Source: Thermoflexus hugenholtzii JAD2
Lineage (GTDB): Bacteria > Chloroflexota > Anaerolineae > J036 > Brachytrichaceae
DNA length: 61,920 nt
Reading direction: 5' to 3'
Assembly (NCBI GenBank): GCA_945877855.1
Contig: CAMDWA010000005.1
Location: forward strand, 1-61,920
Position 1 is the first letter of the stretch. Each line of letters begins with the position of its first letter. The translations under genes and the position numbers were made by a program. The notes beneath the pieces were generated by a model, which worked only from the letters and a program-made list of their open reading frames with translations, ran no database searches and had not been told where the DNA came from. Shown one piece after another: positions 1 through 61,920 of the stretch.

Positions 1-335
1 GGGCCATCTGGCGCGCTGACCACCAAAATGGCACCGTCAACTTGAGCAGCACCGGTGATCATGTTCTTAATATAGTCACGGTGACCGGGCATGTCGACGT
101 GCGCATAGTGGCGCTTATCGGTCTCATATTCGACGTGCGCAATGCTGATCGTAATACCACGGGCCTTTTCTTCGGGGGCCTTGTCAATTTGATCATAGGC
201 CATGAAGCTAGCGCCACCTTTCATCGCCAGCACTTTGGTGATTGCAGCGGTCAAGGTCGTCTTGCCGTGATCTACGTGCCCCATCGTGCCGATGTTTAAG
301 TGGGGCTTAGTTCTTACAAATTTCTCTTTTGCCAT
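1..335 (-). CDS. tuf: Elongation factor Tu, N-terminal part (cut by window edge)
   Basis: The minus strand opens with ATG at 333-335 and reads [20 protein letters not shown], the classic EF-Tu start. The G1 P-loop (GHVDHGKT, about residues 19-26) and the G3 DMPGH motif (about residue 81) follow. About 111 codons are present and the frame runs off the left edge. EF-Tu is the GTPase that delivers aminoacyl-tRNA to the ribosome. It lies downstream of three tRNA genes on the same strand, the tRNA-tufB arrangement known from many bacteria, so it is probably co-transcribed with them. Confidence 0.97.
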
Positions 336-426
336 GATATCTTTTAGTTGTCAGTTATCAGTGTATTGCGCAGAAAATTGTCAACATGGTCACAATCTGA
401 TAACCGACCCATGACAACCCTGCATA

Positions 427-499
427 AGCCCGCGACCAGGATTGAACTGGTGACCTCACCCTTACCAAGGGTGTGCTCTACCAACTGAGCTACGTGGGC
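427..499 (-). tRNA. tRNA-Thr (anticodon GGT)
   Basis: This 73-nt cloverleaf reads on the minus strand from GCCCACG to CGCGGGC. The anticodon stem-loop is CACCC-TTGGTAA-GGGTG and the T-arm has GTTCAATCC. One A-C mismatch sits at the fifth acceptor pair. No CCA is encoded, so the 3' end must be added after transcription. It is the tRNA nearest tuf, the position of thrT in the E. coli thrU-tyrU-glyT-thrT-tufB operon. Confidence 0.95.
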
Positions 500-510
500 A
501 GTAATAAATT

Positions 511-570
511 GAAAACTTAGAATTGAAAATGAAAAATCAAATTCTCAATTTTTCATTTTCAATTTTAAAT
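511..570. repeat. A/T-rich heptamer-type inverted repeat in the tRNA spacer
   Basis: Left arm 521-537 (AATTGAAAATGAAAAAT) is perfectly complementary to 548-564, with a 10-nt loop. The arms are built from near-7-nt ATTGAAA/ATGAAAA units, like the other heptamer hairpins in this window. It occupies the whole spacer between tRNA-Tyr and tRNA-Thr(GGT), where the E. coli operon carries glyT. Confidence 0.7.
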
Positions 571-578
571 TTATCAGG

Positions 579-661
579 TGGGCCGAACAGGACTCGAACC
601 TGTGAAGGCTAATGCCAGAGAATTTACAGTCCTCCCCCTTTGCCACTCGGGACATCGACCC
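579..661 (-). tRNA. tRNA-Tyr (anticodon GTA)
   Basis: This is an 83-nt class II tRNA with a long variable arm. The acceptor stem is GGGTCGA/TCGGCCC with discriminator A, the anticodon stem-loop is GAGGA-CTGTAAA-TTCTC, and the T-arm is CAGGTTCGAGTCCTG. CCA is not encoded. It lies between the two threonine tRNAs, matching tyrU in the E. coli operon order. Confidence 0.96.
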
Positions 662-663
662 AT

Positions 664-740
664 ATTTAATTTTCGATTTTAGATTTACAGCCTTAAATTT
701 ACTGCGGACGCGGCAAATCTAAAATTGCAAATCTAAAACC
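664..740. repeat. A/T-rich heptamer-type inverted repeat in the tRNA spacer
   Basis: The left part (GATTTTAGATTTA around 675-687) pairs with the AAATCTAAAAT copies at 714-737; the right side holds two tandem copies of AAATCTAAAA. It fills the spacer between tRNA-Tyr and tRNA-Thr(TGT). It belongs to the same architectural class as the other heptamer hairpins but is less regular. Confidence 0.6.
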
Positions 741-745
741 CGACT

Positions 746-817
746 AGCCGACGACGAGATTTGAACTCGTAACCTATCGATTACAAATCGATTGCTCAGC
801 CGTTGAGCTACGTCGGC
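746..817 (-). tRNA. tRNA-Thr (anticodon TGT)
   Basis: This 72-nt cloverleaf has a GCCGACG/CGTCGGC acceptor stem. The anticodon stem-loop ATCGA-TTTGTAA-TCGAT gives anticodon UGU, reading ACA/ACG. The T-arm is ACGAGTTCAAATCTCGT. CCA is not encoded. It is the first gene of the tRNA-tuf transcription unit. Confidence 0.96.
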
Positions 818-833
818 AGATTTGCGGTGGGAA

Positions 834-839
834 ATTATA
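834..839 (-). promoter_or_regulatory. Probable -10 box of the tRNA-tuf operon
   Basis: A perfect TATAAT on the minus strand lies 16 bp upstream of the first tRNA, in the short divergent space before the subtilase gene. No convincing -35 hexamer lies at 17 bp; a TTGTAA occurs at about 20 bp. A strong core promoter is expected here, but only the -10 is clear. Confidence 0.45.
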
Positions 840-852
840 GCACAGAGATAAA

Positions 853-2736
853 GTGGGCGTTACAATGGTCAAATCTATGAAACATCCAACTCTTAGTTAT
901 ATCACCGTCATCGCGATTATTGGTCTTTCATTTGCGCTATCTGGTCATGTGGCTCAACCCACACTGGCAAATTTTAGCGCTAACTCAAACCCGCCATTGC
1001 ATGCATCGACCAAATTAATGCAAGCGACAGCAGACGGTAAACGAACGGATGTGATTGTATACGCAAATGGTTATGCTGATTTGTCGTTGGCAGGCCAATT
1101 TGAAAAGAAGGCAGACAAAACACAGTTTGTCTTTAAGACATTAACCCAATATGCGAATTTGGCACAAGCTTCTTTGAGACGTGATTTAAGTTTGCGCTCG
1201 GTTGATTATGATGTGCTGTGGCTGGCCAATGCGGTGTTGGTACGTAAGGCTGACCGTGAATTGGTGACATGGTTAAACCAGCGGCAAGATGTGGCAAGAA
1301 TGGCGCAAGATGCTCCGACATTAGGGCAATTAGGGTTTGCCGCAAATAATGCTGCGCCAGACCCCATTCAAGAAGGGCGGGGTGATGTGCCAAACGGGGT
1401 GGAACCCGGGGTGCAACAAGTGAATGCCCCTGCGGTTTGGGAGATGGGGTATCGTGGGCAAGGCATTGTGTTGGCTAGTTTGGATACTGGGGTGCAGTGG
1501 GATCATGTGGCGCTTAAAGCCAAATATCGGGGTTGGGATGGGATTACAGTAACGCATCACTATAACTGGTTTGACGCGATTGCTGGGAAGTCGGAGGCTT
1601 TTGATGATTATGGACACGGTTCTCATACGACCGGCACGATAGTGGGTGATGATGGCGCAGGAAACCAGGTGGGGGTAGCCCCAGATGCAAAATGGATCGC
1701 CTGTCGGAATATGGATCATGGCGCCGGGACAGTGGCACGTTATATTAGCTGTTTTCAATTTGCATTGGCGCCAACTGCCCCCCAAGACAATAACCCTAAC
1801 CCTAGCCAAGCGGCTGATATCACAAATAATTCATGGGGCTGTTCGGATAGCAACCCCTATGAAGAAGGCTGTGAGATGGCTGATGCGCTGCTGAATATTG
1901 CGCAGGCGATGCGGGCGGCTGGCATGATGACGGTGGCATCGGCGGGTAATGATGGATTGAGCCTTGATGGTAAAGTAGTTTGTAAGTCGGTTCATCATGC
2001 ACCAGCAACCTTAAATCAGGCTTTTACGGTTGGGGCGGTGACGCATGGCAACCAAATTGCTCGTTTTAGTGCGCGGGGGCCTTCAATATTTACGGGGCAA
2101 CTCAAACCCAATGTGGTGGCGCCGGGGGAAAATGTGAGATCGGCGGCCTTGGGAAATGGCACGACGTATTCTAATCTGAGTGGTACGAGTATGGCCGGGC
2201 CACATGTGGCCGGTGTAGTGGCGCTTTTATGGTCGGCAGTGCCTTGGCTGCAAGGCCAAATCGACGAGACAGAGGCCATTTTGAGCTATACCGCCACACC
2301 GCTCAACAATAGCGATACAACTTGCAACGAAATTCCGACCAGCATTACTCCCAATAATACGTTTGGGTTTGGGTTAATTAATGCCAAGGCAGCGGTTGAT
2401 CGTGCCCAAAAAACTGACTTGGGCATAACGAAAAGCGAAACTGGCAATAATCTTATTACGATTACCCATACCATTAGCAATCAACATTACACTTTGGCGA
2501 TGACAAACTTAACGCTAAGCGCTACCTTGCCCGTTGGGGCTGAAATCGTCAGCATCAATAACAGCGGGGTCAAAAGTGGGAATGTCATTCAGTGGAACAC
2601 ACCGGCAATTACTCCGGGCGCGGCTTATCAAGTTTCATTAGTTATTCGCAATACCAATGCGAATTTGCCGCTATTTACGCGCCAATTTAATCGTATTCCC
2701 GCCCAACGGGTTATGTTGCAGATGCTAAAACGTTAG
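853..2736 (+). CDS. Secreted subtilisin-like serine protease (S8)
   Basis: This 627-residue extracellular protease has an N-terminal hydrophobic signal segment (about residues 15-30). The S8 catalytic domain carries the triad Asp211 (LDTGVQWDH), His255 (GHGSHTTGT) and Ser446 (SGTSMAGPHVAG), with the oxyanion-hole region near NNSWG and SAGNDG. After about residue 520 comes a beta-rich tail resembling DUF11/CARD-like adhesion modules. The frame opens at GTG 853; ATG 865 and ATG 877 are equally plausible starts and no clear Shine-Dalgarno decides. The substrate is unknown. It precedes the SulP gene by 27 bp and could be co-transcribed with it, though no functional link is evident. Confidence 0.93.
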   Translation: MGVTMVKSMKHPTLSYITVIAIIGLSFALSGHVAQPTLANFSANSNPPLHASTKLMQATADGKRTDVIVYANGYADLSLAGQFEKKADKTQFVFKTLTQYANLAQASLRRDLSLRSVDYDVLWLANAVLVRKADRELVTWLNQRQDVARMAQDAPTLGQLGFAANNAAPDPIQEGRGDVPNGVEPGVQQVNAPAVWEMGYRGQGIVLASLDTGVQWDHVALKAKYRGWDGITVTHHYNWFDAIAGKSEAFDDYGHGSHTTGTIVGDDGAGNQVGVAPDAKWIACRNMDHGAGTVARYISCFQFALAPTAPQDNNPNPSQAADITNNSWGCSDSNPYEEGCEMADALLNIAQAMRAAGMMTVASAGNDGLSLDGKVVCKSVHHAPATLNQAFTVGAVTHGNQIARFSARGPSIFTGQLKPNVVAPGENVRSAALGNGTTYSNLSGTSMAGPHVAGVVALLWSAVPWLQGQIDETEAILSYTATPLNNSDTTCNEIPTSITPNNTFGFGLINAKAAVDRAQKTDLGITKSETGNNLITITHTISNQHYTLAMTNLTLSATLPVGAEIVSINNSGVKSGNVIQWNTPAITPGAAYQVSLVIRNTNANLPLFTRQFNRIPAQRVMLQMLKR

Positions 2737-2763
2737 TGATCTGTAGCTGTAAGCAACAACATC

Positions 2764-4425
2764 ATGATTACATTATTACGCAACGAATTTCGCGGCTATA
2801 ACCGTTCTTTGCTGCAAAAAGATCTATTGGCTGGGGTGAATGTGGCGGCGGTGGCGGTGCCGCTGTCGCTGGCGTTTGGGTTAGCATCGGGGGCCAGCGG
2901 TGCGGCAGGGTTGGTGACAGCTATTTTGGCGGGGCTAATTATTGGGGCATTATCAGGAACCCCCAGCCAAGTTAGCGGGCCAACCGGTGCAATGGCGGCA
3001 GTGTTGTTGGTGGTTGGCAGCCAACATGGGTTAACTGGAATTTGGTTAACGACGGTGATGGCTGGCGCAATGATGATCTTGATCGGCGTTTTTAAGCTTG
3101 GACGCATCGTGCTACTTATTCCGCGCCCAGTGGTGAATGGGTTTACAAGCGGGATTGCCATCCTCATTTTCACAGGGCAATTGCACAATATTTTAGGCAT
3201 TCCGGGCCCCAAAGCTTTAACCGCGTTGGGGCGTTGGATTGAATATGCTACGCGTGCGCAAGCGGGAGAGCTTGTCGTGAATTGGCAAACAGTAATTATC
3301 ACGAGCATTGTCATTTTGTTGATGTTTTTTATCCCTAAAAAATTGGCAAAACGTATGCCCGTTGCCTTGGTTGGGGTGGTTGTCGCCACAGTGGTGGCAC
3401 AGCTTTTTCAGTTTCAAATCCCTGCGGTTGGGGCTATTCCCCCTACTATTTTTTTAAATGAGCATTTTGTCCCTGATTTTAGCAATCTTGGCCTCATTCC
3501 AGAATTATTATTACCTGCCGCCAGCGTCGCGTTGTTATGTTGTTTACAGGCATTACTCAGCGGCGTGGTTTGTGTCAACTTAACCAGCAAACCGATGGAT
3601 AGCAACCAAGAGCTGATCGGGCAAGGCGTTGCCAATATGCTCATTCCATTTTTTGGCGGGGTTCCGGCTACCGGCGCGGTGGCACGCACCAAGGTTGGCA
3701 TTGCCAACGGCAGCCAAACCCGCTTAACGACCATCTTTCATGGGCTTATTTTGTTGGTATTGGTGATGGGTGTTGGCCCCATCATCGCTCGAATTCCGAT
3801 TGCAGCCTTAGCTGGCGTTTTGGTCGTTACCACCATTCGTATGAACGAATGGCGCGATATTCGCTGGATGTTTAAACATCGTTTCAAAAGTGCCATCGGC
3901 TCGTTTTTAATTACCATGCTGGCAACGGCCTCGCTTGATCTGACAACAGCTATTCTGATGGGGATGGGGCTGACATCGCTTATTTTTATCAGCCGCTTAA
4001 GCAATATTGATGTCACGATTAAACCGATTGACCTGATCAGTATGCAGGCGCGGGGGCATGATCTGGTTGCCGCAGACCCAGATTCACAAGTGGCTTATAT
4101 TACCGGGCCAATGTTTTTTGGCTCAATTGCAACCGTGCGCGGCGCTTTTAATATTTTACCGAGCAATTATCTAATTTTGTCTATGCGTGGGGTTCCAGCC
4201 ATTGATGTGAGTGGTCTTGAGTTGATTGAAGAGTTATATGAGCGAATGAGCAAACAAAATGGCAAATTGCTTTTTGCTGGGGTGCAACCCAGCGTAAAAC
4301 AAATGCTTGACCGTGCCAAAATTACCGAGCGGATCGGTGAAAACCACTTTTTTTGGAGTGCCGATCAAGCCATTTTGCTTGCTCACGAAAAATATAACCC
4401 GTTGCCACAGCACGGCGTTATTTAA
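2764..4425 (+). CDS. SulP-family anion transporter with C-terminal STAS domain
   Basis: This 553-residue inner-membrane protein opens with the family signature around residues 20-75 (LLAGVNVAAVAVPLSLAFG, PSQVSGPTGAMAAVLL). About ten to twelve hydrophobic segments follow, then a cytoplasmic STAS domain from about residue 430 (LSMRGVPAIDVSGLELIEEL). The family moves sulfate, bicarbonate or other anions, usually with H+ or Na+; the substrate cannot be read from sequence. The stop codon overlaps the stop of the convergent dehydratase gene within a TTTAAAT, so no terminator fits between them. Confidence 0.92.
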   Translation: MITLLRNEFRGYNRSLLQKDLLAGVNVAAVAVPLSLAFGLASGASGAAGLVTAILAGLIIGALSGTPSQVSGPTGAMAAVLLVVGSQHGLTGIWLTTVMAGAMMILIGVFKLGRIVLLIPRPVVNGFTSGIAILIFTGQLHNILGIPGPKALTALGRWIEYATRAQAGELVVNWQTVIITSIVILLMFFIPKKLAKRMPVALVGVVVATVVAQLFQFQIPAVGAIPPTIFLNEHFVPDFSNLGLIPELLLPAASVALLCCLQALLSGVVCVNLTSKPMDSNQELIGQGVANMLIPFFGGVPATGAVARTKVGIANGSQTRLTTIFHGLILLVLVMGVGPIIARIPIAALAGVLVVTTIRMNEWRDIRWMFKHRFKSAIGSFLITMLATASLDLTTAILMGMGLTSLIFISRLSNIDVTIKPIDLISMQARGHDLVAADPDSQVAYITGPMFFGSIATVRGAFNILPSNYLILSMRGVPAIDVSGLELIEELYERMSKQNGKLLFAGVQPSVKQMLDRAKITERIGENHFFWSADQAILLAHEKYNPLPQHGVI

Positions 4426-5408
4426 ATCCCTTCACTTTCAAGCCCGGCCATCACTTGCAATTGCTCAATACTCAACCATTCAGGGTTGGTCTCGCTCGAA
4501 TAGCGGAATTGATCTGGCAGACGCTTGCCCTCGGTATGATCACGTCTTGACCACCAAGGATGGGCTGGCTCGACAATATAGACATCGGGCAATTCAACCG
4601 TTTGGCGGGCTTCGTCTTCCGAGATCAATTGCTCGTGTAGTTTCTCGCCCGAACGAATACCGGTATAAGCAACATCACATTCGGGGGCAATGGCTTTGGC
4701 CAAATCCATAATATTCATGCTCGGTATTTTGGGGATGTAGACCTCGCCCCCCAACATCGTTTCTGCGGCCCGAATGACCAAACGCACGCCCTGCTCAAGC
4801 GTGATCCAAAAACGGGTCATACGCGGGTCGGTGATGGTGATTTTGCCATTTTTACGCTGATCGAGAAAGACCGGTATGACGCTGCCACGACTGCCAACCA
4901 CATTGCCATAACGCACACAGGCAAAACGTGTGCCATCGGCCCCGCCATAAGCGTTGCTTTGCACAAACAATTTTTCGGCACACAGCTTGGTTGCGCCATA
5001 TAAATTGACTGGGTTGACGGCCTTATCGGTGCTGAGGGCGACCACGCGTTTCACACCGGTGTCAATAGCGGCATCAATGACATTTTTGGCCCCGTTCACA
5101 TTGGTCATGATGGCTTCCATCGGGTTATATTCGCAGGCCGGCACTTGTTTGAGCGCGGCGGCGTGTACCACCAAATCGACCCCTTTCATGGCGCGACGTA
5201 GCCGGTCGGCATCACGCACATCGCCAATAAAATAGCGCAAATTGGGCGCGTCGTAACCCGCCACTCGCATTTCATGTTGTTTTAGTTCATCGCGGCTAAA
5301 AATAATCAGCTTTTTCGGCTGATATTGTTCGAGCATGATTTTGGTGAATTTTTTGCCGAACGAGCCAGTGCCGCCGGTGACGAGTATGGTGCTGTTTTTC
5401 CAATCCAT
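4422..5408 (-). CDS. PseB/FlaA1-like UDP-GlcNAc 4,6-dehydratase
   Basis: This 328-residue extended SDR has a Rossmann motif TGGTGSFG (about residues 11-18), the STDKAVNPVNLYGATK block carrying the Asp-Lys and Tyr-x3-Lys catalytic residues typical of inverting UDP-N-acetylglucosamine 4,6-dehydratases, and RFWITLEQGVRLV. Such enzymes make UDP-4-keto-6-deoxy sugars for surface glycans. It is the last gene of a three-gene minus-strand unit after an ABC polysaccharide exporter, which supports a role in capsule, O-antigen-like or glycoprotein sugar synthesis. A heptamer hairpin lies just upstream of its start. Confidence 0.9.
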   Translation of the reverse strand: MDWKNSTILVTGGTGSFGKKFTKIMLEQYQPKKLIIFSRDELKQHEMRVAGYDAPNLRYFIGDVRDADRLRRAMKGVDLVVHAAALKQVPACEYNPMEAIMTNVNGAKNVIDAAIDTGVKRVVALSTDKAVNPVNLYGATKLCAEKLFVQSNAYGGADGTRFACVRYGNVVGSRGSVIPVFLDQRKNGKITITDPRMTRFWITLEQGVRLVIRAAETMLGGEVYIPKIPSMNIMDLAKAIAPECDVAYTGIRSGEKLHEQLISEDEARQTVELPDVYIVEPAHPWWSRRDHTEGKRLPDQFRYSSETNPEWLSIEQLQVMAGLESEGI

Positions 5409-5416
5409 GTTAAAGA

Positions 5417-5496
5417 GAAGGATGAAAGATGAAGGATGAAGGATAAAATTCAGAGTAATCTCTGATGCATCCTTTATCCTTCATCCTTCATCTTTT
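5417..5496. repeat. GGATGAA-type heptamer inverted repeat
   Basis: Tandem 7-nt units (GGATGAA, AGATGAA, GGATGAA, GGATAAA) at 5417-5447 are mirrored by TTTATCC/TTCATCC units at 5472-5496. It lies between the ATPase and dehydratase genes of one operon. It enters the ATPase gene, whose final residues (LKDEG) and TGA stop are written by the repeat. Confidence 0.85.
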
Positions 5497-6764
5497 AAAT
5501 ATGATTCAATATCAAAAATGCCAAAGGGTTTACTGGGGTCAAACGACAACTCATCCGCCGATTTCTCGGTTTGGATCATGAGCGGGGCTGTTAACCCATC
5601 AACCACATCATATGGATGATTAGTCGATTTACCCAGCCAAAAGTACAGCGGATATTCCCCGGGGCGCAAGTTGGCCTTGGGGAGTTCGATGACAAACGTG
5701 CCGGTTTCACCTGCCGCCAAACGCCTTTCAGTGACCACATGTTTGACCGAAGTCACCATTTCGCCTGAGCGTCCCGATTTAAGCACAATAGTGGCAGAAA
5801 TGCCTTGCACCGGTGCGAACACCTCATAAGACAATTCAAAACGCAAGGTGCTACCCATTTCAAAAAAAGTGGGTTTGTTGCCTGCCACATCTTTGACATG
5901 AATGCCACTAAAGCGCACCTCGCCAGACCCGCGCCGCAAACGGCTATCGGTAATGGCGGTGCGGGCATCGACATCCGATTGTGACACCTCGCGGTTGTAG
6001 ATGTCGATCACGGTATTGGTATCGCCATCTAACACCACTTTGCCTTGTTTCATTAAAATGCAACGTGGGCAAAGGGCGCGAATGGTTTGCATGTTGTGGC
6101 TAACAAACAACACCGTGCGGCCTTGTTTTGACACATCATCCATTTTGCCCAAGCATTTTTTTTGAAATGCCAAATCGCCGACGGCGAGCACTTCATCAAC
6201 AATCAAAATTTCTGGCTCAAGATGGGCTGCCACGGCAAAGGCCAACCGCATATACATGCCGCTTGAATAGCGTTTGACTGGGGTATCGATAAATTGCTCG
6301 ACCTCAGAAAAGGCCACAATTTCATCAAAATGGCGCTGAATTTCTTTGCGTCGCATACCCAAAATCGAGCCATTCATATAAATATTTTCGCGGCCTGTCA
6401 ATTCGCCGCTAAAACCCGTGCCGACTTCGAGCAATGACCCCACGCGCCCGCGAATTTCGGCGCTGCCGCCGCTTGGCTCGGTGATGCGTGATAGCACTTT
6501 GAGCAAGGTTGATTTGCCCGCACCGTTGCGGCCAATGATGCCAACCACTTCACCTTGCCCAATTTCAAATGAGACATCACGTAAGGCATAAAACATCTCA
6601 GAGGTGCGTTTTTGAAAAAAATCGCTGGGGCGGGTGACAGCGGTTTTGGCAATCCACATAATATCTTCGCGCAGGGTGCGATAGGTGTGTAATTGCCGGT
6701 CGCCCGTTGCCGTATGATAAATGCGATAGGCCTTGCTAAGGTTGTGTGCGCGTATGGAAAACAT
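5481..6764 (-). CDS. Wzt-like polysaccharide ABC exporter ATPase
   Basis: This is a cytoplasmic ATPase for surface polysaccharide export, partner of the permease upstream. It has Walker A GRNGAGKST (about residues 77-85), signature YSSGM (about 164) and Walker B ILIVDEVLAVGD (about 185). A C-terminal beta-sandwich of about 170 residues resembles the Wzt carbohydrate-binding domain that recognises the glycan end. I start at ATG 6764 (MFSIRAHNLSKAYRIY): the frame stays open to 6833, but those extra codons lie in a heptamer hairpin and read as low-complexity sequence. The product is 427 residues. The C-terminal five residues and stop lie inside the next hairpin. Confidence 0.9.
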   Translation of the reverse strand: MFSIRAHNLSKAYRIYHTATGDRQLHTYRTLREDIMWIAKTAVTRPSDFFQKRTSEMFYALRDVSFEIGQGEVVGIIGRNGAGKSTLLKVLSRITEPSGGSAEIRGRVGSLLEVGTGFSGELTGRENIYMNGSILGMRRKEIQRHFDEIVAFSEVEQFIDTPVKRYSSGMYMRLAFAVAAHLEPEILIVDEVLAVGDLAFQKKCLGKMDDVSKQGRTVLFVSHNMQTIRALCPRCILMKQGKVVLDGDTNTVIDIYNREVSQSDVDARTAITDSRLRRGSGEVRFSGIHVKDVAGNKPTFFEMGSTLRFELSYEVFAPVQGISATIVLKSGRSGEMVTSVKHVVTERRLAAGETGTFVIELPKANLRPGEYPLYFWLGKSTNHPYDVVDGLTAPLMIQTEKSADELSFDPSKPFGIFDIESYLKDEG

Positions 6765-6768
6765 AAAA

Positions 6769-6836
6769 AGTAGCAAGTGGCAAGTGGCAAGTGGTAAGTA
6801 AAAAGGCTTTACTTGCCACTTGCCACTTGCCACTCT
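6769..6836. repeat. GTGGCAA-type heptamer inverted repeat
   Basis: Three to four tandem GTGGCAA units at 6772-6799 are mirrored by TTGCCAC units at 6812-6834, with a short A/T loop. It fills the 70-bp gap between the permease stop and the ATPase start within one operon. Read as protein it would add a spurious N-terminal extension to the ATPase. Confidence 0.88.
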
Positions 6837-7745
6837 TTAAATGACATCAACAAATCGTCGTTCAAAACGCCTAAAGACGGCGGCCCCGAGGGTAAATAGG
6901 GCAATGGCAAAAACAATATCAGAAATGACCATTGCGGGGGTGAGTGAACTTTTGCCAAGCAAACTCCAGCGAAAACCTTCGACTAGCCCAACGACAGGGT
7001 TAAGTGTAAATAAAAAGCCAAACCAACTTGCCAAGGCATTTTCAGCAAAAAGGGTGCCTAGCTTGTCGGTGATCATGCTAGATGGGAAAATAATTGGGCT
7101 GGCATAAAACAAGACTTGCAGCATAAACGGCATGGCATACACAAAATCTCGATACTGCACATTTAGGGTTGCCAGCACCAGCCCAATCCCAGTAGCAATG
7201 AGGATGGTGAGCAACATAAAAAATGGCAAGGCCAAAATATTGAGCGTCAGCGGAATTTTGAATGCAAACAAAAACACCGCTGTCACCCCGGCTGTGATGA
7301 CAAAATCGATCAAAACCGACATCACCCCTGCTAATGGAATTAGCAAGCGCGGAAAATAAACTTTGCTGATTAAGTTGCTATTGCCCAGCATACTGTTGGC
7401 AACACGACTAGTTACGCCGTTAAACAGGTTCCAACACAAAAAACCAGTGTTGATAAATACAGCGTGGGGCAGGCCGTCGCTAGGCAATTGGGCAAATACA
7501 CCAAAAATAACGGCAAAAATCAGCACGCTCACAAATTGCTGCAAAATGACCCACAACACGCCTAAAACTGTTTGTTTGTAACGAATTTTAAGGTCACGGG
7601 TGGCTAAAGTGACAAGCAAATCGCGATAATCCCAAATTTCACGCAGGTTTAGCGCCGCCCAGCCCGATGAAGGCTTGATTGTTGTAATAGGCAAATCATT
7701 GGTGATGGTTGATTTTGCAGGGAGGATAGACTCAGATGCAGGCAT
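6837..7745 (-). CDS. Wzm-like ABC-2 polysaccharide export permease
   Basis: This 302-residue integral membrane protein has an ABC-2 permease layout: a cytoplasmic N-terminus ending LREIWDYRDLLVTLATRDLKIRYKQTVLG, about six membrane helices (LGVLWVILQQFVSVLIFAVIFG, VITAGVTAVFLFAF, ILALPFFMLLTILIATGIGLVL and others), and a basic C-terminus (RRFERRFVDVI). It should form the channel with the ATPase gene that follows. It is first in the operon permease-ATPase-dehydratase. A hairpin lies on each side of the gene. Confidence 0.9.
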   Translation of the reverse strand: MPASESILPAKSTITNDLPITTIKPSSGWAALNLREIWDYRDLLVTLATRDLKIRYKQTVLGVLWVILQQFVSVLIFAVIFGVFAQLPSDGLPHAVFINTGFLCWNLFNGVTSRVANSMLGNSNLISKVYFPRLLIPLAGVMSVLIDFVITAGVTAVFLFAFKIPLTLNILALPFFMLLTILIATGIGLVLATLNVQYRDFVYAMPFMLQVLFYASPIIFPSSMITDKLGTLFAENALASWFGFLFTLNPVVGLVEGFRWSLLGKSSLTPAMVISDIVFAIALFTLGAAVFRRFERRFVDVI

Positions 7746-7805
7746 TATGATGTGTTGCAGCGAATGATTTTACCGTAGCCATGATGGGCAATATAAAAAC
7801 AGAAA

Positions 7806-7911
7806 TGGTGGTTGGTTGATTGGTTGAATAGTTGAGTAGTTGGTTAGTTGATTCATGACTCACAAGTCACGAGTCTTTAATCAACCAATCAACCAATCAA
7901 CTAATTAACCA
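7806..7911. repeat. GGTTGAT-type heptamer inverted repeat with nested GAGTCAC units
   Basis: The left arm (about 7809-7853) is tandem TTGGTTGA/TAGTTGAG units. The right arm (7879-7911) is AATCAACC repeats of complementary sequence. The loop (7854-7875) holds a second heptamer family (GACTCAC, AAGTCAC, GAGTC), the one that forms complete hairpins at 18699 and 58568. It abuts the apgM stop codon. Confidence 0.85.
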
Positions 7912-9129
7912 TTACGCCCCAAATTTAGCCAAACGCCCGGCATGAGCCAAGGCCAATTGCATAATATCGGCAGCCCTAAAGGTGCCGAGGCCACCCCGCG
8001 CACATTCGCGCTCGCCAAAGCCAGCGCTACGATCACGGCGGGCCATGCCCGGCGACCATAACAGCAATGGCACTGGGTGCCATGAATGGGCTTTATGTTG
8101 GCTGGGGGTGCTGTGATCGCCGGTGACGATCAAAACATCGGGTTTTAGATCGAGCAATCTGGGTAATGCGGCATCGACTTCTTCGATCACGGCTTTTTTG
8201 GCATCAAAATTGCCATCTTCGCCGCGTGAGTCGGTATATTTGACGTGAATAAACAAAAAGTCATAGTTCTTCCAAACCTCACCCGCCGCGTCAAATTCTT
8301 CGGCAACATTATGCGCATGATGTTGCACCACATCCATGCCTACCAATGAAGCCACCCCGCGATACATCGGGTAAATGGCGATGGCCCCCGCCTTTAACCC
8401 ATACACATCTTTAAATTTTGGAAAAGCTGGGTCGCCCGAAAACCCGCGCATGGTGAGACCATTGGCAGGTGCGTCGTTTTTAATGACTTCGGTCGCGGCT
8501 TTGATCCACGCATTAAATAAATCGGCAGTGCGTTGGCTGGTAGCGTCACCCGCCACCACTGGCATGGGTGGCACGCCAGTGCGCTGTGGGTCAGTTTCAT
8601 TTAAATTGCTGCTCAACCCCTTGCCACGCATCCCAATTACAAAGCGATAATCGAGCACTGGCTCAATTGTCACTTCGACATCATCGGCCACTTTAATATT
8701 GGCGGCCTTGATTTTGTTAACCAGCTTTACACATGTTTCGGTGGGAATACGCCCAGCCCGACGATCGGTAATATTGCCAGTCGCGTCAAGGGTGCAAAAA
8801 TTGCCACGCGCAAATACGTCATCGGCTGTGAGCGGTAAACCAATGCCAACCGCCTCAAGCACACCACGCCCAATTTCATATTTAACAGGGTCATAGCCAA
8901 ATAACCCCAAATGCCCGGGGCCGCTACCGCTGGTAATACCCATTTCGATTGGGTAATGTTGGCCCAAACAGCCTTCACGCGCCAAGCGGTCTAAATTTGG
9001 CGTATGGGCCGCCTCTAATTCGGTTTGATCGGCAGCATTGGGTAACCCGCCCACACCATCGAGCACCAATAACACGATTTTGGTTTTTGCGGGTTGTATC
9101 AGATCTTTAAGTAAAGTAAAGTTTGCCAT
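7912..9129 (-). CDS. apgM: 2,3-bisphosphoglycerate-independent phosphoglycerate mutase, archaeal type
   Basis: This 405-residue alkaline-phosphatase-superfamily enzyme interconverts 3- and 2-phosphoglycerate in glycolysis and gluconeogenesis. The N-terminal metal site LLVLDGVGGLP (about residue 24), the GITSGSGPGHLGLFGYDP block with the phosphorylated serine, and the C-terminal VTGDHSTPSQHKAHSWHPVP metal ligands are all present. It is close to the usual ApgM length of about 400. It stands alone between two heptamer repeats. Confidence 0.93.
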   Translation of the reverse strand: MANFTLLKDLIQPAKTKIVLLVLDGVGGLPNAADQTELEAAHTPNLDRLAREGCLGQHYPIEMGITSGSGPGHLGLFGYDPVKYEIGRGVLEAVGIGLPLTADDVFARGNFCTLDATGNITDRRAGRIPTETCVKLVNKIKAANIKVADDVEVTIEPVLDYRFVIGMRGKGLSSNLNETDPQRTGVPPMPVVAGDATSQRTADLFNAWIKAATEVIKNDAPANGLTMRGFSGDPAFPKFKDVYGLKAGAIAIYPMYRGVASLVGMDVVQHHAHNVAEEFDAAGEVWKNYDFLFIHVKYTDSRGEDGNFDAKKAVIEEVDAALPRLLDLKPDVLIVTGDHSTPSQHKAHSWHPVPLLLWSPGMARRDRSAGFGERECARGGLGTFRAADIMQLALAHAGRLAKFGA

Positions 9130-9142
9130 CTTTTAAATAATT

Positions 9143-9254
9143 GCGAATTATGAATTACGAATTACGAATTTTTTGCATCTGCTCATTATTGAGAAGATCT
9201 AAGGTTTTTACGAAATTGATAATTCGTAATTCGTAATTTGTAATTCGTAATTTA
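9143..9254. repeat. GAATTAC-type heptamer inverted repeat
   Basis: Left units (GAATTATGAATTACGAATTACGAA, 9145-9168) are mirrored by AATTCGTAATTCGTAATTTGTAATTCG at 9220-9250, with a loop of about 50 nt. The loop contains CTCATTATTGAGAAGAT (9182-9198), whose reverse complement recurs at 31502-31518. The repeat touches the stop of the RidA-like gene. GAATTAC heptamers of this sort are also familiar from cyanobacterial genomes. Confidence 0.85.
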
Positions 9255-10004
9255 TATGACGATTTCTGCGCTGACACTGCGAGCATCAATTTCGAGTTCC
9301 ATGATGGTGACAGGCGGCTTGACATAAAACCAAGTCATGCCGAGTGCGCCCGCCGCGCCCATTGGCACAAGCAATTCACGATGTAGCGCTTCATCCATTG
9401 CATGGGTGGCGTAATAGTTGCAGCCAGTCACATCGGCCCACGATGCCCCCATTGCCGCAATCATCTTACCGACGCCATTCATCACAAATAATGATTTCTC
9501 GCGGATGGCATCGGGTGTGGTTTCACCATAACGAATCGAAAATTCTGGGCCAACGCCACCACTGCGCAAATCGCCCACGCCAGCCACAATAAAATTGGGG
9601 CAAGTGGTTTTGCCGGGCAGGGTATAGCTAAACCCATACATGCTGGGCACATTTGGGGTGTGGGCTGGTAATACTGGCGCTAAATTACTACGGGCGGCTG
9701 GGGCTAAATCACCCAAATGCAAGCCATATTGCGTAAGCAGCTTTACATAACCAGCGTTAAACACGGCAAAGTCGGGCGGGGTGAATGGCTTGGGCGAGCG
9801 CAATTCAAGCCCACACACAGCTTGGGTGCTGCGGCCAACGCTTTGCAAATGTTGTTGCATGGCAACAAAACCATCAGCCACAGGCAACATGTGGCGAAAA
9901 GTGGCTCGCACAATTTGATAGCCGTCATCGGCAACAGTTCCAGACGAAAATGTGGCATGACCGGGGACAAATCGGTAATTGCCGGGAGAGAAATGATTTA
10001 ACAT
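9252..10004 (-). CDS. RidA/YjgF-like fold protein, function uncertain
   Basis: The product is 250 residues. The C-terminal half resembles RidA (YjgF/UK114) proteins: NGVGKMIAAMGASWADVTGCNYYAT matches the 'AAGAxxxDVVKVTVY' region and LGMTWFYVKPPVTIMELEIDA matches the terminal 'P..EIE' strand. The N-terminal half may be a diverged copy. RidA proteins hydrolyse reactive enamine/imine intermediates; many two-domain relatives have other or unknown roles. I use ATG 10004 (MLNHFSPGNYRF) because the upstream ATG at 10058 would overlap the preceding gene by 40 bp. A trimeric RidA-like barrel is inferred. Confidence 0.55.
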   Translation of the reverse strand: MLNHFSPGNYRFVPGHATFSSGTVADDGYQIVRATFRHMLPVADGFVAMQQHLQSVGRSTQAVCGLELRSPKPFTPPDFAVFNAGYVKLLTQYGLHLGDLAPAARSNLAPVLPAHTPNVPSMYGFSYTLPGKTTCPNFIVAGVGDLRSGGVGPEFSIRYGETTPDAIREKSLFVMNGVGKMIAAMGASWADVTGCNYYATHAMDEALHRELLVPMGAAGALGMTWFYVKPPVTIMELEIDARSVSAEIVI

Positions 10005-10017
10005 AACAAAATAAAAT

Positions 10018-10569
10018 TCAGAGTTGCTGTTTAAATGCCATTTGTTCAAATGCCGCAAAATGGCTTTTCATGCGTTCAGGGTCACGTTTTAGGCTTTGGC
10101 GTTCCATACGCGGCATAATATCGTTGTAGGCCGTTCGCAAATCGGCAAGGTTGATTAAGCCTGAATGAAGCAGAGACAACACATCTTGGTAATCGCCCTC
10201 GCGCCCGCGCTCAATTTTACTAAGTGAGGTGCTGAGTAAATCAAAATGAAAAGCTTCAATTTGCCCAAAACGCCCCACAAACTTAGCCCGCTCTTTCCAT
10301 CCGGCTGGCAGCGGAATAAAATCGCCGGGTGAAGCCGTTTCGACATTAATTTGCAGGTCGTCTTTTAGCCGACGAATTACTTGTGCAAAAGCAGATTCAT
10401 GATCATCAGCAATTTCATAGTGAATGTCAATATCGAGTGATTGATGTCGTAACCCTTCGTAAACAAGGGTGGTGCCACCGACTAAATACAAACGCACAGG
10501 ATGGCGAAACTCAATACCGAGCTTGACTAAGAAATAGTGAATACGGAGACGATCGACAGGCGGGCGCAT
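10018..10569 (-). CDS. Nucleotidyltransferase-fold protein (AbiEii/DUF6036-like)
   Basis: This 183-residue protein has the minimal nucleotidyltransferase motif LVGGTTLVYEGLRHQSLDIDIH (about residues 28-50): a GG after a beta strand, then D-x-D. That matches AbiEii/DUF6036 proteins, which include toxins of type IV toxin-antitoxin or abortive-infection pairs. The upstream gene ends 45 bp before it on the same strand, an arrangement common for such pairs. Whether it is toxic, and its nucleotide and target, are unknown. Confidence 0.7.
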   Translation of the reverse strand: MRPPVDRLRIHYFLVKLGIEFRHPVRLYLVGGTTLVYEGLRHQSLDIDIHYEIADDHESAFAQVIRRLKDDLQINVETASPGDFIPLPAGWKERAKFVGRFGQIEAFHFDLLSTSLSKIERGREGDYQDVLSLLHSGLINLADLRTAYNDIMPRMERQSLKRDPERMKSHFAAFEQMAFKQQL

Positions 10570-10614
10570 GTGAATATAAAAATTTACAAATAAGCGTGCT
10601 TATTGTAGCCAAAT

Positions 10615-11226
10615 CTAATTTGTTGTCATGCGTTTTAAATATTGGGTGTCGAGCACCAAGTCGGCCACATCAATATGCACACAGGGTTGATTGAGCAATA
10701 GCTCAATGACTTGCTCGTAAGATGACCAATCATTGTAGGGGCTACGGTTGCAAAGCGCATATAGGCCATGTTCGCCATACATTTCATCTGCGGCTGGCAA
10801 GCTTAATTCTTTGGTAAAACGTTCTGGGATAAGCCCACGCGGGCCGAATTTTAACCGTAAACGGGTGCGCCACAATCGCTGTAAATACATGGCTGCCAGA
10901 TATTGCTTAATGATTTCGGTTTTTAAATTTTCGGGAATGTCTTGCGCTTGAATAACGATAGAAGCTGCAAGCTCGGCTAGTTGTGGGCGCAATAAAAATA
11001 AGCCAGCTAATGAAAACCGCACGCGAACATCGTCTGAGGCGGCAAGCCCCAAGATTAAATCATCATCTGAGATTATCGGTTCATCACCTTCGGGGGTTGG
11101 CGCAAGATAACATAACCCGCGATCATGCAACGCGGCAACGAGATGATCGCGGTGATAAGGGGCGAAGATCGAAGGATCGGATAGTAGGGCCAATGGTTTA
11201 AGTTGCTTGATCGCTGAATTGTACAT
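10615..11226 (-). CDS. Unknown protein upstream of the nucleotidyltransferase
   Basis: I recognise no domain in these 203 residues. The sequence is soluble and mostly helical (LGLAASDDVRVRFSLAGLFLLRPQLAELAASIVIQAQ, ENLKTEIIKQYLAAMYLQRLWRTRL). It lies 45 bp upstream of the nucleotidyltransferase on the same strand, so the two are probably co-transcribed. By analogy with AbiEi/AbiEii and related pairs it could be the antitoxin or partner, but it has no visible HTH. A MITE-like element lies just upstream. Confidence 0.6.
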   Translation of the reverse strand: MYNSAIKQLKPLALLSDPSIFAPYHRDHLVAALHDRGLCYLAPTPEGDEPIISDDDLILGLAASDDVRVRFSLAGLFLLRPQLAELAASIVIQAQDIPENLKTEIIKQYLAAMYLQRLWRTRLRLKFGPRGLIPERFTKELSLPAADEMYGEHGLYALCNRSPYNDWSSYEQVIELLLNQPCVHIDVADLVLDTQYLKRMTTN

Positions 11227-11278
11227 TCTCGCAAATTGAGGCTGTGAAGCAGCTTTTGCGATTTAAACCCTGTCAGCA

Positions 11279-11338
11279 TCTTCTCAATAAGCAGAGATAA
11301 TTTTCTAAAAGGGGTACCGCCTTCAATTATTCAGAAGG
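11279..11338. repeat. Short MITE-like element (60 bp) with imperfect terminal inverted repeats
   Basis: The left end CTTCTCAATAA (11280-11290) is the near-inverse of the right end TTATTCAGAAG (11327-11337), 10 of 11 matching. The same ends bound a longer segment at 31503-31630. It sits between the HTH gene and the 203-residue gene. Two copies only, so the call is tentative. Confidence 0.4.
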
Positions 11339-11377
11339 TAATAGTGAAGATATAAAAATTTATTTCTCTAAATAGCC

Positions 11378-11770
11378 TTAAACCAAATCACATATTTTGC
11401 GTTGCAAAGATTTTTTCGAGCGTTGAGGATGATATAACTTATTTTGTAAATGCGTGAAATGCTCTGACCTGGTTGCCATCGGATGCCGATATAAATCTTG
11501 TTGAACAGGTAAGATCAAATAATTACACTGGGCTAACTCGATGAATTTTTGCTTTATGACTGGCTGATCGGCAACGCCAAGTGCCTCAATTAACTTAGGA
11601 CATACCAGATCAATATCGGGACGGCGCGTATTTGATTCAAACCTTGCAATCAACGTGTTGCTATAGCCAACCATAGCGCCGAGTTGCGCTTGCGTAAGCC
11701 GTGCTCGCCGACGCAATAACTTTAGCATATCACCAAATGTATTTATTATCGATAATACTGTATTATCCAT
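11378..11770 (-). CDS. XRE-family HTH protein, possibly a truncated STAND regulator
   Basis: Residues 10-70 of 130 form a helix-turn-helix of the XRE/Cro type (GDMLKLLRRRARLTQAQLGAMVGYSNTLIARFESNTRRPDIDLVCPKLIEAL). It looks like the N-terminal domain that heads large HTH-AAA-TPR regulators in Chloroflexota and Actinobacteria. After about residue 85 the sequence turns into a short, low-identity basic tail (HPQRSKKSLQRK). It may be a free-standing repressor of the downstream gene pair or a remnant of a larger protein. Confidence 0.65.
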   Translation of the reverse strand: MDNTVLSIINTFGDMLKLLRRRARLTQAQLGAMVGYSNTLIARFESNTRRPDIDLVCPKLIEALGVADQPVIKQKFIELAQCNYLILPVQQDLYRHPMATRSEHFTHLQNKLYHPQRSKKSLQRKICDLV

Positions 11771-11963
11771 AATAATATATTTCGAGCTTAAATAAAATAA
11801 CCAATCACTAAAATATGAGTCAATATCTGACCTTGTCTAATATCCGAGGCTTGCGACAATCATTAGCGAGGCAGAGATTTTCCAACAATCACGACAACGA
11901 TGCGCTCGCACGTTGCCATAATGATTTCGAGGCATCTACTTGTTTTAGCCACTCCCCAATTTG

Positions 11964-12944
11964 CTAAATACAACACGATGGATCCATAATGACCTGATTT
12001 AATTTCCCATTTAAGCCTTTGCCAATTTGCAAAAACGTGTCATTTGTGTTAAATTGCAAAACAACTGAATTCGTATTCGTCGCAGGTTTAGCAAGCGAAG
12101 CAAAAGGTGATTTAAGGCTAAATAACAAATTGCTTTGAGCTACCGACGGAGGTGTTTTTAGCTCAAATTTGGCGCTAAATGGGCTACCTACTGATGTAAT
12201 TTGCTCTAAATCTTGTCGAACTCCACCAGTTGTCTGATCTGTTAGTGCTGTCCCTAATTGAATTTGGCTTGGGCTGCCTATTTGGCTTAAGCCAAATTGC
12301 ACATTTGTGTGCGCCAATATGTTTGAAGATGACATTGAGGTTGTTTGTAACGCCTCTACCCCACTTTTAACCCAAAAATTATTTTGCAATAGCCAAGGGT
12401 TGAGGGGCATAACCCCAGTAGCCGACTGCCAATTTGACGTAAAACGGAAGGGGCAATTAAAGTAATTTTTGCCGTCAAATGATGCAATATTTCGGCTAAC
12501 GCTATTGGTATTGTCATTTATAACGGTCACATCGCCAACATTTTTACAAACTTCTTTATAAAGGTAAATTTTGGCATTTACATCACCCGGCACACCGTCA
12601 ACAATAGCCAAACACCCCCATACATCGTTACTTGTTGTCGATACTTTTTCAAAATTGGTTAGCCAAATCCACTTCAGTGTACCAACTGAAAATGGCGCGT
12701 AATCTGGGTCATTAAAATCGATTTCGCAACCAGACAACAAAGCAGGCTGATTGGTTTCAACTTTATAACGACCACCAATTTGCCCTACCTGCGCGGTTGT
12801 TTTCCAACGTGCATCAAATATTATTGGCTCAGATGCCTCTACATTATCAGCAGAACTTAATTGCACCGATTGCACCAAAGTTGCAGCCAAGATAAAAACG
12901 AGAAAAACGTATCGTATTAGTGCATATAAGTTATGATTCATCAT
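11964..12944 (-). CDS. Secreted protein of unknown function
   Basis: This 326-residue protein has a signal peptide (MMNHNLYALIRYVFLVFILAATLVQSVQLSSA) and no recognised domain. The mature part is rich in Ser, Thr, Asn and Gln and looks beta-stranded, with four or five cysteines (LLSGCEIDF, DVWGCLAIVD, KEVCKNV, FNCPFRF) that could form disulfides, and an odd C-terminal PSCCI. It is divergent from the STAND ATPase gene; the 272-bp gap holds both promoters but no element I can name. Confidence 0.7.
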   Translation of the reverse strand: MMNHNLYALIRYVFLVFILAATLVQSVQLSSADNVEASEPIIFDARWKTTAQVGQIGGRYKVETNQPALLSGCEIDFNDPDYAPFSVGTLKWIWLTNFEKVSTTSNDVWGCLAIVDGVPGDVNAKIYLYKEVCKNVGDVTVINDNTNSVSRNIASFDGKNYFNCPFRFTSNWQSATGVMPLNPWLLQNNFWVKSGVEALQTTSMSSSNILAHTNVQFGLSQIGSPSQIQLGTALTDQTTGGVRQDLEQITSVGSPFSAKFELKTPPSVAQSNLLFSLKSPFASLAKPATNTNSVVLQFNTNDTFLQIGKGLNGKLNQVIMDPSCCI

Positions 12945-13216
12945 TACTCCTAATAATTTTTTGAGCTTTGTTCTAAGACATGCCGCAATCAGAAGCGAGA
13001 AAGGCGTAATATTTCATCATTTCAAAAGCACAACAAACCCAAGTCCGTTTGTTTTATTTGCCTTTGTAGCCGACATCTCCCCACGCTAAATGTATGATAG
13101 TTTTATTTTGGGTAAAGTGAATACGCCGAACTCTACGATTTCTGAAAAAAACTCTATCGTTTTGAAAAATAGTTGCAAACATTCACAAATTTGATTAAGA
13201 TGAAATTGGGTTAAAC

Positions 13217-15979
13217 ATGATAAAAAGCACAAAACCTCAATCGCATTTAAGCCATACTGAAATAAAAGATTTAGATACGCAATGGCTCACTCGACAAATT
13301 GAGTTGGCGCTAGAGCATTTTGATGAGCAAGTTTGGCTAGAGAAACACAGCGAGTTAGTTAGCCCATATTTCTTGGGGATGCAAGTGTTGCGTGATCGGA
13401 AATTGGCTGTAGGTGCAGATGGGCGTGGCCGGGCACTACAAGAGTTTTTGCGAAAAACGATTAACAAAGCATTTACAGACCAAAGCAATGGCAGTTTGGG
13501 TGAATTTGTGCAATTTATCTATCTAAATCGCCCCAATGGCCTAAAACAAATAGAGGCTGCCAAACAAATCGGTTGGGCAGAATCAACTTATGCAAAAAAA
13601 CGCAAACTAGTCTTTCAAATTTTGACCGAAGCAATTCAAAAAGACTCGCGTGAAAAATTTCATCATGAATCAACCCATACCAACTATGACAATTTTGTCG
13701 GGCGCAGCCAAGCGCTACAACTGGCCTTAAGTGCTATTGATAAGCGTCAAATATTAGGGATTCAGGGCATGGGAGGGATCGGTAAAACCACTTTGGGGCA
13801 TGTGATCGCCCAAAAATATAAGGCGCAATCGCCAATCCATCGACCCGTTTTTTGGTATACGTTTAGACCGGGCTTAAACGACACGCTACAAAGCCTCATG
13901 TTTAGTTTAGGGCTATTTTTACAAGAATTAGGTGAATCGGCCATATGGTTGCATTTTTGCCGTGCTTATAAGCGCCAATTTTCACCCGAACAACCCGACT
14001 ATATGGAAATGGGGGCCAATTTAGCCATAGAAATGTTGCAATCTTCATTATCTAGGCTCGCCCAACGTAATATTGACCCCTTGTTTATTGTAGATGAAGT
14101 TGACATATTGCGGCCCAACAACAATATGCACGCCATTATTTCAACCTTTGTCGAAGGGTTAGGTGGCGAAAACATGGCCCTAAGCGTTATTTTGATTGGG
14201 CAACAGGTATTGCTACGTCACACCACATCGTTAAATCTCAAAGGGCTTGAGATGGCCGAACTTTCAAACCTATTACAGCGCCTCGATATTATTGCGCAAC
14301 CCAACGACATACAACATTTATGGGAAATGACACATGGGCATCCATTAATGCTCCGGCTATTTGTCAATAGTATTCAGCGCAATCAAGCTTTACAACCCCA
14401 AATTGCCGCTTTAACAGAATCACCCTCGTTGGCGATGTTGTGGGGACGCATAAAACGTAATCTGAGCGATGAAGCAATCTCAACAACGATGTTATTAGCC
14501 GCATGTCAAGCGCCGGTGCCGATCACAAATGCACATTTCCCTGAACCAATTCGCAGTATTTTATTAGACAAAGACCTCGTTGTCATGTCGCCAGATGGGC
14601 GTATGTTATTGCTAAACCCAACTTTACGACAAATGTTATATCAGCAAATTCCGGCTACCGATCGCCCAGTTTTGCATTTACAAGCCGCAAATTTATATCA
14701 AGATGTCGGTGAATACACCACTGCGGCTTATCAATATTTATCGGCTGGGCGGCCCGATATGGCCATTCACCTACTATCGCACTATAAAAAGCAAGAAATC
14801 GCCAATGGACAAGCCAACACCTTATTAGCCTTGCTACAAACGATCACGCTCGATCATTTAAGTAATCCAATCGATCAACAGGCCTTGGCACTGTTGCGCA
14901 GCGAATTATTGCTTTTTAGTGGCGATCCACATTATGCGCTAACGACGCTAAACGCGGTTGATTACACTCCCCATTCGTTAGCGGCTGGCTATGCCCAACG
15001 CTTACGCGCCGACACCTTGGCCGTAATTGGCAAAGTTGACGATGCTTTAGCACAATACCGCATTGGGTTTGATGGGTTATTTGAACTGGCTGGCACCCAA
15101 ATGATGCAAATCAGCCTGCGAAAAGGCGCTAACTATTGGCATCGATTACATGACCTAAGCCGCGCCGAAATTGAAACACGACGAGCGCGTTGCCAACTTG
15201 AAATTTTGGAAGGAAATATACGGGCTTATGCTGGCAATAACTTGCCAGCCATTACGCACTATCGCACAGCGATTGCTTATGCCGAAGAATTGGGCGACGA
15301 AGCCCTGCAAGCGGCGGCGCATCAAGAATTAGCGCATATTGCAGCCACCAATCTTGACACGCTTAACGCAATTGGGCATTATGAAACCTGCGATGTATTA
15401 TTTGGCAACACTGGGCAACAGTTTTGCCAATGGGTGAATAAGGGTAATATGTCGTATGCTTATTTATGTGGACAACAATATGAAATGGCCTTGCCATTGG
15501 CTCAAGAGACCTATAAGTATATGAAAAATCATAACCATCATGGGTATGGGGCCTTTTTTCACGCCTTTAGCGCCGCTACTTTAGCCGAAATTCATTATTA
15601 TCTTAATCAGGCTGATCTTGCAACATTTTTTGCAAATGAGGCCATTGGGCTTGAGGATGAATTTTATAGCCCAATGGCGCAATATGTTTTTGCCCGTATT
15701 CAAAGTGACAAAAAACAATTTGAAATAGCGGTTGAATATTGTCACCAAGCAATTGAAACGCTTAAAGACATTCAACATGCCGACGCATGGCGTGTATTGG
15801 CCCGTGCTTATGATGCATTGGGTGATATAAACCATTGCGCAATGCGCATTTTTGATGCAAAACGTGCATTTTCACAGGCCTTAACGATTTATCAACAATT
15901 AGGCAGCAAAAAAGAATGCGCCCGAATTCAGCAAAAGATCAACCAATTTTATGCGTTACCGCAATTGGCGGGCAGTTAA
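13217..15979 (+). CDS. STAND-class P-loop ATPase with helical-repeat C-terminus
   Basis: The product is 920 residues. The N-terminal 150 are helical and include an HTH-like stretch (LKQIEAAKQIGWAESTYAKKRKLVFQIL, about 113-140). A STAND/NB-ARC-like NTPase follows with Walker A GMGGIGKTTL (about 183-192), Walker B PLFIVDEVD (about 289) and a winged-helix-like GHPLMLRLF segment. Residues from about 480 to the end form many TPR-like helical pairs (YALTTLNAVDYTPHSLAAGYAQRL, ALAQYRIGFDGLFELAG, and so on). STAND proteins act as ligand-triggered switches in transcription, cell death or phage defence. No effector domain is evident, so the role is open. Confidence 0.8.
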   Translation: MIKSTKPQSHLSHTEIKDLDTQWLTRQIELALEHFDEQVWLEKHSELVSPYFLGMQVLRDRKLAVGADGRGRALQEFLRKTINKAFTDQSNGSLGEFVQFIYLNRPNGLKQIEAAKQIGWAESTYAKKRKLVFQILTEAIQKDSREKFHHESTHTNYDNFVGRSQALQLALSAIDKRQILGIQGMGGIGKTTLGHVIAQKYKAQSPIHRPVFWYTFRPGLNDTLQSLMFSLGLFLQELGESAIWLHFCRAYKRQFSPEQPDYMEMGANLAIEMLQSSLSRLAQRNIDPLFIVDEVDILRPNNNMHAIISTFVEGLGGENMALSVILIGQQVLLRHTTSLNLKGLEMAELSNLLQRLDIIAQPNDIQHLWEMTHGHPLMLRLFVNSIQRNQALQPQIAALTESPSLAMLWGRIKRNLSDEAISTTMLLAACQAPVPITNAHFPEPIRSILLDKDLVVMSPDGRMLLLNPTLRQMLYQQIPATDRPVLHLQAANLYQDVGEYTTAAYQYLSAGRPDMAIHLLSHYKKQEIANGQANTLLALLQTITLDHLSNPIDQQALALLRSELLLFSGDPHYALTTLNAVDYTPHSLAAGYAQRLRADTLAVIGKVDDALAQYRIGFDGLFELAGTQMMQISLRKGANYWHRLHDLSRAEIETRRARCQLEILEGNIRAYAGNNLPAITHYRTAIAYAEELGDEALQAAAHQELAHIAATNLDTLNAIGHYETCDVLFGNTGQQFCQWVNKGNMSYAYLCGQQYEMALPLAQETYKYMKNHNHHGYGAFFHAFSAATLAEIHYYLNQADLATFFANEAIGLEDEFYSPMAQYVFARIQSDKKQFEIAVEYCHQAIETLKDIQHADAWRVLARAYDALGDINHCAMRIFDAKRAFSQALTIYQQLGSKKECARIQQKINQFYALPQLAGS

Positions 15980-16021
15980 TTTGCAGCGGGCAAAACCTCG
16001 CAGGCCTTAGCTAAAATCGCC

Positions 16022-16465
16022 TCAGCGCTCTAACGTCAAAGTTACCGGGCCATCATTTACCAACGCCACTTGCATATCGGCCCCAAATTGGCCGGTGGCA
16101 ACCGTTAAACCCAACCCACTGAGCAATTGGGCAAAATGGGTGATGAGCGGCGCGGCAAGATCGGGCTTGGCGGCGGCAATAAAATCGGGGCGGCGGCCTT
16201 TGGCGCATTCGCCATAAAGCGTAAATTGCGATATTACCAATACTTGCCCCCCCACCTCTAACAATGAACGATCAAAGCCAGAACGCCCCTCAAGCGCTGG
16301 AAAGATGCGCAAACTGGCAATTTTGTTGGCCAGCCATTCGGCTTGGGCAGGCGTGTCGCTGTGTGTCACCCCAACCAATAACACCACGCCTTGCCCAATT
16401 TGACCGACGATAGTGCCATTGACCGTGACCAATGCCTGTAAAACACGCTGTAAGATGATTCGCAT
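16022..16465 (-). CDS. dtd: D-aminoacyl-tRNA deacylase
   Basis: This 147-residue enzyme frees tRNA from mischarged D-amino acids (and glycine from tRNA-Ala), acting in the cytoplasm on aminoacyl-tRNA. The two DTD signatures are present: [17 protein letters not shown] (about residues 79-95) and [10 protein letters not shown] near the C-terminus, which supplies the Gly-cisPro selectivity filter. It is the usual full length. It is divergent from the next gene with about 28 bp between starts. Confidence 0.96.
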
Positions 16466-16493
16466 GGGGCATACTATACCTATCTAACCCAGT

Positions 16494-17243
16494 ATGATTT
16501 TTACAAATTTACGCCCCTATTGTGTGAATGAGGGGCGGGTTGACCCCATTCCCAATGGTTTTCGGCTCACCTTGCCGCCTACCAGCGCGGCGGCTTATTC
16601 AAATGCCCAATTGGATGATTATCAAGTAGGCGGGCGTTTTGCTTTTCAACATGTCGCCCCGTGCCGCTTGGCATTACAAGCGCGGTTTTCGCGCCAAGCC
16701 ATGACCGGCACCAGCGGTTTTGGTTTTTGGAACCACCCATTTGGGCAAAATGGTGAAGTATTGGCCCCGCCGTGTAATGTGTGGTTTTTTAATGCCTCGC
16801 GTGAATCGGACATGCGCACGGTGCGTGGGGTAGCGGGTTGGGGCTTTAAAGCGGCTATATTAGATAGTGCGGCTGCCATGCCCGGCTTGCAAAACCCGCG
16901 TTTTTTCAGTCTCATCAGCCGTGTGCTCAACCCTTTGTTGCGTTTGCCGATGTTTAGCCGCCCATTAATGGCATCGGCCCAAGCCATGGTGCGGGCCAAC
17001 GAAATTGTGCTCGATAATGATTGGACGGCGTGGCATCAATTTGAAGTTGATTGGCAAATGGGTGACACGCGATTTCTAGTTGATGGGCGCGAGGTGTTGC
17101 GTTGTAATCGTGCGCCGCGTGGCCCGCTTGGGTTGGTCATTTGGCTCGATAACTATCGGGCGGTGGCGAGCAACGGCAATTATGAATTTGGCTATGTGGC
17201 TTGTAAGGAGGAACAATGGATAGAAGTGAAATTCGAGCAATAA
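16494..17243 (+). CDS. Unknown protein, probable concanavalin-like beta-sandwich
   Basis: I do not recognise a family with certainty in these 249 residues. The C-terminal stretch WTAWHQFEVDWQMGDTRFLVDGREVLRCNRAPRGPLGLVIWLDNY looks like the last strands of GH16/LamG-type beta-sandwiches ('W..YEIDWTPD.I.FYVDG.'). The usual GH16 EIDxE catalytic motif is absent, so hydrolase activity is doubtful. No signal peptide is seen. Its last 28 bp overlap the start of the cyclo-ligase gene, so the two are translationally linked. Confidence 0.65.
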   Translation: MIFTNLRPYCVNEGRVDPIPNGFRLTLPPTSAAAYSNAQLDDYQVGGRFAFQHVAPCRLALQARFSRQAMTGTSGFGFWNHPFGQNGEVLAPPCNVWFFNASRESDMRTVRGVAGWGFKAAILDSAAAMPGLQNPRFFSLISRVLNPLLRLPMFSRPLMASAQAMVRANEIVLDNDWTAWHQFEVDWQMGDTRFLVDGREVLRCNRAPRGPLGLVIWLDNYRAVASNGNYEFGYVACKEEQWIEVKFEQ

Positions 17244-17836
17244 AACGCGGGTTGCGGCGCAACATGCGGGCGAGCCGCGATGCGCTTTCGGCCCAACAAG
17301 TGACTGATGGCAGCACGCGGGTGTATGAAAAAGTATTGTCACTGCCAGAATATCAAGCTGCCAAAGTCATTCATACTTATTTAACCTTTGGCAATGAGCT
17401 TGATGTGCAGCCGATTATTCGGCACGCCCTCGCACAACAAAAACGGGTCGCTATTCCGCTATTTATCAAGGGTAGCCAAGAGACACCGTGTATCGAGATT
17501 ACATCGCTCGACGAGGCTGATTTTTATGTGGGTGAATGGGGTTTGCGCGTGCCACGTGTCATTCAGCATGTATCAATCGCCGATATCGAATTGTTTTTGG
17601 TGCCTTTGTTGGCCTTCGCCCCAACAGGCGCGCCCCCAACGATACAGGCCACCTATGGCAAATCGGCACGGCTTGGCTATGGCATCGGCTATTACGATCG
17701 CTTGCTCAACACCCGCCGTCACCTTGCTGCCCCTGCCCCCACTGTCGTCGGCGTTGCCTTTAATCTGCAACTCGCGCCAACACTACCCGTCGAGCCTCAC
17801 GATGAATGGCTCGATGGGGTTATCACGGAGCTTTGA
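17216..17836 (+). CDS. 5-formyltetrahydrofolate cyclo-ligase
   Basis: This 206-residue enzyme converts 5-formyl-THF to 5,10-methenyl-THF using ATP, salvaging a dead-end folate. The N-terminal RGLRRNMRASRDALS and the C-terminal RLGYGIGYYDRLL (Mg-ATP site, about residues 153-165) are diagnostic. The start is fixed by a strong AAGGAGG Shine-Dalgarno five bases before ATG 17216, even though this lies inside the upstream gene. The last codons and TGA lie in a ladder of GAGCTTT heptamers. Confidence 0.93.
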   Translation: MDRSEIRAIKRGLRRNMRASRDALSAQQVTDGSTRVYEKVLSLPEYQAAKVIHTYLTFGNELDVQPIIRHALAQQKRVAIPLFIKGSQETPCIEITSLDEADFYVGEWGLRVPRVIQHVSIADIELFLVPLLAFAPTGAPPTIQATYGKSARLGYGIGYYDRLLNTRRHLAAPAPTVVGVAFNLQLAPTLPVEPHDEWLDGVITEL

Positions 17837-17882
17837 GCTTTGAGTTTTAAGTCACGGCTCATGGCTCACGGCTCTATAGGCT
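17828..17882. repeat. Unpaired heptamer ladders (GAGCTTT and ACGGCTC)
   Basis: Three tandem GAGCTTT-like units (17828-17848) are followed by ACGGCTC, ATGGCTC, ACGGCTC (17854-17874). Unlike most other sites here I see no complementary arm. The first ladder writes the last codons of the cyclo-ligase. The SDR gene stops at 17883. Confidence 0.65.
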
Positions 17883-18683
17883 CTAATACATAATCATGCC
17901 GCCGCTGATGTTGATGGCTTGACCGGTCATGTAACGCGAATCGGGGCCAGCCAAAAATGCCACGACATCGGCCACTTCTTCAGGGCGGCCCATCATGCCC
18001 ATCGGAATGCGTGACATGCGCTCGGCGCGAATTTGGGCCGGCGCTTTATTTTGCAAACGCCCAAACTCATGATCAATCTGATCCATCATCGGTGTATCGA
18101 TGACACCCGGGCACACGCAATTTACCCGCACCCCATGTGCCGCGCCAGTGTGGGCAAAGGTTTTGGTCATGGCGATGACGGCGGCTTTGGCGACGTTATA
18201 CACCGGATGATTTTGGGTGCTGGCCATTTTGCCCGCAATCGAGGCGAGGTTGACAATGCGCCCACTGCCTTGTGCCAACATGTGTTTCATGGCGGCTTGG
18301 CACATAAACCACACCGATTTGGCGTTGATACTCATCATCAAATCCCAATGCGCCTCGGTCACCTCTAACGGGTCAGAGGTGCGCTGAATACCAGCATTAT
18401 TGACCAGTACATCGAAGCGCCCTAACTCGCTTAGGGTGCGCTGAATGGCGTTTTGGCGCTCGCTTTCGCTGGTCACATCCATTGCTAACGCCAAGGCGCG
18501 GCGACCTAACCCGCGAATTTCAGCGGCGACGGCTTCGGCTTGGGCGGCTTGCACATCGGCTACCACAACATTAAAACCATCGGCGGCCAGCCGTAACGCA
18601 ATAGCCCGCCCGATGCCGCGACCAGCGCCAGTGACAATTGCCGCTTGCCCAGCGACAGGGGGTTCGAATGGGTGAGAAAGCAT
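17883..18683 (-). CDS. SDR-family oxidoreductase (FabG-like)
   Basis: This 266-residue classical short-chain dehydrogenase has a cofactor motif TGAGRGIG (about residues 19-26), NNAG (about 91-94), a catalytic Ser in VNLASIAG, Tyr-x3-Lys in YNVAKAAV (about 162-166) and a C-terminal GQAINISGGMIMY. An aspartate after the second strand (VVADVQ) suggests an NAD(H) preference, as in 3-hydroxybutyrate or sorbitol-type dehydrogenases. The substrate cannot be assigned. It stands alone, flanked by heptamer repeats. Confidence 0.85.
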   Translation of the reverse strand: MLSHPFEPPVAGQAAIVTGAGRGIGRAIALRLAADGFNVVVADVQAAQAEAVAAEIRGLGRRALALAMDVTSESERQNAIQRTLSELGRFDVLVNNAGIQRTSDPLEVTEAHWDLMMSINAKSVWFMCQAAMKHMLAQGSGRIVNLASIAGKMASTQNHPVYNVAKAAVIAMTKTFAHTGAAHGVRVNCVCPGVIDTPMMDQIDHEFGRLQNKAPAQIRAERMSRIPMGMMGRPEEVADVVAFLAGPDSRYMTGQAINISGGMIMY

Positions 18684-18698
18684 GATTCGGTGGTTGAT

Positions 18699-18744
18699 GA
18701 CTCGTGACTCATGACTTGTGAGTCACGAGTCATGAGTCACGAGT
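18699..18744. repeat. GAGTCAC-type heptamer hairpin
   Basis: Left arm 18699-18716 (GACTCGTGACTCATGACT) pairs with 18728-18744 over 17 bp, with a loop of about 11 nt. The same heptamer recurs, with different phase and length, at 7854 and 58568. It separates the M32 peptidase gene (upstream) from the SDR gene on the same strand. Confidence 0.9.
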
Positions 18745-18750
18745 TATTAT

Positions 18751-20283
18751 CTATGCAATGCCATATAAATCACTATATTTTTCGCTGATATACGTCAAAT
18801 AAGCGTCAGGGTTGAGCGGCTCGCCGGTGGCGCGAATGAGCAACTCGTTGGGCGAATAGGCTCGGGCATGACGATAAACATGCTCGGTCAGCCAAGCCAA
18901 CAAAGGCGCGTAGTCGCCGCCGCTTAAGTTGCTATCTAACATTGGCAAGTCGCGCCGCGCCGCTGCCATCCATTGGCCCGACATCACATTGCCCACCGTA
19001 TAAGTGCAAAATGAGCCGATGCTCGCCATCGACCAATGAATATCTTGCAACACGCCCAAAGTGTCGGTAGGTGGTACCACGCCGAGGTATTCTTGCATTT
19101 TGGCGCGCCAAATTTCGGGCAAATCAGCCACCTTGATGCTGCCATCGAGCAGACCGATTTCAATCTCGACCCGCAGCATAATGTGAAAGTTATAGGTCAT
19201 TTCATCGGCTTCGACGCGAATGAAACTAGGACGCACCCGATTGACGGCGCGATAAAATTCACCGGCGGTCACATTCGCCAATTGATCTGGAAAGGTGCGT
19301 TGCAGGGTTGGAAAATGCAATTGCCAAAAGGTGCGGCTGCGGCCCACTTGGTTTTCCCACAGCCGCGATTGCGATTCGTGTGCGCCAAAACTGACCCCAG
19401 CCACCGCATAATTGCCCAAAAAGTCGGTAGTGAGGGCGGTGCGGGTCAATGCTGGGCTGGCTCCTTGCTCATACATAGCGTGGCCGGCCTCGTGCAGCAC
19501 CCCAAACAAGGCCCCTGGCAAATAATTGCGCTGGTAGCGGGTGGTGATGCGCACATCATTGCGGGTAAATGACACCTCGAAGGGGTGGGCCGAAATGTCT
19601 AAGCGCCCACGATTGAGATCGTAGCCAAATTGTTTTGCCAAACCCAATGCAAATTCGCGTTGCTTGCCTTCATCATAATCGCCATATAAAAAATCGCTAC
19701 GCGCCACATCCCCCTTGGCCACAATTTTTTGTAGCAATGGAATGAGCGTGGCCTTCATGATATTAAACAAATAACGCAAACGCTCAACATTCATCTCTGG
19801 CTCATAGCGCAACAGCAAGGCATCGTAAGGGTGATCGACATAGCCGATGGCCTCAGCCAATTGTTTTTGATAATCGAAGGCTTGCTGAAGGTAGGGTGCA
19901 AAACGTGCGAAGTCGTTGTGCTTTTTTGCATCGACCCACGCTTGCTCGGCGGTGGGGCGCAACCCTACAATTTGGCTCATCAAGGTGGCGGGCACGCGGC
20001 GGGCAATATCGTAGGCCCAGCGCGTGTTTTGCACCTCGCGGCGGCGATATGAATAATAATCGTTATCTTCGACTTCTGGCTCGACTGCATCTAACAAACG
20101 GGCGGTGGTGTCGCTGGCAAAACGCTCTTGAGCAATTTGAATGATGGTCGACAACTGATGCCCGCGGGTCTCGGCCCCGCCGTGCGGCATTTGGGTGTGC
20201 GAATCCCAATTCAAAATGTTAAACACGTTGAGCAAATCGTTGATTTGGGCGATATGGTCTCGAAAAGATTGATAGGCTGACAT
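18751..20283 (-). CDS. M32 family (Taq-type) metallocarboxypeptidase
   Basis: This 510-residue cytoplasmic carboxypeptidase removes C-terminal residues from peptides. The zinc motif HEAGHAMYEQG (about residue 265), the downstream glutamate ligand region GAHESQSRLWENQVGRS and the DIHWSMASIGSFCTYTVGNVMSGQ block are all diagnostic of M32. It is of usual length. An almost perfect AGGAGGTCACTT lies 14 nt before the ATG, unusually far for a Shine-Dalgarno. The 224 bp upstream contain a weak hairpin (GAATGCC...GGCATTC, about 20369-20396) but no recognised element. Confidence 0.94.
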   Translation of the reverse strand: MSAYQSFRDHIAQINDLLNVFNILNWDSHTQMPHGGAETRGHQLSTIIQIAQERFASDTTARLLDAVEPEVEDNDYYSYRRREVQNTRWAYDIARRVPATLMSQIVGLRPTAEQAWVDAKKHNDFARFAPYLQQAFDYQKQLAEAIGYVDHPYDALLLRYEPEMNVERLRYLFNIMKATLIPLLQKIVAKGDVARSDFLYGDYDEGKQREFALGLAKQFGYDLNRGRLDISAHPFEVSFTRNDVRITTRYQRNYLPGALFGVLHEAGHAMYEQGASPALTRTALTTDFLGNYAVAGVSFGAHESQSRLWENQVGRSRTFWQLHFPTLQRTFPDQLANVTAGEFYRAVNRVRPSFIRVEADEMTYNFHIMLRVEIEIGLLDGSIKVADLPEIWRAKMQEYLGVVPPTDTLGVLQDIHWSMASIGSFCTYTVGNVMSGQWMAAARRDLPMLDSNLSGGDYAPLLAWLTEHVYRHARAYSPNELLIRATGEPLNPDAYLTYISEKYSDLYGIA

Positions 20284-20507
20284 AAAAAGTAAAGTGACCT
20301 CCTAAAAATGGAGCCGGAGATGCAAAAAAGGCGAGAAAGCGAAAGTTGATTTTTCCTGAATGCCTGAGATAGTGATTTCGGCATTCATTTTGCCTAAATA
20401 TGCTCTTTGATTTGATAAAACCACGTGATTTCAGCTGGCAAAAAAAGTGAAAATTGATTTAAGAAACACTTTCTTAGGCCGATGATCTAACAAGCTTGTC
20501 AACGCCC

Positions 20508-20819
20508 TTACACCTTCGCATGGCAATGACCACACCCAACCGACGGTTTATCGACCTCACACATCTTCTCGGTGCAAACCGCATACACCTTCACCGCCTG
20601 TTTTAGCCCGAAAAATGACTCGTCGACCGTCGCCTCGAGTGCTAAATTGGGGCAAGCATTGTTGCGCAAAATTTCGGGCACGGGGCAAGTATTGCACAGG
20701 CTAGGCTTCCAGCGCTTGCCACGCGGGTTGCGGTCAATGAGGCGACATTCTTGGCGGTCGTTGCCGCGAAAATAGTCTTGGTAATAATAGCGGCATTCTT
20801 TGCCAGCAGGGGTACGCAT
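20508..20819 (-). CDS. Small cysteine-rich protein (nine Cys), unknown
   Basis: The 103 residues hold cysteines at 9, 25, 42, 45, 56, 82, 87, 96 and 99, including two CxxC pairs (CNTC, CGHC). The core LCNTCPVPEILRNNACPNLALEA reads like a conserved domain. The spacing suggests zinc or an iron-sulfur cluster. No known family comes to mind. It follows the uracil-DNA glycosylase gene on the same strand by 39 bp, so the two may be one transcript. Confidence 0.7.
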   Translation of the reverse strand: MRTPAGKECRYYYQDYFRGNDRQECRLIDRNPRGKRWKPSLCNTCPVPEILRNNACPNLALEATVDESFFGLKQAVKVYAVCTEKMCEVDKPSVGCGHCHAKV

Positions 20820-20858
20820 ATTTTTATCAAGAGAAAGCTGCTTGTCTATGAACCCTCT

Positions 20859-21542
20859 CTAAAAAAGGCTCAGTTGGGTGTTTTCATCTGCTTCTTTATC
20901 GTTGGGGTCAGCTTGTTTGGGCGGCGGTGGCGCTGATGCAGTGACAACCGCCTTGGGCACTGGCGGTTTTTCCATCGTCCTTTGCACATTTGCAATCAAT
21001 GGTTTTAAGTTGGCAAAATCTTGCTCAAGCGTGGCCCGCAACGCGGGTTGATGTAAGGCTGCGGCTGGATGATACATCGCCACCACCACGCGACCATTGA
21101 CCTTGCGTGCCTGCCCGTGAATGACCGAAATACGCTCGTTGGGGAAAAATTTTGACATTGAAAACCGCCCTAAGGTGACGATTATTTTCGGGTTAATTAA
21201 GGCAATTTGACGCGCCAAATAGCCATTACACGCGCTCATTTCTTCCGGCAATGGGTCGCGATTTTGCGGTGGGCGACATTTCACCACATTCGTAATAAAC
21301 ACTTCTTCGCGTTTATAACCGGCCTTGCTCAATAATTCAGTTAAAAATTTGCCCGAAACCCCCACAAACGGCAAGCCATGTTTATCTTCATTCATGCCAG
21401 GTCCTTCACCAATCAACATTATTTCGGCAGTTGGCGGGCCATCACCCGGCACCGCGTTAATACGCCCGTTTGCAAGCTGGCACAGCTGGCATTTACGCAC
21501 CTCGGCAGCCAAAGCAGTTAAACCACTTAAAACATCGCTCAT
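20859..21542 (-). CDS. Family-4 uracil-DNA glycosylase with C-terminal clamp-binding peptide
   Basis: This 227-residue base-excision enzyme removes uracil from DNA. Family-4 marks are GEGPGMNEDKHGLPFVG (about residues 44-60), the HPAAALH motif (about residue 166) and four cysteines (CQLC near the N-terminus, C in VVKCRPP and in MSACNGYL) that should hold a 4Fe-4S cluster. I start at ATG 21542 (MSDVLSGL), rejecting a 26-residue upstream extension. The last 40 residues are a Pro/Ala and acidic linker ending exactly in QLSLF, the bacterial sliding-clamp consensus. A 40-bp palindrome lies in the divergent region upstream. Confidence 0.92.
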   Translation of the reverse strand: MSDVLSGLTALAAEVRKCQLCQLANGRINAVPGDGPPTAEIMLIGEGPGMNEDKHGLPFVGVSGKFLTELLSKAGYKREEVFITNVVKCRPPQNRDPLPEEMSACNGYLARQIALINPKIIVTLGRFSMSKFFPNERISVIHGQARKVNGRVVVAMYHPAAALHQPALRATLEQDFANLKPLIANVQRTMEKPPVPKAVVTASAPPPPKQADPNDKEADENTQLSLF

Positions 21543-21628
21543 AGTAAAGGCATTATAGGTCAGCCAAACCCACCTTGTTTTTGTCGAGATCACCAGCAAT
21601 TTCAAACCTAAAGCCAACAATGTTTTTC

Positions 21629-21668
21629 GCCGATTGCACTATATCCCCGGGGATATAGTGCAATCGGC
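21629..21668. repeat. Perfect 40-bp palindrome without spacer
   Basis: The half-site GCCGATTGCACTATATCCCC (21629-21648) is followed immediately by its exact reverse complement (21649-21668). It lies between the divergent glycosylase (start 21542) and amidohydrolase (start 21703) genes. It could be a symmetric operator serving both promoters or a palindromic mobile or REP-type sequence. A spacer-free palindrome of this length would extrude as a cruciform. Confidence 0.9.
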
Positions 21669-21702
21669 TATTGTTCAGGTTTTGCTGCAAGATAATAGAC
21701 CT

Positions 21703-22740
21703 ATGCACATTGTTTATAGCGATGCTCATTATGCTCATGCCCCGGCGCATGAATTTTTAGATGGCAAACTCATCCCGTATCAAGAATCGCCGCGCCGCGC
21801 CGAGATGGTGCTACAAGCGGCTCAAACCGCTGGGTTAGGCGATATCATCGCCCCGCGTGACTTTGGCCTAGACCCCATTCTGCAAATACACGATGCCGGT
21901 TATGTGACTTGGCTGCAACACATTTATGCCGATTGGGTTCACAGTGGCGGCACAGCCACCGGCGCAGTGGCCGACACCTTCGCCATGCGCGGGCTGCCCA
22001 ATCGCCCCCAAAAAGCCCGCGCCGCCCTCGGCTATTACAGCCTCGATGCCACCACTGTGCATACAGCGGGCACATGGGCGGCAGCCTATCAATCGGCTCA
22101 GTGCGCCCTTACGGCGGCTCAGCTTGTGGTGAATGGGGCCAGCAGTGCGTTTGCGTTGTGCCGCCCACCCGGGCATCATGCCCATGCCGATTTATGCGGC
22201 GGGTATTGTTTGCTCAACAATGCCGCCATTGTGGCACATTGGCTCACACAAAATGGCAACCTACCAAACGCCAAAGTAGCCATTTTAGATGTCGATTTTC
22301 ATCATGGCAATGGCACCCAAGCCATTTTTTATGCGCGTAGCGATGTGTTTTTTATCTCGCTACACGCCGATCCCGAGCGCCAATACCCTTATTTTGCGGG
22401 GGCGGCTACCGAACGGGGCAGCGGGGCTGGTCTGGGCTATACGCTCAATTACCCATTGCCAGCCGGTATCGATGACGCAAATTACCTCGCGGTGCTAAAA
22501 CAAGCCTGTGCCCAAATCAATCAATTTGCCCCCAGCTATTTGGTGGTATCGCTCGGTGTCGATACGTTTGGCGGCGACCCATTGGGTGATTTTGCGCTTA
22601 CACCGGCAGCTTTCGCTCAAATTGGGGGTGTAATTGCCACCCTAAACCTGCCAACCGTCTTTATAATGGAGGGCGGCTATGCCATTGAGCAATTAGGGCA
22701 AAATGTTATAAACACACTGAGAGGAAAGGATGAAAGATGA
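21703..22740 (+). CDS. Histone-deacetylase-family amidohydrolase (acetylpolyamine-type)
   Basis: The 345-residue arginase/deacetylase-fold Zn enzyme carries RPPGHHAHADLCGGYCLLNN (about residues 154-173, tandem His charge relay), ILDVDFHHGNGTQ (about 195-207, Asp and His zinc ligands) and DTFGGDPLGDF (third ligand). Bacterial members remove acyl groups from polyamines, acetoin-pathway proteins or small amides; the substrate here is unknown. I start at ATG 21703 (MHIVYSDAHYAHAP); an upstream TTG frame begins inside the palindrome. The last residues (GKDER) and the stop are written by a heptamer repeat. Confidence 0.9.
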   Translation: MHIVYSDAHYAHAPAHEFLDGKLIPYQESPRRAEMVLQAAQTAGLGDIIAPRDFGLDPILQIHDAGYVTWLQHIYADWVHSGGTATGAVADTFAMRGLPNRPQKARAALGYYSLDATTVHTAGTWAAAYQSAQCALTAAQLVVNGASSAFALCRPPGHHAHADLCGGYCLLNNAAIVAHWLTQNGNLPNAKVAILDVDFHHGNGTQAIFYARSDVFFISLHADPERQYPYFAGAATERGSGAGLGYTLNYPLPAGIDDANYLAVLKQACAQINQFAPSYLVVSLGVDTFGGDPLGDFALTPAAFAQIGGVIATLNLPTVFIMEGGYAIEQLGQNVINTLRGKDER

Positions 22741-22852
22741 AGGGTGAAGGATGAAGAATAAAAGATGAAGGACGAAAGATGAATAAATCATCCTTCCTCC
22801 TTTATCCTTTATCCTTTCCCTTTCCTCCTTTATCCTTCATCCTTCAATAAAG
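22722..22852. repeat. GGATGAA-type heptamer inverted repeat, longest in the window
   Basis: About eight purine units (GGATGAA, AGATGAA, GGGTGAA and variants) at 22722-22785 are answered by pyrimidine units (TCCTTTA, TCCTTCA and variants) at 22789-22850. The stem is imperfect but runs about 60 nt per arm. It uses the same heptamer as the site at 5417. It lies between the co-directional amidohydrolase and FabI-type genes, ending three bases before the latter's ATG, so any Shine-Dalgarno would have to lie within it. Confidence 0.88.
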
Positions 22853-22854
22853 AT

Positions 22855-23658
22855 ATGAGTCAAGCAGATTTAAAGGGAAAGTGGGCGCTGATTTTGGGCG
22901 CATCGTCGGGCTTTGGCGCGGCAACAGCACGCGAGCTAGCCAAAAATGGGGTAAACATCATCGGTTTGCATTTAGATCGTGGCGCTGCGCTCGAGGGTGC
23001 TAAGGCTTTGGCGGCTGAATTGGCGGCTGAACATGGCGTAAAAACCCATTTCATCAATATGAATATCGCCAGCGCTGAAAAACGCGCCGATGCCATTGCC
23101 AAAGCCAAAGAGATGCTGGGTGAGCAAAAGATTCACATGCTCATGCATTCAGTGGCCTTTGGCTCGTTGTTGCCATTTGTAACCGAAGACATGAGTAACA
23201 CGCTGACCCAACCCCAAGTCGAAATGACCTTGGATGTCATGGCAAACAGCTTGGTCTATTGGACACAAGACCTGTGGCGCGCCAAATTGTTGGGGCGTGG
23301 CAGCCGCATTTTTAGCATGACCAGCTCTGGTAGTGTGCAAATGCTCGAAAGCTATGGCGCGGTCTCAGCCGCCAAATGCACACTCGAATCACATACCCGC
23401 CAACTGGCGCTTGAATTGGCCCCACACGGGGTATTGGTCAATTGCATTATGGCCGGTGTCACCAACACCGCCGCCATGCGCAAGATCCCGGGCAGCGATA
23501 AAATTTTGGAATTGGCAAGCGAACGCAACCCGGCCAAACGCTTAACCACACCCCATGATATCGCTGTCACCATCCGCGCTTTGTGTGACCCCGAAATTCA
23601 ATGGATTAGCGGACAAGTCATCGTGGTTGATGGTGGCGAGTTGATTACTGGCAGATAA
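22855..23658 (+). CDS. FabI-type enoyl-ACP reductase
   Basis: This 267-residue SDR has the enoyl-reductase variant active site Tyr-x6-Lys (YGAVSAAK, about residues 167-174) rather than Tyr-x3-Lys. The cofactor motif is GASSGFG (about 16-22), SVAFGS sits near residue 100 and GQVIVVDGG near the C-terminus. Family members carry out the last, NAD(P)H-dependent step of fatty-acid elongation. It resembles FabI/FabL; which cannot be decided by eye. A perfect 26-bp hairpin 22 bp after the stop is the likely terminator. Confidence 0.82.
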   Translation: MSQADLKGKWALILGASSGFGAATARELAKNGVNIIGLHLDRGAALEGAKALAAELAAEHGVKTHFINMNIASAEKRADAIAKAKEMLGEQKIHMLMHSVAFGSLLPFVTEDMSNTLTQPQVEMTLDVMANSLVYWTQDLWRAKLLGRGSRIFSMTSSGSVQMLESYGAVSAAKCTLESHTRQLALELAPHGVLVNCIMAGVTNTAAMRKIPGSDKILELASERNPAKRLTTPHDIAVTIRALCDPEIQWISGQVIVVDGGELITGR

Positions 23659-23680
23659 AGATATACAAAACAGAGGAAAT

Positions 23681-23735
23681 GCCAATTTCACGATCTCTGG
23701 TCAAGCATAGCTTGACCAGAGATCGTGAAATTGGC
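23681..23735. terminator. Perfect 26-bp hairpin with 3-nt loop, probable bidirectional terminator
   Basis: Arm 23681-23706 (starting GCCAATTTCACGATCTCTGG) is fully complementary to 23710-23735 around the loop ATA. It lies between the convergent FabI-type and selenoprotein genes. There is no long U-tract on either side (GAAAA follows), so it may be a weak terminator, an mRNA-stabilising hairpin or a REP-like element. Confidence 0.75.
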
Positions 23736-23758
23736 GAAAACCAGTTTGCCGCAAATGA

Positions 23759-24343
23759 TTACAATGCCGCAAACTGCTCTACCGCATAATCATCTACGCG
23801 CACCCCTAGCCCATCGGCGACACGGTTAACATAGGCAAAATAAGCCGTCACTTGGTTGATGTCGAGAATATCGCGGTCATTCAATTGTTGGGCGCGTAAG
23901 GCAACAAGATCAACCTCGCGCACCGCCCCCGGCGTTTTGGTCAGCTTTACGGCATAATCGAGCATAGCGCGTTGTCGCGGGGTAATCTCGGCTTGGGTGT
24001 AATCATCGATTAAGACGCGTGCCAATTGTGGTTTTTTGGTAAGGCGGACCAGACCGGCCGCATGATGCTTTACTCAATATTCGCATTGATTGATCGCTGA
24101 AACCACCACGCCAATCATTTCGCGTTCGGGCCGCGTGATGGCCGAGCGCCCATACATCACGGTGCGATACAAATCAACATGCGCCCGTAATGTTTCAGGG
24201 TGCAAGCTATGCACCTTCAGAATGTTATCGACAAGGTGATGTTCCTTGTCCCATTCTTTTTCATATAGTTCGCGCAACAGCCCTTCGGCTTTGTCTTCGG
24301 CGATCACTTCAATCCACGCAGGGCGGTTTGTTTGGCTTGTCAT
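23759..24343 (-). CDS. AhpD/carboxymuconolactone-decarboxylase-family selenoprotein (in-frame UGA = Sec90)
   Basis: The 194-residue reading starts at ATG 24343 (MTSQTNRPAWIEV). It runs through REREMIGVVVSAINQCEY, meets TGA at 24074-24076 and continues in the same frame as VKHHAAGLVRLTKKPQLARVLIDDYT to the stop at 23759. AhpD-like peroxidase-related proteins have CEYCVxHH at this point, so the UGA stands exactly at the second cysteine of the redox CxxC, giving C87-E-Y-U90 followed by the histidine pair 93-94. The protein is full length for the family (about 190). The likely role is thiol/selenol-dependent peroxide or alkylhydroperoxide reduction. A SECIS follows the UGA. Without recoding it would appear as two fragments, a 90-residue half and a second one. 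Confidence 0.88.
24039..24076 (-). promoter_or_regulatory. Bacterial SECIS element after the UGA codon
   Basis: On the minus strand UGA (24074-24076) is followed by GUAAAG, which pairs with CUUAC at 24039-24043 as a lower stem. An upper stem then forms (GCGGCC / GG-U-CCGC, 24044-24061) with apical loop GGUCU at 24051-24055. The loop begins 19 nt after the UGA. E. coli fdhF has the same GGUCU loop at the same distance; in bacteria SelB binds this hairpin. One bulged U is on the 3' side here, whereas in fdhF it is on the 5' side. Confidence 0.85.
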
Positions 24344-24348
24344 AAAAA

Positions 24349-24381
24349 AATAAAGGCGAAGCATAAAGCTTCGCCTTTATT
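24349..24381 (-). terminator. Terminator-like hairpin abutting the selenoprotein start
   Basis: A perfect 14-bp stem (AATAAAGGCGAAGC, loop of 5) is followed on the minus strand by a run of U that ends at the selenoprotein ATG (24343). It looks like an intrinsic terminator for the upstream VOC gene. If both genes are read together it would act as an attenuator. An extended -10 (TGATACAAT, minus strand, about 24377-24385) just upstream could start a transcript inside the stem and so avoid termination. Confidence 0.75.
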
Positions 24382-24470
24382 GTATCAAGTGCTTGATTAG
24401 CTTGAGGGTTTAACAAAAATCATTTTAGGCACGGCTAAATTTCTAAAACTACCTCAACCAATTACATCGT

Positions 24471-25244
24471 TTATGCGCGATTTGAGTATTGAATAATCGA
24501 AAACGTTGCGCCTTGAGGATCAGCTAACACAGCTACGCGACCAAATGGTGTATCGAAGGCCGGCACACGCAGTGTGCCACCCAACGCCACCGCTTGTTCA
24601 ATCGACTCATTGGTGTTTTTTACCGCAAAATACACCATCCAATGGGGTGGAATGCCGTCCCAATTCGCATCCATTTGCAAGACACCGGCAACGGTTTTGC
24701 TGCCAATGTTGAGCATGTAATATTCCATCGTGGGCATGAGTTGCGATGTTTGACCATGTAACCCACAATAAAAATCGCGGGCCTTGGCAGCTTCGCGGCT
24801 ATTCACCTCGTGCCATGTCATCGCGCCGGGTTCATCTGTTACGACTGCGCCAATATGCTGATTCGATTCCCACAAGCCAAACACAGCGCCAGTGGGGTCA
24901 ACACAAACCGTCATGCGCCCAAATTCACCAATGGTCATGGTTGGAACCATCACTTGACCACCTGCAGCAATTACTTTCGCAGAATCGACTTCAGAGTCAT
25001 TGGTGGCAAGGTAAACCGTCCAAGCAGACGGTATATTGGGATCATCCGACATCATCGGGCCAATACCAGCAACAACGTTGTCATTTAACAGCGCATTCGC
25101 GTAATAACCAAATTCTGGCCCGCTAATGAGATACGTCCAACCAAACAAATTGCCATAAAACTTACGAGCGGCTTCGGGGTCAGAGGTCATTAAATCTGCC
25201 CAAGTAGGGGTGCCGGGGGTTTTCTTTTGAGTATGTATTGACAT
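24471..25244 (-). CDS. Two-domain VOC (glyoxalase-like) protein
   Basis: The 257-residue protein has two vicinal-oxygen-chelate domains. The first (residues 8-125) holds WADLMTSDPEAARKFYGNLFGW and ends CVDPTGAVFGLWE; the second (135-255) holds WHEVNSREAAKARDFYCGLHG and ends LADPQGATFSIIQ. Proteins of this CFP-30/27-kDa antigen type are common in Actinobacteria and Chloroflexota, and few have a known substrate. I start at ATG 25244 (MSIHTQKKT), which lies 6 nt after the -10 box. It precedes the selenoprotein gene on the same strand. Confidence 0.88.
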   Translation of the reverse strand: MSIHTQKKTPGTPTWADLMTSDPEAARKFYGNLFGWTYLISGPEFGYYANALLNDNVVAGIGPMMSDDPNIPSAWTVYLATNDSEVDSAKVIAAGGQVMVPTMTIGEFGRMTVCVDPTGAVFGLWESNQHIGAVVTDEPGAMTWHEVNSREAAKARDFYCGLHGQTSQLMPTMEYYMLNIGSKTVAGVLQMDANWDGIPPHWMVYFAVKNTNESIEQAVALGGTLRVPAFDTPFGRVAVLADPQGATFSIIQYSNRA

Positions 25245-25250
25245 AGGTAT

Positions 25251-25279
25251 ATTACAGAACAAACGTTCTTTTTTGTCAA
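25251..25279 (-). promoter_or_regulatory. Consensus promoter with an overlapping GAAC-N4-GTTC (LexA-like) box
   Basis: On the minus strand -35 TTGACA (25274-25279), a 17-bp spacer and -10 TGTAAT (25251-25256) drive the VOC gene. Transcription should begin at or next to the ATG, so the mRNA would be leaderless. The spacer contains GAACAAACGTTC (25257-25268), which fits GAACRNRYGTTY, the LexA/DinR box of Gram-positive bacteria. A regulator bound there would block RNA polymerase. Confidence 0.7.
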
Positions 25280-25302
25280 GTAAAAAGGGCAGATAATTAT
25301 GG

Positions 25303-25321
25303 ATATAAGCCGTAAGCCGTG
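25303..25321. repeat. Two tandem AAGCCGT heptamers
   Basis: Two AAGCCGT units followed by GAGA lie just before the amidase gene. No complementary arm is visible. They supply an in-frame GTG (25319) that would lengthen the amidase by 11 residues if used as a start. Confidence 0.45.
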
Positions 25322-25351
25322 AGATTTACTCATTCACTTAATATTGCCTTT

Positions 25352-26635
25352 ATGACCCAACCCAACAGTACCCAACGTGTCGAGCAAGCGTTAGAACGCG
25401 CAGCCGCAGCCGCCGACCTTAATTTATTTGCATATCTTGATGCTGAAAATGCATTGGCGCAAGCGGCACAATTAGACCGCGAAACCGCGCAAGGGCAATG
25501 GCGCGGGCCATTGCATGGCTTGCCGGTGACGATTAAAGATTTATTTAATGTGGCAGGTATGCCAACACGAGCTGGCGCAAAAGCCAAAATGCCCCCCCTG
25601 CAACCCGCCGAAGCCATTGCTGTGGCACGGTTGCGAGCCGCTGGGGCGGTCATTTTGGGCAAAACTAATATGGTTGAAATTGCGTTGGGCATAACGGGTG
25701 AAAACCCTTGGACGGGTGATGTAAAAAACCCGCTCGACCCGACTCGTCAAACTGGCGGCTCATCGTCGGGGTCGGCGGCGGCAGTGGCGGCTGGGGTTGG
25801 TACATTGTCACTCGGCACCGACACGGCTGGCTCAATTCGCATTCCATCGGCTTTATGTGGGGTGGTAGGCTTTAAGCCAACGTTTGGGCTGGTGCCGTTA
25901 GATGGGGCATTGCCGTTGTGTTGGAGTTGCGACCACGCTGGCCCCATCACCCGCACCGTAAACGAAGCCGCCACGATGTTTGAGGTGTTGGCAAAACAAA
26001 CCCCCAAACTTACCAAGCTAAATGGGGCAAATCTGCGTTTTGGCGTGCCTTATCGCTATTTAGAGGGGGCACTAAGTGACGAGGTGCGGCAAGTATGGGA
26101 ACAATTTTTGCGGACATTAAGCGCTGGCGGGGCAACGTTGGTCGCGATGGATATGGATGATATTTTCAAACGCACTATCGATGTCTTTGTACCGCTGCGG
26201 GCCGAGTCATCCATCACCCACCGCCACGCGCTGGCGAGTGAACCTGAGCATTTTTCACCCTTTGTGCGCAGCGAATTAGAACGCGGTATGAAGGTGACGG
26301 CGGTTGATTATTTGGATGCGCTGGCCTTGCAAAACCAATTGCGCAGCGAAGCCGATTTGGCGTTGCGCGATGTAGACGCACTCATATTGCCCGCCACGCC
26401 GACCATTGCCCAACCTCGCGGCAGCACCGAGATTATGCTTGAATCGGGGCGCACAACCTTACGCGCTGGGTTTATGCATTTGGCGCGACCCTTTAGTTTG
26501 TTGGGCTTGCCTACGCTATCTATGCCTTTTGCAAAAATTGGCGCGTTGCCAGCCGGTTTGCAAATTGTTACGCCCACTGGCACAGATTGGCACACTTTAT
26601 CTATTGGGCAAAGGCTGGAGGAAATTGAAAATTGA
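25352..26635 (+). CDS. Amidase-signature family enzyme
   Basis: The 427-residue amidase has the complete Ser-cisSer-Lys triad: Lys in PVTIKDLFNV (about residue 61), Ser in QTGGSSSGSAAAVAAG (about 135-140) and the nucleophile Ser in GTDTAGSIRIPSALCGVVGFKPT. Family members hydrolyse amides, including Glu-tRNA amidation as GatA, but it lacks the GatA context. I start at ATG 25352 (MTQPNSTQRVEQAL). Its last residues EIEN and the TGA are encoded by a 38-bp hairpin arm, so the natural C-terminus may have been replaced. Confidence 0.88.
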   Translation: MTQPNSTQRVEQALERAAAAADLNLFAYLDAENALAQAAQLDRETAQGQWRGPLHGLPVTIKDLFNVAGMPTRAGAKAKMPPLQPAEAIAVARLRAAGAVILGKTNMVEIALGITGENPWTGDVKNPLDPTRQTGGSSSGSAAAVAAGVGTLSLGTDTAGSIRIPSALCGVVGFKPTFGLVPLDGALPLCWSCDHAGPITRTVNEAATMFEVLAKQTPKLTKLNGANLRFGVPYRYLEGALSDEVRQVWEQFLRTLSAGGATLVAMDMDDIFKRTIDVFVPLRAESSITHRHALASEPEHFSPFVRSELERGMKVTAVDYLDALALQNQLRSEADLALRDVDALILPATPTIAQPRGSTEIMLESGRTTLRAGFMHLARPFSLLGLPTLSMPFAKIGALPAGLQIVTPTGTDWHTLSIGQRLEEIEN

Positions 26636-26703
26636 AAATTTAGAATGGAAAATTGAAAATTGCTTTTTTCAATTTTCCATTCTAAATTTTCAATTTTCAA
26701 TTT
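26622..26703. repeat. GAAAATT-type heptamer hairpin, perfect 38-bp stem
   Basis: Arm 26622-26659 (starting AAATTGAAAATTGAAAATTT) is exactly complementary to 26666-26703 with a 6-nt loop. It lies between convergent genes and contains both stops. The amidase ends EIEN-stop from the left arm and the oxidoreductase ends QIEN-stop from the right arm. A 38-bp perfect stem would serve as a bidirectional terminator. Confidence 0.95.
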
Positions 26704-28174
26704 GCGCGGCAACGCGCAACGCGCCCATTGTGACGCCGGCGGTGCTTTGTCCGGGGAAGATGCTGTCGCCGACCAGCCACGCATTGCGAAAACCAGTATG
26801 TGGGCCACGTGCGCGAAAGATGCTGGTGAAGGGAAAGCCGCCAACCCCGCCACGATGACGGCGGGTATAAAACTTGAAGGTGACAGGCGTGCCCGGTAAT
26901 TGCAGCCGAATCCGTTGGTGCAAACCCGGCAGCGCCCGCTCGGCTAAATTGAGCATTTGCTCGCTATATTGGGCGACCCGCGCCTCATACTCGGCTTGCC
27001 CGCCCGGCTTGTTGCGCAATGCCCACCAATTGGCGCTGCGAGTGTGGGTGCTGATGGTGAGAGCACGATGGCCTAACGGGGCGCGAGTGGTGTCATTGGG
27101 CATTGAGAATGACATAAAAATCGAGTTGCCTTCACCCAATGCTTTGCCATATTCGCCGATCACTTGATGATGATCAACAGGTAGCGATGGCAAATGTTGG
27201 CTCGGTGCTTGGTCGGCAATACCCAAATATAAGGTAAACGCGCCCCATTCATCGGGGCGCGTTTGGGTTTCGCGTATCAGGTTGGCTGGGGCCGCGTCGC
27301 CCAATAACCGCGCCAAATCCCACGGAGTGAGGTTGGCAATGCAATAATCACATTCAAAGCGTGCACCTTTATTGGTATGCACCGCCACAATTCGCCCATT
27401 TTGGGTCTCAAAACGGGTGGCCTCGTGGCGATAGTGAATTTGACCGCCAAATTTTTTGAGCGCCTCGACCAATTGCACGGCAATAGTGCCGATGCCGCCT
27501 TCGACATGATTAACCCCTTTGCGTGGCAAATCGTAGGCGGCAGCCCCAAATAAAGCGCTGGCATTGTCGGCGGTGGTTTGGGCGCTAATGAGCAATTGGG
27601 CATTTAAAAATGTCAGCGCTGCCCCATCATTCAAACCGCTACGCCGCGCCCATGCCCCAGCCGTTTCAAATAAATGAGGCAATGCCTTAAGCGTCGATGG
27701 TCGCAGCGCTCGCGTCGTTTGTAGCAACTCACCGATATTGGCAGGCGGCCACGCCGGTTGACGCACTGCAAATGCCCAAACGGCATCGCTCACGGTTTCC
27801 ATATTGCGAAAAAAAGCCAAGGCTGATGCTTGGTTTGGAAATGCGCGGGCAATTTCATCATGCCATGCGTCTTGCTGGCCAAAACGGGTCACGATACGAT
27901 CGGGCAAATGCACTTGCCACGCCGGTTCAGCGGGGTGGGTTTTCCATTCGATGCCCAAGACCTTGCCCACCATATCGTGCGGCCCGCCTGTATGAAACCC
28001 GCCAGCCAACGTTGCACCAGCATCGAAGCGATATTTTTGATGATAAAACGTGCCAGCGCACCCGCCCGGGTAAATGTGAGCCTCAAGCACAGTCACATCG
28101 TGGCCTTTTTTTGCCAACAAGGCTGCCGCCGTTGCACCACCCACGCCCGCACCCACCACCACTATTTTTGCCAT
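26690..28174 (-). CDS. CrtI/CrtISO-like FAD-dependent oxidoreductase
   Basis: The 494-residue phytoene-desaturase-superfamily flavoprotein has the dinucleotide motif VVVGAGVGGATAAALLAKKGHDVTVLEAH (residues 4-32), the PGGCAGTF motif just after it, GGIGTIAVQLVEAL near the middle and a C-terminal WLVGDSIFPGQSTAGVTMGALRVA FAD-binding block. These enzymes act on carotenoids or other hydrophobic isoprenoids. The substrate is not evident and no carotenoid genes are nearby. I start at ATG 28174 (MAKIVVVG), since upstream codons are not conserved-looking. The last residues (IEN) come from the hairpin. Confidence 0.88.
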   Translation of the reverse strand: MAKIVVVGAGVGGATAAALLAKKGHDVTVLEAHIYPGGCAGTFYHQKYRFDAGATLAGGFHTGGPHDMVGKVLGIEWKTHPAEPAWQVHLPDRIVTRFGQQDAWHDEIARAFPNQASALAFFRNMETVSDAVWAFAVRQPAWPPANIGELLQTTRALRPSTLKALPHLFETAGAWARRSGLNDGAALTFLNAQLLISAQTTADNASALFGAAAYDLPRKGVNHVEGGIGTIAVQLVEALKKFGGQIHYRHEATRFETQNGRIVAVHTNKGARFECDYCIANLTPWDLARLLGDAAPANLIRETQTRPDEWGAFTLYLGIADQAPSQHLPSLPVDHHQVIGEYGKALGEGNSIFMSFSMPNDTTRAPLGHRALTISTHTRSANWWALRNKPGGQAEYEARVAQYSEQMLNLAERALPGLHQRIRLQLPGTPVTFKFYTRRHRGGVGGFPFTSIFRARGPHTGFRNAWLVGDSIFPGQSTAGVTMGALRVAAQIEN

Positions 28175-28252
28175 TGGGTCGATTGTATAGAGTTTGTATA
28201 AGGATAGAATAAGTTGAAGATTAAAGATGCTATGCGAATACAATAAAGCCCC

Positions 28253-28621
28253 ATGAAACTAAAAGCAACCCACCATGTCGCCATTTTTACGCAAAATTTT
28301 GCAGTCATGGAGGCGTTTTATACGCAAACCCTCGGCTTTAACGTAACGAAACGTTGGGATGAGAAAAACATCATCTTTATCAACATTGGCAGCACCACCA
28401 TCGAGTTGATTGGGCGTGACACTGCGCCTGTGGCTGGCACGCCGCCCGGGGCCATTAACCATATCGCCATGCATGTCGATAGCCTCGATGATTGCTATCA
28501 AGAATTGCTTGACAAAGGCGTGAAGATTAAAAGCGCCCCCGCCAATTTTATGGATGTGCGGATTTGCTTTTTCTTTGACCCAGATGGCAATTCGCTAGAA
28601 TTAGTGCAAGACCCAGCGTAA
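28253..28621 (+). CDS. Single-domain VOC protein
   Basis: The 122-residue glyoxalase-fold protein has an N-terminal ATHHVAIFTQNFAVMEAFYTQTLGFNV and a C-terminal FFFDPDGNSLELVQDP, with His and Glu in the usual metal-ligand places (HHVAIF, TIELIG, NHIAMHV, LELVQ). It resembles lactoylglutathione lyase and methylmalonyl-CoA epimerase. An mmCoA epimerase role is conceivable given the mutase subunit at 51.8 kb, but that is inference. It is tightly convergent with the following permease gene. Confidence 0.82.
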   Translation: MKLKATHHVAIFTQNFAVMEAFYTQTLGFNVTKRWDEKNIIFINIGSTTIELIGRDTAPVAGTPPGAINHIAMHVDSLDDCYQELLDKGVKIKSAPANFMDVRICFFFDPDGNSLELVQDPA

Positions 28622-28622
28622 A

Positions 28623-29462
28623 TTAGCGCGTGGTCGGGTCTAACACATCGCGCAGGCCATCGCCCAGCAAATTGAAACCCAGCACGGCTAAGCCGATAGC
28701 AAGGCCCGGAAACACCGACGGCCAAGGGTTATTTTGCATAAAGCCGTAGGCCGCGCTTAAAATATTGCCCCACGATGGGCTAGGCTCTTGTACGCCCAGA
28801 CCAAGATAGCTGAGGGCGGCTTCGGTCAAAATGGCAGCGGCAACTGTAAGTGATGTTTGCACGATGAGCGGCGCAAGAATGTTGGGCAAAATGTGGCGCA
28901 ATGTCACCCGCAATGGCGAAACGCCCAAACTGCGCGAGGCTTCGACATATAACAGCCCTTTGGCCGCTAAGGTAGAGCCGCGAGTAAGACGGGCAAACAC
29001 TGGCAAATTAACGATGCCGATCGCCAAAATCACATTGCTTAACCCAGCGCCAAACACGGCCAAAATAGCGATGGCCAATAAGACAGCAGGGAAGGCAAAT
29101 AACACATCCATCACACCCATCACAATTGTGTCGGGCCAACCGCCCAGATAACCCGCCAATAACCCCAACAAAACACCAATCACCAACGAAATCGCCACCG
29201 ACATAATCCCCACTTGCAGCGATGCCATTGCCCCATGCAAAATGCGGCTAAAAATATCGCGCCCAAAATTATCTGTCCCCATCAAAAATTCGCCACTGGG
29301 AAAAGCATAGCGTTTTGAAATTTGCTGACGGGTTGCGGCATATGGGGCCAAGGCTGGCCCGATAAAAGCCGCCAAAACAAAAAACAAAATGAGCAAGAAG
29401 CCAGCAATCAATTGGGGGCTGCGCACAGCGCGGTAACGAAAACGTAAGAGTTCGGGTGACAT
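28623..29462 (-). CDS. Dpp/Opp-type ABC transporter permease (DppC family)
   Basis: The 279-residue inner-membrane protein has the N-terminal OppC-N segment (LIAGFLLILFFVLAAFIGPALAPY) and GTDNFGRDIFSRILHGA. The BPD_transp_1 domain follows with EASRSLGVSPLRVTLRHILPNILAPLIVQ, the EAA loop that contacts the ATPase. It is a typical DppC partner for peptide or nickel import. No binding protein, second permease or ATPase is adjacent, so it depends on genes elsewhere. Confidence 0.92.
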   Translation of the reverse strand: MSPELLRFRYRAVRSPQLIAGFLLILFFVLAAFIGPALAPYAATRQQISKRYAFPSGEFLMGTDNFGRDIFSRILHGAMASLQVGIMSVAISLVIGVLLGLLAGYLGGWPDTIVMGVMDVLFAFPAVLLAIAILAVFGAGLSNVILAIGIVNLPVFARLTRGSTLAAKGLLYVEASRSLGVSPLRVTLRHILPNILAPLIVQTSLTVAAAILTEAALSYLGLGVQEPSPSWGNILSAAYGFMQNNPWPSVFPGLAIGLAVLGFNLLGDGLRDVLDPTTR

Positions 29463-29487
29463 AAAATTGCACGATGCCTCAAAAAAT

Positions 29488-29516
29488 TTGACTTTTTTTT
29501 TAATCTATGAGAAAAT
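29488..29516 (+). promoter_or_regulatory. Probable promoter of the XPB gene cluster
   Basis: A -35-like TTGACT (29488-29493), a 17-bp spacer largely of T, and a -10-like GAAAAT (29511-29516) precede the XPB ATG (29528). The match is moderate at -10 and no other promoter is evident in the 65-bp gap. Confidence 0.45.
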
Positions 29517-29527
29517 TATAGGTCATT

Positions 29528-31495
29528 ATGCAAGGATATCGACCTGAAAACCCTTTAATTGTGCAAGGTGACAAAAGTATTTTACTTGAAGTCGATAACC
29601 CCCAATATGCAGATGCGCGTGATGCTTTGGCGCGGTTTGCCGAGCTAGAAAAAAGCCCAGAATATGTGCATACCTATCGGCTAACGCCACTGTCGCTTTG
29701 GAACGCAGCCGCGGCTGGCCTAACGGCTCAAGCCATTCTTGAGGGGTTAAATAAATTTAGCAAATACCCCTTGCCCGACAATGTGCGCATCGACATTGCC
29801 GATGCGATTGGGCGTTATGGACGCATTAAGATCGTGGTGGAAGATGGGCGAATGTTGCTGATTTCAGATGACGCGAGTTTGATGGAGGAAATTTCGCGCC
29901 ACAAGCTATTTCAACCGCTCATGAAGGCCAAATTAGGCCGCACCACCTTTGAAATTGACCCTGGCCAACGTGGGCATGTAAAACGGGTTTTGATGCAAAT
30001 TGGCTACCCGGCAGAAGATTTGGCCGGTTATACCGAAGGCGAACATTTCCCATTTGAATTGCGCGGCTTGGGGGCGCATACGGGTGCACCATTTGATTTG
30101 CGCAATTATCAGTCTGAAGCGGCAGATGTGTATTGGGCAGGTGGCAGCGCAGCAGGTGGCAGCGGGGTAATTGTGTTGCCGTGTGGCGCAGGTAAAACCA
30201 TTGTTGGCATCGCTGCAATGGCGCGGGCGCAATGTGCAACCCTCATTCTCAGCCCAAATACGGTAGCAGTGCGGCAATGGATTCGTGAAATCCTCGACAA
30301 AACCACCATTACTGAAGACCAAATTGGCGAATATACCGGTCTCAAAAAAGAAATACGCCCGATTACGGTGACAACTTATCAGGTATTGATTTACCACACC
30401 TTAAAACGCAAGGCCAAAGCTGGTGACAACGCGCTAGTGCCGGTTAATGGCAACGGCGCGAACGGCAAAGCCGATGACATCGACGGCTCTGATGATATTG
30501 ATATGGCAGAGGTGTTGGCTGCGATGGCTCAGCCAGCGTCATCACGCAGCAAACCCGAAGCCGATTGGGTAACGCCTAGCGGTCGCAAAGGCAAAACGCC
30601 TAAGAAATTGCCCAATTTGAGCGAATACCCACATATGGAGTTATTCACTTCGTTAAATTGGGGGTTGATTATTTATGACGAAGTGCATTTGTTGCCTGCA
30701 CCAGTCTTCCGCATGACTGCCGAGATTCAGTCACGGCGACGGCTGGGGTTAACAGCCACTTTGGTGCGCGAAGATGGGGCCGAAAGCGATGTGTTTTCAT
30801 TGGTGGGGCCAAAGAAATATGATGTGCCTTGGAAGGACTTGGAACGCCAAGGTTGGATCGCTACCGCTGAATGTCATGAAATTCGGGTGGCACTGGATGA
30901 CGATGATCGGATGGAATATGCGGTGACCAGCCAAGAAAAGAAGTATCGATTTGCGGCCACCTCCCAGAAAAAATTGCCGATGATTTCAATGCTGATGCAC
31001 AAACACCGTGACGATGAAGTCATTGTGATTGGGCAGTTTATCGACCAATTGCAGGCCATTGCTGCGCGTATCGGTGCGCCTTTAATTATGGGAGAGACCC
31101 CTGTGCGTGAGCGCGAAAAACTATTTCAACAATTTCGCACGGGCGAAATTACAAAATTGGTATTATCACGGGTCGGCAATTTTTCAATCGACCTGCCTGA
31201 TGCCAATGTGTTAATTCAGGTCAGCGGCATGTTTGGCTCGCGACAAGAAGAAGCACAACGATTGGGGCGGGTGTTGCGGCCCAAGGCCAATGGCTTGTTG
31301 GCTCATTTTTACAGTATCGTTACCCGTGACACGCTCGATCAAGAATTTGCCTCAAAGCGCCAAATGTTTTTGACTGAGCAGGGTTATCACTACGACATTA
31401 TGTATGAAGATGAGGTCGCGGCATATCAGCCAGCCATCATCGCCCAAGATGCCACGCCCATTCGACGGACAACCAGTGGATTGCTTCATTCGTAA
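29528..31495 (+). CDS. XPB/Ssl2-family DNA helicase
   Basis: The 655-residue superfamily-2 3'-5' translocase/helicase has an N-terminal damage-recognition-like domain (1-190). Motif I is VLPCGAGKTIVG (about 214-225), motif II is YDEVHLLP (about 382-389), and the XPB RED motif in GLTATLVREDGAE is near 412. The C-terminal RecA fold ends GMFGSRQEEAQRLGRVLRPK (motifs V-VI). An acidic, Gly/Asn-rich insertion occupies about 305-355 between motifs Ia and II. Bacterial XPB unwinds or translocates on DNA in repair, though its physiological role is poorly known. It heads a co-directional set of four genes. Confidence 0.94.
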   Translation: MQGYRPENPLIVQGDKSILLEVDNPQYADARDALARFAELEKSPEYVHTYRLTPLSLWNAAAAGLTAQAILEGLNKFSKYPLPDNVRIDIADAIGRYGRIKIVVEDGRMLLISDDASLMEEISRHKLFQPLMKAKLGRTTFEIDPGQRGHVKRVLMQIGYPAEDLAGYTEGEHFPFELRGLGAHTGAPFDLRNYQSEAADVYWAGGSAAGGSGVIVLPCGAGKTIVGIAAMARAQCATLILSPNTVAVRQWIREILDKTTITEDQIGEYTGLKKEIRPITVTTYQVLIYHTLKRKAKAGDNALVPVNGNGANGKADDIDGSDDIDMAEVLAAMAQPASSRSKPEADWVTPSGRKGKTPKKLPNLSEYPHMELFTSLNWGLIIYDEVHLLPAPVFRMTAEIQSRRRLGLTATLVREDGAESDVFSLVGPKKYDVPWKDLERQGWIATAECHEIRVALDDDDRMEYAVTSQEKKYRFAATSQKKLPMISMLMHKHRDDEVIVIGQFIDQLQAIAARIGAPLIMGETPVREREKLFQQFRTGEITKLVLSRVGNFSIDLPDANVLIQVSGMFGSRQEEAQRLGRVLRPKANGLLAHFYSIVTRDTLDQEFASKRQMFLTEQGYHYDIMYEDEVAAYQPAIIAQDATPIRRTTSGLLHS

Positions 31496-31502
31496 ATGAG
31501 TA

Positions 31503-31630
31503 TCTTCTCAATAATGAGTGATAAAACAGATTTTTGCCAAAAATACTATCTCTCTAGCCACAACAAGGGCTGGGGAGATGATGGTTTAGGTGTTACATCT
31601 TTATTAAATTGCCCATATTTATTCAGAAGA
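31503..31630. repeat. MITE-like element (128 bp) with 12-bp terminal inverted repeats
   Basis: TCTTCTCAATAA (31503-31514) and TTATTCAGAAGA (31619-31630) are inverse with one mismatch. The same ends bound the 60-bp segment at 11279. The element fills almost the whole gap between XPB and the next gene and contains a 47-codon frame that I do not regard as a gene. Confidence 0.45.
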
Positions 31631-31646
31631 CCCTTCTAAACAATCA

Positions 31647-33947
31647 ATGCCAAGAAAAAATCGAAACCCCTTTGCGTCAGATGATGACGATGAGGATATC
31701 AATTTAATAGCAAATAACAATTTTAAAGCTTTTGTAAACATGATTAAAAAGCTCGGCATTGCGCCAGACAATGTCGCAGATATTTTCGATGTCGAAGCAA
31801 ATCCTAAAGGCTCAATAGAAAAAGCTGAGGCAAATTCGGTCGAGATGACTCGCGAAGCACTGCTGGCTGCTTCAGCAAAATTTTTAACAGAGAATTCAAC
31901 CAAAGAAGGCGACAATATAAACGACCAAACAAAAAACGATTTGCCCCAACACTGGAAACATGCGAGCAGTTTTCGGATTAGCCCGATTGAGCTTACCAAC
32001 GCACTTTTGCAATTTACCACCAACCAATTGCGCGAAATGGCAAAATTGTTGGAGATGAAAGTAAAAGGCACCCAAAAAGGCATCATTGTCGAAGGGGTGA
32101 AGGCAGGGCTAATTGATTATGTCGCTAAAATTAAAGATGACCCCAACAGCTTTTTACAAGGTTTGTCGCCAGAACAAGCCGACTTTACACGCAAACTATT
32201 TACGGCTTATGATGTTGAAGGATTAATCCCGCGTAATATCAGCAAACAGTTTTTATCTCCCCCCAACGCAACATTGCTCGAAAGTGATGCCAGCAAACGG
32301 ATTGCAGCCTTGTTTGCGGCCCTAAACGAGCGCGGGCTTCTTTTTCAACATTACGCGCCCAGTCCAGAATTACGATATCGGGATGTATATTACCAATGGT
32401 TGCCAATGGCGGAGGTGGCACATTATGTGCCGGTGCTACGTTGGCCCGAAAGTGTTTTTACCCCCAAACGCGATGCCGAAAAATTAAAACCGGCGGCATC
32501 GACACGGGCTAATTTTTTAGATGCATTTGAAGCCTTTTTAGAAGCTGTGCATACCAGCGGTGCAGAATGGCGGCAATATATGGCCCCACACGCCAAAGCC
32601 GCGCAGATTGCGTGGCTGACTGAATGGGAATACAACGCCGATGAAGCCGAAATTGTCTTAAACTCACGCCGAGGTTGGTCGCCCGACGGCACAACCGGCA
32701 TCTCAATATGCCTTGTCCCGCACCTAACCATCTCATCGGCCCAAGCGCTAGAAAGCCAAACTGGGCTAACGGTTGAACAAATCAACCTATTTTTTTCATT
32801 AGCCGCCGCCTTACAACTTATCGAAAGACCTAAAAACGTGCAAGAGCGTTTAATCAGCCCAATTCGGCTTTTCTTAGATACGAATACCTATGAAACATGG
32901 TTAACTTATTCAGCCGAAGAGCGTTTGCGGCGGGTATGGCTGGCTTGGACCGAACAAACAGTTTATGCCACTGAAGTAATGCATGCCATTGGCAAAATAG
33001 AAACAGCCCTCAACTTTAAGGTGATGCGTGCCATTGGTGCGCATGATTTTAATATATACGACTTAGGGTCCGAATGGTGTGGATTACGGCGGTTTGTGGT
33101 GCGTGCCTTGCGCGGGCTACCCAGCCAAACATGGGTCAACTGGCCCGATTTTCGCAAAATGTTATTTGGGCTGCACCCTAATGCCGCACACGCAACCTAT
33201 AGCGATGATGATTGGTGGTTTGCAACCACCGTGAGCAACTCGCGGCTAAACCAAATGAAGTATGAAGAATGGCAAAAAGCAACTGGCGCCATTATTCAGC
33301 TTATTTTGGCTGAATCGTTGCAATGGTTAGGCGCGATAGAGTGCGATTTTGGATCAAACAAGCCCAAGGCGGCACTCAATCTACACGCCTTTCGTATTAC
33401 CCCCCTAGGCGAATGGCTGTTCAGCTGTTTAGCAAATGATCACAAGCACGTATTGCCTGATATTGCTAAACCCCAACCCCGTAAACACGCGCCAATAAAA
33501 TGGTTAGATGATTTAAGCTGGTGTGTGCCGCCAGCCCCAGACCGAGCAGCGCTTGTCACATTCTCGCGGCTTGTTGGCGATGCCGAAGGTGCACCCTCCA
33601 CTTACATCTTAAGTTCGGGCAGTATTGAGCGTGCCTTACGCCAAGGCGTTACGACCAATGAGTTTTGTGCCCACTTTGAAGCTTTGGGGGTTAAGGTGCC
33701 AGAAGCGGCAAGGAAAAGATTCAATCAAGTTGCTGAGCATTTTGGTCGTGTGCGTATTTATGAAGATGTTACCGTTTTGCAATTGGCTGATGATATTGCC
33801 TTGCGAGAATTATTAGCCAGCACCTCGTTAGCAAAGTTCATCATCTATCAAATTTCACCTCGCGCTGTCGTAATCGATCAAGCTGGGGTTGAGGCCTTGA
33901 CAGCAGAGATGGTGACGCAAGGGCATACGCCAAAAGTGATTGAGTAA
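31647..33947 (+). CDS. Helicase-associated protein (XPB partner), first paralogue
   Basis: The 766-residue protein belongs, by its C-terminal pattern, to the 'helicase conserved C-terminal / helicase-associated' group found beside XPB in Actinobacteria (for example the gene next to ercc3 in Mycobacterium). Features are a highly acidic N-terminus (DDDDEDINL), a SAP- or HeH-like helix pair near 115-150 (LREMAKLLEMKVKGTQKGIIVEGVKAGL), winged-helix-like segments and the terminal TYILSSGSIERALRQGVTTNEFCAHFEALG...RVRIYEDVTVLQLADDIALRELL. It probably modulates or anchors the helicase. No catalytic motif is seen. Confidence 0.75.
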   Translation: MPRKNRNPFASDDDDEDINLIANNNFKAFVNMIKKLGIAPDNVADIFDVEANPKGSIEKAEANSVEMTREALLAASAKFLTENSTKEGDNINDQTKNDLPQHWKHASSFRISPIELTNALLQFTTNQLREMAKLLEMKVKGTQKGIIVEGVKAGLIDYVAKIKDDPNSFLQGLSPEQADFTRKLFTAYDVEGLIPRNISKQFLSPPNATLLESDASKRIAALFAALNERGLLFQHYAPSPELRYRDVYYQWLPMAEVAHYVPVLRWPESVFTPKRDAEKLKPAASTRANFLDAFEAFLEAVHTSGAEWRQYMAPHAKAAQIAWLTEWEYNADEAEIVLNSRRGWSPDGTTGISICLVPHLTISSAQALESQTGLTVEQINLFFSLAAALQLIERPKNVQERLISPIRLFLDTNTYETWLTYSAEERLRRVWLAWTEQTVYATEVMHAIGKIETALNFKVMRAIGAHDFNIYDLGSEWCGLRRFVVRALRGLPSQTWVNWPDFRKMLFGLHPNAAHATYSDDDWWFATTVSNSRLNQMKYEEWQKATGAIIQLILAESLQWLGAIECDFGSNKPKAALNLHAFRITPLGEWLFSCLANDHKHVLPDIAKPQPRKHAPIKWLDDLSWCVPPAPDRAALVTFSRLVGDAEGAPSTYILSSGSIERALRQGVTTNEFCAHFEALGVKVPEAARKRFNQVAEHFGRVRIYEDVTVLQLADDIALRELLASTSLAKFIIYQISPRAVVIDQAGVEALTAEMVTQGHTPKVIE

Positions 33948-33992
33948 CTATATTGCTAAAAGAGAAAGTGAGCAGCAACAAAAATTAAACAA

Positions 33993-36347
33993 ATGAATTG
34001 GAATGATATTCTCCGCCTTTATTCTGATGAGGTTATTTTTTCGATGTGCACTACGCATAATATAGCCGGTTTTGAACGTGGTGTATCGACCAATAGCCGC
34101 ACCCGTGCTATAGACCTGTTGCGCAAACAATTAGGCAAACCCGAGGTAGTGCGCACCGCCTTACAACAAATGGGGGTGGTTGAAGCGTTTGCGATCAAAA
34201 AACTAATCAGTAGCGGCGGTATGCTTAAGACCAACGAGTTACGCGCCGCCATTCAAGAGGCCGGGATTCCCCTCAAGGTATCGCCTTCAGATATCTCACT
34301 CATTACCCCCGACTATGCCGGAGTACCGCGCTTCGAAGATGCGATTGCTCGGGCAACGGCTTTTGGGCTTATTTTCTCGCGCGAAACAACTGAGGGGCAA
34401 AAAGAATTACGTTGGATACCCGGGCGGACTTTGTTTGTGCCAGACCCAGTGCGCCATGTTTTATTGATGACACGTGACCTGCGTGAAACCCTTGAAACGA
34501 TGAGCCAAAAAATGCTTAATATCCCTAGTCAGCAAGTTGAGCCTAGCCGTATTATGCATGGGGCAGCAAGCGATTTTCAACGTGATCTCAGCCGATATTG
34601 GCGGCATGTGCGCAAAATAGGCAGACTGAGTGTTACAACGCAAGGCTGGATATATAAAAATGCTTTTAAGCAAGTATTAGCTGCACTCAATAGCCCGCCC
34701 GATGCGCCAGTTGAAGAGGCGAGCAATTGGCGGTTATGGTTTATACGCCGTTTGTTAATGCGAATGGGTGATATTGTTCCAGCCGACCGCTATATAAATG
34801 ATTTGGGCACCAGCACAAAACCTAAATTACCCCAATTAACAATGGCGGATCGGATTCGACAATGCTTTGAGTTATGGCGCGATGAAAAAGTGTGGAGCGA
34901 GTTTGTAGAGTTGATAAATGCCGCCCCTGAACAAGAGAGTATGCTAAATACATCGCCAGAATTAAACAAGGCGCGTGCTACCTTATTACGGGCAATTGCT
35001 CGATTATCAACCAGCCAGCCCACCCGCTGGGTAAGCATCGAAGAATTGTGCACATCAATCAAACGCACCGATTACGATTGGCTTTTCCCGCGTAATTATC
35101 GTGGGCGAAATTTAAAAAAGGGGAGTTCACTCTACCAAAGCCCTTATTATTACGAAAACAACCCCTACCGCATCAGTTTTCAAAATGTGCCAAATGAAGA
35201 AAAAGGTTGGGAGATGGTCGAAGTAGGGATGATCGCTTTAACGCTCTGTGACCCTTTGCATTGGCTAGGACTAGTTGATTTGGGTTATGAGCCAAAACAA
35301 GCCGGACAACCTGATATGCCATTAGCCTATCGCTTAACAGATGTGGGGGCATGGTTGCTAGGAATTGCACCTCAGCCCGTTTTTGTCGAAAGCGGTGGGC
35401 GTGTCATTACCCAACCTAATTTCACCATTTTGGCGATGGAGCCAATCCCCGATGCGGTTATTTTAGAATTAGACCTGTTTGCCGATGCCAAAGGCGGTGA
35501 TCGCGTATTAAATTATGAGCTTAATCGACAATCGGTTTATCGCGCCCAAACAAAAGGCAAAACCGTTAACGACATCATTCAATTTCTTGAGCAACATCAA
35601 GGTGGGCCAATTGCCAATAATGTGCGCCGCACGCTCGAAGAATGGGAAACGCAACATCGCCGCATCGTTTTCCATCAAAATGCGCGGTTGATACAATTTG
35701 CAGACACAACTGCTAAAGAAGCGACCCAAAATACGATTGAAGCGAGCCTTAAGGATGCACAAGATGCGCCTGCGATTGTCTCACTTAGCCTCGATTTTAT
35801 TTTAACGAAAGGCAAAGCGCCGACCCAAACCCTCGTTACGCGCTTGTCAGAATCTGGGTGGATTCCCTTCACCAGCACCAGCACAAACACCGATACGGCT
35901 GGCAGTATTCGCTTGGAAGAAAATGGTGAATTTGAATTTAGACAACCAACCCCTAGCATTTATACGCTGGCCTTAACAGACCAATTCGCAACCCGCACAA
36001 AACAAGGTGGAAAAATCACGCCAGATGGGGTGCGAGCAGCGATGAGCAAAGGGGTTAAGTTGGATGATTTGTTGACGCAGTTAAAAAACTTGCATGATGG
36101 GGCGCTAACCGCTAAACTTGAAACCAATATTCGTAGCTGGGCAGGGTTTTATGGCAAAGCAAGCCTAAAAACAGTATGCTTGCTCGAACTTTCTAACCGC
36201 GAAGTTTTAGACAACTTGTTAAAAGATCGCATCTTGGGCAAATATTTGCAGCCTATCGAAGGCAGCAGCAAGCCAATGGCCTTGGTCGATACAGCTTATG
36301 TCGCACAGGTAGAGGCGGTGTTGCGCGAACGTGGTGTTGAACTGTAG
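33993..36347 (+). CDS. Helicase-associated protein (XPB partner), second paralogue
   Basis: These 784 residues belong to the same broad family as the preceding gene. The C-terminal part carries the signature order VITQPNFTILAMEPIPDAVILELDLFADAKGGDRVLNYELNRQSVYRA, then a helical VNDIIQFLEQHQGGPIANNVRRTLEEWETQHRRIVFHQNARLIQFAD, ending CLLELSNREVLDNLLKD...VDTAYVAQVEAVLRERG. Much of the N-terminal half looks like winged-helix repeats. It begins 45 bp after the first paralogue. Having two such genes next to one XPB is unusual. Confidence 0.75.
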   Translation: MNWNDILRLYSDEVIFSMCTTHNIAGFERGVSTNSRTRAIDLLRKQLGKPEVVRTALQQMGVVEAFAIKKLISSGGMLKTNELRAAIQEAGIPLKVSPSDISLITPDYAGVPRFEDAIARATAFGLIFSRETTEGQKELRWIPGRTLFVPDPVRHVLLMTRDLRETLETMSQKMLNIPSQQVEPSRIMHGAASDFQRDLSRYWRHVRKIGRLSVTTQGWIYKNAFKQVLAALNSPPDAPVEEASNWRLWFIRRLLMRMGDIVPADRYINDLGTSTKPKLPQLTMADRIRQCFELWRDEKVWSEFVELINAAPEQESMLNTSPELNKARATLLRAIARLSTSQPTRWVSIEELCTSIKRTDYDWLFPRNYRGRNLKKGSSLYQSPYYYENNPYRISFQNVPNEEKGWEMVEVGMIALTLCDPLHWLGLVDLGYEPKQAGQPDMPLAYRLTDVGAWLLGIAPQPVFVESGGRVITQPNFTILAMEPIPDAVILELDLFADAKGGDRVLNYELNRQSVYRAQTKGKTVNDIIQFLEQHQGGPIANNVRRTLEEWETQHRRIVFHQNARLIQFADTTAKEATQNTIEASLKDAQDAPAIVSLSLDFILTKGKAPTQTLVTRLSESGWIPFTSTSTNTDTAGSIRLEENGEFEFRQPTPSIYTLALTDQFATRTKQGGKITPDGVRAAMSKGVKLDDLLTQLKNLHDGALTAKLETNIRSWAGFYGKASLKTVCLLELSNREVLDNLLKDRILGKYLQPIEGSSKPMALVDTAYVAQVEAVLRERGVEL

Positions 36348-36404
36348 TTAAGGTGTCATATAAAAGTCAAATTTACAAAGCTAATATCGGCTACAATTTA
36401 ATTT

Positions 36405-36821
36405 ATGGCAAAAGCACTCTTCGAGGGATTGGTTAGAGATGACAATGAACGCGCCGTGCCGGTGGTCTATGTTGGGGCTGAACCAACTTATGTTGTGACC
36501 GAAGATGGGATGCGTTATCACATCGACGCACGCAAAGTAGATGAACAAGTGATGGAGATCTTTAATGAAAACATCAAAGGGCATCAGCCAGAATTAGCCG
36601 ATGCTGTTATGAAGTTTATGGGCAGCAAAGACCTATTCACAAAAGTATCGGTCGATAAAAATTTGCGCGATTTTGACAAAAATTTGCCGCAGCTTTATGA
36701 GCAAGGCATCCCCGCCGAGGCCCGTCAATATTTGGGCATGATGGGGTTTCGCGTCATTATTAATCGGCATGGTGATTTGGTAAAGCTAGATATGCCGGGT
36801 GCAGTTGCCGATGATGAATAA
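36405..36821 (+). CDS. Small protein of unknown function at the end of the XPB cluster
   Basis: I recognise no family in these 138 residues. The protein is soluble and acidic at the C-terminus (PGAVADDE), with an N-terminal beta-rich part (VPVVYVGAEPTYVVTEDGMRYHIDARKVDEQVMEIF) and a helical part (ELADAVMKFMGSKDLFTKVSVDKNLRDFDKNLPQLYEQGIPAEARQYLGMMGF). It is 57 bp after the second helicase-associated gene and is closed by a strong hairpin, so it probably belongs to the cluster. Confidence 0.72.
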   Translation: MAKALFEGLVRDDNERAVPVVYVGAEPTYVVTEDGMRYHIDARKVDEQVMEIFNENIKGHQPELADAVMKFMGSKDLFTKVSVDKNLRDFDKNLPQLYEQGIPAEARQYLGMMGFRVIINRHGDLVKLDMPGAVADDE

Positions 36822-36848
36822 TGTCAAAATGAAGCGGTAAAGATTTCG

Positions 36849-36900
36849 CCGAAAAGATAACCCCTCCATTCTGAACAAGATGGAGGGGTTATCTTTTCGG
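36849..36900. terminator. Strong bidirectional terminator hairpin
   Basis: A perfect 21-bp stem (CCGAAAAGATAACCCCTCCA...) with arms 36849-36869 and 36880-36900 and a 10-nt loop lies between the convergent XPB-cluster and SGNH-protein genes. Its AAAAG/CTTTT base gives a partial U-tract in both directions. Confidence 0.88.
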
Positions 36901-36913
36901 TATTACATTTAGG

Positions 36914-37966
36914 TTACGGTTTTTTTGTTGCTGTTGGGGTTGGGGTTGCTGTCACAGTTGAGGTAGCCGTCACGCTGTTAGGATCAAAAACATTATTCAA
37001 GATCACAGACATAAACACTGGCCCGGCTGTGGGGGTGGGGGTTGCAATGGGTGTTGGTGTGGCGGTTGGGGTAGCGGTCACTGAGGGCACGCCCAAAGCA
37101 TCACATATACCTTTGTGAAACAAAGTTGCCATTGTGGCATATTCTGATTCACTAGGCAAAAAGTTATCTTCAGAATTAGAGGTCGTCAATACAGCAGCGA
37201 CATCGACCAAATAAATTTTGCGGCCTTTGGCAGCTTGTTGGCTGACTACGTTTTTGGTGACTTGGTTATAAGCCAAACGGGTTTGTTGAATTGGTGTTCT
37301 CGCATCTCTAATAGGTGGCATCGTTGCCATCAACATAATCGGGTTATTCAATCGAGACATTGTGCCATCAACCAATAAATTCATTACAGATGTCAAGTTC
37401 GATTCTGTTTGTTCAATCGAGTGTGTAAGAGCATCAATAACACCGGCACTAAACAATACAATATTTGGGCGTTTGTATTGATCTTCAAAAAATTGCATGT
37501 TAAAAACGGCTTCGCTTGTCAGATACCCTAACGATTTACCATACCAGCCATAATGATCTACATCTTTTGGCCCCTCAAACCCTTTTTTCTTCTTTGAGCC
37601 AACAAAGTCAAACTTAAAGCCATCGGCGGTTAAACTTTGCTCTAAATAACCACGATATGACCCCTGCTGTGAGCCATATACGCCTTCACGTGGGTCATCG
37701 TCATAGACACCGACTGCATAGGCATCACCAAAAGGCACAATTTGAATTTGTGATGAAGGGGGGGTGCAGATTGGCACCCGCGCCGGCGTGGCTGATGTCG
37801 CTGTGGCAGTTGGGGTTGGGGTTTCATTATCATCAATAATGCTTGGCTTATTATTACCGGCCCCAGCTTGGGTATTGAGCGATGACGTTACGATGGCAAA
37901 TGCAGCCGCAGCAGATAGAAAACCGCTAATGGACAATAATTTTTTATGCTTAGGTAATTTTGACAT
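36914..37966 (-). CDS. Secreted SGNH-fold protein lacking the catalytic residues
   Basis: The 350-residue protein has an N-terminal hydrophobic segment (LLSISGFLSAAAAFAIVTSSL), then Thr/Pro-rich linkers before (NETPTPTATATSATP) and after the core. The core follows the SGNH/GDSL hydrolase order: strand one IVPFGDAYAVG, then YRGYLEQSLTADGFKFDFVGS, strand VLFSAGVIDAL, and a C-terminal LPSESEYATMATLF helix. The nucleophile Ser of GDS is Ala (GDA), the block III Asn is missing (AGVIDA) and the D-x-x-H block reads DNFL. It is probably a binding protein rather than an esterase. It ends three bases after the response-regulator stop region. Confidence 0.8.
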   Translation of the reverse strand: MSKLPKHKKLLSISGFLSAAAAFAIVTSSLNTQAGAGNNKPSIIDDNETPTPTATATSATPARVPICTPPSSQIQIVPFGDAYAVGVYDDDPREGVYGSQQGSYRGYLEQSLTADGFKFDFVGSKKKKGFEGPKDVDHYGWYGKSLGYLTSEAVFNMQFFEDQYKRPNIVLFSAGVIDALTHSIEQTESNLTSVMNLLVDGTMSRLNNPIMLMATMPPIRDARTPIQQTRLAYNQVTKNVVSQQAAKGRKIYLVDVAAVLTTSNSEDNFLPSESEYATMATLFHKGICDALGVPSVTATPTATPTPIATPTPTAGPVFMSVILNNVFDPNSVTATSTVTATPTPTATKKP

Positions 37967-37968
37967 GA

Positions 37969-38622
37969 TTACAAATAGTCCTTAATATTGTGCGCCGCTG
38001 CATAAGCAGCCGCTTCGGCTCGGTTGCTCACACGCAACTTTGAAAATATAGCGCTAACATAATTTCGCACCGTCCCTTCACCCAAAGACAACAAGTCGGC
38101 GATCTCGCGGTTGGTGCGGCCTTCGGCCAAATGCGCTAATACTTTTAGTTCTTGTTCGGTTAGTTGGGCAAATGCGCTTTCTTCACGTTTACGCGCCTGT
38201 TCTCTCATTTTAGCAAAAACTTTTGAGGTCGATGTAGGATCTAATGAGCCACCGCCTAGCCCCACATTTTCAATGGCGCGAATGAGGTCATTGCTACCCA
38301 CCTGTTTAAGCACATAACCAGATGCACCAGCGTTAATGGCCTCATACAACATATCATCATCGCCATATGAGGTGAGGATGATCACTTTCACGGCTGGGGC
38401 AACTTTCGTAATTTCGCGGCATGCCTCGATCCCACTCATGCCCGACAGTCGCACATCCATCACCACAACATTTGGGCGATACATTAAGGCCTTGCGAATG
38501 GCTTCTTGCCCACCAGAAGCTTCATCGACGACCTCGAAATCTTCTCGTTGCATAAGCAAGGCCTTTAACCCAATACGCACTACTTCATGATCATCAACCA
38601 ATAATATTCTAAGTTTCGCCAT
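37969..38622 (-). CDS. NarL/LuxR-type response regulator
   Basis: The 217-residue cytoplasmic transcription factor has a receiver domain (residues 4-120) with the acidic pocket DDHE and phospho-acceptor Asp54 in [10 protein letters not shown], Thr/Ser in ILTSYGD and Lys in YVLKQVG. A C-terminal LuxR-type HTH ([43 protein letters not shown], about 150-195) follows. It is 12 bp downstream of the histidine kinase gene and is its cognate partner. The SGNH gene follows directly and is probably in the same transcript. Confidence 0.95.
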
Positions 38623-38634
38623 TAGAAATTTTCC

Positions 38635-40089
38635 TTAATTTTGCCAGATTTTTAACACAATTTGCGTGCCAGTACCCGGAGTGGCATTAATTACAAATTC
38701 GCTTTTTAATAAACGGGCACGCTCGTGCATATTATTTAGGCCACGCCCTAACACACCCCGTTGTGGTAATTTACCTATGCCATTATCGCTGATACTTAAT
38801 TGAATAACGCTACCGTAGCTTAACTCAACATTAACTTGGGTGGCGTGGGCATGACGCACAATATTACTTAATGCCTCGCGCATAATTTGATACACATGCA
38901 AACGCCGATCGGGCGGCAAAATCCATTCTGGGTTACCTTCTGCACGCCATTCGGTAGGCAAGCCTGTGCGCAAACGAAATTCACTTACAATTTCAATTAA
39001 ACCACGTGCTAAGTCTTCTTCAGCCGAAGAAGATCGTAAATCATAAATATAAGATCGGACATCTTGAATGGTGCGATTGATCATGGTCAAAATGCTGCCA
39101 ATTTGATTGCGGGCATTGTCAATTGTGCGGCTGACCTCTGGCATCGTCTCTTTGGCTTGATCGCTGGCATTTTTTATCAAACCATTGACACCTTCTAACA
39201 ACAAACCCACTGCATAAATCGATTGAATTGTGCCGTCATGCAAATCGCGGCTAATTCGTTCACGGTCTTCGACCAACGATTGATGACGTTGCAAATCTTG
39301 ATTTAGCCGATCTGCTTCGACCCGAAAAACATCGAGGGCTTGAAAAAAATACCAAACAATAATAACACCGGCGATGGTGCGAAAAACACCAATTGGTACC
39401 CCAATTATGATATAAGGAAGTTTGTCGTTTAACCACATTGACGGAAAACCGGCAACGGCAGGCACAAAAACCCCTTCGACAATGGCATAAAACAAAAAGC
39501 CAAAACCGGCCACGCGCAATGAATTAAAAATACGCTGAAGATGTAATGGGTCAAGTAGACGCGCCGCTTGTTGGCGCAAGCCATCGGCCACTAATAAAGC
39601 CGCCGGAATACAAACAAAATAACGAATAACGGCTTCAAAAGTTGCGTTACGGGTTTCAATGGGCAATGATTTTTGGCTGATTTCAAACAATAAAAACACA
39701 AACCCAATCATAACCACCAAAAGTGGCAAGATAATCACTGCGCGTTCAGGCACGGTTGGCTCATTTAATTTAAGCCCAAACCCCAACAATGCCGCAAATG
39801 TAAGCAAATAAACAATAAGTTGCAAAATACGCAGTGCTTCGATCGTCGCATTGTCTAACAATTGGGTTTGAATGGGAATGAAACCATTGCCCCAAGTTGC
39901 CAAAGCCTCTAAGAAACCAAACCCTGCCAGCCATGGCAATGAACGTGACAATTCTAATTGGCTGCGTTGCCGCCATTGCATCCAAATGGCTAAGCCTAGC
40001 ACCAAAAAAATTTGCCCATGCACAAATTGCACAATAACATCGTTAATGCGGAAAAACTCAGTAAAAAACAAACGGATATCAAACAGCAT
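38635..40089 (-). CDS. Membrane sensor histidine kinase, HisKA_3 type
   Basis: The 484-residue protein has seven or so hydrophobic segments in the first 240 residues (a 7TM-like membrane sensor with no periplasmic domain of note). A coiled segment follows, then the dimerisation/phospho-acceptor motif DRERISRDLHDGTIQSIYAVGLLLE (His near residue 283) and HATPase motifs EALSNIVRHAHATQ (N box) and SDNGIGK (G1). I take ATG 40089 (MLFDIRLFF), not the TTG at 40104. The stimulus is unknown. The gene is divergent from the linker-containing membrane protein at 40205. Confidence 0.93.
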   Translation of the reverse strand: MLFDIRLFFTEFFRINDVIVQFVHGQIFLVLGLAIWMQWRQRSQLELSRSLPWLAGFGFLEALATWGNGFIPIQTQLLDNATIEALRILQLIVYLLTFAALLGFGLKLNEPTVPERAVIILPLLVVMIGFVFLLFEISQKSLPIETRNATFEAVIRYFVCIPAALLVADGLRQQAARLLDPLHLQRIFNSLRVAGFGFLFYAIVEGVFVPAVAGFPSMWLNDKLPYIIIGVPIGVFRTIAGVIIVWYFFQALDVFRVEADRLNQDLQRHQSLVEDRERISRDLHDGTIQSIYAVGLLLEGVNGLIKNASDQAKETMPEVSRTIDNARNQIGSILTMINRTIQDVRSYIYDLRSSSAEEDLARGLIEIVSEFRLRTGLPTEWRAEGNPEWILPPDRRLHVYQIMREALSNIVRHAHATQVNVELSYGSVIQLSISDNGIGKLPQRGVLGRGLNNMHERARLLKSEFVINATPGTGTQIVLKIWQN

Positions 40090-40204
40090 AAAATTTACAT
40101 ACAATCAGAATTACACATATCTTATAATTCAAAAATAGTTTGTCAAAGAAAATGACAAATTAATGATGCCAATTATCACAAGATTTAAAGCACAAATAAT
40201 ATAA

Positions 40205-41137
40205 ATGTGGGCCACTGCTGATCTTTTATTCATTTTAGCGGCTATCATAGCTGGGCTTGCAGTTTTGCTGTTTGTGTTGTCATTGCGCACCATTCAAACT
40301 GCCCAAAGAGGAATTTATTATTCCACCCGTAAGCGGTCGCAAAAGTTAGGCACACGCTTATTACTCAGTTCCTTCATTATTGGCATTGTTGCAGCAGTAG
40401 TTTGGTTTAGCAAACCCTTTGCCCCTTCTGCAATCTCTTTGCCTGCCTCAATCGGACAGTTTTTGCCCACCATTACCGCCATTCCAACCCAAACGGCGGT
40501 GGCTACTGAAACACCCACCAGCACAGTTGTCGTTCCAACGGCTACAGAAACCAGCACGGCAACTTCAACCCCCATTCCTCCAACCTCAACACCATCGCCA
40601 ACCGCAACTGAGATCAGCCCAAGCAGCACAGCGACCATCGTCATCTCTCAGACGCAATCAACATTTACCCCGACACCAAGTGTGGTGGTTAAAGAAATAA
40701 AAACACCAACACCAGTGAAGGTATTGTCGCCATTTAATTCACCCGTCATTACCCCCACAATGTCATCAGCCATCATCGGCGCTATTAACCCACCTGTCGC
40801 AACCCCTGTCCCTAAACATTTGAAATTTCGCGCTATTGGGTCTGACACTGATGCCAACGGGGCCGTTATCGGCATCGGCACAGAATTTGTGCGTGGCATC
40901 CAAAAGATTATCATTGTGTTCGATTTTTATGATATGCCCGCCGAAGCCTATATTCAACATTCTTGGTTCCGCGAAGGCAATAATGTCTATTTTGACCGAT
41001 TGCAATGGACAACGCAAGGGAGTGGCTTAGCAAGCATGAGTTGGACCCCTGACGGCGGCCTCATCCCGGGTTTGTATGAAGTGCGGGTATTATTGAATGA
41101 TCAACCACAATTTGTGGCAAATTTTCTGATCCGCTAA
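40205..41137 (+). CDS. Membrane-anchored surface protein with Thr/Pro linker, unknown
   Basis: The 310-residue protein has two N-terminal membrane helices (LLFILAAIIAGLAVLLFVLSL and LLLSSFIIGIVAAVVWF). About 110 residues of Ser/Thr/Pro-rich linker (residues 95-205) come next, then a compact C-terminal domain (LKFRAIGSDTDANGAVIGIGTEFVRGIQKIIIVFDF...GLYEVRVLLNDQPQFVANFLIR) that looks like an Ig-like beta-sandwich. The stop overlaps the queG start in TAATG, so the two are translationally coupled. The function is unknown. Confidence 0.75.
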   Translation: MWATADLLFILAAIIAGLAVLLFVLSLRTIQTAQRGIYYSTRKRSQKLGTRLLLSSFIIGIVAAVVWFSKPFAPSAISLPASIGQFLPTITAIPTQTAVATETPTSTVVVPTATETSTATSTPIPPTSTPSPTATEISPSSTATIVISQTQSTFTPTPSVVVKEIKTPTPVKVLSPFNSPVITPTMSSAIIGAINPPVATPVPKHLKFRAIGSDTDANGAVIGIGTEFVRGIQKIIIVFDFYDMPAEAYIQHSWFREGNNVYFDRLQWTTQGSGLASMSWTPDGGLIPGLYEVRVLLNDQPQFVANFLIR

Positions 41138-42264
41138 TGAATTTGCCTGTACTCGCCGCCGATACCACAACGCCAAAATCGACCCTAAAGGCCAATATTA
41201 TTGCGCGGGCTTTAGAATTGGGCTTTGATTTGATTGGGTTTGCGCCTATTTTGGGCGAAATAGAAGATGCGGCGCCCCAATACCCCGCCTTTTTAAAATG
41301 GTTAGAGCAAGGTTATCATGCCGAAATGGGGTATTTGGCCCGCGACCCCGGCAAACGCGGCAACCCACGTTTGGTGTTACCCCAAGCCCAAACCGCGATT
41401 GTTGTGGGTGTAAGTTATGACACACTGGCCGTGCCGATGACGATTCTTACAGACCCATCGCGTGGGCGCATCGCTCGTTATGCGTGGGGGGCCGATTACC
41501 ATGATGTGATCACGCCGCGATTACGCATCTTGGGTGAGTTTGTTGGTCGTGAAAGCCGCGCTTATGTCGATACTGGCCCAGTGCTTGAGCGAGCTTGGGC
41601 CGAACAAGCGGGCTTAGGTTTTGTTGGCAAAAATACTTGTCTTATTCATCGCACCCGTGGCTCGTATTTTTTTTTAGGCGTTATTTTTGTCGGCGAAGCA
41701 ATTTATGACCCGTTGCCACTGACCACCCCAAAATCACAAAAGGCATTGTGTGGTTGTGGCGGGTGCACCCGTTGTTTAACGTCATGCCCGACTCAGGCAT
41801 TTGTGTCACCGTATGTGCTTAATGCCAATCGCTGCATTTCATATCTCACGATCGAACTAAAGGGCACAATACCGCACGAGATGCGCCCCCTTATCGGCAA
41901 TTGGCTTTTTGGTTGTGATGTTTGCCAAGATGTTTGCCCGTATGTGCGGCGCTATAGCACCCCCAGCGCCGAAAAATCGTTTTACCCAGTAGATGTGGAT
42001 CGCGCTGCCCCTAAATTATTAGACATACTAAGTTGGGATCGCCCAACCTTTAATGCCCGATTCAAAAACACACCGCTTTTACGTACCAAACGGCGCGGGA
42101 TTTTGCGCAATGCTTGTGTTGCGGCTGGCAATTGGGGCCACCCGTCCGTATTACCCGCTTTAACGCAATTACTCAACGACGATGAAGTGCTCATTCATGA
42201 ACACGCACAATGGGCGATAGAGAGAATCAAGAACCAAGAGCCAAGAACCAAGATTAAAGAGTAA
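41137..42264 (+). CDS. queG: Epoxyqueuosine reductase
   Basis: The 375-residue cobalamin-dependent iron-sulfur enzyme performs the last step of queuosine synthesis on tRNA. Marks are the N-terminal LGFDLIGFAP, the B12-binding region RYAWGADYHDVITPRLRIL, two 4Fe-4S motifs (CGCGGCTRCLTSCPTQAF and GCDVCQDVCPY) and a C-terminal HEAT-like helix pair. It is coupled to the preceding gene by a TAATG overlap. Its C-terminal residues (NQEPRTKIKE) and the TAA are encoded by a heptamer repeat, extending the last helix. Confidence 0.95.
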   Translation: MNLPVLAADTTTPKSTLKANIIARALELGFDLIGFAPILGEIEDAAPQYPAFLKWLEQGYHAEMGYLARDPGKRGNPRLVLPQAQTAIVVGVSYDTLAVPMTILTDPSRGRIARYAWGADYHDVITPRLRILGEFVGRESRAYVDTGPVLERAWAEQAGLGFVGKNTCLIHRTRGSYFFLGVIFVGEAIYDPLPLTTPKSQKALCGCGGCTRCLTSCPTQAFVSPYVLNANRCISYLTIELKGTIPHEMRPLIGNWLFGCDVCQDVCPYVRRYSTPSAEKSFYPVDVDRAAPKLLDILSWDRPTFNARFKNTPLLRTKRRGILRNACVAAGNWGHPSVLPALTQLLNDDEVLIHEHAQWAIERIKNQEPRTKIKE

Positions 42265-42367
42265 AAAGCAAAGAGGTTCGAGTAAATCAAATTAATTCTT
42301 TCTGTAATCTTTACTCTTGGTTCTTGGTTCTTGATTCTTGGCTCTTGGCTCTTCACTCTTGATTCTC
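42221..42367. repeat. AAGAACC-type heptamer inverted repeat
   Basis: Tandem units AAGAACC, AAGAGCC, AAGAACC, AAGATTA at 42229-42259 are mirrored by TTGGTTC/TTGGCTC units at 42316-42352. The outer ends AGAGAATCAAG (42221) and CTTGATTCTCT (42357-42367) also pair. It lies between convergent genes. It writes the last residues of QueG and, on the other strand, the last residues (ENQE) and stop of the DUF2723 protein. Confidence 0.9.
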
Positions 42368-44365
42368 TATCGGCACAGCCCGAATTAATTGTGAAATGCT
42401 GATGCCATGGATAGAGGTGGCGAGGCCAAAATAGGCCCGCGTTGGTAGCCGGTTCAATTCACGCGGCAAGGTAATTCGATAATTGTCGCGCACGCGCAAA
42501 TCATCACGCCAGCGCGAGGTGGGGTAAAAGCCATAAACAGGCGCATTTTGTTCAAAACGCGCCAAAATATCACTTTCGCTTTTTATGTCAAATGGGTTGT
42601 CACTTAGGTAAACAAACACGCGGAAATCCGTGTTAATCGCTTGCATTGCGTGCCAATCAATCTTCAAACGCACATCACCTTCGGGCGTAAACCAGGCTTT
42701 GGCTTGATCAACTTCAATTTCAAATTGGGCAATTTGGGTGCGGCGGCTTGGAACACGCTCATAAAAACGATGATCGATTGCGATAACACCCTCAACCGGC
42801 GAATTTAGCGTGACCGGCAATAAAAACTTGCGGGTCCAGATACCCGGCGGCACGATTGACATGGTCTTGGGCGTGGTGTAGATCACCGTCGCCAATCTGT
42901 CACGCTGTGGCAAGCCCTCTAACTCATCATTCACCTTAAACAACAAAATATTGTCTAACTCTTTGCTTACCCATTTGGCATAGGCCAAAACCGCATAGCG
43001 CCCGCCCCATACTTCTACAAAAGTCGGGTTGCTTTCGGGTATGGTCTTGATGGCATCAATTAGTTGACGGCCTCGCGGGTCATTGAGCATTTGGCGAATG
43101 GGCTGAAAATTTTGCTGATAATTACGTAAGGTCACGCTTAGCATGGCAATGGTTGCGACCGCCAAAATAATAGCTGTCTTAAGGGTCGGCCCGTTGTTTA
43201 ATAAGGTATTGGCTTTGCCAAACGATAACATTGCGAATGGGTGCAAATGGCCTTCGTTTGCCGCAATGCTTACACGCGCCTCAAGCATATTTACCAAGGC
43301 TAACCCAATCGCTAAAACAAGCCCCCACGATACCAACATAACCGGCAAATGGGTGCTAAATAATAGTAAGGCGCTGATAGGGACAAATAAATAGCTGAGC
43401 AATAAAATCAACAAGGCTCGGCTTTGCGCCCGCACAAATCGAGATTGAGCAACACAACCAACCCCTAGCGCTAATAAACTCAAGATAAAGCCGGGCCACG
43501 ATAGCTCAAGCGCTAGCCCCAAGAATCGATCTCCGATTAAATCTGGAATAAGCCGCAAGGCTGTAAATGCTTCAGTTGGTAATTCAGTCAACCGTTCTTG
43601 CGCCAAAATTAAATTACGAAAACCATCAAACGTATTAAGTGGGGTGATCCCGTAGGTAAAGGGCGAATTTAAGAGCAACGCCAAGGGTACATAGGCATAA
43701 ACCACACCACTAAGCCCAATAAAAAACAGTGCAATCAACCATACAGGCCAGCGCAATTGACGATAAGCCGGTGCAATGAGGTAAAGCAAGGCAGGCAGCA
43801 TTAGCGCCAGTGTGCGATGATGCCCAAACGCCAAGCCAAACGCAAAGGCCAAAACAAATAAACGCCGCACATTTGGGGTCTGGCGTAACCGCAACGCCAA
43901 AAGCCAAGTAAGCCAGCCCAGTAGCAATCCAAAACCATAGGCCTCGGCAGCGCTGGCAAACAACCATGTCATATTCATAAACGCCAGCATCAGCAAACAT
44001 AAGGCTGTAACCCAACCCAGCGCCAACGAAGCGCGTTGGGCTGAAGCGACATGCAAAATTAACCGATCAAAAACCAGCATGGCAGCCAAATTGGTGAAAT
44101 AAGAAACGAGGCTGGCCGCCAACACCGGCATAGCGCCCAATGCGCTAAACAAACGCACCAGACCATTGGCAATTAAATTTAATAGTGGGTAACCCGGCGG
44201 GTGGCTCACGCCCCATACATGCCATGCCACCACAAAATCGGCGGTATCGCCTAAAAACCATGTGTTGTCGGGTGCGCCAATCTCGTGTTGTAACGTGCCA
44301 GACCAAACCCATGCAACCAACAACAAGGCTGAAAACGGAAATAATTTAAGCCACGGTGCACGCAT
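42353..44365 (-). CDS. DUF2723/TMEM260-type membrane glycosyltransferase-like protein
   Basis: The 670-residue polytopic membrane protein has the DUF2723 signature early on: GDTADFVVAWHVWGVSHPPGYPLLNLIANGL (about residues 40-72). About ten to twelve hydrophobic helices run to about 385, and a soluble C-terminal domain of about 250 residues follows. The family is related to GT39/PMT-type C-type glycosyltransferases that use lipid-linked sugars; one eukaryotic relative is an O-mannosyltransferase. The substrate is unknown. The terminal ENQE and the TGA come from the heptamer repeat. Confidence 0.83.
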   Translation of the reverse strand: MRAPWLKLFPFSALLLVAWVWSGTLQHEIGAPDNTWFLGDTADFVVAWHVWGVSHPPGYPLLNLIANGLVRLFSALGAMPVLAASLVSYFTNLAAMLVFDRLILHVASAQRASLALGWVTALCLLMLAFMNMTWLFASAAEAYGFGLLLGWLTWLLALRLRQTPNVRRLFVLAFAFGLAFGHHRTLALMLPALLYLIAPAYRQLRWPVWLIALFFIGLSGVVYAYVPLALLLNSPFTYGITPLNTFDGFRNLILAQERLTELPTEAFTALRLIPDLIGDRFLGLALELSWPGFILSLLALGVGCVAQSRFVRAQSRALLILLLSYLFVPISALLLFSTHLPVMLVSWGLVLAIGLALVNMLEARVSIAANEGHLHPFAMLSFGKANTLLNNGPTLKTAIILAVATIAMLSVTLRNYQQNFQPIRQMLNDPRGRQLIDAIKTIPESNPTFVEVWGGRYAVLAYAKWVSKELDNILLFKVNDELEGLPQRDRLATVIYTTPKTMSIVPPGIWTRKFLLPVTLNSPVEGVIAIDHRFYERVPSRRTQIAQFEIEVDQAKAWFTPEGDVRLKIDWHAMQAINTDFRVFVYLSDNPFDIKSESDILARFEQNAPVYGFYPTSRWRDDLRVRDNYRITLPRELNRLPTRAYFGLATSIHGISISQLIRAVPIENQE

Positions 44366-44716
44366 GAGTCATTCGATCAGGGGAAATAAGTGTTAAAACG
44401 AATAAACAACAAGAATTCAGGTGCAGATCAATGATCGCAGCCAAAGAAAACAAAATGCAGAGAATATCAAACACCAAGTAAGCTGATTATATTGCCGATT
44501 TGCGATGTGTCACACAACAAACCAAATTTGCCATTGCCAATTCAGTCTTTTGGCGGACGATTGGCTCATTATTTAGGCTGAATTACGCTATTCATCGCAA
44601 AATTGAGTCTAAATCTTGCCAATCTCTTTGTCTTCTTTTCCACAATTCGTTGTTTCATTGCTGATAATATAAAGATTGCAAAAAGATATTTTCAATTATA
44701 GTAATAATGATATGAG
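44366..44716. other. Divergent intergenic region, 351 bp
   Basis: This A/T-rich spacer separates the divergent DUF2723 and SdrD-like genes and must hold both promoters. I see TATAAT-like stretches (for example GATAATATAAAG near 44663) and a GAGGTGA that could be the ribosome-binding site of the SdrD-like gene. No strong hairpin, heptamer repeat or gene is visible. Confidence 0.6.
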
Positions 44717-47056
44717 GTGATGGTGAATCTTCCCTACAAAAAATATATCGACCGAATAGGTATCATTGGGTTAGTGTTGTGGCTTGCGATGCCCATGTCA
44801 GCCTATGCCGAAGTTCGCCCACCGGCCAACACTCTTAATATTGGCAATTTGGTATGGAACGACACCAACAATAATGGCATTGCCGATGCCGGTGAATTAG
44901 GCGTTGGTGGCGTTAATTTGCGCTTGTATGATGTGAGTGGCACCCAATTTTTGGCCAATACCTATACAGATTCACTCGGGCAATATCAATTTTCAAATCT
45001 ATCAGCGGGGCAATATATTGTTGAATTGATTTTGCCGCGTGGTTATGTCAGCAGTAGCGGTAAAAATGGCAGTGTTAATGGCCCTTATGAACCCGCACCT
45101 GAATCGAATAATGGGGTAGACCGTGATGATAATGGCACATTTTTCAGTGCCGAAGCCTTGCGCACCGCCCCAATCGATTTAGTGAATAACGCCGTCAATA
45201 ACACGGTCGATTTTGGCATTTATCAGCCTTTTAGCCTTGGCAACCGCGTATGGCATGACTATAACAACAATGGTTTAATCGATGCGGCAGATGGGTCAAA
45301 TCCGGGAATCGATGAAGTGCAGGTGCAATTATGGGACATGAATCGCCGAGTCGTCATTGCCACCACAACTACCGCCAACGGCGGTTATTATCGTTTTGAT
45401 GTGTTAACCGCCGGGGATTATGTGATCGAGATGCCGGCCGCTAACTTTACCCAAGGCCCACTCTCATATTATTTGAGTAGCAGTGTTACTGAAAGCGACG
45501 CTAATGCCGACCTTGATAATAATAATAACGGTATTAACACGCCTTACGCCACTAGCGTGGGGTTGCGCAGTGGCACCATTACTTTAGGCTCAGATCGCGC
45601 CCCACGTGAGCCAGTCGGTGAATTTGACCTGAGTGTTGGTGGGCAAGGCACTGTCATTGACCAACGCGCCAACATGACCATCGATTTTGGCTTTTTTCGC
45701 ACCGCTTCTATTGGTGATCGGGTATGGATGGATACCAATGCTAATGGGACGCAAGACCCCGATGAAAAAGGCCTCCCGGGTGTCACTGTTGTCCTCAATT
45801 CACAAAAGTTTGGTTCGTTTACGGCGGTTACCGATGCCAATGGGCATTACACCTTTACAAATCTTATTCCGAGCGAGCAATATCAAGTCATTTTTAGCCC
45901 ATTACCAGGTTATATGCGTTCGCCATATTTGGCGGGGGGGAATGATGATTTTGACAGTGATGCCGATACAACCGGTCAAACCCGTTGGGTCACACCACGC
46001 GGCGGCGAAGATATTACCACCCTTGATGCAGGATTTTATGTACCCGGGCCTGTCGCGGCAACCTCAACCCCATTGCCACCCTCGCCTAGCCTTAGCCCAA
46101 CCCCCTTTCCAACCTTCACCCCGCTTCCCCCCGAATCTCTTCGCAGTGGGGCCGCCTCAATCGAAGTTGCGCCGTTGATTTCGCCTACACCCTTACCTAA
46201 TGCCGATAACGTGGCGCCAGAAATCCCAAGTGCAACCCCAGTTGCGCCAGCCATTAATGAGGTGTTGCCAGAATTCTCATCTTCGCCTACCCCAACCGCT
46301 ACCCCTACGCAATCGGCAACTGCCACAATTGTGCCAATTGAATCACGCGCCAGCATTGGTGACCGGGTATGGAATGATGTCAACCGCAATGGGGTGCAAG
46401 ATTATGGCGAAAAAGGCCTCGCCAATGTGGTTGTAAGCGCTTATAGCGTAGATGGTGACACGTTACTCAGCACCCAAACGGATACGAATGGAAATTATTT
46501 GATTGCTGGCCTTACCCCGCTCACCCCTTATACGATCAGTTTTCAACTGCCACGCGGCTATACATTTACAGCCGCCAATATTCGGCAAGATGACCTTGAT
46601 AGCGATGCTGACCCTTATACTGGCCTTATTCGTGGTTTAATGGTGTGGCCGGGCGAAATAAATCAAACGATTGATGCTGGTGCCTATGAAATAGCGCCGC
46701 GCCCAATTACGCCTACGGCGACACCATTGCTAACGCCAACCCCACGCACCTCTAGCCCAGCTGCAATCACGGCGCCACCCATCACAACCTATATTTATCC
46801 ATCGCCATCATCCACCGCGCCAGCATCGGCACAACCCCCAGCCCGTGCTGCCGCAACCCAACCACTTGCCGCTAGACCATCGCCAACGGCCCTGCCTCAG
46901 GTGCGTCGCCCTGTCATTGCACAGCAAAGACCTGCGCCTGCGTCGCCAGTGATCAATGGGGTGCGTCCACCAGCGCCTGTTATCCCACCGAATGCCGTAG
47001 TTATTTCACCGAGTAATAATTCAATCCGCTCAATCTTGATTTTACAAAACCCTTAA
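44717..47056 (+). CDS. Secreted surface protein with four SdrD B-type repeats
   Basis: The 779-residue protein has a signal peptide (IGIIGLVLWLAMPMSAYA) and four SdrD/SpaA-like B domains starting near residues 42, 172, 331 and 545. Each opens with IGxxVWxDxNxNGxxDxxE, the Ca-binding loop, and contains GxYxFxxLxxGxY. A Thr/Pro/Ser-rich linker (about 440-540) separates B3 from B4, and a 110-residue Pro/Ala/Thr tail ends the protein. No sortase motif is seen. It is probably a cell-surface adhesin or scaffold. The frame begins GTG-ATG; ATG 44720 or GTG 44723 (after GAGGTGA) are alternative starts. Confidence 0.88.
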   Translation: MMVNLPYKKYIDRIGIIGLVLWLAMPMSAYAEVRPPANTLNIGNLVWNDTNNNGIADAGELGVGGVNLRLYDVSGTQFLANTYTDSLGQYQFSNLSAGQYIVELILPRGYVSSSGKNGSVNGPYEPAPESNNGVDRDDNGTFFSAEALRTAPIDLVNNAVNNTVDFGIYQPFSLGNRVWHDYNNNGLIDAADGSNPGIDEVQVQLWDMNRRVVIATTTTANGGYYRFDVLTAGDYVIEMPAANFTQGPLSYYLSSSVTESDANADLDNNNNGINTPYATSVGLRSGTITLGSDRAPREPVGEFDLSVGGQGTVIDQRANMTIDFGFFRTASIGDRVWMDTNANGTQDPDEKGLPGVTVVLNSQKFGSFTAVTDANGHYTFTNLIPSEQYQVIFSPLPGYMRSPYLAGGNDDFDSDADTTGQTRWVTPRGGEDITTLDAGFYVPGPVAATSTPLPPSPSLSPTPFPTFTPLPPESLRSGAASIEVAPLISPTPLPNADNVAPEIPSATPVAPAINEVLPEFSSSPTPTATPTQSATATIVPIESRASIGDRVWNDVNRNGVQDYGEKGLANVVVSAYSVDGDTLLSTQTDTNGNYLIAGLTPLTPYTISFQLPRGYTFTAANIRQDDLDSDADPYTGLIRGLMVWPGEINQTIDAGAYEIAPRPITPTATPLLTPTPRTSSPAAITAPPITTYIYPSPSSTAPASAQPPARAAATQPLAARPSPTALPQVRRPVIAQQRPAPASPVINGVRPPAPVIPPNAVVISPSNNSIRSILILQNP

Positions 47057-47131
47057 ACAAACTTCCCGACTAACTTAGGATAACGCCTCTTGTTTTTGGG
47101 ATATAGAAAATGCTATGGTGGTTTTTACCGC

Positions 47132-47182
47132 TCAAGCCGAAATAATGACCTTGATGAAAATGATGGGGCTATTTCGGCTTGA
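47132..47182 (+). terminator. Intrinsic terminator after the SdrD-like gene
   Basis: A 13-bp perfect stem (TCAAGCCGAAATA, 47132-47144, with 47170-47182) has a 25-nt loop and is followed by ATTTATTTTTA. The long loop is unusual, but the position, 75 bp past the stop, fits termination. Confidence 0.65.
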
Positions 47183-47246
47183 ATTTATTTTTATGGCTTA
47201 ATACCGCAAAGGTATGCATAGCAGATAAAATAAGGGTTTAACGGAC

Positions 47247-49058
47247 ATGGCGAGACAAATAGGGCGATATCAATTACTTGGTGAAATAGGTCGTGGTGGA
47301 ATGGCTTCGGTATACGAAGGGTATGACACCAAATTTGACCGATCGGTTGCAATCAAAATATTGCCACGTCAATTTTTACATGACCCGACCTTTATTTCGC
47401 GTTTTGAACGCGAAACCAAAACGGTAGCCGCGCTTGAACATCCGGGTGTTGTGCCGGTTTATGATGCAGGCGAACAAGATGAACAACCCTATTTGGTCAT
47501 GCGCTATATGCGGGGTGGCTCGTTAGAATCACGCATTGCAAAAGGGCCAATGCAGTTAGCTGAGGTGCAACGTGTGTTAGAACGGGTCTCTGACGCACTC
47601 GATTTTGCCCATAACAAAGGCATTATTCATCGTGATTTAAAACCAAGCAATATATTGTTTGACGAAAATAGCGAACCTTGTATCGCCGATTTTGGTATCG
47701 CAAAAGTCGTTTCAAATCAAAATACAGCCCTAACCAAAGGTTTTGTTATTGGCACACCTTCTTATATGTCGCCCGAACAAGCCAAAGGCGAGCCAGTAGA
47801 CGGGCGCAGCGATATTTATTCGCTTGGCGTTATTTTGTTTGAAATGTTGACCGGCAAGGCCCCTTATCAAGCCGAATCGCCAACTGGCGTGATGATGAAA
47901 CACATCATCGACCCAGTGCCCAAATTAGCCATCACAAAATTAAACCTACCAGTTGGGTTGCAGACAGTGATTGATATTGCAATGTCCAAATACCCATCTG
48001 ATCGGTTTAAAACGGGCAAAGCATTCGTCACTGCGGTTCAACATGCAATTAATGGCCAACCGGTGCGATCGCCTAAACTCGAAGATGAAAAAACGATTGT
48101 GGTGAATACCGACACCCAACCGTTTTATGAATATGGCAAAATGCGATCTCGGCCCCAATTTGTGGGTATAGGCAAGCCGCCCGATGCAGATATTTCACCC
48201 AATTTAAAGGCAACCGCACCGACCCCACCCCCACCTGCGCCAGCCAAAGATCAATCAAAAGGGGTGTTGATTAGCGTTGTCGCCATTGGGTTAGTTGTCG
48301 CAGCTATTGGCATTTATTTTATTGTTTCTGGGTTGTCAAAAAGCGCTGCGCCACCTTCGCAACCAGTCATCATCATTCCAACATTAGCGCTGCCAACCTT
48401 AACCCCATCTGGCCCCAGCGATCAAGGGGTGACAGCGCCTGTTATTAATAACCCAACCGCGACACTGGTTGTTATTCCGACTACCGCTGTTATTGTTAGC
48501 CCGTCACCCACACTCGTTTTGCCATCGCCTACCGTTATCAAGGCTTCGACAACACCAATACCACCTTCCCCCACTGTCTTGCCAGCATCGGCAACGCCAG
48601 TGCCACCGACTGCTACCGCATTGCCACCTTCACCGACTTCGTTTGTTACACCAACACCCACTCAAGTTGTCTTGACAGCTACGTTAACGCCATCGCTAAC
48701 CGTGGCTAGCACCACAGTTACACCCGTTGCCGCAACCGATACCATCATTACTGCGCCATCGGGCAACCCAAATCACCCATGCAGCCTAACTGGTGTGATG
48801 AAATTTTCAAATTTGTGTGTATTAGCACCCTACCCAGTGCCACCCGGTGGCACGGCCAAGGTGGTTTGGCGTATTGCCAGTACCTTTGTTTTTGGTGAAT
48901 TTGATAATGGCAGTGGTCAAGGATTTCGTGGCCCGATCTTACAAGAATTTGCCGTTGAGATCGGCAATATTACGAAAAATCGTATTATCAAATTACGCTG
49001 GCAAGACAAAGATGGCAAAGCTTACCAAGATGTGATGGAGATTAATGTGGCAAAATAA
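47247..49058 (+). CDS. PknB-type membrane Ser/Thr protein kinase
   Basis: The 603-residue protein has a complete N-terminal kinase domain: GEIGRGGMASVYEGYD (glycine loop), VAIKIL (Lys), HRDLKPSNILFD (catalytic loop), DFGIAKV and GTPSYMSPEQAKG. One membrane helix (about 339-362, VLISVVAIGLVVAAIGIYFIVSG) follows, then a Thr/Pro-rich linker (about 375-505) and an extracellular domain of about 90 residues (CSLTGVMKFSNLCVLAPYPVPPGGTAKVVWRI) that resembles an Ig-like sandwich rather than PASTA repeats. The external domain is presumably the sensor. It is followed by two membrane-protease-family genes. Confidence 0.94.
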   Translation: MARQIGRYQLLGEIGRGGMASVYEGYDTKFDRSVAIKILPRQFLHDPTFISRFERETKTVAALEHPGVVPVYDAGEQDEQPYLVMRYMRGGSLESRIAKGPMQLAEVQRVLERVSDALDFAHNKGIIHRDLKPSNILFDENSEPCIADFGIAKVVSNQNTALTKGFVIGTPSYMSPEQAKGEPVDGRSDIYSLGVILFEMLTGKAPYQAESPTGVMMKHIIDPVPKLAITKLNLPVGLQTVIDIAMSKYPSDRFKTGKAFVTAVQHAINGQPVRSPKLEDEKTIVVNTDTQPFYEYGKMRSRPQFVGIGKPPDADISPNLKATAPTPPPPAPAKDQSKGVLISVVAIGLVVAAIGIYFIVSGLSKSAAPPSQPVIIIPTLALPTLTPSGPSDQGVTAPVINNPTATLVVIPTTAVIVSPSPTLVLPSPTVIKASTTPIPPSPTVLPASATPVPPTATALPPSPTSFVTPTPTQVVLTATLTPSLTVASTTVTPVAATDTIITAPSGNPNHPCSLTGVMKFSNLCVLAPYPVPPGGTAKVVWRIASTFVFGEFDNGSGQGFRGPILQEFAVEIGNITKNRIIKLRWQDKDGKAYQDVMEINVAK

Positions 49059-49121
49059 CAAGACTTCGTTCTTTTGCCTGACTTTGTTGCAACAAGCCGA
49101 TGCTACAATGCGTCATGAATT

Positions 49122-50549
49122 ATGTCTGATATTGCAGATCCGATTGATCTTGCCACCACACCCCCCAGCAAAATTGCTGCCCAATCCGACCAAAGTGTCA
49201 ACACAACCAGCTCTTCAACAACCGATTCGTTACTAGCCTCTAGTGCTACGATCTCGTCTTTTGAATGGGCGATGCGGATTGGCGTATGGGGCGTAATATT
49301 TTTTGCTTTTACCCGTTACATTAGCCAACTTTCTGGGCTGCCAACCAGCACGTTAAATATTGCGCTATTTAGCAGCTTAAGCGCCCTTATTTTTTTTGCC
49401 ACCACCCCAACTGTAGCGCGATGGGCGCAACGCTTCGCCGATGCCCAACCCATTGTGGCAACCTTGCTGCCATTGGTGATGCTCATTCCGCTCTCGCAAC
49501 TTATGCAGCCAGATAACCGCTATGAACTGAGCGAAATTTTGCTGACCGCCATTGTGTTTTTATTGCCGGTGGCCTTGGCTGTGCTCAATACGCCAGCTTT
49601 TCGCTGGAGCGATTTGACAATGGGCTGGTTTGCGGTGATTGTGCCATTGCTCTTGCCATTTACCCGTATTGCGCCAGTTGACCCGCCTCAAACAACAGCC
49701 CGATTGATTGTGGGGGCACTGCCGCTGGTCTTAGTATTTTTTACCACGCGCTCACAAAAATTGCGGCTCAATTACCTGTTTATATGCGCCATGTTGTCAT
49801 TGTGGGCTACATTTGAATTAGGCGTGCTGCCCTTATTGGCTTCTGATCCCGGCTTGCCCTTGCCGCTTAAGAGTCTATTGCCGGGTGGTTATTTGCAGCT
49901 AGGGCTGTTGGTGCTTGGGTTTTATATTGTGTTGATCGCGGGCAAATTTAATGGGCTAGGTTTTCTATTCGCCCGCGGCGCGCCTGCCCCCAGCCCAACT
50001 GCGTTGCCCAAAGCGCCTTGGTTTCATAGTTTGATCGAATTGATGATTGTGGTTAGTGTGGCGGCGGCCTTGATGTGGATGAGCCGCGCTTATCGTATGA
50101 CGTGGCTGACCTCGTTACCGGCACAAGCTTTGCCCAATTTAGCCCTATTCTTTTTGCTCAGCGCCGTGCCTGCCGAATTATTGTTTCGTGGGGTATTGTT
50201 ACGTTATCTGCGCGATGCTTTGCGCCTTCCGACTATCGTGACAATCATTTTGTCGGCCTTGGCATTTGCCGTTGCGGCTTTGCCCAGCTTGTCGATCAGT
50301 GGGATGGAGTTTCCCACAATTAGCGCCCTTGCTAGCCCAATTGCCAGCCCGATCATTACCACCTTACCGGTCGCACCTCAACCCCCGCCTGCGTTTTTAA
50401 CCCGTGCGACGGTTGAGTTTTTGCTCAATATATTGATGGGGGTATTTTATGCACGGCTTTATCTGCGTTTGCGTAATCTGCCGCTGGTGGCCTTGGTTCA
50501 TGCTGTTTTGATGTGGCTATATTGGTTATTTTCGGCAAATGCAACTTGA
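49122..50549 (+). CDS. CPBP-family membrane protein with degenerate protease motifs
   Basis: This 475-residue membrane protein has about ten helices. The C-terminal half matches CPBP (Rce1/Abi-like) intramembrane proteases: NLALFFLLSAVPAELLFRGVLLRYLRDAL (about residue 350) is motif 1, where the usual EExxxR reads AExxxR. Motif 2 (FxxxH) reads FAVAA without the His. A final LVALVHAVLMWL keeps only one His. It is therefore probably inactive as a protease. It is 16 bp upstream of the M50 gene and is likely co-transcribed with it. Confidence 0.75.
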   Translation: MSDIADPIDLATTPPSKIAAQSDQSVNTTSSSTTDSLLASSATISSFEWAMRIGVWGVIFFAFTRYISQLSGLPTSTLNIALFSSLSALIFFATTPTVARWAQRFADAQPIVATLLPLVMLIPLSQLMQPDNRYELSEILLTAIVFLLPVALAVLNTPAFRWSDLTMGWFAVIVPLLLPFTRIAPVDPPQTTARLIVGALPLVLVFFTTRSQKLRLNYLFICAMLSLWATFELGVLPLLASDPGLPLPLKSLLPGGYLQLGLLVLGFYIVLIAGKFNGLGFLFARGAPAPSPTALPKAPWFHSLIELMIVVSVAAALMWMSRAYRMTWLTSLPAQALPNLALFFLLSAVPAELLFRGVLLRYLRDALRLPTIVTIILSALAFAVAALPSLSISGMEFPTISALASPIASPIITTLPVAPQPPPAFLTRATVEFLLNILMGVFYARLYLRLRNLPLVALVHAVLMWLYWLFSANAT

Positions 50550-50565
50550 ACTAAAATGACCATGC

Positions 50566-51711
50566 ATGACCGAGCCTGACCCCTCACCAACCCAGCCACA
50601 AACGCCGCCAACTCAGCCATCCTCACAAGAGCTAACGCTGACACTGCGTTCGCGTATCACCGAAGTTATGGCCGTTGATCAGGTGCAAGCCGAGCCAACA
50701 AGCAATGCCATTATGTTTTTGGGCAAATTGCGCATAAAATCTGACCAAGCGTTTGAACAAATGAGCCAACGGTTGAAAGAAGTTGGCTATTTTCCACTGT
50801 TGCGTGATCTCGATAACGATGCAGAACGCCAAGTATTTGTGGCGATCAAAGGTGAAGCGACAGTAGCGGTTGACCAGCGCCCTTGGATGAGTTTGGGGCT
50901 GTTTATTGCGACCTTGATCAGCACGGCCTTTGCTGGCACGCTTTTCTCACGGGCAGTGGCTTCTGTCGGCACAGAGGGGACGCTCAATGCCTTAAGTTTG
51001 CTCGATGTGATGACCTATGGCCTGCCATTTGCCTTGACCTTGTTAAGCATTTTGGGGGTGCATGAGTTGGGGCATTATGTGGTGGCGCGTTGGCACAAAT
51101 TGCCAGTGACATTGCCATTTTTTATCCCCATGCCCATTGGGCTTGGCACATTGGGGGCCTTTATTCAAATGCGGGGGATGCCCCGCAGTAAACGGGACTT
51201 GTTTGATGTGGGCTTGGCCGGGCCAGTGGCTGGGTTGTTGATTGCAATCCCGCTCTACGTCGTTGGCTTATTAATCGCCCAAGTGCTGCCTGATCCTGCC
51301 CCTAGCAACCGTGCTATGTTAATGGATCAATTGATCGCTATTTTTCGGCCCGATGCCGTAAGTCATGGGATTTTGTTTAACCCCGTGCTTTATGCGGCTC
51401 GAATTGGGCTGGTGATTACGATGCTGAATTTATTGCCGGTTGGGCAATTAGATGGTGGGCATATTGCTTACGCAGCCTTGGGGCGACATTGGGCACGCTG
51501 GATTGCAATGGCGACGATGGCCATTATGGCGGTTTTGGGTTTTATGTATTCGCCCAATTGGTTTATTTGGTTGTTATTTGCTGGTTTGGGGGGCGCGGCA
51601 CGCCATGCCCCGCCGATGGATGATGTAACGCCGCTTGATATTGTGCGTTTAGGGTTGTTTTTGCTGGCTGCTATTCTGTTCTTGGCGTTATTTACATCAC
51701 GGCCTTTTTAG
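50566..51711 (+). CDS. M50 site-2-protease-family membrane metalloprotease
   Basis: The 381-residue intramembrane zinc protease has HELGH (about residues 165-169, VHELGHYVVARWHKLPVTLPFF) and NLLPVGQLDGGHIAYAALG (about 288-306, third zinc ligand). Six or more membrane helices are present. The Pro/Thr/Gln-rich first 20 residues and a soluble segment (25-110) precede the first helix. It resembles plant and cyanobacterial EGY/S2P group proteins without a PDZ domain. It probably cleaves membrane-bound regulators. It follows the CPBP-like gene by 16 bp. Confidence 0.9.
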   Translation: MTEPDPSPTQPQTPPTQPSSQELTLTLRSRITEVMAVDQVQAEPTSNAIMFLGKLRIKSDQAFEQMSQRLKEVGYFPLLRDLDNDAERQVFVAIKGEATVAVDQRPWMSLGLFIATLISTAFAGTLFSRAVASVGTEGTLNALSLLDVMTYGLPFALTLLSILGVHELGHYVVARWHKLPVTLPFFIPMPIGLGTLGAFIQMRGMPRSKRDLFDVGLAGPVAGLLIAIPLYVVGLLIAQVLPDPAPSNRAMLMDQLIAIFRPDAVSHGILFNPVLYAARIGLVITMLNLLPVGQLDGGHIAYAALGRHWARWIAMATMAIMAVLGFMYSPNWFIWLLFAGLGGAARHAPPMDDVTPLDIVRLGLFLLAAILFLALFTSRPF

Positions 51712-51785
51712 AGCAAATTTCTAACAGATGTCAAACGTAAGCCACTATCTGGTCAGTTAGCATCCTTAAAATGAAATTGGCGCTT

Positions 51786-51791
51786 TATAAT
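51786..51791 (+). promoter_or_regulatory. -10 box upstream of the mutase gene
   Basis: A perfect TATAAT lies 11 bp before the ATG at 51803; transcription would start about 5 nt from the ATG, so the mRNA is probably leaderless or nearly so. No clear -35 hexamer is seen. Confidence 0.45.
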
Positions 51792-51802
51792 TTCTATCCG
51801 CC

Positions 51803-53446
51803 ATGACCACGCCAAAAAATAAAAAAAACGCCGAACGCAAAGCAAAATTTGAAACTTCGTCCGGTATTCCGCTCGAAGCAACCTATACTGCCGCTGTTAA
51901 TCCATCAACAAGCAACGAATTGCCGGGCGAATACCCATTTACACGCGGTATTCATGCTGGCATGTATCGCTCACGCTTTTGGACAATGCGCCAATATGCT
52001 GGCTTTGCCAGTGCCGCCGAAAGCAACCAACGCTATAAATATTTGCTAGCCCAAGGGCAAATGGGGCTGTCGGTCGCTTTTGACTTGCCAACCCAGCTTT
52101 GTATGGATGCCGATGACGAATTGGCACGTGGCGAAGTGGGAAAAGTCGGTGTGAGTATTAGCACTTTGGGCGATATGCGCGAGTTGTTTAATGGTATTCC
52201 GCTCGATCAAGTAAGCACCAGCATGACCATTAACGCCCCAGCCGCTGTGTTACTGGCCTTATACGTTGCAGTTGGCAAAGAGCAAGCCGCCAAGGGTGAA
52301 TGGGCCGCGCCAGCGACCTCGCAAGTCACCCAGAAATTGCGCGGCACTGTGCAAAATGACATTCTCAAAGAATATGCCGCGCGTGGGTTATATCGATTTC
52401 CGCCGACCCATTCGATGCGTTTGGTGACCGATATTTTTGCCTTTTGCCGTGAACAAGTGCCACAATGGAACACCATCAGCATTAGCGGTTATCACATTCG
52501 TGAAGCTGGCAGCACCGCCGTGCAAGAGGTCGCATTTACACTAGCAAATGGCATCGCCTATGTGCAAGGGGCGCTCGATGCTGGCCTCAATATCGATGAT
52601 TTTGCCGGACAGTTGGCCTTCTTTTTTAACGCTCACAATAATTTTCTCGAAGAAGTGGCAAAATTTCGCGCGGCGCGGCGCATGTGGGCCAAGATCATGC
52701 GAGAGCGTTTTGATGCCAAAGACCCGCGTAGTTGGATGTTGCGTTTTCATACCCAAACCGGTGGCAGTACCCTAACAGCCCAAGAACCGCTCAACAATGT
52801 GGCGCGTGTCACTTTGCAAGCGTTGGCGGCAGTGATGGGTGGCACCCAAAGTTTGCATACCAATGGGATGGATGAGGCATTGCAATTGCCCACCGCCGAG
52901 GCCGCCCGCACAGCATTGCGCACCCAGCAAATTATTGCCAATGAAAGCGGTGTAACCGATACGGTTGACCCGTTGGCTGGCAGTTATGTCATTGAGCACT
53001 TGACCGATGAAATTGAACGCCGCGCCTTTGCGCTGATTGACCAAATTGACCAAATGGGCGGCGCGGTCAAGGCGATTGAGGCGGGTTGGATGCAGTCACA
53101 AATCGCCGAGGCCTCGTATCAATATCAGCGCAAGGTTGAGAGCAAAGAAGAAGTGATTGTTGGAGTGAACGAATTTGTGTCGGCAGATGCCGGTGTGGCA
53201 GCCCCGCGCTTTACTGTTAACCCCGCAGTTGAGCAACAACAACGCCAGCGTTTGGCAGAATGGCGGGCGAACCGTGATAATGTGCGCGTGAGCGAGCGAA
53301 TTGCGCATCTTGAGGCAAGTGCGCGTGGTAATGACAATCTCATGCCCATTCTTATCGCCTGTGTTGAAGATGGCGTGACGGTTGGCGAAATTGGCAAAAC
53401 GCTCAAACGTGCTTTTGGCGAATATCAGCCACCGTCGATGATTTAA
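51803..53446 (+). CDS. Methylmalonyl-CoA mutase large subunit (catalytic chain without B12 domain)
   Basis: The 547-residue acyl-CoA mutase TIM-barrel chain carries [27 protein letters not shown] and [16 protein letters not shown] near the N-terminus, [25 protein letters not shown] in the centre, and [23 protein letters not shown] and [15 protein letters not shown] toward the C-terminus. It stops after the substrate domain; the cobalamin-binding domain must be a separate protein, not in this window. The reaction interconverts methylmalonyl-CoA (or a related branched acyl-CoA) and the straight-chain form. Confidence 0.93.
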
Positions 53447-53476
53447 GTAGGGGCACGGCGATGTCGTGCCTCTACC
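53447..53476 (+). terminator. GC-rich hairpin directly after the mutase stop
   Basis: GTAGGGGCAC (53447-53456) pairs with GTGCCTCTAC (53467-53476), nine Watson-Crick pairs and one G-U, loop of 10 nt. It begins at the base after the TAA. It resembles the GTAGGGGCACGGC palindromes scattered in cyanobacterial and Chloroflexota genomes. It may be a terminator or a REP-like unit. Confidence 0.6.
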
Positions 53477-53519
53477 CCACGTTAAGCACAAATTCTAAAT
53501 TCAATACCTTCGCCATCTC

Positions 53520-53630
53520 GCCCGTGAATGAATTCATGGTCTAAAAATTTCAAACGCGCTTTAGCGCGTTCGCCGCACTCTAAATGCGTTTTAACGCATT
53601 TGTTTGTTTCAGACCGTGAAATTCACGGGC
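53520..53630. repeat. Three-way palindromic (REP/MITE-like) element
   Basis: The outer ends GCCCGTGAAT (53520-53529) and ATTCACGGGC (53621-53630) pair. Inside are two separate hairpins, AACGCGCT/AGCGCGTT (53553-53570) and AAATGCGTT/AACGCATTT (53582-53601). The whole would fold as a stem with two arms. No open frame is present. The 275 bp that follow, up to the protease gene, are A/T-rich with no element I can name apart from a clear AGAGGTG ribosome-binding site. Confidence 0.75.
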
Positions 53631-53905
53631 AGTCAATCGCAAACTGGTGAAGGTATTGCTAAATTGCGATTGGCATTTTGCCAGTTTTTTATTGCAATCA
53701 AAACCAAGATACCGCATCAGCCTAAAGTTTTATCGTTTTTGTTTGTCTAATTTTGATGGGCAAAATCTAAGGAAAATACTGTTTTCTTCAATCAGACTTC
53801 TATTTTTAAAATGGTGCAACCATGATAAATAACTGGATATCTCTGCGTTAATATCGATTTGCGAGTGGTTTCGGGGATAGATTTAAATAACGAGAGAGGT
53901 GTTTG

Positions 53906-55417
53906 ATGAAGAAGCTAAATTTTGCAATCGCAATATTAATATTAATCTTGGTGATGTCATCATTTGCCGGTGGCATTGTTGGGCAGACGAATGTTGGTTT
54001 AACTAAAATTCATCTCACATTACTTGAATTGGCAAAGCAATCGCCAAACCAATTGATTGAAGTGATTGTGCAAAAAAATGGCGACGCCGCTTCTGTCGAA
54101 ACGCAAGTTGCCCAGTTAGGCGGGGTTGTTACCCAAGACCTCAGCATCATTCATGCTTTTGCGGCGAAACTACCCGCAAAAGCAGCCGCTACACTTGCGC
54201 AATCTCCCGAAGTGCGTTGGATTAGCCCAGATGCAACCGTGTCAAAATCGGCAGATCCGCTTGAGATTACCTCAACTGCTAACCTGGCTAATGCCTATAT
54301 TAAAGAAATTGGGGCAGATAAGTTGTGGATGCGGGGGATACAAGGCCAAAATGTGCGGGTGGCGGTTATTGATAGCGGCGTTAACCCACAAAATGATCTT
54401 TACACGATTATGGGACGTAACCGGATTGTGGATGCGGTTGCGTTTAATGACGACTATAACAAAAGTGTTTTTGATGGTTATGGTCATGGCAATCACATTG
54501 CTGGCATCATCGGCGGCGGCGGCGCATTCTCGAATGATAAATATGTGGGTGTGGCCCCAATGTCTGATATTGTGAACGTAAAAGTGAGCAACGACGACGG
54601 CGGAGCGCGGGTTTCAAATGTGATTGCTGGCATGGCATGGGTGCTGTTCAATAAAACCCGTCTCAATATTCGGGTTGTTAATATTTCACTCAATACTGAT
54701 GTCGTCGAGTCGTATCACACCAGTCCATTGGCAGCGGCATCCGAGGTGTTGTGGTTTAATAAGATTGTGGTTGTTGCCTCTGCTGGCAATAAACAAGACG
54801 GCAAGTTATATGCACCCGCAAACGACCCATTTATCATCACAGTTGGTGCAGTAGATGACAAAGGCACCAGCAGCACGACCGATGACGTTTTGACTAATTT
54901 CTCATCATATGGCACGGCTGAAGGGGTTTCGAAGCCAGATTTGGTTGCACCGGGTAAAAATATTATCTCGTTGCGTGGTGGTTTTGATAGCGTGCTTTCA
55001 CGCACTTATCCTGATCGTGTCATTAATGAGCGATATTTTAGAATGTCGGGTACATCCATGTCGGCGGCTGTTGTGGCTGGCGCAGTGGCGTTATTGTTAC
55101 AAGATGAACCCAACCTCACCCCTGACCAAGTGAAATATCGCCTTATGGCGACCGCTAACAAAAATATAAGTGGGTATAGCAGCACCAAGGCAGGGGCAGG
55201 CTTAATTAATGTTCAAGCTGCGGTTGATGGCACAAGCACCCAAAACGCCAATACAGGTAAGGTTGTTAGCCGGTTAATTTCAGGGTCGAACACCACTACT
55301 TACAACTCGGTGAGTTGGAACAGCGTAAGCTGGAATTCGGTAAGTTGGAATAGTGTTAGTTGGAACAGTGTAAGCTGGAACTCAGTAAGCTGGAATAGCA
55401 CCTATTGGGGCAATTAA
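53906..55417 (+). CDS. Secreted subtilisin-like protease with C-terminal NSVSW repeats
   Basis: The 503-residue protease has a signal peptide (NFAIAILILILVMSSFAGGIVG) and a propeptide of the I9 type (LIEVIVQKNGDAASVETQVAQLGG). The S8 domain carries the triad Asp in VAVIDSGVNP, His in GHGNHIAGI and Ser in SGTSMSAAVVAGAVAL. The C-terminus is six tandem NSVSW units followed by NSTYWGN. Codons differ between units (AGC/AGT, AAC/AAT, GTA/GTG/GTT), so the peptide, not the DNA, is conserved. Start ATG 53906 has AGAGGTG seven bases upstream. It is flanked by hairpins on both sides. Confidence 0.93.
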   Translation: MKKLNFAIAILILILVMSSFAGGIVGQTNVGLTKIHLTLLELAKQSPNQLIEVIVQKNGDAASVETQVAQLGGVVTQDLSIIHAFAAKLPAKAAATLAQSPEVRWISPDATVSKSADPLEITSTANLANAYIKEIGADKLWMRGIQGQNVRVAVIDSGVNPQNDLYTIMGRNRIVDAVAFNDDYNKSVFDGYGHGNHIAGIIGGGGAFSNDKYVGVAPMSDIVNVKVSNDDGGARVSNVIAGMAWVLFNKTRLNIRVVNISLNTDVVESYHTSPLAAASEVLWFNKIVVVASAGNKQDGKLYAPANDPFIITVGAVDDKGTSSTTDDVLTNFSSYGTAEGVSKPDLVAPGKNIISLRGGFDSVLSRTYPDRVINERYFRMSGTSMSAAVVAGAVALLLQDEPNLTPDQVKYRLMATANKNISGYSSTKAGAGLINVQAAVDGTSTQNANTGKVVSRLISGSNTTTYNSVSWNSVSWNSVSWNSVSWNSVSWNSVSWNSTYWGN

Positions 55418-55438
55418 AGCGCATTTTATTTTTACCCT

Positions 55439-55503
55439 AAAAACACGATCCCTCCTTAAGCATAGGCCCGTAATCTGGCCACTTGAGGAAGGATCGTGTT
55501 TTT
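55439..55503. terminator. Bidirectional terminator after the subtilase
   Basis: AAAAACACGATCCCTCCT (55439-55456) pairs with AGGAAGGATCGTGTTTTT (55486-55503), 17 of 18, with a further three pairs inside. The A5/T5 ends provide a U-tract in both directions. It serves the converging subtilase and HEAT-protein genes. Confidence 0.85.
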
Positions 55504-55550
55504 GGTATTATGTCAGATGGACATATCCGCAATTGAGGGCAAATTCCTAG

Positions 55551-55616
55551 CTTAGTGCGCGTCCCCAGACGCGCATCTTGACTTATGGAGAAGCGCGTCT
55601 GGGGACGCGCACTAAG
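55551..55616. repeat. GC-rich perfect 24-bp inverted repeat
   Basis: CTTAGTGCGCGTCCCCAGAC (first 20 of 24 bases, 55551-55574) is exactly repeated in inverse at 55593-55616 around an 18-nt loop. It is much richer in G+C than its surroundings and lies just after the bidirectional terminator, near the stop of the HEAT-protein gene. It looks like an inserted REP/MITE-type palindrome. Confidence 0.85.
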
Positions 55617-55632
55617 CACCGCTGAGTCTATT

Positions 55633-56580
55633 CTAAAGATCTTCTTTCAGATTCATATTGCCGTCTAACCACGACAATTCATCCAGACCTTCTTCGGCAG
55701 CAGCGGCAATTTCTTCGTCTTTCGAGTCGGCAGCCAAACGCAAGGCTGCACGGGCATCATCGTTGGCAATTTCGACCAAGGCTTCAATTGCGGCAAGACG
55801 CACATCGGGGTCGGGGTCTGACGTAAGTTTGGCAAGCTCAGGCACGGCTTCGGCGGCCTCAATATTGCCACAGGCGTGGGCCGCAGCCAGTCGTATTTCG
55901 TTTGAATCGCTATGTAATTCAGCGCGGGCGATGTCTTGATAGGCGCCTTCGGCGCTATGGGCAATTGCGACTAAAGCCGCAATACGCATTTCTTCATTGT
56001 CAGACACAGCCGCGGCGCGAACGAGTGGGATGGTGTCTTCGTTAGTGACATAACCGATGGATTCGAGCAAACGACAATACAAGACCGATTCAGCCGGGGC
56101 CTCGGATAAGGCATCCATTAATGCCTCATAAACTTGATCGCGGCGGCGCTTTTGAAATTTTTCTAGTTCACCCAATTCAAGAAAATTGCCGAGGACGGTA
56201 GCGGCAGCGGCCCGCACAAAATCGGATGGGTCATTGCGCAAAATTTTGATGAGCGGCTCAACCAAGCGTGGGTTATCGTCTTCATATAACCCTTCAAGCG
56301 CAGACAAGCGCACCAATTCTTCACGGTCGGTGATGGCGTGATAAAACACGGCGCTGAAGTCATATTCAAACTCATTTTGCATGAGGTCGCGCAGTTTATT
56401 GACCAACATTTGCCGACGTTCGGCATTTACATCGTGCCAAGTGGCACGTAGCTGGCCTGATGCAAATTCGTCTAAATCGTTAAAAGCGGCTAAGGTTGCA
56501 GTAGTTAATGGGTCTGTACCCCGTAATAGTGCCAATGCATCGCGAAATGTAATTGGCTTTGATCTTGTTTTTGATTTCAT
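55633..56580 (-). CDS. HEAT-repeat protein
   Basis: The 315-residue soluble protein consists from about residue 80 of successive helix pairs of the PBS-lyase HEAT type, for example LVRLSALEGLYEDDNPRLVEPLIKIL, SDFVRAAAATVLGNF, EMRIAALVAIAHSAEG, EIRLAAAHACGNIEAAEAVPEL and DVRLAAIEALVEIAN. It ends in an acidic tail (ELSWLDGNMNLKEDL). Such proteins are scaffolds for protein binding. I start at ATG 56580 (MKSKTRSK); the preceding codons belong to a heptamer repeat. It is next to rseP on the same strand but separated by a hairpin. Confidence 0.85.
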   Translation of the reverse strand: MKSKTRSKPITFRDALALLRGTDPLTTATLAAFNDLDEFASGQLRATWHDVNAERRQMLVNKLRDLMQNEFEYDFSAVFYHAITDREELVRLSALEGLYEDDNPRLVEPLIKILRNDPSDFVRAAAATVLGNFLELGELEKFQKRRRDQVYEALMDALSEAPAESVLYCRLLESIGYVTNEDTIPLVRAAAVSDNEEMRIAALVAIAHSAEGAYQDIARAELHSDSNEIRLAAAHACGNIEAAEAVPELAKLTSDPDPDVRLAAIEALVEIANDDARAALRLAADSKDEEIAAAAEEGLDELSWLDGNMNLKEDL

Positions 56581-56586
56581 GGGAGG

Positions 56587-56661
56587 AAAGTGCAAAGTGC
56601 AAAGTGCAAAGTAAAAAGTGCAAAGTAAAACAGTTTAATACTTTGCACTTTGCACTTTTTT
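56587..56661. repeat. AAAGTGC-type heptamer inverted repeat
   Basis: Five AAAGTGC/AAAGTAA units (56587-56628) face TACTTTGCACTTTGCACTTTT (56639-56659). It fills the gap between rseP and the HEAT gene and contacts the rseP stop codon at 56660. Confidence 0.88.
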
Positions 56662-57778
56662 AACGAATAGGGTTGAGTATATCGAACACGGTGATGACGC
56701 AGAAGAGAACGAGCAGCACGGCCATGCCAGCGGCATGAATCCATTGTTCGCGGGCTGGGTCAACGCGGCGACCGCGCAGCCATTCGATGATGATAAAGGT
56801 TAAGCGCCCGCCATCAAGGGCTGGGAAAGGCAAAAGGTTGGTTAACCCAATTAACATGCTCAGAATGCCAGCAAACCAAATAAATGGAAATGGCCCTTGC
56901 ATCGGCATTTGTCGCACCAATGACACCCCAATACTGGTGATGCCGACTACGCCAGTTGGGCGGGCTTGCTCGAGCGACATGCGGCCTGAGATGATATCGA
57001 TGGGGGCGCGAATCATGGCCCCAACCGCACCAAAGAGATCGCGCATGGCAAGGCCAAAAGCATCGGGGATACTGTAGGCGATGCGGCTCGATTTGGTGAT
57101 TTTGTTGTCGAGGAAAATGCCGAGCGGCGCGGTGTTATTGGGGGCGCTGGGCATAGTGCCTTTTAGCTCGGTGGGCTGACCATTGCGCAAGACTAAGATG
57201 TTAATCGGTTTGCCGATCGACTCGCGCACTTGTTGCGAAAGCGGTGTGGGTGCGCTGCCACGCCCTTGGGCCTCGCTGGTTAGCTTGGTCACATCAACCC
57301 CATTCACCTGTTGAATGATGTCATTGGCTTGTAAGCCAATGGTTTGGGCTGGGCTATTTGCCTGCACTTGGGTGATGCGATATTCGATTTCGCTGGGCTG
57401 GGTAGCAAAAAACAAATAGGCCGTAAACACGATGATGATGGCGGCTAAGAAATTCATCACGGGGCCAGCCAAAATGGTAATGAAACGCCAGCGGGCCGAT
57501 GCTGCGGCAAATGCGCGTGGGTCGTTCATATTGTCGTCTACGCCTTCGCCATATAAGCGCACAAAGGCCCCAAGCGGCAGCCAATTGAGGCTGTAGACGG
57601 TTTCACCGCGGGTAAATAAAGTGACGGCGCGTGGCGGGATGCCAAGGCCAAATTCTTCAACTTTGATGCCCGCCTTACGCGCGGCCCAAAAATGTCCTAA
57701 TTCATGCACGATCATCAGCGGCCCCAACAAAATAATAAACGTGGGTATGCCGAGGGCGAGCGAAGAAAGTATGTCCAT
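56660..57778 (-). CDS. rseP: RseP-type M50 intramembrane zinc protease
   Basis: The 372-residue site-2 protease has HELGHFWAARKAGIKVEEFGLGIPPR (about residues 26-50), one PDZ domain (about 130-205, QANSPAQTIGLQANDIIQQVNGVDV) and LTNLLPFPALDGGRLTFIIIEWLRG (about 310-335) with the third zinc ligand. Three to four membrane helices are present. It cleaves anti-sigma factors or signal-peptide remnants within the membrane. It is the second M50 protease here. The TetR-type gene lies 53 bp upstream on the same strand. Confidence 0.94.
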   Translation of the reverse strand: MDILSSLALGIPTFIILLGPLMIVHELGHFWAARKAGIKVEEFGLGIPPRAVTLFTRGETVYSLNWLPLGAFVRLYGEGVDDNMNDPRAFAAASARWRFITILAGPVMNFLAAIIIVFTAYLFFATQPSEIEYRITQVQANSPAQTIGLQANDIIQQVNGVDVTKLTSEAQGRGSAPTPLSQQVRESIGKPINILVLRNGQPTELKGTMPSAPNNTAPLGIFLDNKITKSSRIAYSIPDAFGLAMRDLFGAVGAMIRAPIDIISGRMSLEQARPTGVVGITSIGVSLVRQMPMQGPFPFIWFAGILSMLIGLTNLLPFPALDGGRLTFIIIEWLRGRRVDPAREQWIHAAGMAVLLVLFCVITVFDILNPIR

Positions 57779-57831
57779 ATGTGTTTTGCTTATTTTACGG
57801 CCTAATCTTAGACCGTGTTGAATTTCAACAT

Positions 57832-58488
57832 CTATTTGCCTAACGTTTTGTTGTAACCAACGCTGCGCAACAGCGCTGGCACCAAGGCTTGCAAAATTTT
57901 GTCGGGGGTGGGTTCATTTGTCGTGACCCAGCGAATGATCAGGGCATAAATTGCACCCATCCATGCCAACGAAATAACTTCGACATCGACTGGCGCAATT
58001 TGCTGTTGGTCGATGGCTTCTTGCAAATAACGTCCAATCAGCCGTGCAAAGCGATCATTGACCAGCGTGCGGGCTTCTTCGAACGCTACGCCTAGGCCGA
58101 CCGCCTGTATCAATAACACTTTGGCATAGCGGCGATATTTTTCGAAGGTTTGTAAACAGGTACTTAAGGCGATTTCAACCCGTTCCATGCCCTGTGGCGC
58201 AAGTTCGATGGCCTCGATGACGCGGCGCTCAAGCAAGTTAGCAAATTCGTTGACAAGGCCAAGAAACAATTTTTCTTTGCTGGGAAAATGAAAATAAATT
58301 GCGCCTTTGGATGTGCCAGATTCATCTGCGATCTCATCCATTTTGGTGTCGTGGTAGCCTTTGCGAGCAAAGGTTTCGAGCGCTGCATCGATTATTTTGC
58401 TGCGGGTGGCGTTGGTGGCAGGGTCTGTGCTAATGGCTGGCTCGGCCGGATCGGCCTGTTTTTTTAGCAAGTTTAGGTTTAGTTTCAT
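57832..58488 (-). CDS. TetR-family transcriptional regulator
   Basis: The 218-residue protein has an N-terminal HTH (RSKIIDAALETFARKGYHDTKMDEIADESGTSKGAIYFHFPSKEKLFLGL, about residues 29-80) of classical TetR form. A helical ligand-binding domain follows, with C-terminal VEVISLAWMGAIYALIIRWVTT. The inducer and operators are unknown. It is upstream of rseP on the same strand and divergent from clpB. Confidence 0.93.
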   Translation of the reverse strand: MKLNLNLLKKQADPAEPAISTDPATNATRSKIIDAALETFARKGYHDTKMDEIADESGTSKGAIYFHFPSKEKLFLGLVNEFANLLERRVIEAIELAPQGMERVEIALSTCLQTFEKYRRYAKVLLIQAVGLGVAFEEARTLVNDRFARLIGRYLQEAIDQQQIAPVDVEVISLAWMGAIYALIIRWVTTNEPTPDKILQALVPALLRSVGYNKTLGK

Positions 58489-58561
58489 TTAAGGCCGGTT
58501 GATTTTAACGCACGAGGAAGAGGAAAAGATTGGGGATTGATCTGTCACAAACCAATATCTA

Positions 58562-58682
58562 TAAGTCATAAGTCACGAGTCATGGCAACTTATGACTCGT
58601 GACTTATCAATCCCTAATCCTTCATCCTTTATCTTTTACCCTTCATCCTTCATCCTTTATCCTTTATCCTTTACCCTTCTCT
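58562..58682. repeat. GAGTCAC hairpin plus unpaired CATCCTT heptamer ladder
   Basis: ATAAGTCACGAGTCAT (58568-58583) pairs perfectly over 16 bp with 58592-58607. A pyrimidine ladder of about nine units (TCCTTCA, TCCTTTA, TCTTTTA) follows at 58615-58680 with no purine partner. These are the same two heptamers seen at 7854/18699 and 5417/22722, here placed side by side. It lies upstream of clpB and would add a spurious hydrophobic N-terminus to ClpB if translated. Confidence 0.85.
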
Positions 58683-58768
58683 CCCTAATTCCAATACTTC
58701 ACCAACATAAAACTAATGTTGTTCAAGCACCCATCGCCTATTCATTAGAGCTAAACCGGAGGATAAGC

Positions 58769-61363
58769 ATGAATTTAAATCAATACACTGAAAAAGCACA
58801 AGAGGCGGTCATATCGGCGCAGCGGGTGGCGCAAGAATATGGACAACAGACAATTGAACCCGAACACCTATTGTTTGCATTATTAACCCAAGATGGTGGG
58901 ATTACGCCAGCCATTTTGCGAGCGGCAAATGTGAATGCGATGCGGGTGCAAGATTTGGTTGAACGCGATTTGAAAGGCAAGCCCAAGGTGCGCGGCACAA
59001 CAAGCGATGTGACATTGTCACGCGAGGTGAGCGCCATTGCCGAAAAGGCCGAAGCCGAGGCCAAGCAAATGCGCGATGATTTTGTGAGCGCCGAGCATTT
59101 ATTGTTGGCTTTGGCCGAGGTGCGCCCGCCGCGCCCATCGGCTGCGGCCCGTATTTTGAGCGACAATGGCATTACCCGCGACACTTTGTTAAAAGCATTG
59201 GTGCAAGTGCGCGGCAACCAGCGTGTGAGCAGCCAAAACCCCGAAGCGACCTATGAGGCGCTCGAAAAATATGGGCGCGATTTGACTCAAGCGGCCCAAC
59301 AAGGCAAGCTTGACCCTGTCATTGGGCGCGATGAAGAAATTCGGCGCGTCATTCAAATTCTCAGTCGCCGCACCAAAAATAACCCCGTGTTAATTGGTGA
59401 GCCGGGTGTGGGCAAAACCGCCATTGCCGAGGGCTTGGCCCAACGTATTGTGCGGCGTGATGTGCCAGAAGGCCTAAAGGAAAAGCGTATTGTTAGCCTC
59501 GATATGGGCGCCTTAATTGCAGGGGCCAAGTATCGTGGCGAATTTGAGGAGCGCTTGAAGGCTGTGTTGAAGGAAGTGACTTCGGCCAATGGCAAGGTCA
59601 TTTTGTTTATCGACGAGTTGCATACAGTGGTGGGGGCTGGCAAGGCCGATGGGGCCATGGATGCGGGTAATTTGCTCAAGCCAATGTTGGCACGCGGCGA
59701 ATTACATTGTGTTGGGGCCACCACCTTAGATGAATATCGCAAGCATATTGAAAAAGATGCTGCGCTTGAGCGGCGCTTTCAACCGGTGTTGGTGGATGAG
59801 CCAAGTGTGGAAGATACTATCAGCATTTTGCGCGGTCTAAAAGAGCGCTACGAGATTCATCATGGCGTGCGAATTCAAGACGCGGCAGTAATTGCGGCAG
59901 CCACACTTAGCGCCCGTTATATCGCCGACCGTCAATTGCCCGATAAGGCCATTGACTTGATCGACGAAGCCGCTAGCCGCGTGAAGATGGAGATTGACAG
60001 CAAACCGACAGCCTTGGATGAAATTGACCGGCGTTTGTTGCAGCTTGAAATTGAACGTGAGGCGTTGAAGAAAGAAAGCGACGATGCCAGCAAAGATCGG
60101 CTTGTGAAAATTGAAGGCGAAATTGCCAGCGAGAAAGAAAAAAGCAATGCCTTGCGGGCGCAATGGGAGAGCGAAAAACAGGCCATTCAGCAAGTGCGTG
60201 GGTTGCGCCAGCAGATCGAGCAAATTCAGGTGCAAATTGAGCAAGCCGAGCGTGATGCTGACCTTGGCGCGGCGGCTAAATTGCGCTATGGTCAATTGCC
60301 AGAATTGCAACATCAACTAAAAAAGCTAAACGCGCAAACGGCCGAACGTGCCAATGGGCCGGTATTATTGCGCGAAGAAGTAGGGGCCGAAGAAATTGCG
60401 GCGGTGGTATCGCGATGGACAGGCGTGCCGGTGAGCAAGCTGGTCGAAGGCGAAATGCATAAATTGCTGCGTATGGAAGATCGGCTACGCGAACGGGTGA
60501 TTGGGCAAGAGGCTGGGTTAAAGGCGGTGGCGAATGCGGTGCGTCGCGCCCGCGCCGGGTTGCAAGACCCAAATCGCCCGATTGGCTCCTTTATCTTTCT
60601 TGGCCCAACCGGTGTCGGTAAAACTGAGACAGCAAAGGCTTTGGCTGAATTTTTGTTTGACGACGAGCAAGCCATGATTCGCATTGATATGAGCGAATAT
60701 CAGGAGAAGCATACCGTGAGCCGCTTGATTGGTGCGCCGCCGGGCTATGTGGGTTATGACGAGGGTGGGCAATTAAGCGAGGCCGTGCGTCGCCGCCCTT
60801 ATTCGGTGGTGTTGTTTGATGAAATTGAGAAGGCACACCCAGAAGTGTTTAATGTGTTGTTGCAGGTATTAGATGATGGGCGTTTGACCGACGGTCAAGG
60901 CCGCACAGTAGACTTTAAGAATACGGTCATCATCATGACCAGCAATTTGTTAACAGGGAATGGGGCGTTTGGGTTAGAGACGGGCAAACTAGAGACACTA
61001 ACCCGTGAAGAAATTGTGCGCGAATTGCAAAAATTCTTCCGCCCAGAGTTCTTGAACCGGATTGACGAAATTGTGGTGTTTGAGCGTTTGACCGAGCGCC
61101 ATATTTTGCAGATTGTAGATGTGCAGTTGAAGAAATTGCGCAAATTGTTGGCCGACCGCAAAATCGGTTTTGTCATTACCGATGCCGCAAAGGCATATTT
61201 GGCACAGGTCGGTTACGATCCAGCATTTGGGGCACGCCCACTCAAGCGAGCCATTCAATCTGAATTGCAAAACCCGTTATCGTTGGCTATTTTAGAGGGG
61301 CGTTATCGGGATGGTAGCACCATTACTGTGGATGTTGAAGATGATAGCTTGGTGTTAAAGTAG
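58769..61363 (+). CDS. clpB: ClpB disaggregase
   Basis: The 864-residue AAA+ chaperone works with DnaK to dissolve protein aggregates. It has an N-terminal Clp_N pair (about 1-145), AAA1 with Walker [11 protein letters not shown] (about 210) and Walker [10 protein letters not shown], and the ClpB-specific coiled-coil middle domain (about 400-530, [20 protein letters not shown]...). AAA2 follows with [10 protein letters not shown] (about 612) and [12 protein letters not shown]. No ClpP-loop (IGF/L) is evident. Start ATG 58769 is set by CGGAGGA five bases upstream and by the family N-terminus [14 protein letters not shown]. No CIRCE element is visible. Confidence 0.96.
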
Positions 61364-61373
61364 GTGGGAGTGT

Positions 61374-61478
61374 CAGGTTGCAGGGGGCAAGGAGCAAAGT
61401 TGCAGGTAGCAAAGTAGCAGAGTTACAGATTAAACTTATAACACTGCAACCTGCAACCTGCAACTTTGCTACCTCCCA
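61374..61478. repeat. GCAACCT-type heptamer inverted repeat
   Basis: CAGGTTGCAGGGGGCAAGG... (61374-61420, units GTTGCAG/GTAGCAA) faces CTGCAACCTGCAACCTGCAA and TTTGCTACCTCCC (61444-61478). It lies between the convergent clpB and membrane-protein genes. The latter's last residues and TAG stop (61469) are inside the right arm. Confidence 0.82.
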
Positions 61479-61744
61479 AAAACCTTCACTGCTAATGTGG
61501 CGAATAAGCCAATGACATAGGCTGTGCCATAGTAAATAAATAGCGGTTGTGAGCCGTGCCGCCACCACAAATAAATGGATATTGCTGCCAAAACCAATAC
61601 GACGTATAAATCTAAACCTATCTCCTCAAAACCTAAATTGGCCAGAATGCCAGCCGCGATGAATAGGCTGTTAAACATAAGCAATGCTTTATCGGCAAGG
61701 TTGACCGCACCACGATAGGGAAATAGGGCTTGTATGAATAACAT
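61469..61744 (-). CDS. Small membrane protein, unknown
   Basis: The 91-residue protein has three predicted membrane helices (ALLMFNSLFIAAGILANLGF, LYVVLVLAAISIYLWW, PLFIYYGTAYVIGLFATLAVKV). I recognise no family. The frame stays open for about 20 codons upstream of the ATG without another ATG, so a slightly longer form with a rare start codon is possible. It is convergent with clpB and ends in the heptamer repeat. The remaining 176 bp of the window hold no gene that I can support. Confidence 0.65.
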   Translation of the reverse strand: MLFIQALFPYRGAVNLADKALLMFNSLFIAAGILANLGFEEIGLDLYVVLVLAAISIYLWWRHGSQPLFIYYGTAYVIGLFATLAVKVFGR

Positions 61745-61920
61745 GACCGTATTGATGCCAATAAAAGCGCTAAATAGGGCGAACGCATCATGAAATATTT
61801 TTTATGTCACCCCGAACAAAAGAGGCTCAATCAAATTAAATAAATAGTCATTATTCCAACCAGCCTCTAACCGCGACGTTTTAATACTATTTTTACGATT
61901 CTTGTCTTTTTTGATTAAAT

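Follow-up and report, generated by a model that had tools for sequence, protein, structure and literature searches.

An AhpD-like gene interrupted by UGA in an Anaerolineae bacterium very probably encodes a selenocysteine-containing protein

Introduction

On the minus strand of the window (the whole 61,920-nucleotide stretch of DNA analyzed here), an AhpD-like reading frame is interrupted by a TGA codon, which raises the question of whether this codon ends a truncated gene or is read as selenocysteine (Sec) within an intact one. An initial annotation, made from the letters of the window, had favored the second answer. Selenoproteins of this kind are already described: AhpD-like CxxU proteins of COG2128 were found in a Sargasso Sea study in 2005 with 27 sequences (PMC1088965), AhpD-like 1 was counted 299 times in the GOS survey of 2008 (PMC2398784), an AhpD-like/COG2128 CxxU selenoprotein is also described in PMC9312934, and a 2026 review lists the AhpD-like selenoprotein under TIGR01926 (PMC13188914).

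Results

A single frame spans the UGA codon

The frame extends over 195 codons from ATG 24343 to a TAA at 23761–23759, with the TGA as its sole interruption. Translation of the TGA as U yields a 194-residue product in which U90 is preceded by C87 and followed by H93 and H94, within the motif SAINQCEYUVKHHAAGL. The initial annotation had described exactly this frame, broken only by the TGA and continuing in phase with VKHHAAGL to give CEYU-VKHH, and had predicted that ordinary gene calling would yield two short genes. Standard calling indeed splits the gene into a 96-residue frame (24364–24074; 89 residues if ATG 24343 is used) and an 88-residue frame (24025–23759) that begins at a TTG inside the gene. 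The coordinates of the locus are collected in Table 1.

Table 1. Coordinates of the AhpD-like gene, its predicted active-site codons and adjacent features.
Feature	Position	Strand	Basis or remark
AhpD-like (TIGR01926) gene, very probable selenoprotein	23759..24343	-	194 codons; frame, motif, family match, homologue codons
UGA codon 90 at the second position of CxxU, very probably decoded as selenocysteine	24074..24076	-	TGA or Cys codon here in all intact homologues
Cys87 codon, predicted resolving/partner thiol of the CxxU pair	24083..24085	-	invariant in 20 aligned sequences
His94 codon; by spacing, His137 of M. tuberculosis AhpD	24062..24064	-	invariant in alignment
Glu75 codon; by spacing, Glu118 of M. 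tuberculosis AhpD	24119..24121	-	invariant in alignment
Putative bacterial SECIS hairpin	24044..24061	-	nt 16–33 (U of UGA = 1); covariation and invariant loop
Terminator-like hairpin	24349..24381	-	14-bp stem, 5-nt loop; U-tract runs into start codon
VOC/glyoxalase-family gene, upstream (context)	24471..25262	-	same strand

The product has a predicted AhpD-like fold and a complete relay

The 194-residue reading matches the NCBIfam model TIGR01926 (peroxidase-related enzyme) at 162.8 bits against a cut-off of 81.8 (E = 6.7e-48), with residues 9–185 aligning to positions 1–177 of the 178 in the model, and it matches Pfam CMD at 46 bits against a cut-off of 23. These matches cover both sides of the TGA and thus describe one known domain architecture; since the two halves align to one family model, the continuity of the frame is beyond chance. 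The AhpD/CMD assignment of the initial annotation, with the UGA at the second Cys of CxxC, agrees with this result and with Cys homologues that carry TGC or TGT at that codon. Membership in NF041238 (AhpD_rel_CFYUT, Sargasso hypothetical protein 1), a related (seleno)protein family with CxxU, was rejected at 59.9 bits against a cut-off of 175.

An AlphaFold2 model of the product (mean pLDDT 95, pTM 0.90) has the all-helical AhpD/CMD core fold. Foldseek searches with this model returned 3C1L (Mlr4105), 2PRR, 2PFX, 2OYO and the Deinococcus radiodurans AhpD-like protein 6K40 with TM-scores of about 0.83–0.93, the values for 3C1L, 2PRR and 6K40 being about 0.9, and phmmer matched the same structure entries. 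These proteins share the length and fold of the window protein at about 30–37% identity, and in 3C1L and 2PFX, the two aligned residue by residue, the relay residues are kept and a Cys occupies the position of Sec.

In M. tuberculosis AhpD the relay consists of Glu118, Cys130, His132, Cys133 and His137 (PMC3141380). All five positions are present in the window protein as E75, C87, Y89, U90 and H94, and across 20 aligned relatives E75, C87, Y89, C/U90 and H94 are invariant (one mis-framed homologue on a short contig, L056, was left out of the protein alignment). The spacing is the same in both proteins, with the Glu 12 residues before the first Cys and the His 4 after the second, whereas the M. 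tuberculosis enzyme has CxxC in place of CxxU and His132 in place of Tyr89, and overall sequence similarity is low. Pseudomonas aeruginosa PA0269 likewise has a Tyr in place of His132, and in the comparison made for that protein the active-site helices lie in a different region of the chain than in M. tuberculosis AhpD (PMC3141380).

The product probably catalyzes peroxidase/reductase chemistry

By analogy with these relatives, the product probably carries out peroxidase/reductase chemistry, as a thiol/selenol peroxidase or a disulfide reductase. The D. radiodurans AhpD-like Cys relative guards against H2O2 largely through its CxxC motif (PMC8945050), and a peroxide-reducing function of the window protein is extrapolated from this protein and from those compared in PMC3141380. 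In the predicted mechanism, the selenol/thiol pair C87-x-x-U90 would be set in the relay E75-C87-Y89-U90-H94, with U90, which replaces the second Cys of the AhpD pair, as the most likely attacking residue. Its selenolate would attack and reduce a hydroperoxide (or a disulfide partner); the resulting selenenic acid would condense with C87 to form a selenenyl-sulfide, which a thioredoxin- or lipoyl-type donor could then reset.

A genuine selenoprotein with other CMD-superfamily chemistry, such as reductive dehalogenation or a role as disulfide/lipoyl adaptor, is possible, if on the unlikely side. Foldseek also matched the reductive debrominase Bmp8 (TM about 0.78), classical AhpD can serve AhpC as a lipoyl-linked adaptor, and the local gene neighborhood holds no peroxidase partner gene, nor does any neighbor point to a pathway. 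Against this, the closest relatives in sequence and structure are the peroxidase-related TIGR01926 proteins, and the full AhpD relay is conserved.

The neighboring genes encode VOC, amidase, enoyl reductase-type SDR, histone-deacetylase-like and UDG proteins. Linkage of the first VOC gene, the amidase gene and a flavoprotein gene to the AhpD-like gene is kept only in the closest congener (G001), and no neighbors are shared with the loci L049, L050, L052, L053 and L057. The proximity to VOC genes that the initial annotation had singled out therefore holds in the window and in this congener but not beyond it.

The UGA codon is retained among relatives and the sequence after it is constrained

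Two independent assemblies of the same genus, G001 (89–90% identity) and G003 (77%), share the single in-frame TGA, and a MAG labelled Acidimicrobiaceae (L049, 74% identity) has one in-frame TGA at the equivalent codon. Beyond these congeners, the class holds about 45 more genomes in which the UGA at codon 90 is kept; among the closest rows (45–90% identity), nearly all contain exactly one TGA. At an E-value threshold of 1e-18, 92 of 396 genomes of the class have a homologue, and 80 of the 92 carry a TGA-bearing one; tRNA-Sec is found in 70 of these 80, and the other 10 are all below 90% complete. At the aligned codon, 62 distinct rows have TGA (48), TGC or TGT (13: L022, L025, L039–L041, L051, L078–L082, L093 and L096) or GCT (1), the last in a broken copy with a further stop inside (L094). 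Every homologous locus that was read, bar this one, thus has TGA or a Cys codon at the site.

It is highly improbable that the gene is a pseudogene, truncated by a true stop and followed by a dead half or a separate small ORF, even though standard calling splits it and one congener (G002) has a truly decayed copy. That copy (L021, contig 337) looks otherwise: a deletion has fused the start of the VOC gene to about codon 43, and extra TAG and TAA stops have accumulated beside the retained TGA, so that stops of all kinds are present, while the stem pairs of the hairpin discussed below are broken. In the intact copies only TGA occurs, at codon 90 alone, across dozens of genomes. Furthermore, dN/dS against G001, the nearest congener, is 0.006 before the TGA and 0.085 after it (dN 0.083, dS 0.969 for the latter), which indicates that the downstream half is a protein under purifying selection. 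The decay in G002 does indicate that the AhpD-like gene is dispensable.

Sec and Cys forms are clustered on the tree, with 3 label changes against a shuffled mean of 11.2, and a Cys clade stands apart from the Sec clade. Two Cys rows fall within the Sec clade. One of them, L051 from Bacteroidetes, has a long branch and an unsure placement. The other, L078 (genome G122), has TGT and 51% identity to the window protein; tRNA-Sec is present in G122, and the gene keeps the hairpin GGCGAAGGUCUUCGCC, which also occurs in its Sec neighbors L060 and L061. Because this Cys form is nested among Sec forms and retains a SECIS-like hairpin, its sequence suggests a recent Sec-to-Cys change, of which it is likely a fossil.

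The nearest named relatives are the MAGs Anaerolineae AQU-02 and Chloroflexi 336R, in keeping with the "Chloroflexota-like" label of the initial annotation. L049, although labelled as a member of the Actinomycetota, groups inside this Chloroflexota genus, by transfer or through a mislabelled or contaminated contig. A second, separate TGA-bearing AhpD-like branch was also observed in the same class at about 36–45% identity (L023, L024, L026, L027, L083–L086, L088 and L095). A pattern scan of genome contigs returned only four relatives, and plasmid records held only distant ones (<50% identity), which are peroxidase-related enzymes where annotated.

The genome encodes the Sec machinery

The host genome, a 4.43-Mb draft that is 78.7% complete, contains every gene that the initial annotation had named for a check: tRNA-Sec (76.4 bits against a gathering score of 47; tRNA-SeC with anticodon TCA in ARAGORN), SelA (E 1e-127), SelB (334.7 bits, cut-off 242) and SelD (377.7 bits, cut-off 125). 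The selD gene (L016, G000 C37:7379-8314) also carries one in-frame TGA and no other, within CAG-U-AGK; SelD thus appears to be a candidate selenoprotein, and the genome would have at least one besides the AhpD-like protein.

This machinery bears on two further explanations. That UGA is read as an amino acid other than Sec, by a reassigned code or leaky read-through, seems scarcely credible: an open frame under TGA=X does not in itself name the residue, but the only alternative seen at the site is Cys, the usual counterpart of Sec, tRNA-Sec and SelA, SelB and SelD are present, and the congeneric copies L019 and L020, as well as L049, terminate at TGA, which indicates that UGA is a stop codon in this lineage. 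A sequencing or assembly error that turned TGC or TGT into TGA, conceivable in a draft MAG, can be dismissed almost entirely, as the TGA is common to independent assemblies of the genus and to many families and the Sec machinery is present.

A putative SECIS hairpin follows the UGA

Shortly 3′ of the UGA, at nt 16–33, the mRNA can form the hairpin GCGG-CC-[GGUCU]-GG-u-CCGC, with the loop at 24055–24051 and a bulged U at 24048. As in bacterial SECIS elements, it lies just 3′ of the UGA and has a G in the apical loop. In six sequences, 3 of the 6 stem pairs show compensating changes and the GGUCU loop is invariant; stem cells are paired in 100% of cases in register, compared to 25–44% when the partner strand is slid. 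These six, which are close to each other, are those that share one register and were picked after inspection of the folds, and the compensating changes come mostly from one of them (L052). Other lineages have a hairpin at nearly the same place in another register.

The fold of the 50 nt 3′ of the UGA does not exceed dinucleotide shuffles in stability (z 0.18). Compared with synonymous recodings, hairpins of the Sec type have the higher stability (Wilcoxon P 6e-5, for rows that are not independent), and in the same recoding test Sec rows overall show no greater tendency than Cys rows to form hairpins (P 0.31), because the register varies among lineages. Given this ordinary stability and the lack of separation between Sec and Cys rows, it is covariation in six close sequences that carries the case for a SECIS. 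The identification of nt 16–33 as a putative SECIS is therefore well supported, but not beyond doubt.

Hairpins flank the gene

Directly 5′ of the start codon lies a terminator-like hairpin that is very stable in the window and in L019 and L020 (z about -8 to -9). Its U-tract reaches the ATG in the window and in G001, whose stems differ by compensating changes (AAAGG/CCTTT versus ACAGG/CCTGT), and no ribosome-binding site is visible before ATG 24343, which directly follows the hairpin. The G003 hairpin lacks the U-tract and has a divergent ORF as its nearest upstream neighbor, indicating that a role as terminator for a co-directional gene does not suffice to explain it there. We consider it quite unlikely that this RNA hairpin controls the selenoprotein as part of an attenuator-like leader, making its synthesis dependent on read-through of that leader or on transcription start inside it. 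The SDR gene converges on the selenoprotein gene, and the interval between them holds, at 23681–23735, a perfect inverted repeat (26 nt, 3-nt spacer) that is probably a bidirectional terminator, though a long one.

Discussion

The locus is very probably one intact gene for a Sec-containing AhpD-like protein of the TIGR01926 family, in which UGA codon 90 is read as selenocysteine. The selenoprotein reading of the initial annotation is strongly supported by the sel genes, the kept UGA, the Cys counterparts, selection after the UGA and the covarying hairpin. We infer that SelB and tRNA-Sec would decode codon 90 under the direction of the mRNA hairpin at nt 16–33, and every part needed for Sec insertion is present in the sequence.

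The protein joins the described CxxU AhpD-like/TIGR01926 class, with an Anaerolineae bacterium as host. It shares with AhpD-like 1 (COG2128/TIGR01926; example MCB9421940.1) the family model, a CxxU with Sec in second position and a predicted in-gene bSECIS; set against the descriptions of that class rather than the MCB9421940.1 sequence, it shows no essential difference, only another host lineage. A limited literature search found no papers on Chloroflexota members, which is not proof that there are none. The initial annotation was right that the class is known, but the CxxU form it had picked out for checking is not a novelty, since such proteins have been described and are common in this bacterial class.

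Selenoprotein chemistry as known is unchanged by this protein. Sec-type AhpD-like proteins are frequent in this class of Anaerolineae-type bacteria and group together there. What the selenoprotein reading corrects is annotation, as standard pipelines would give two fragments or a pseudogene.
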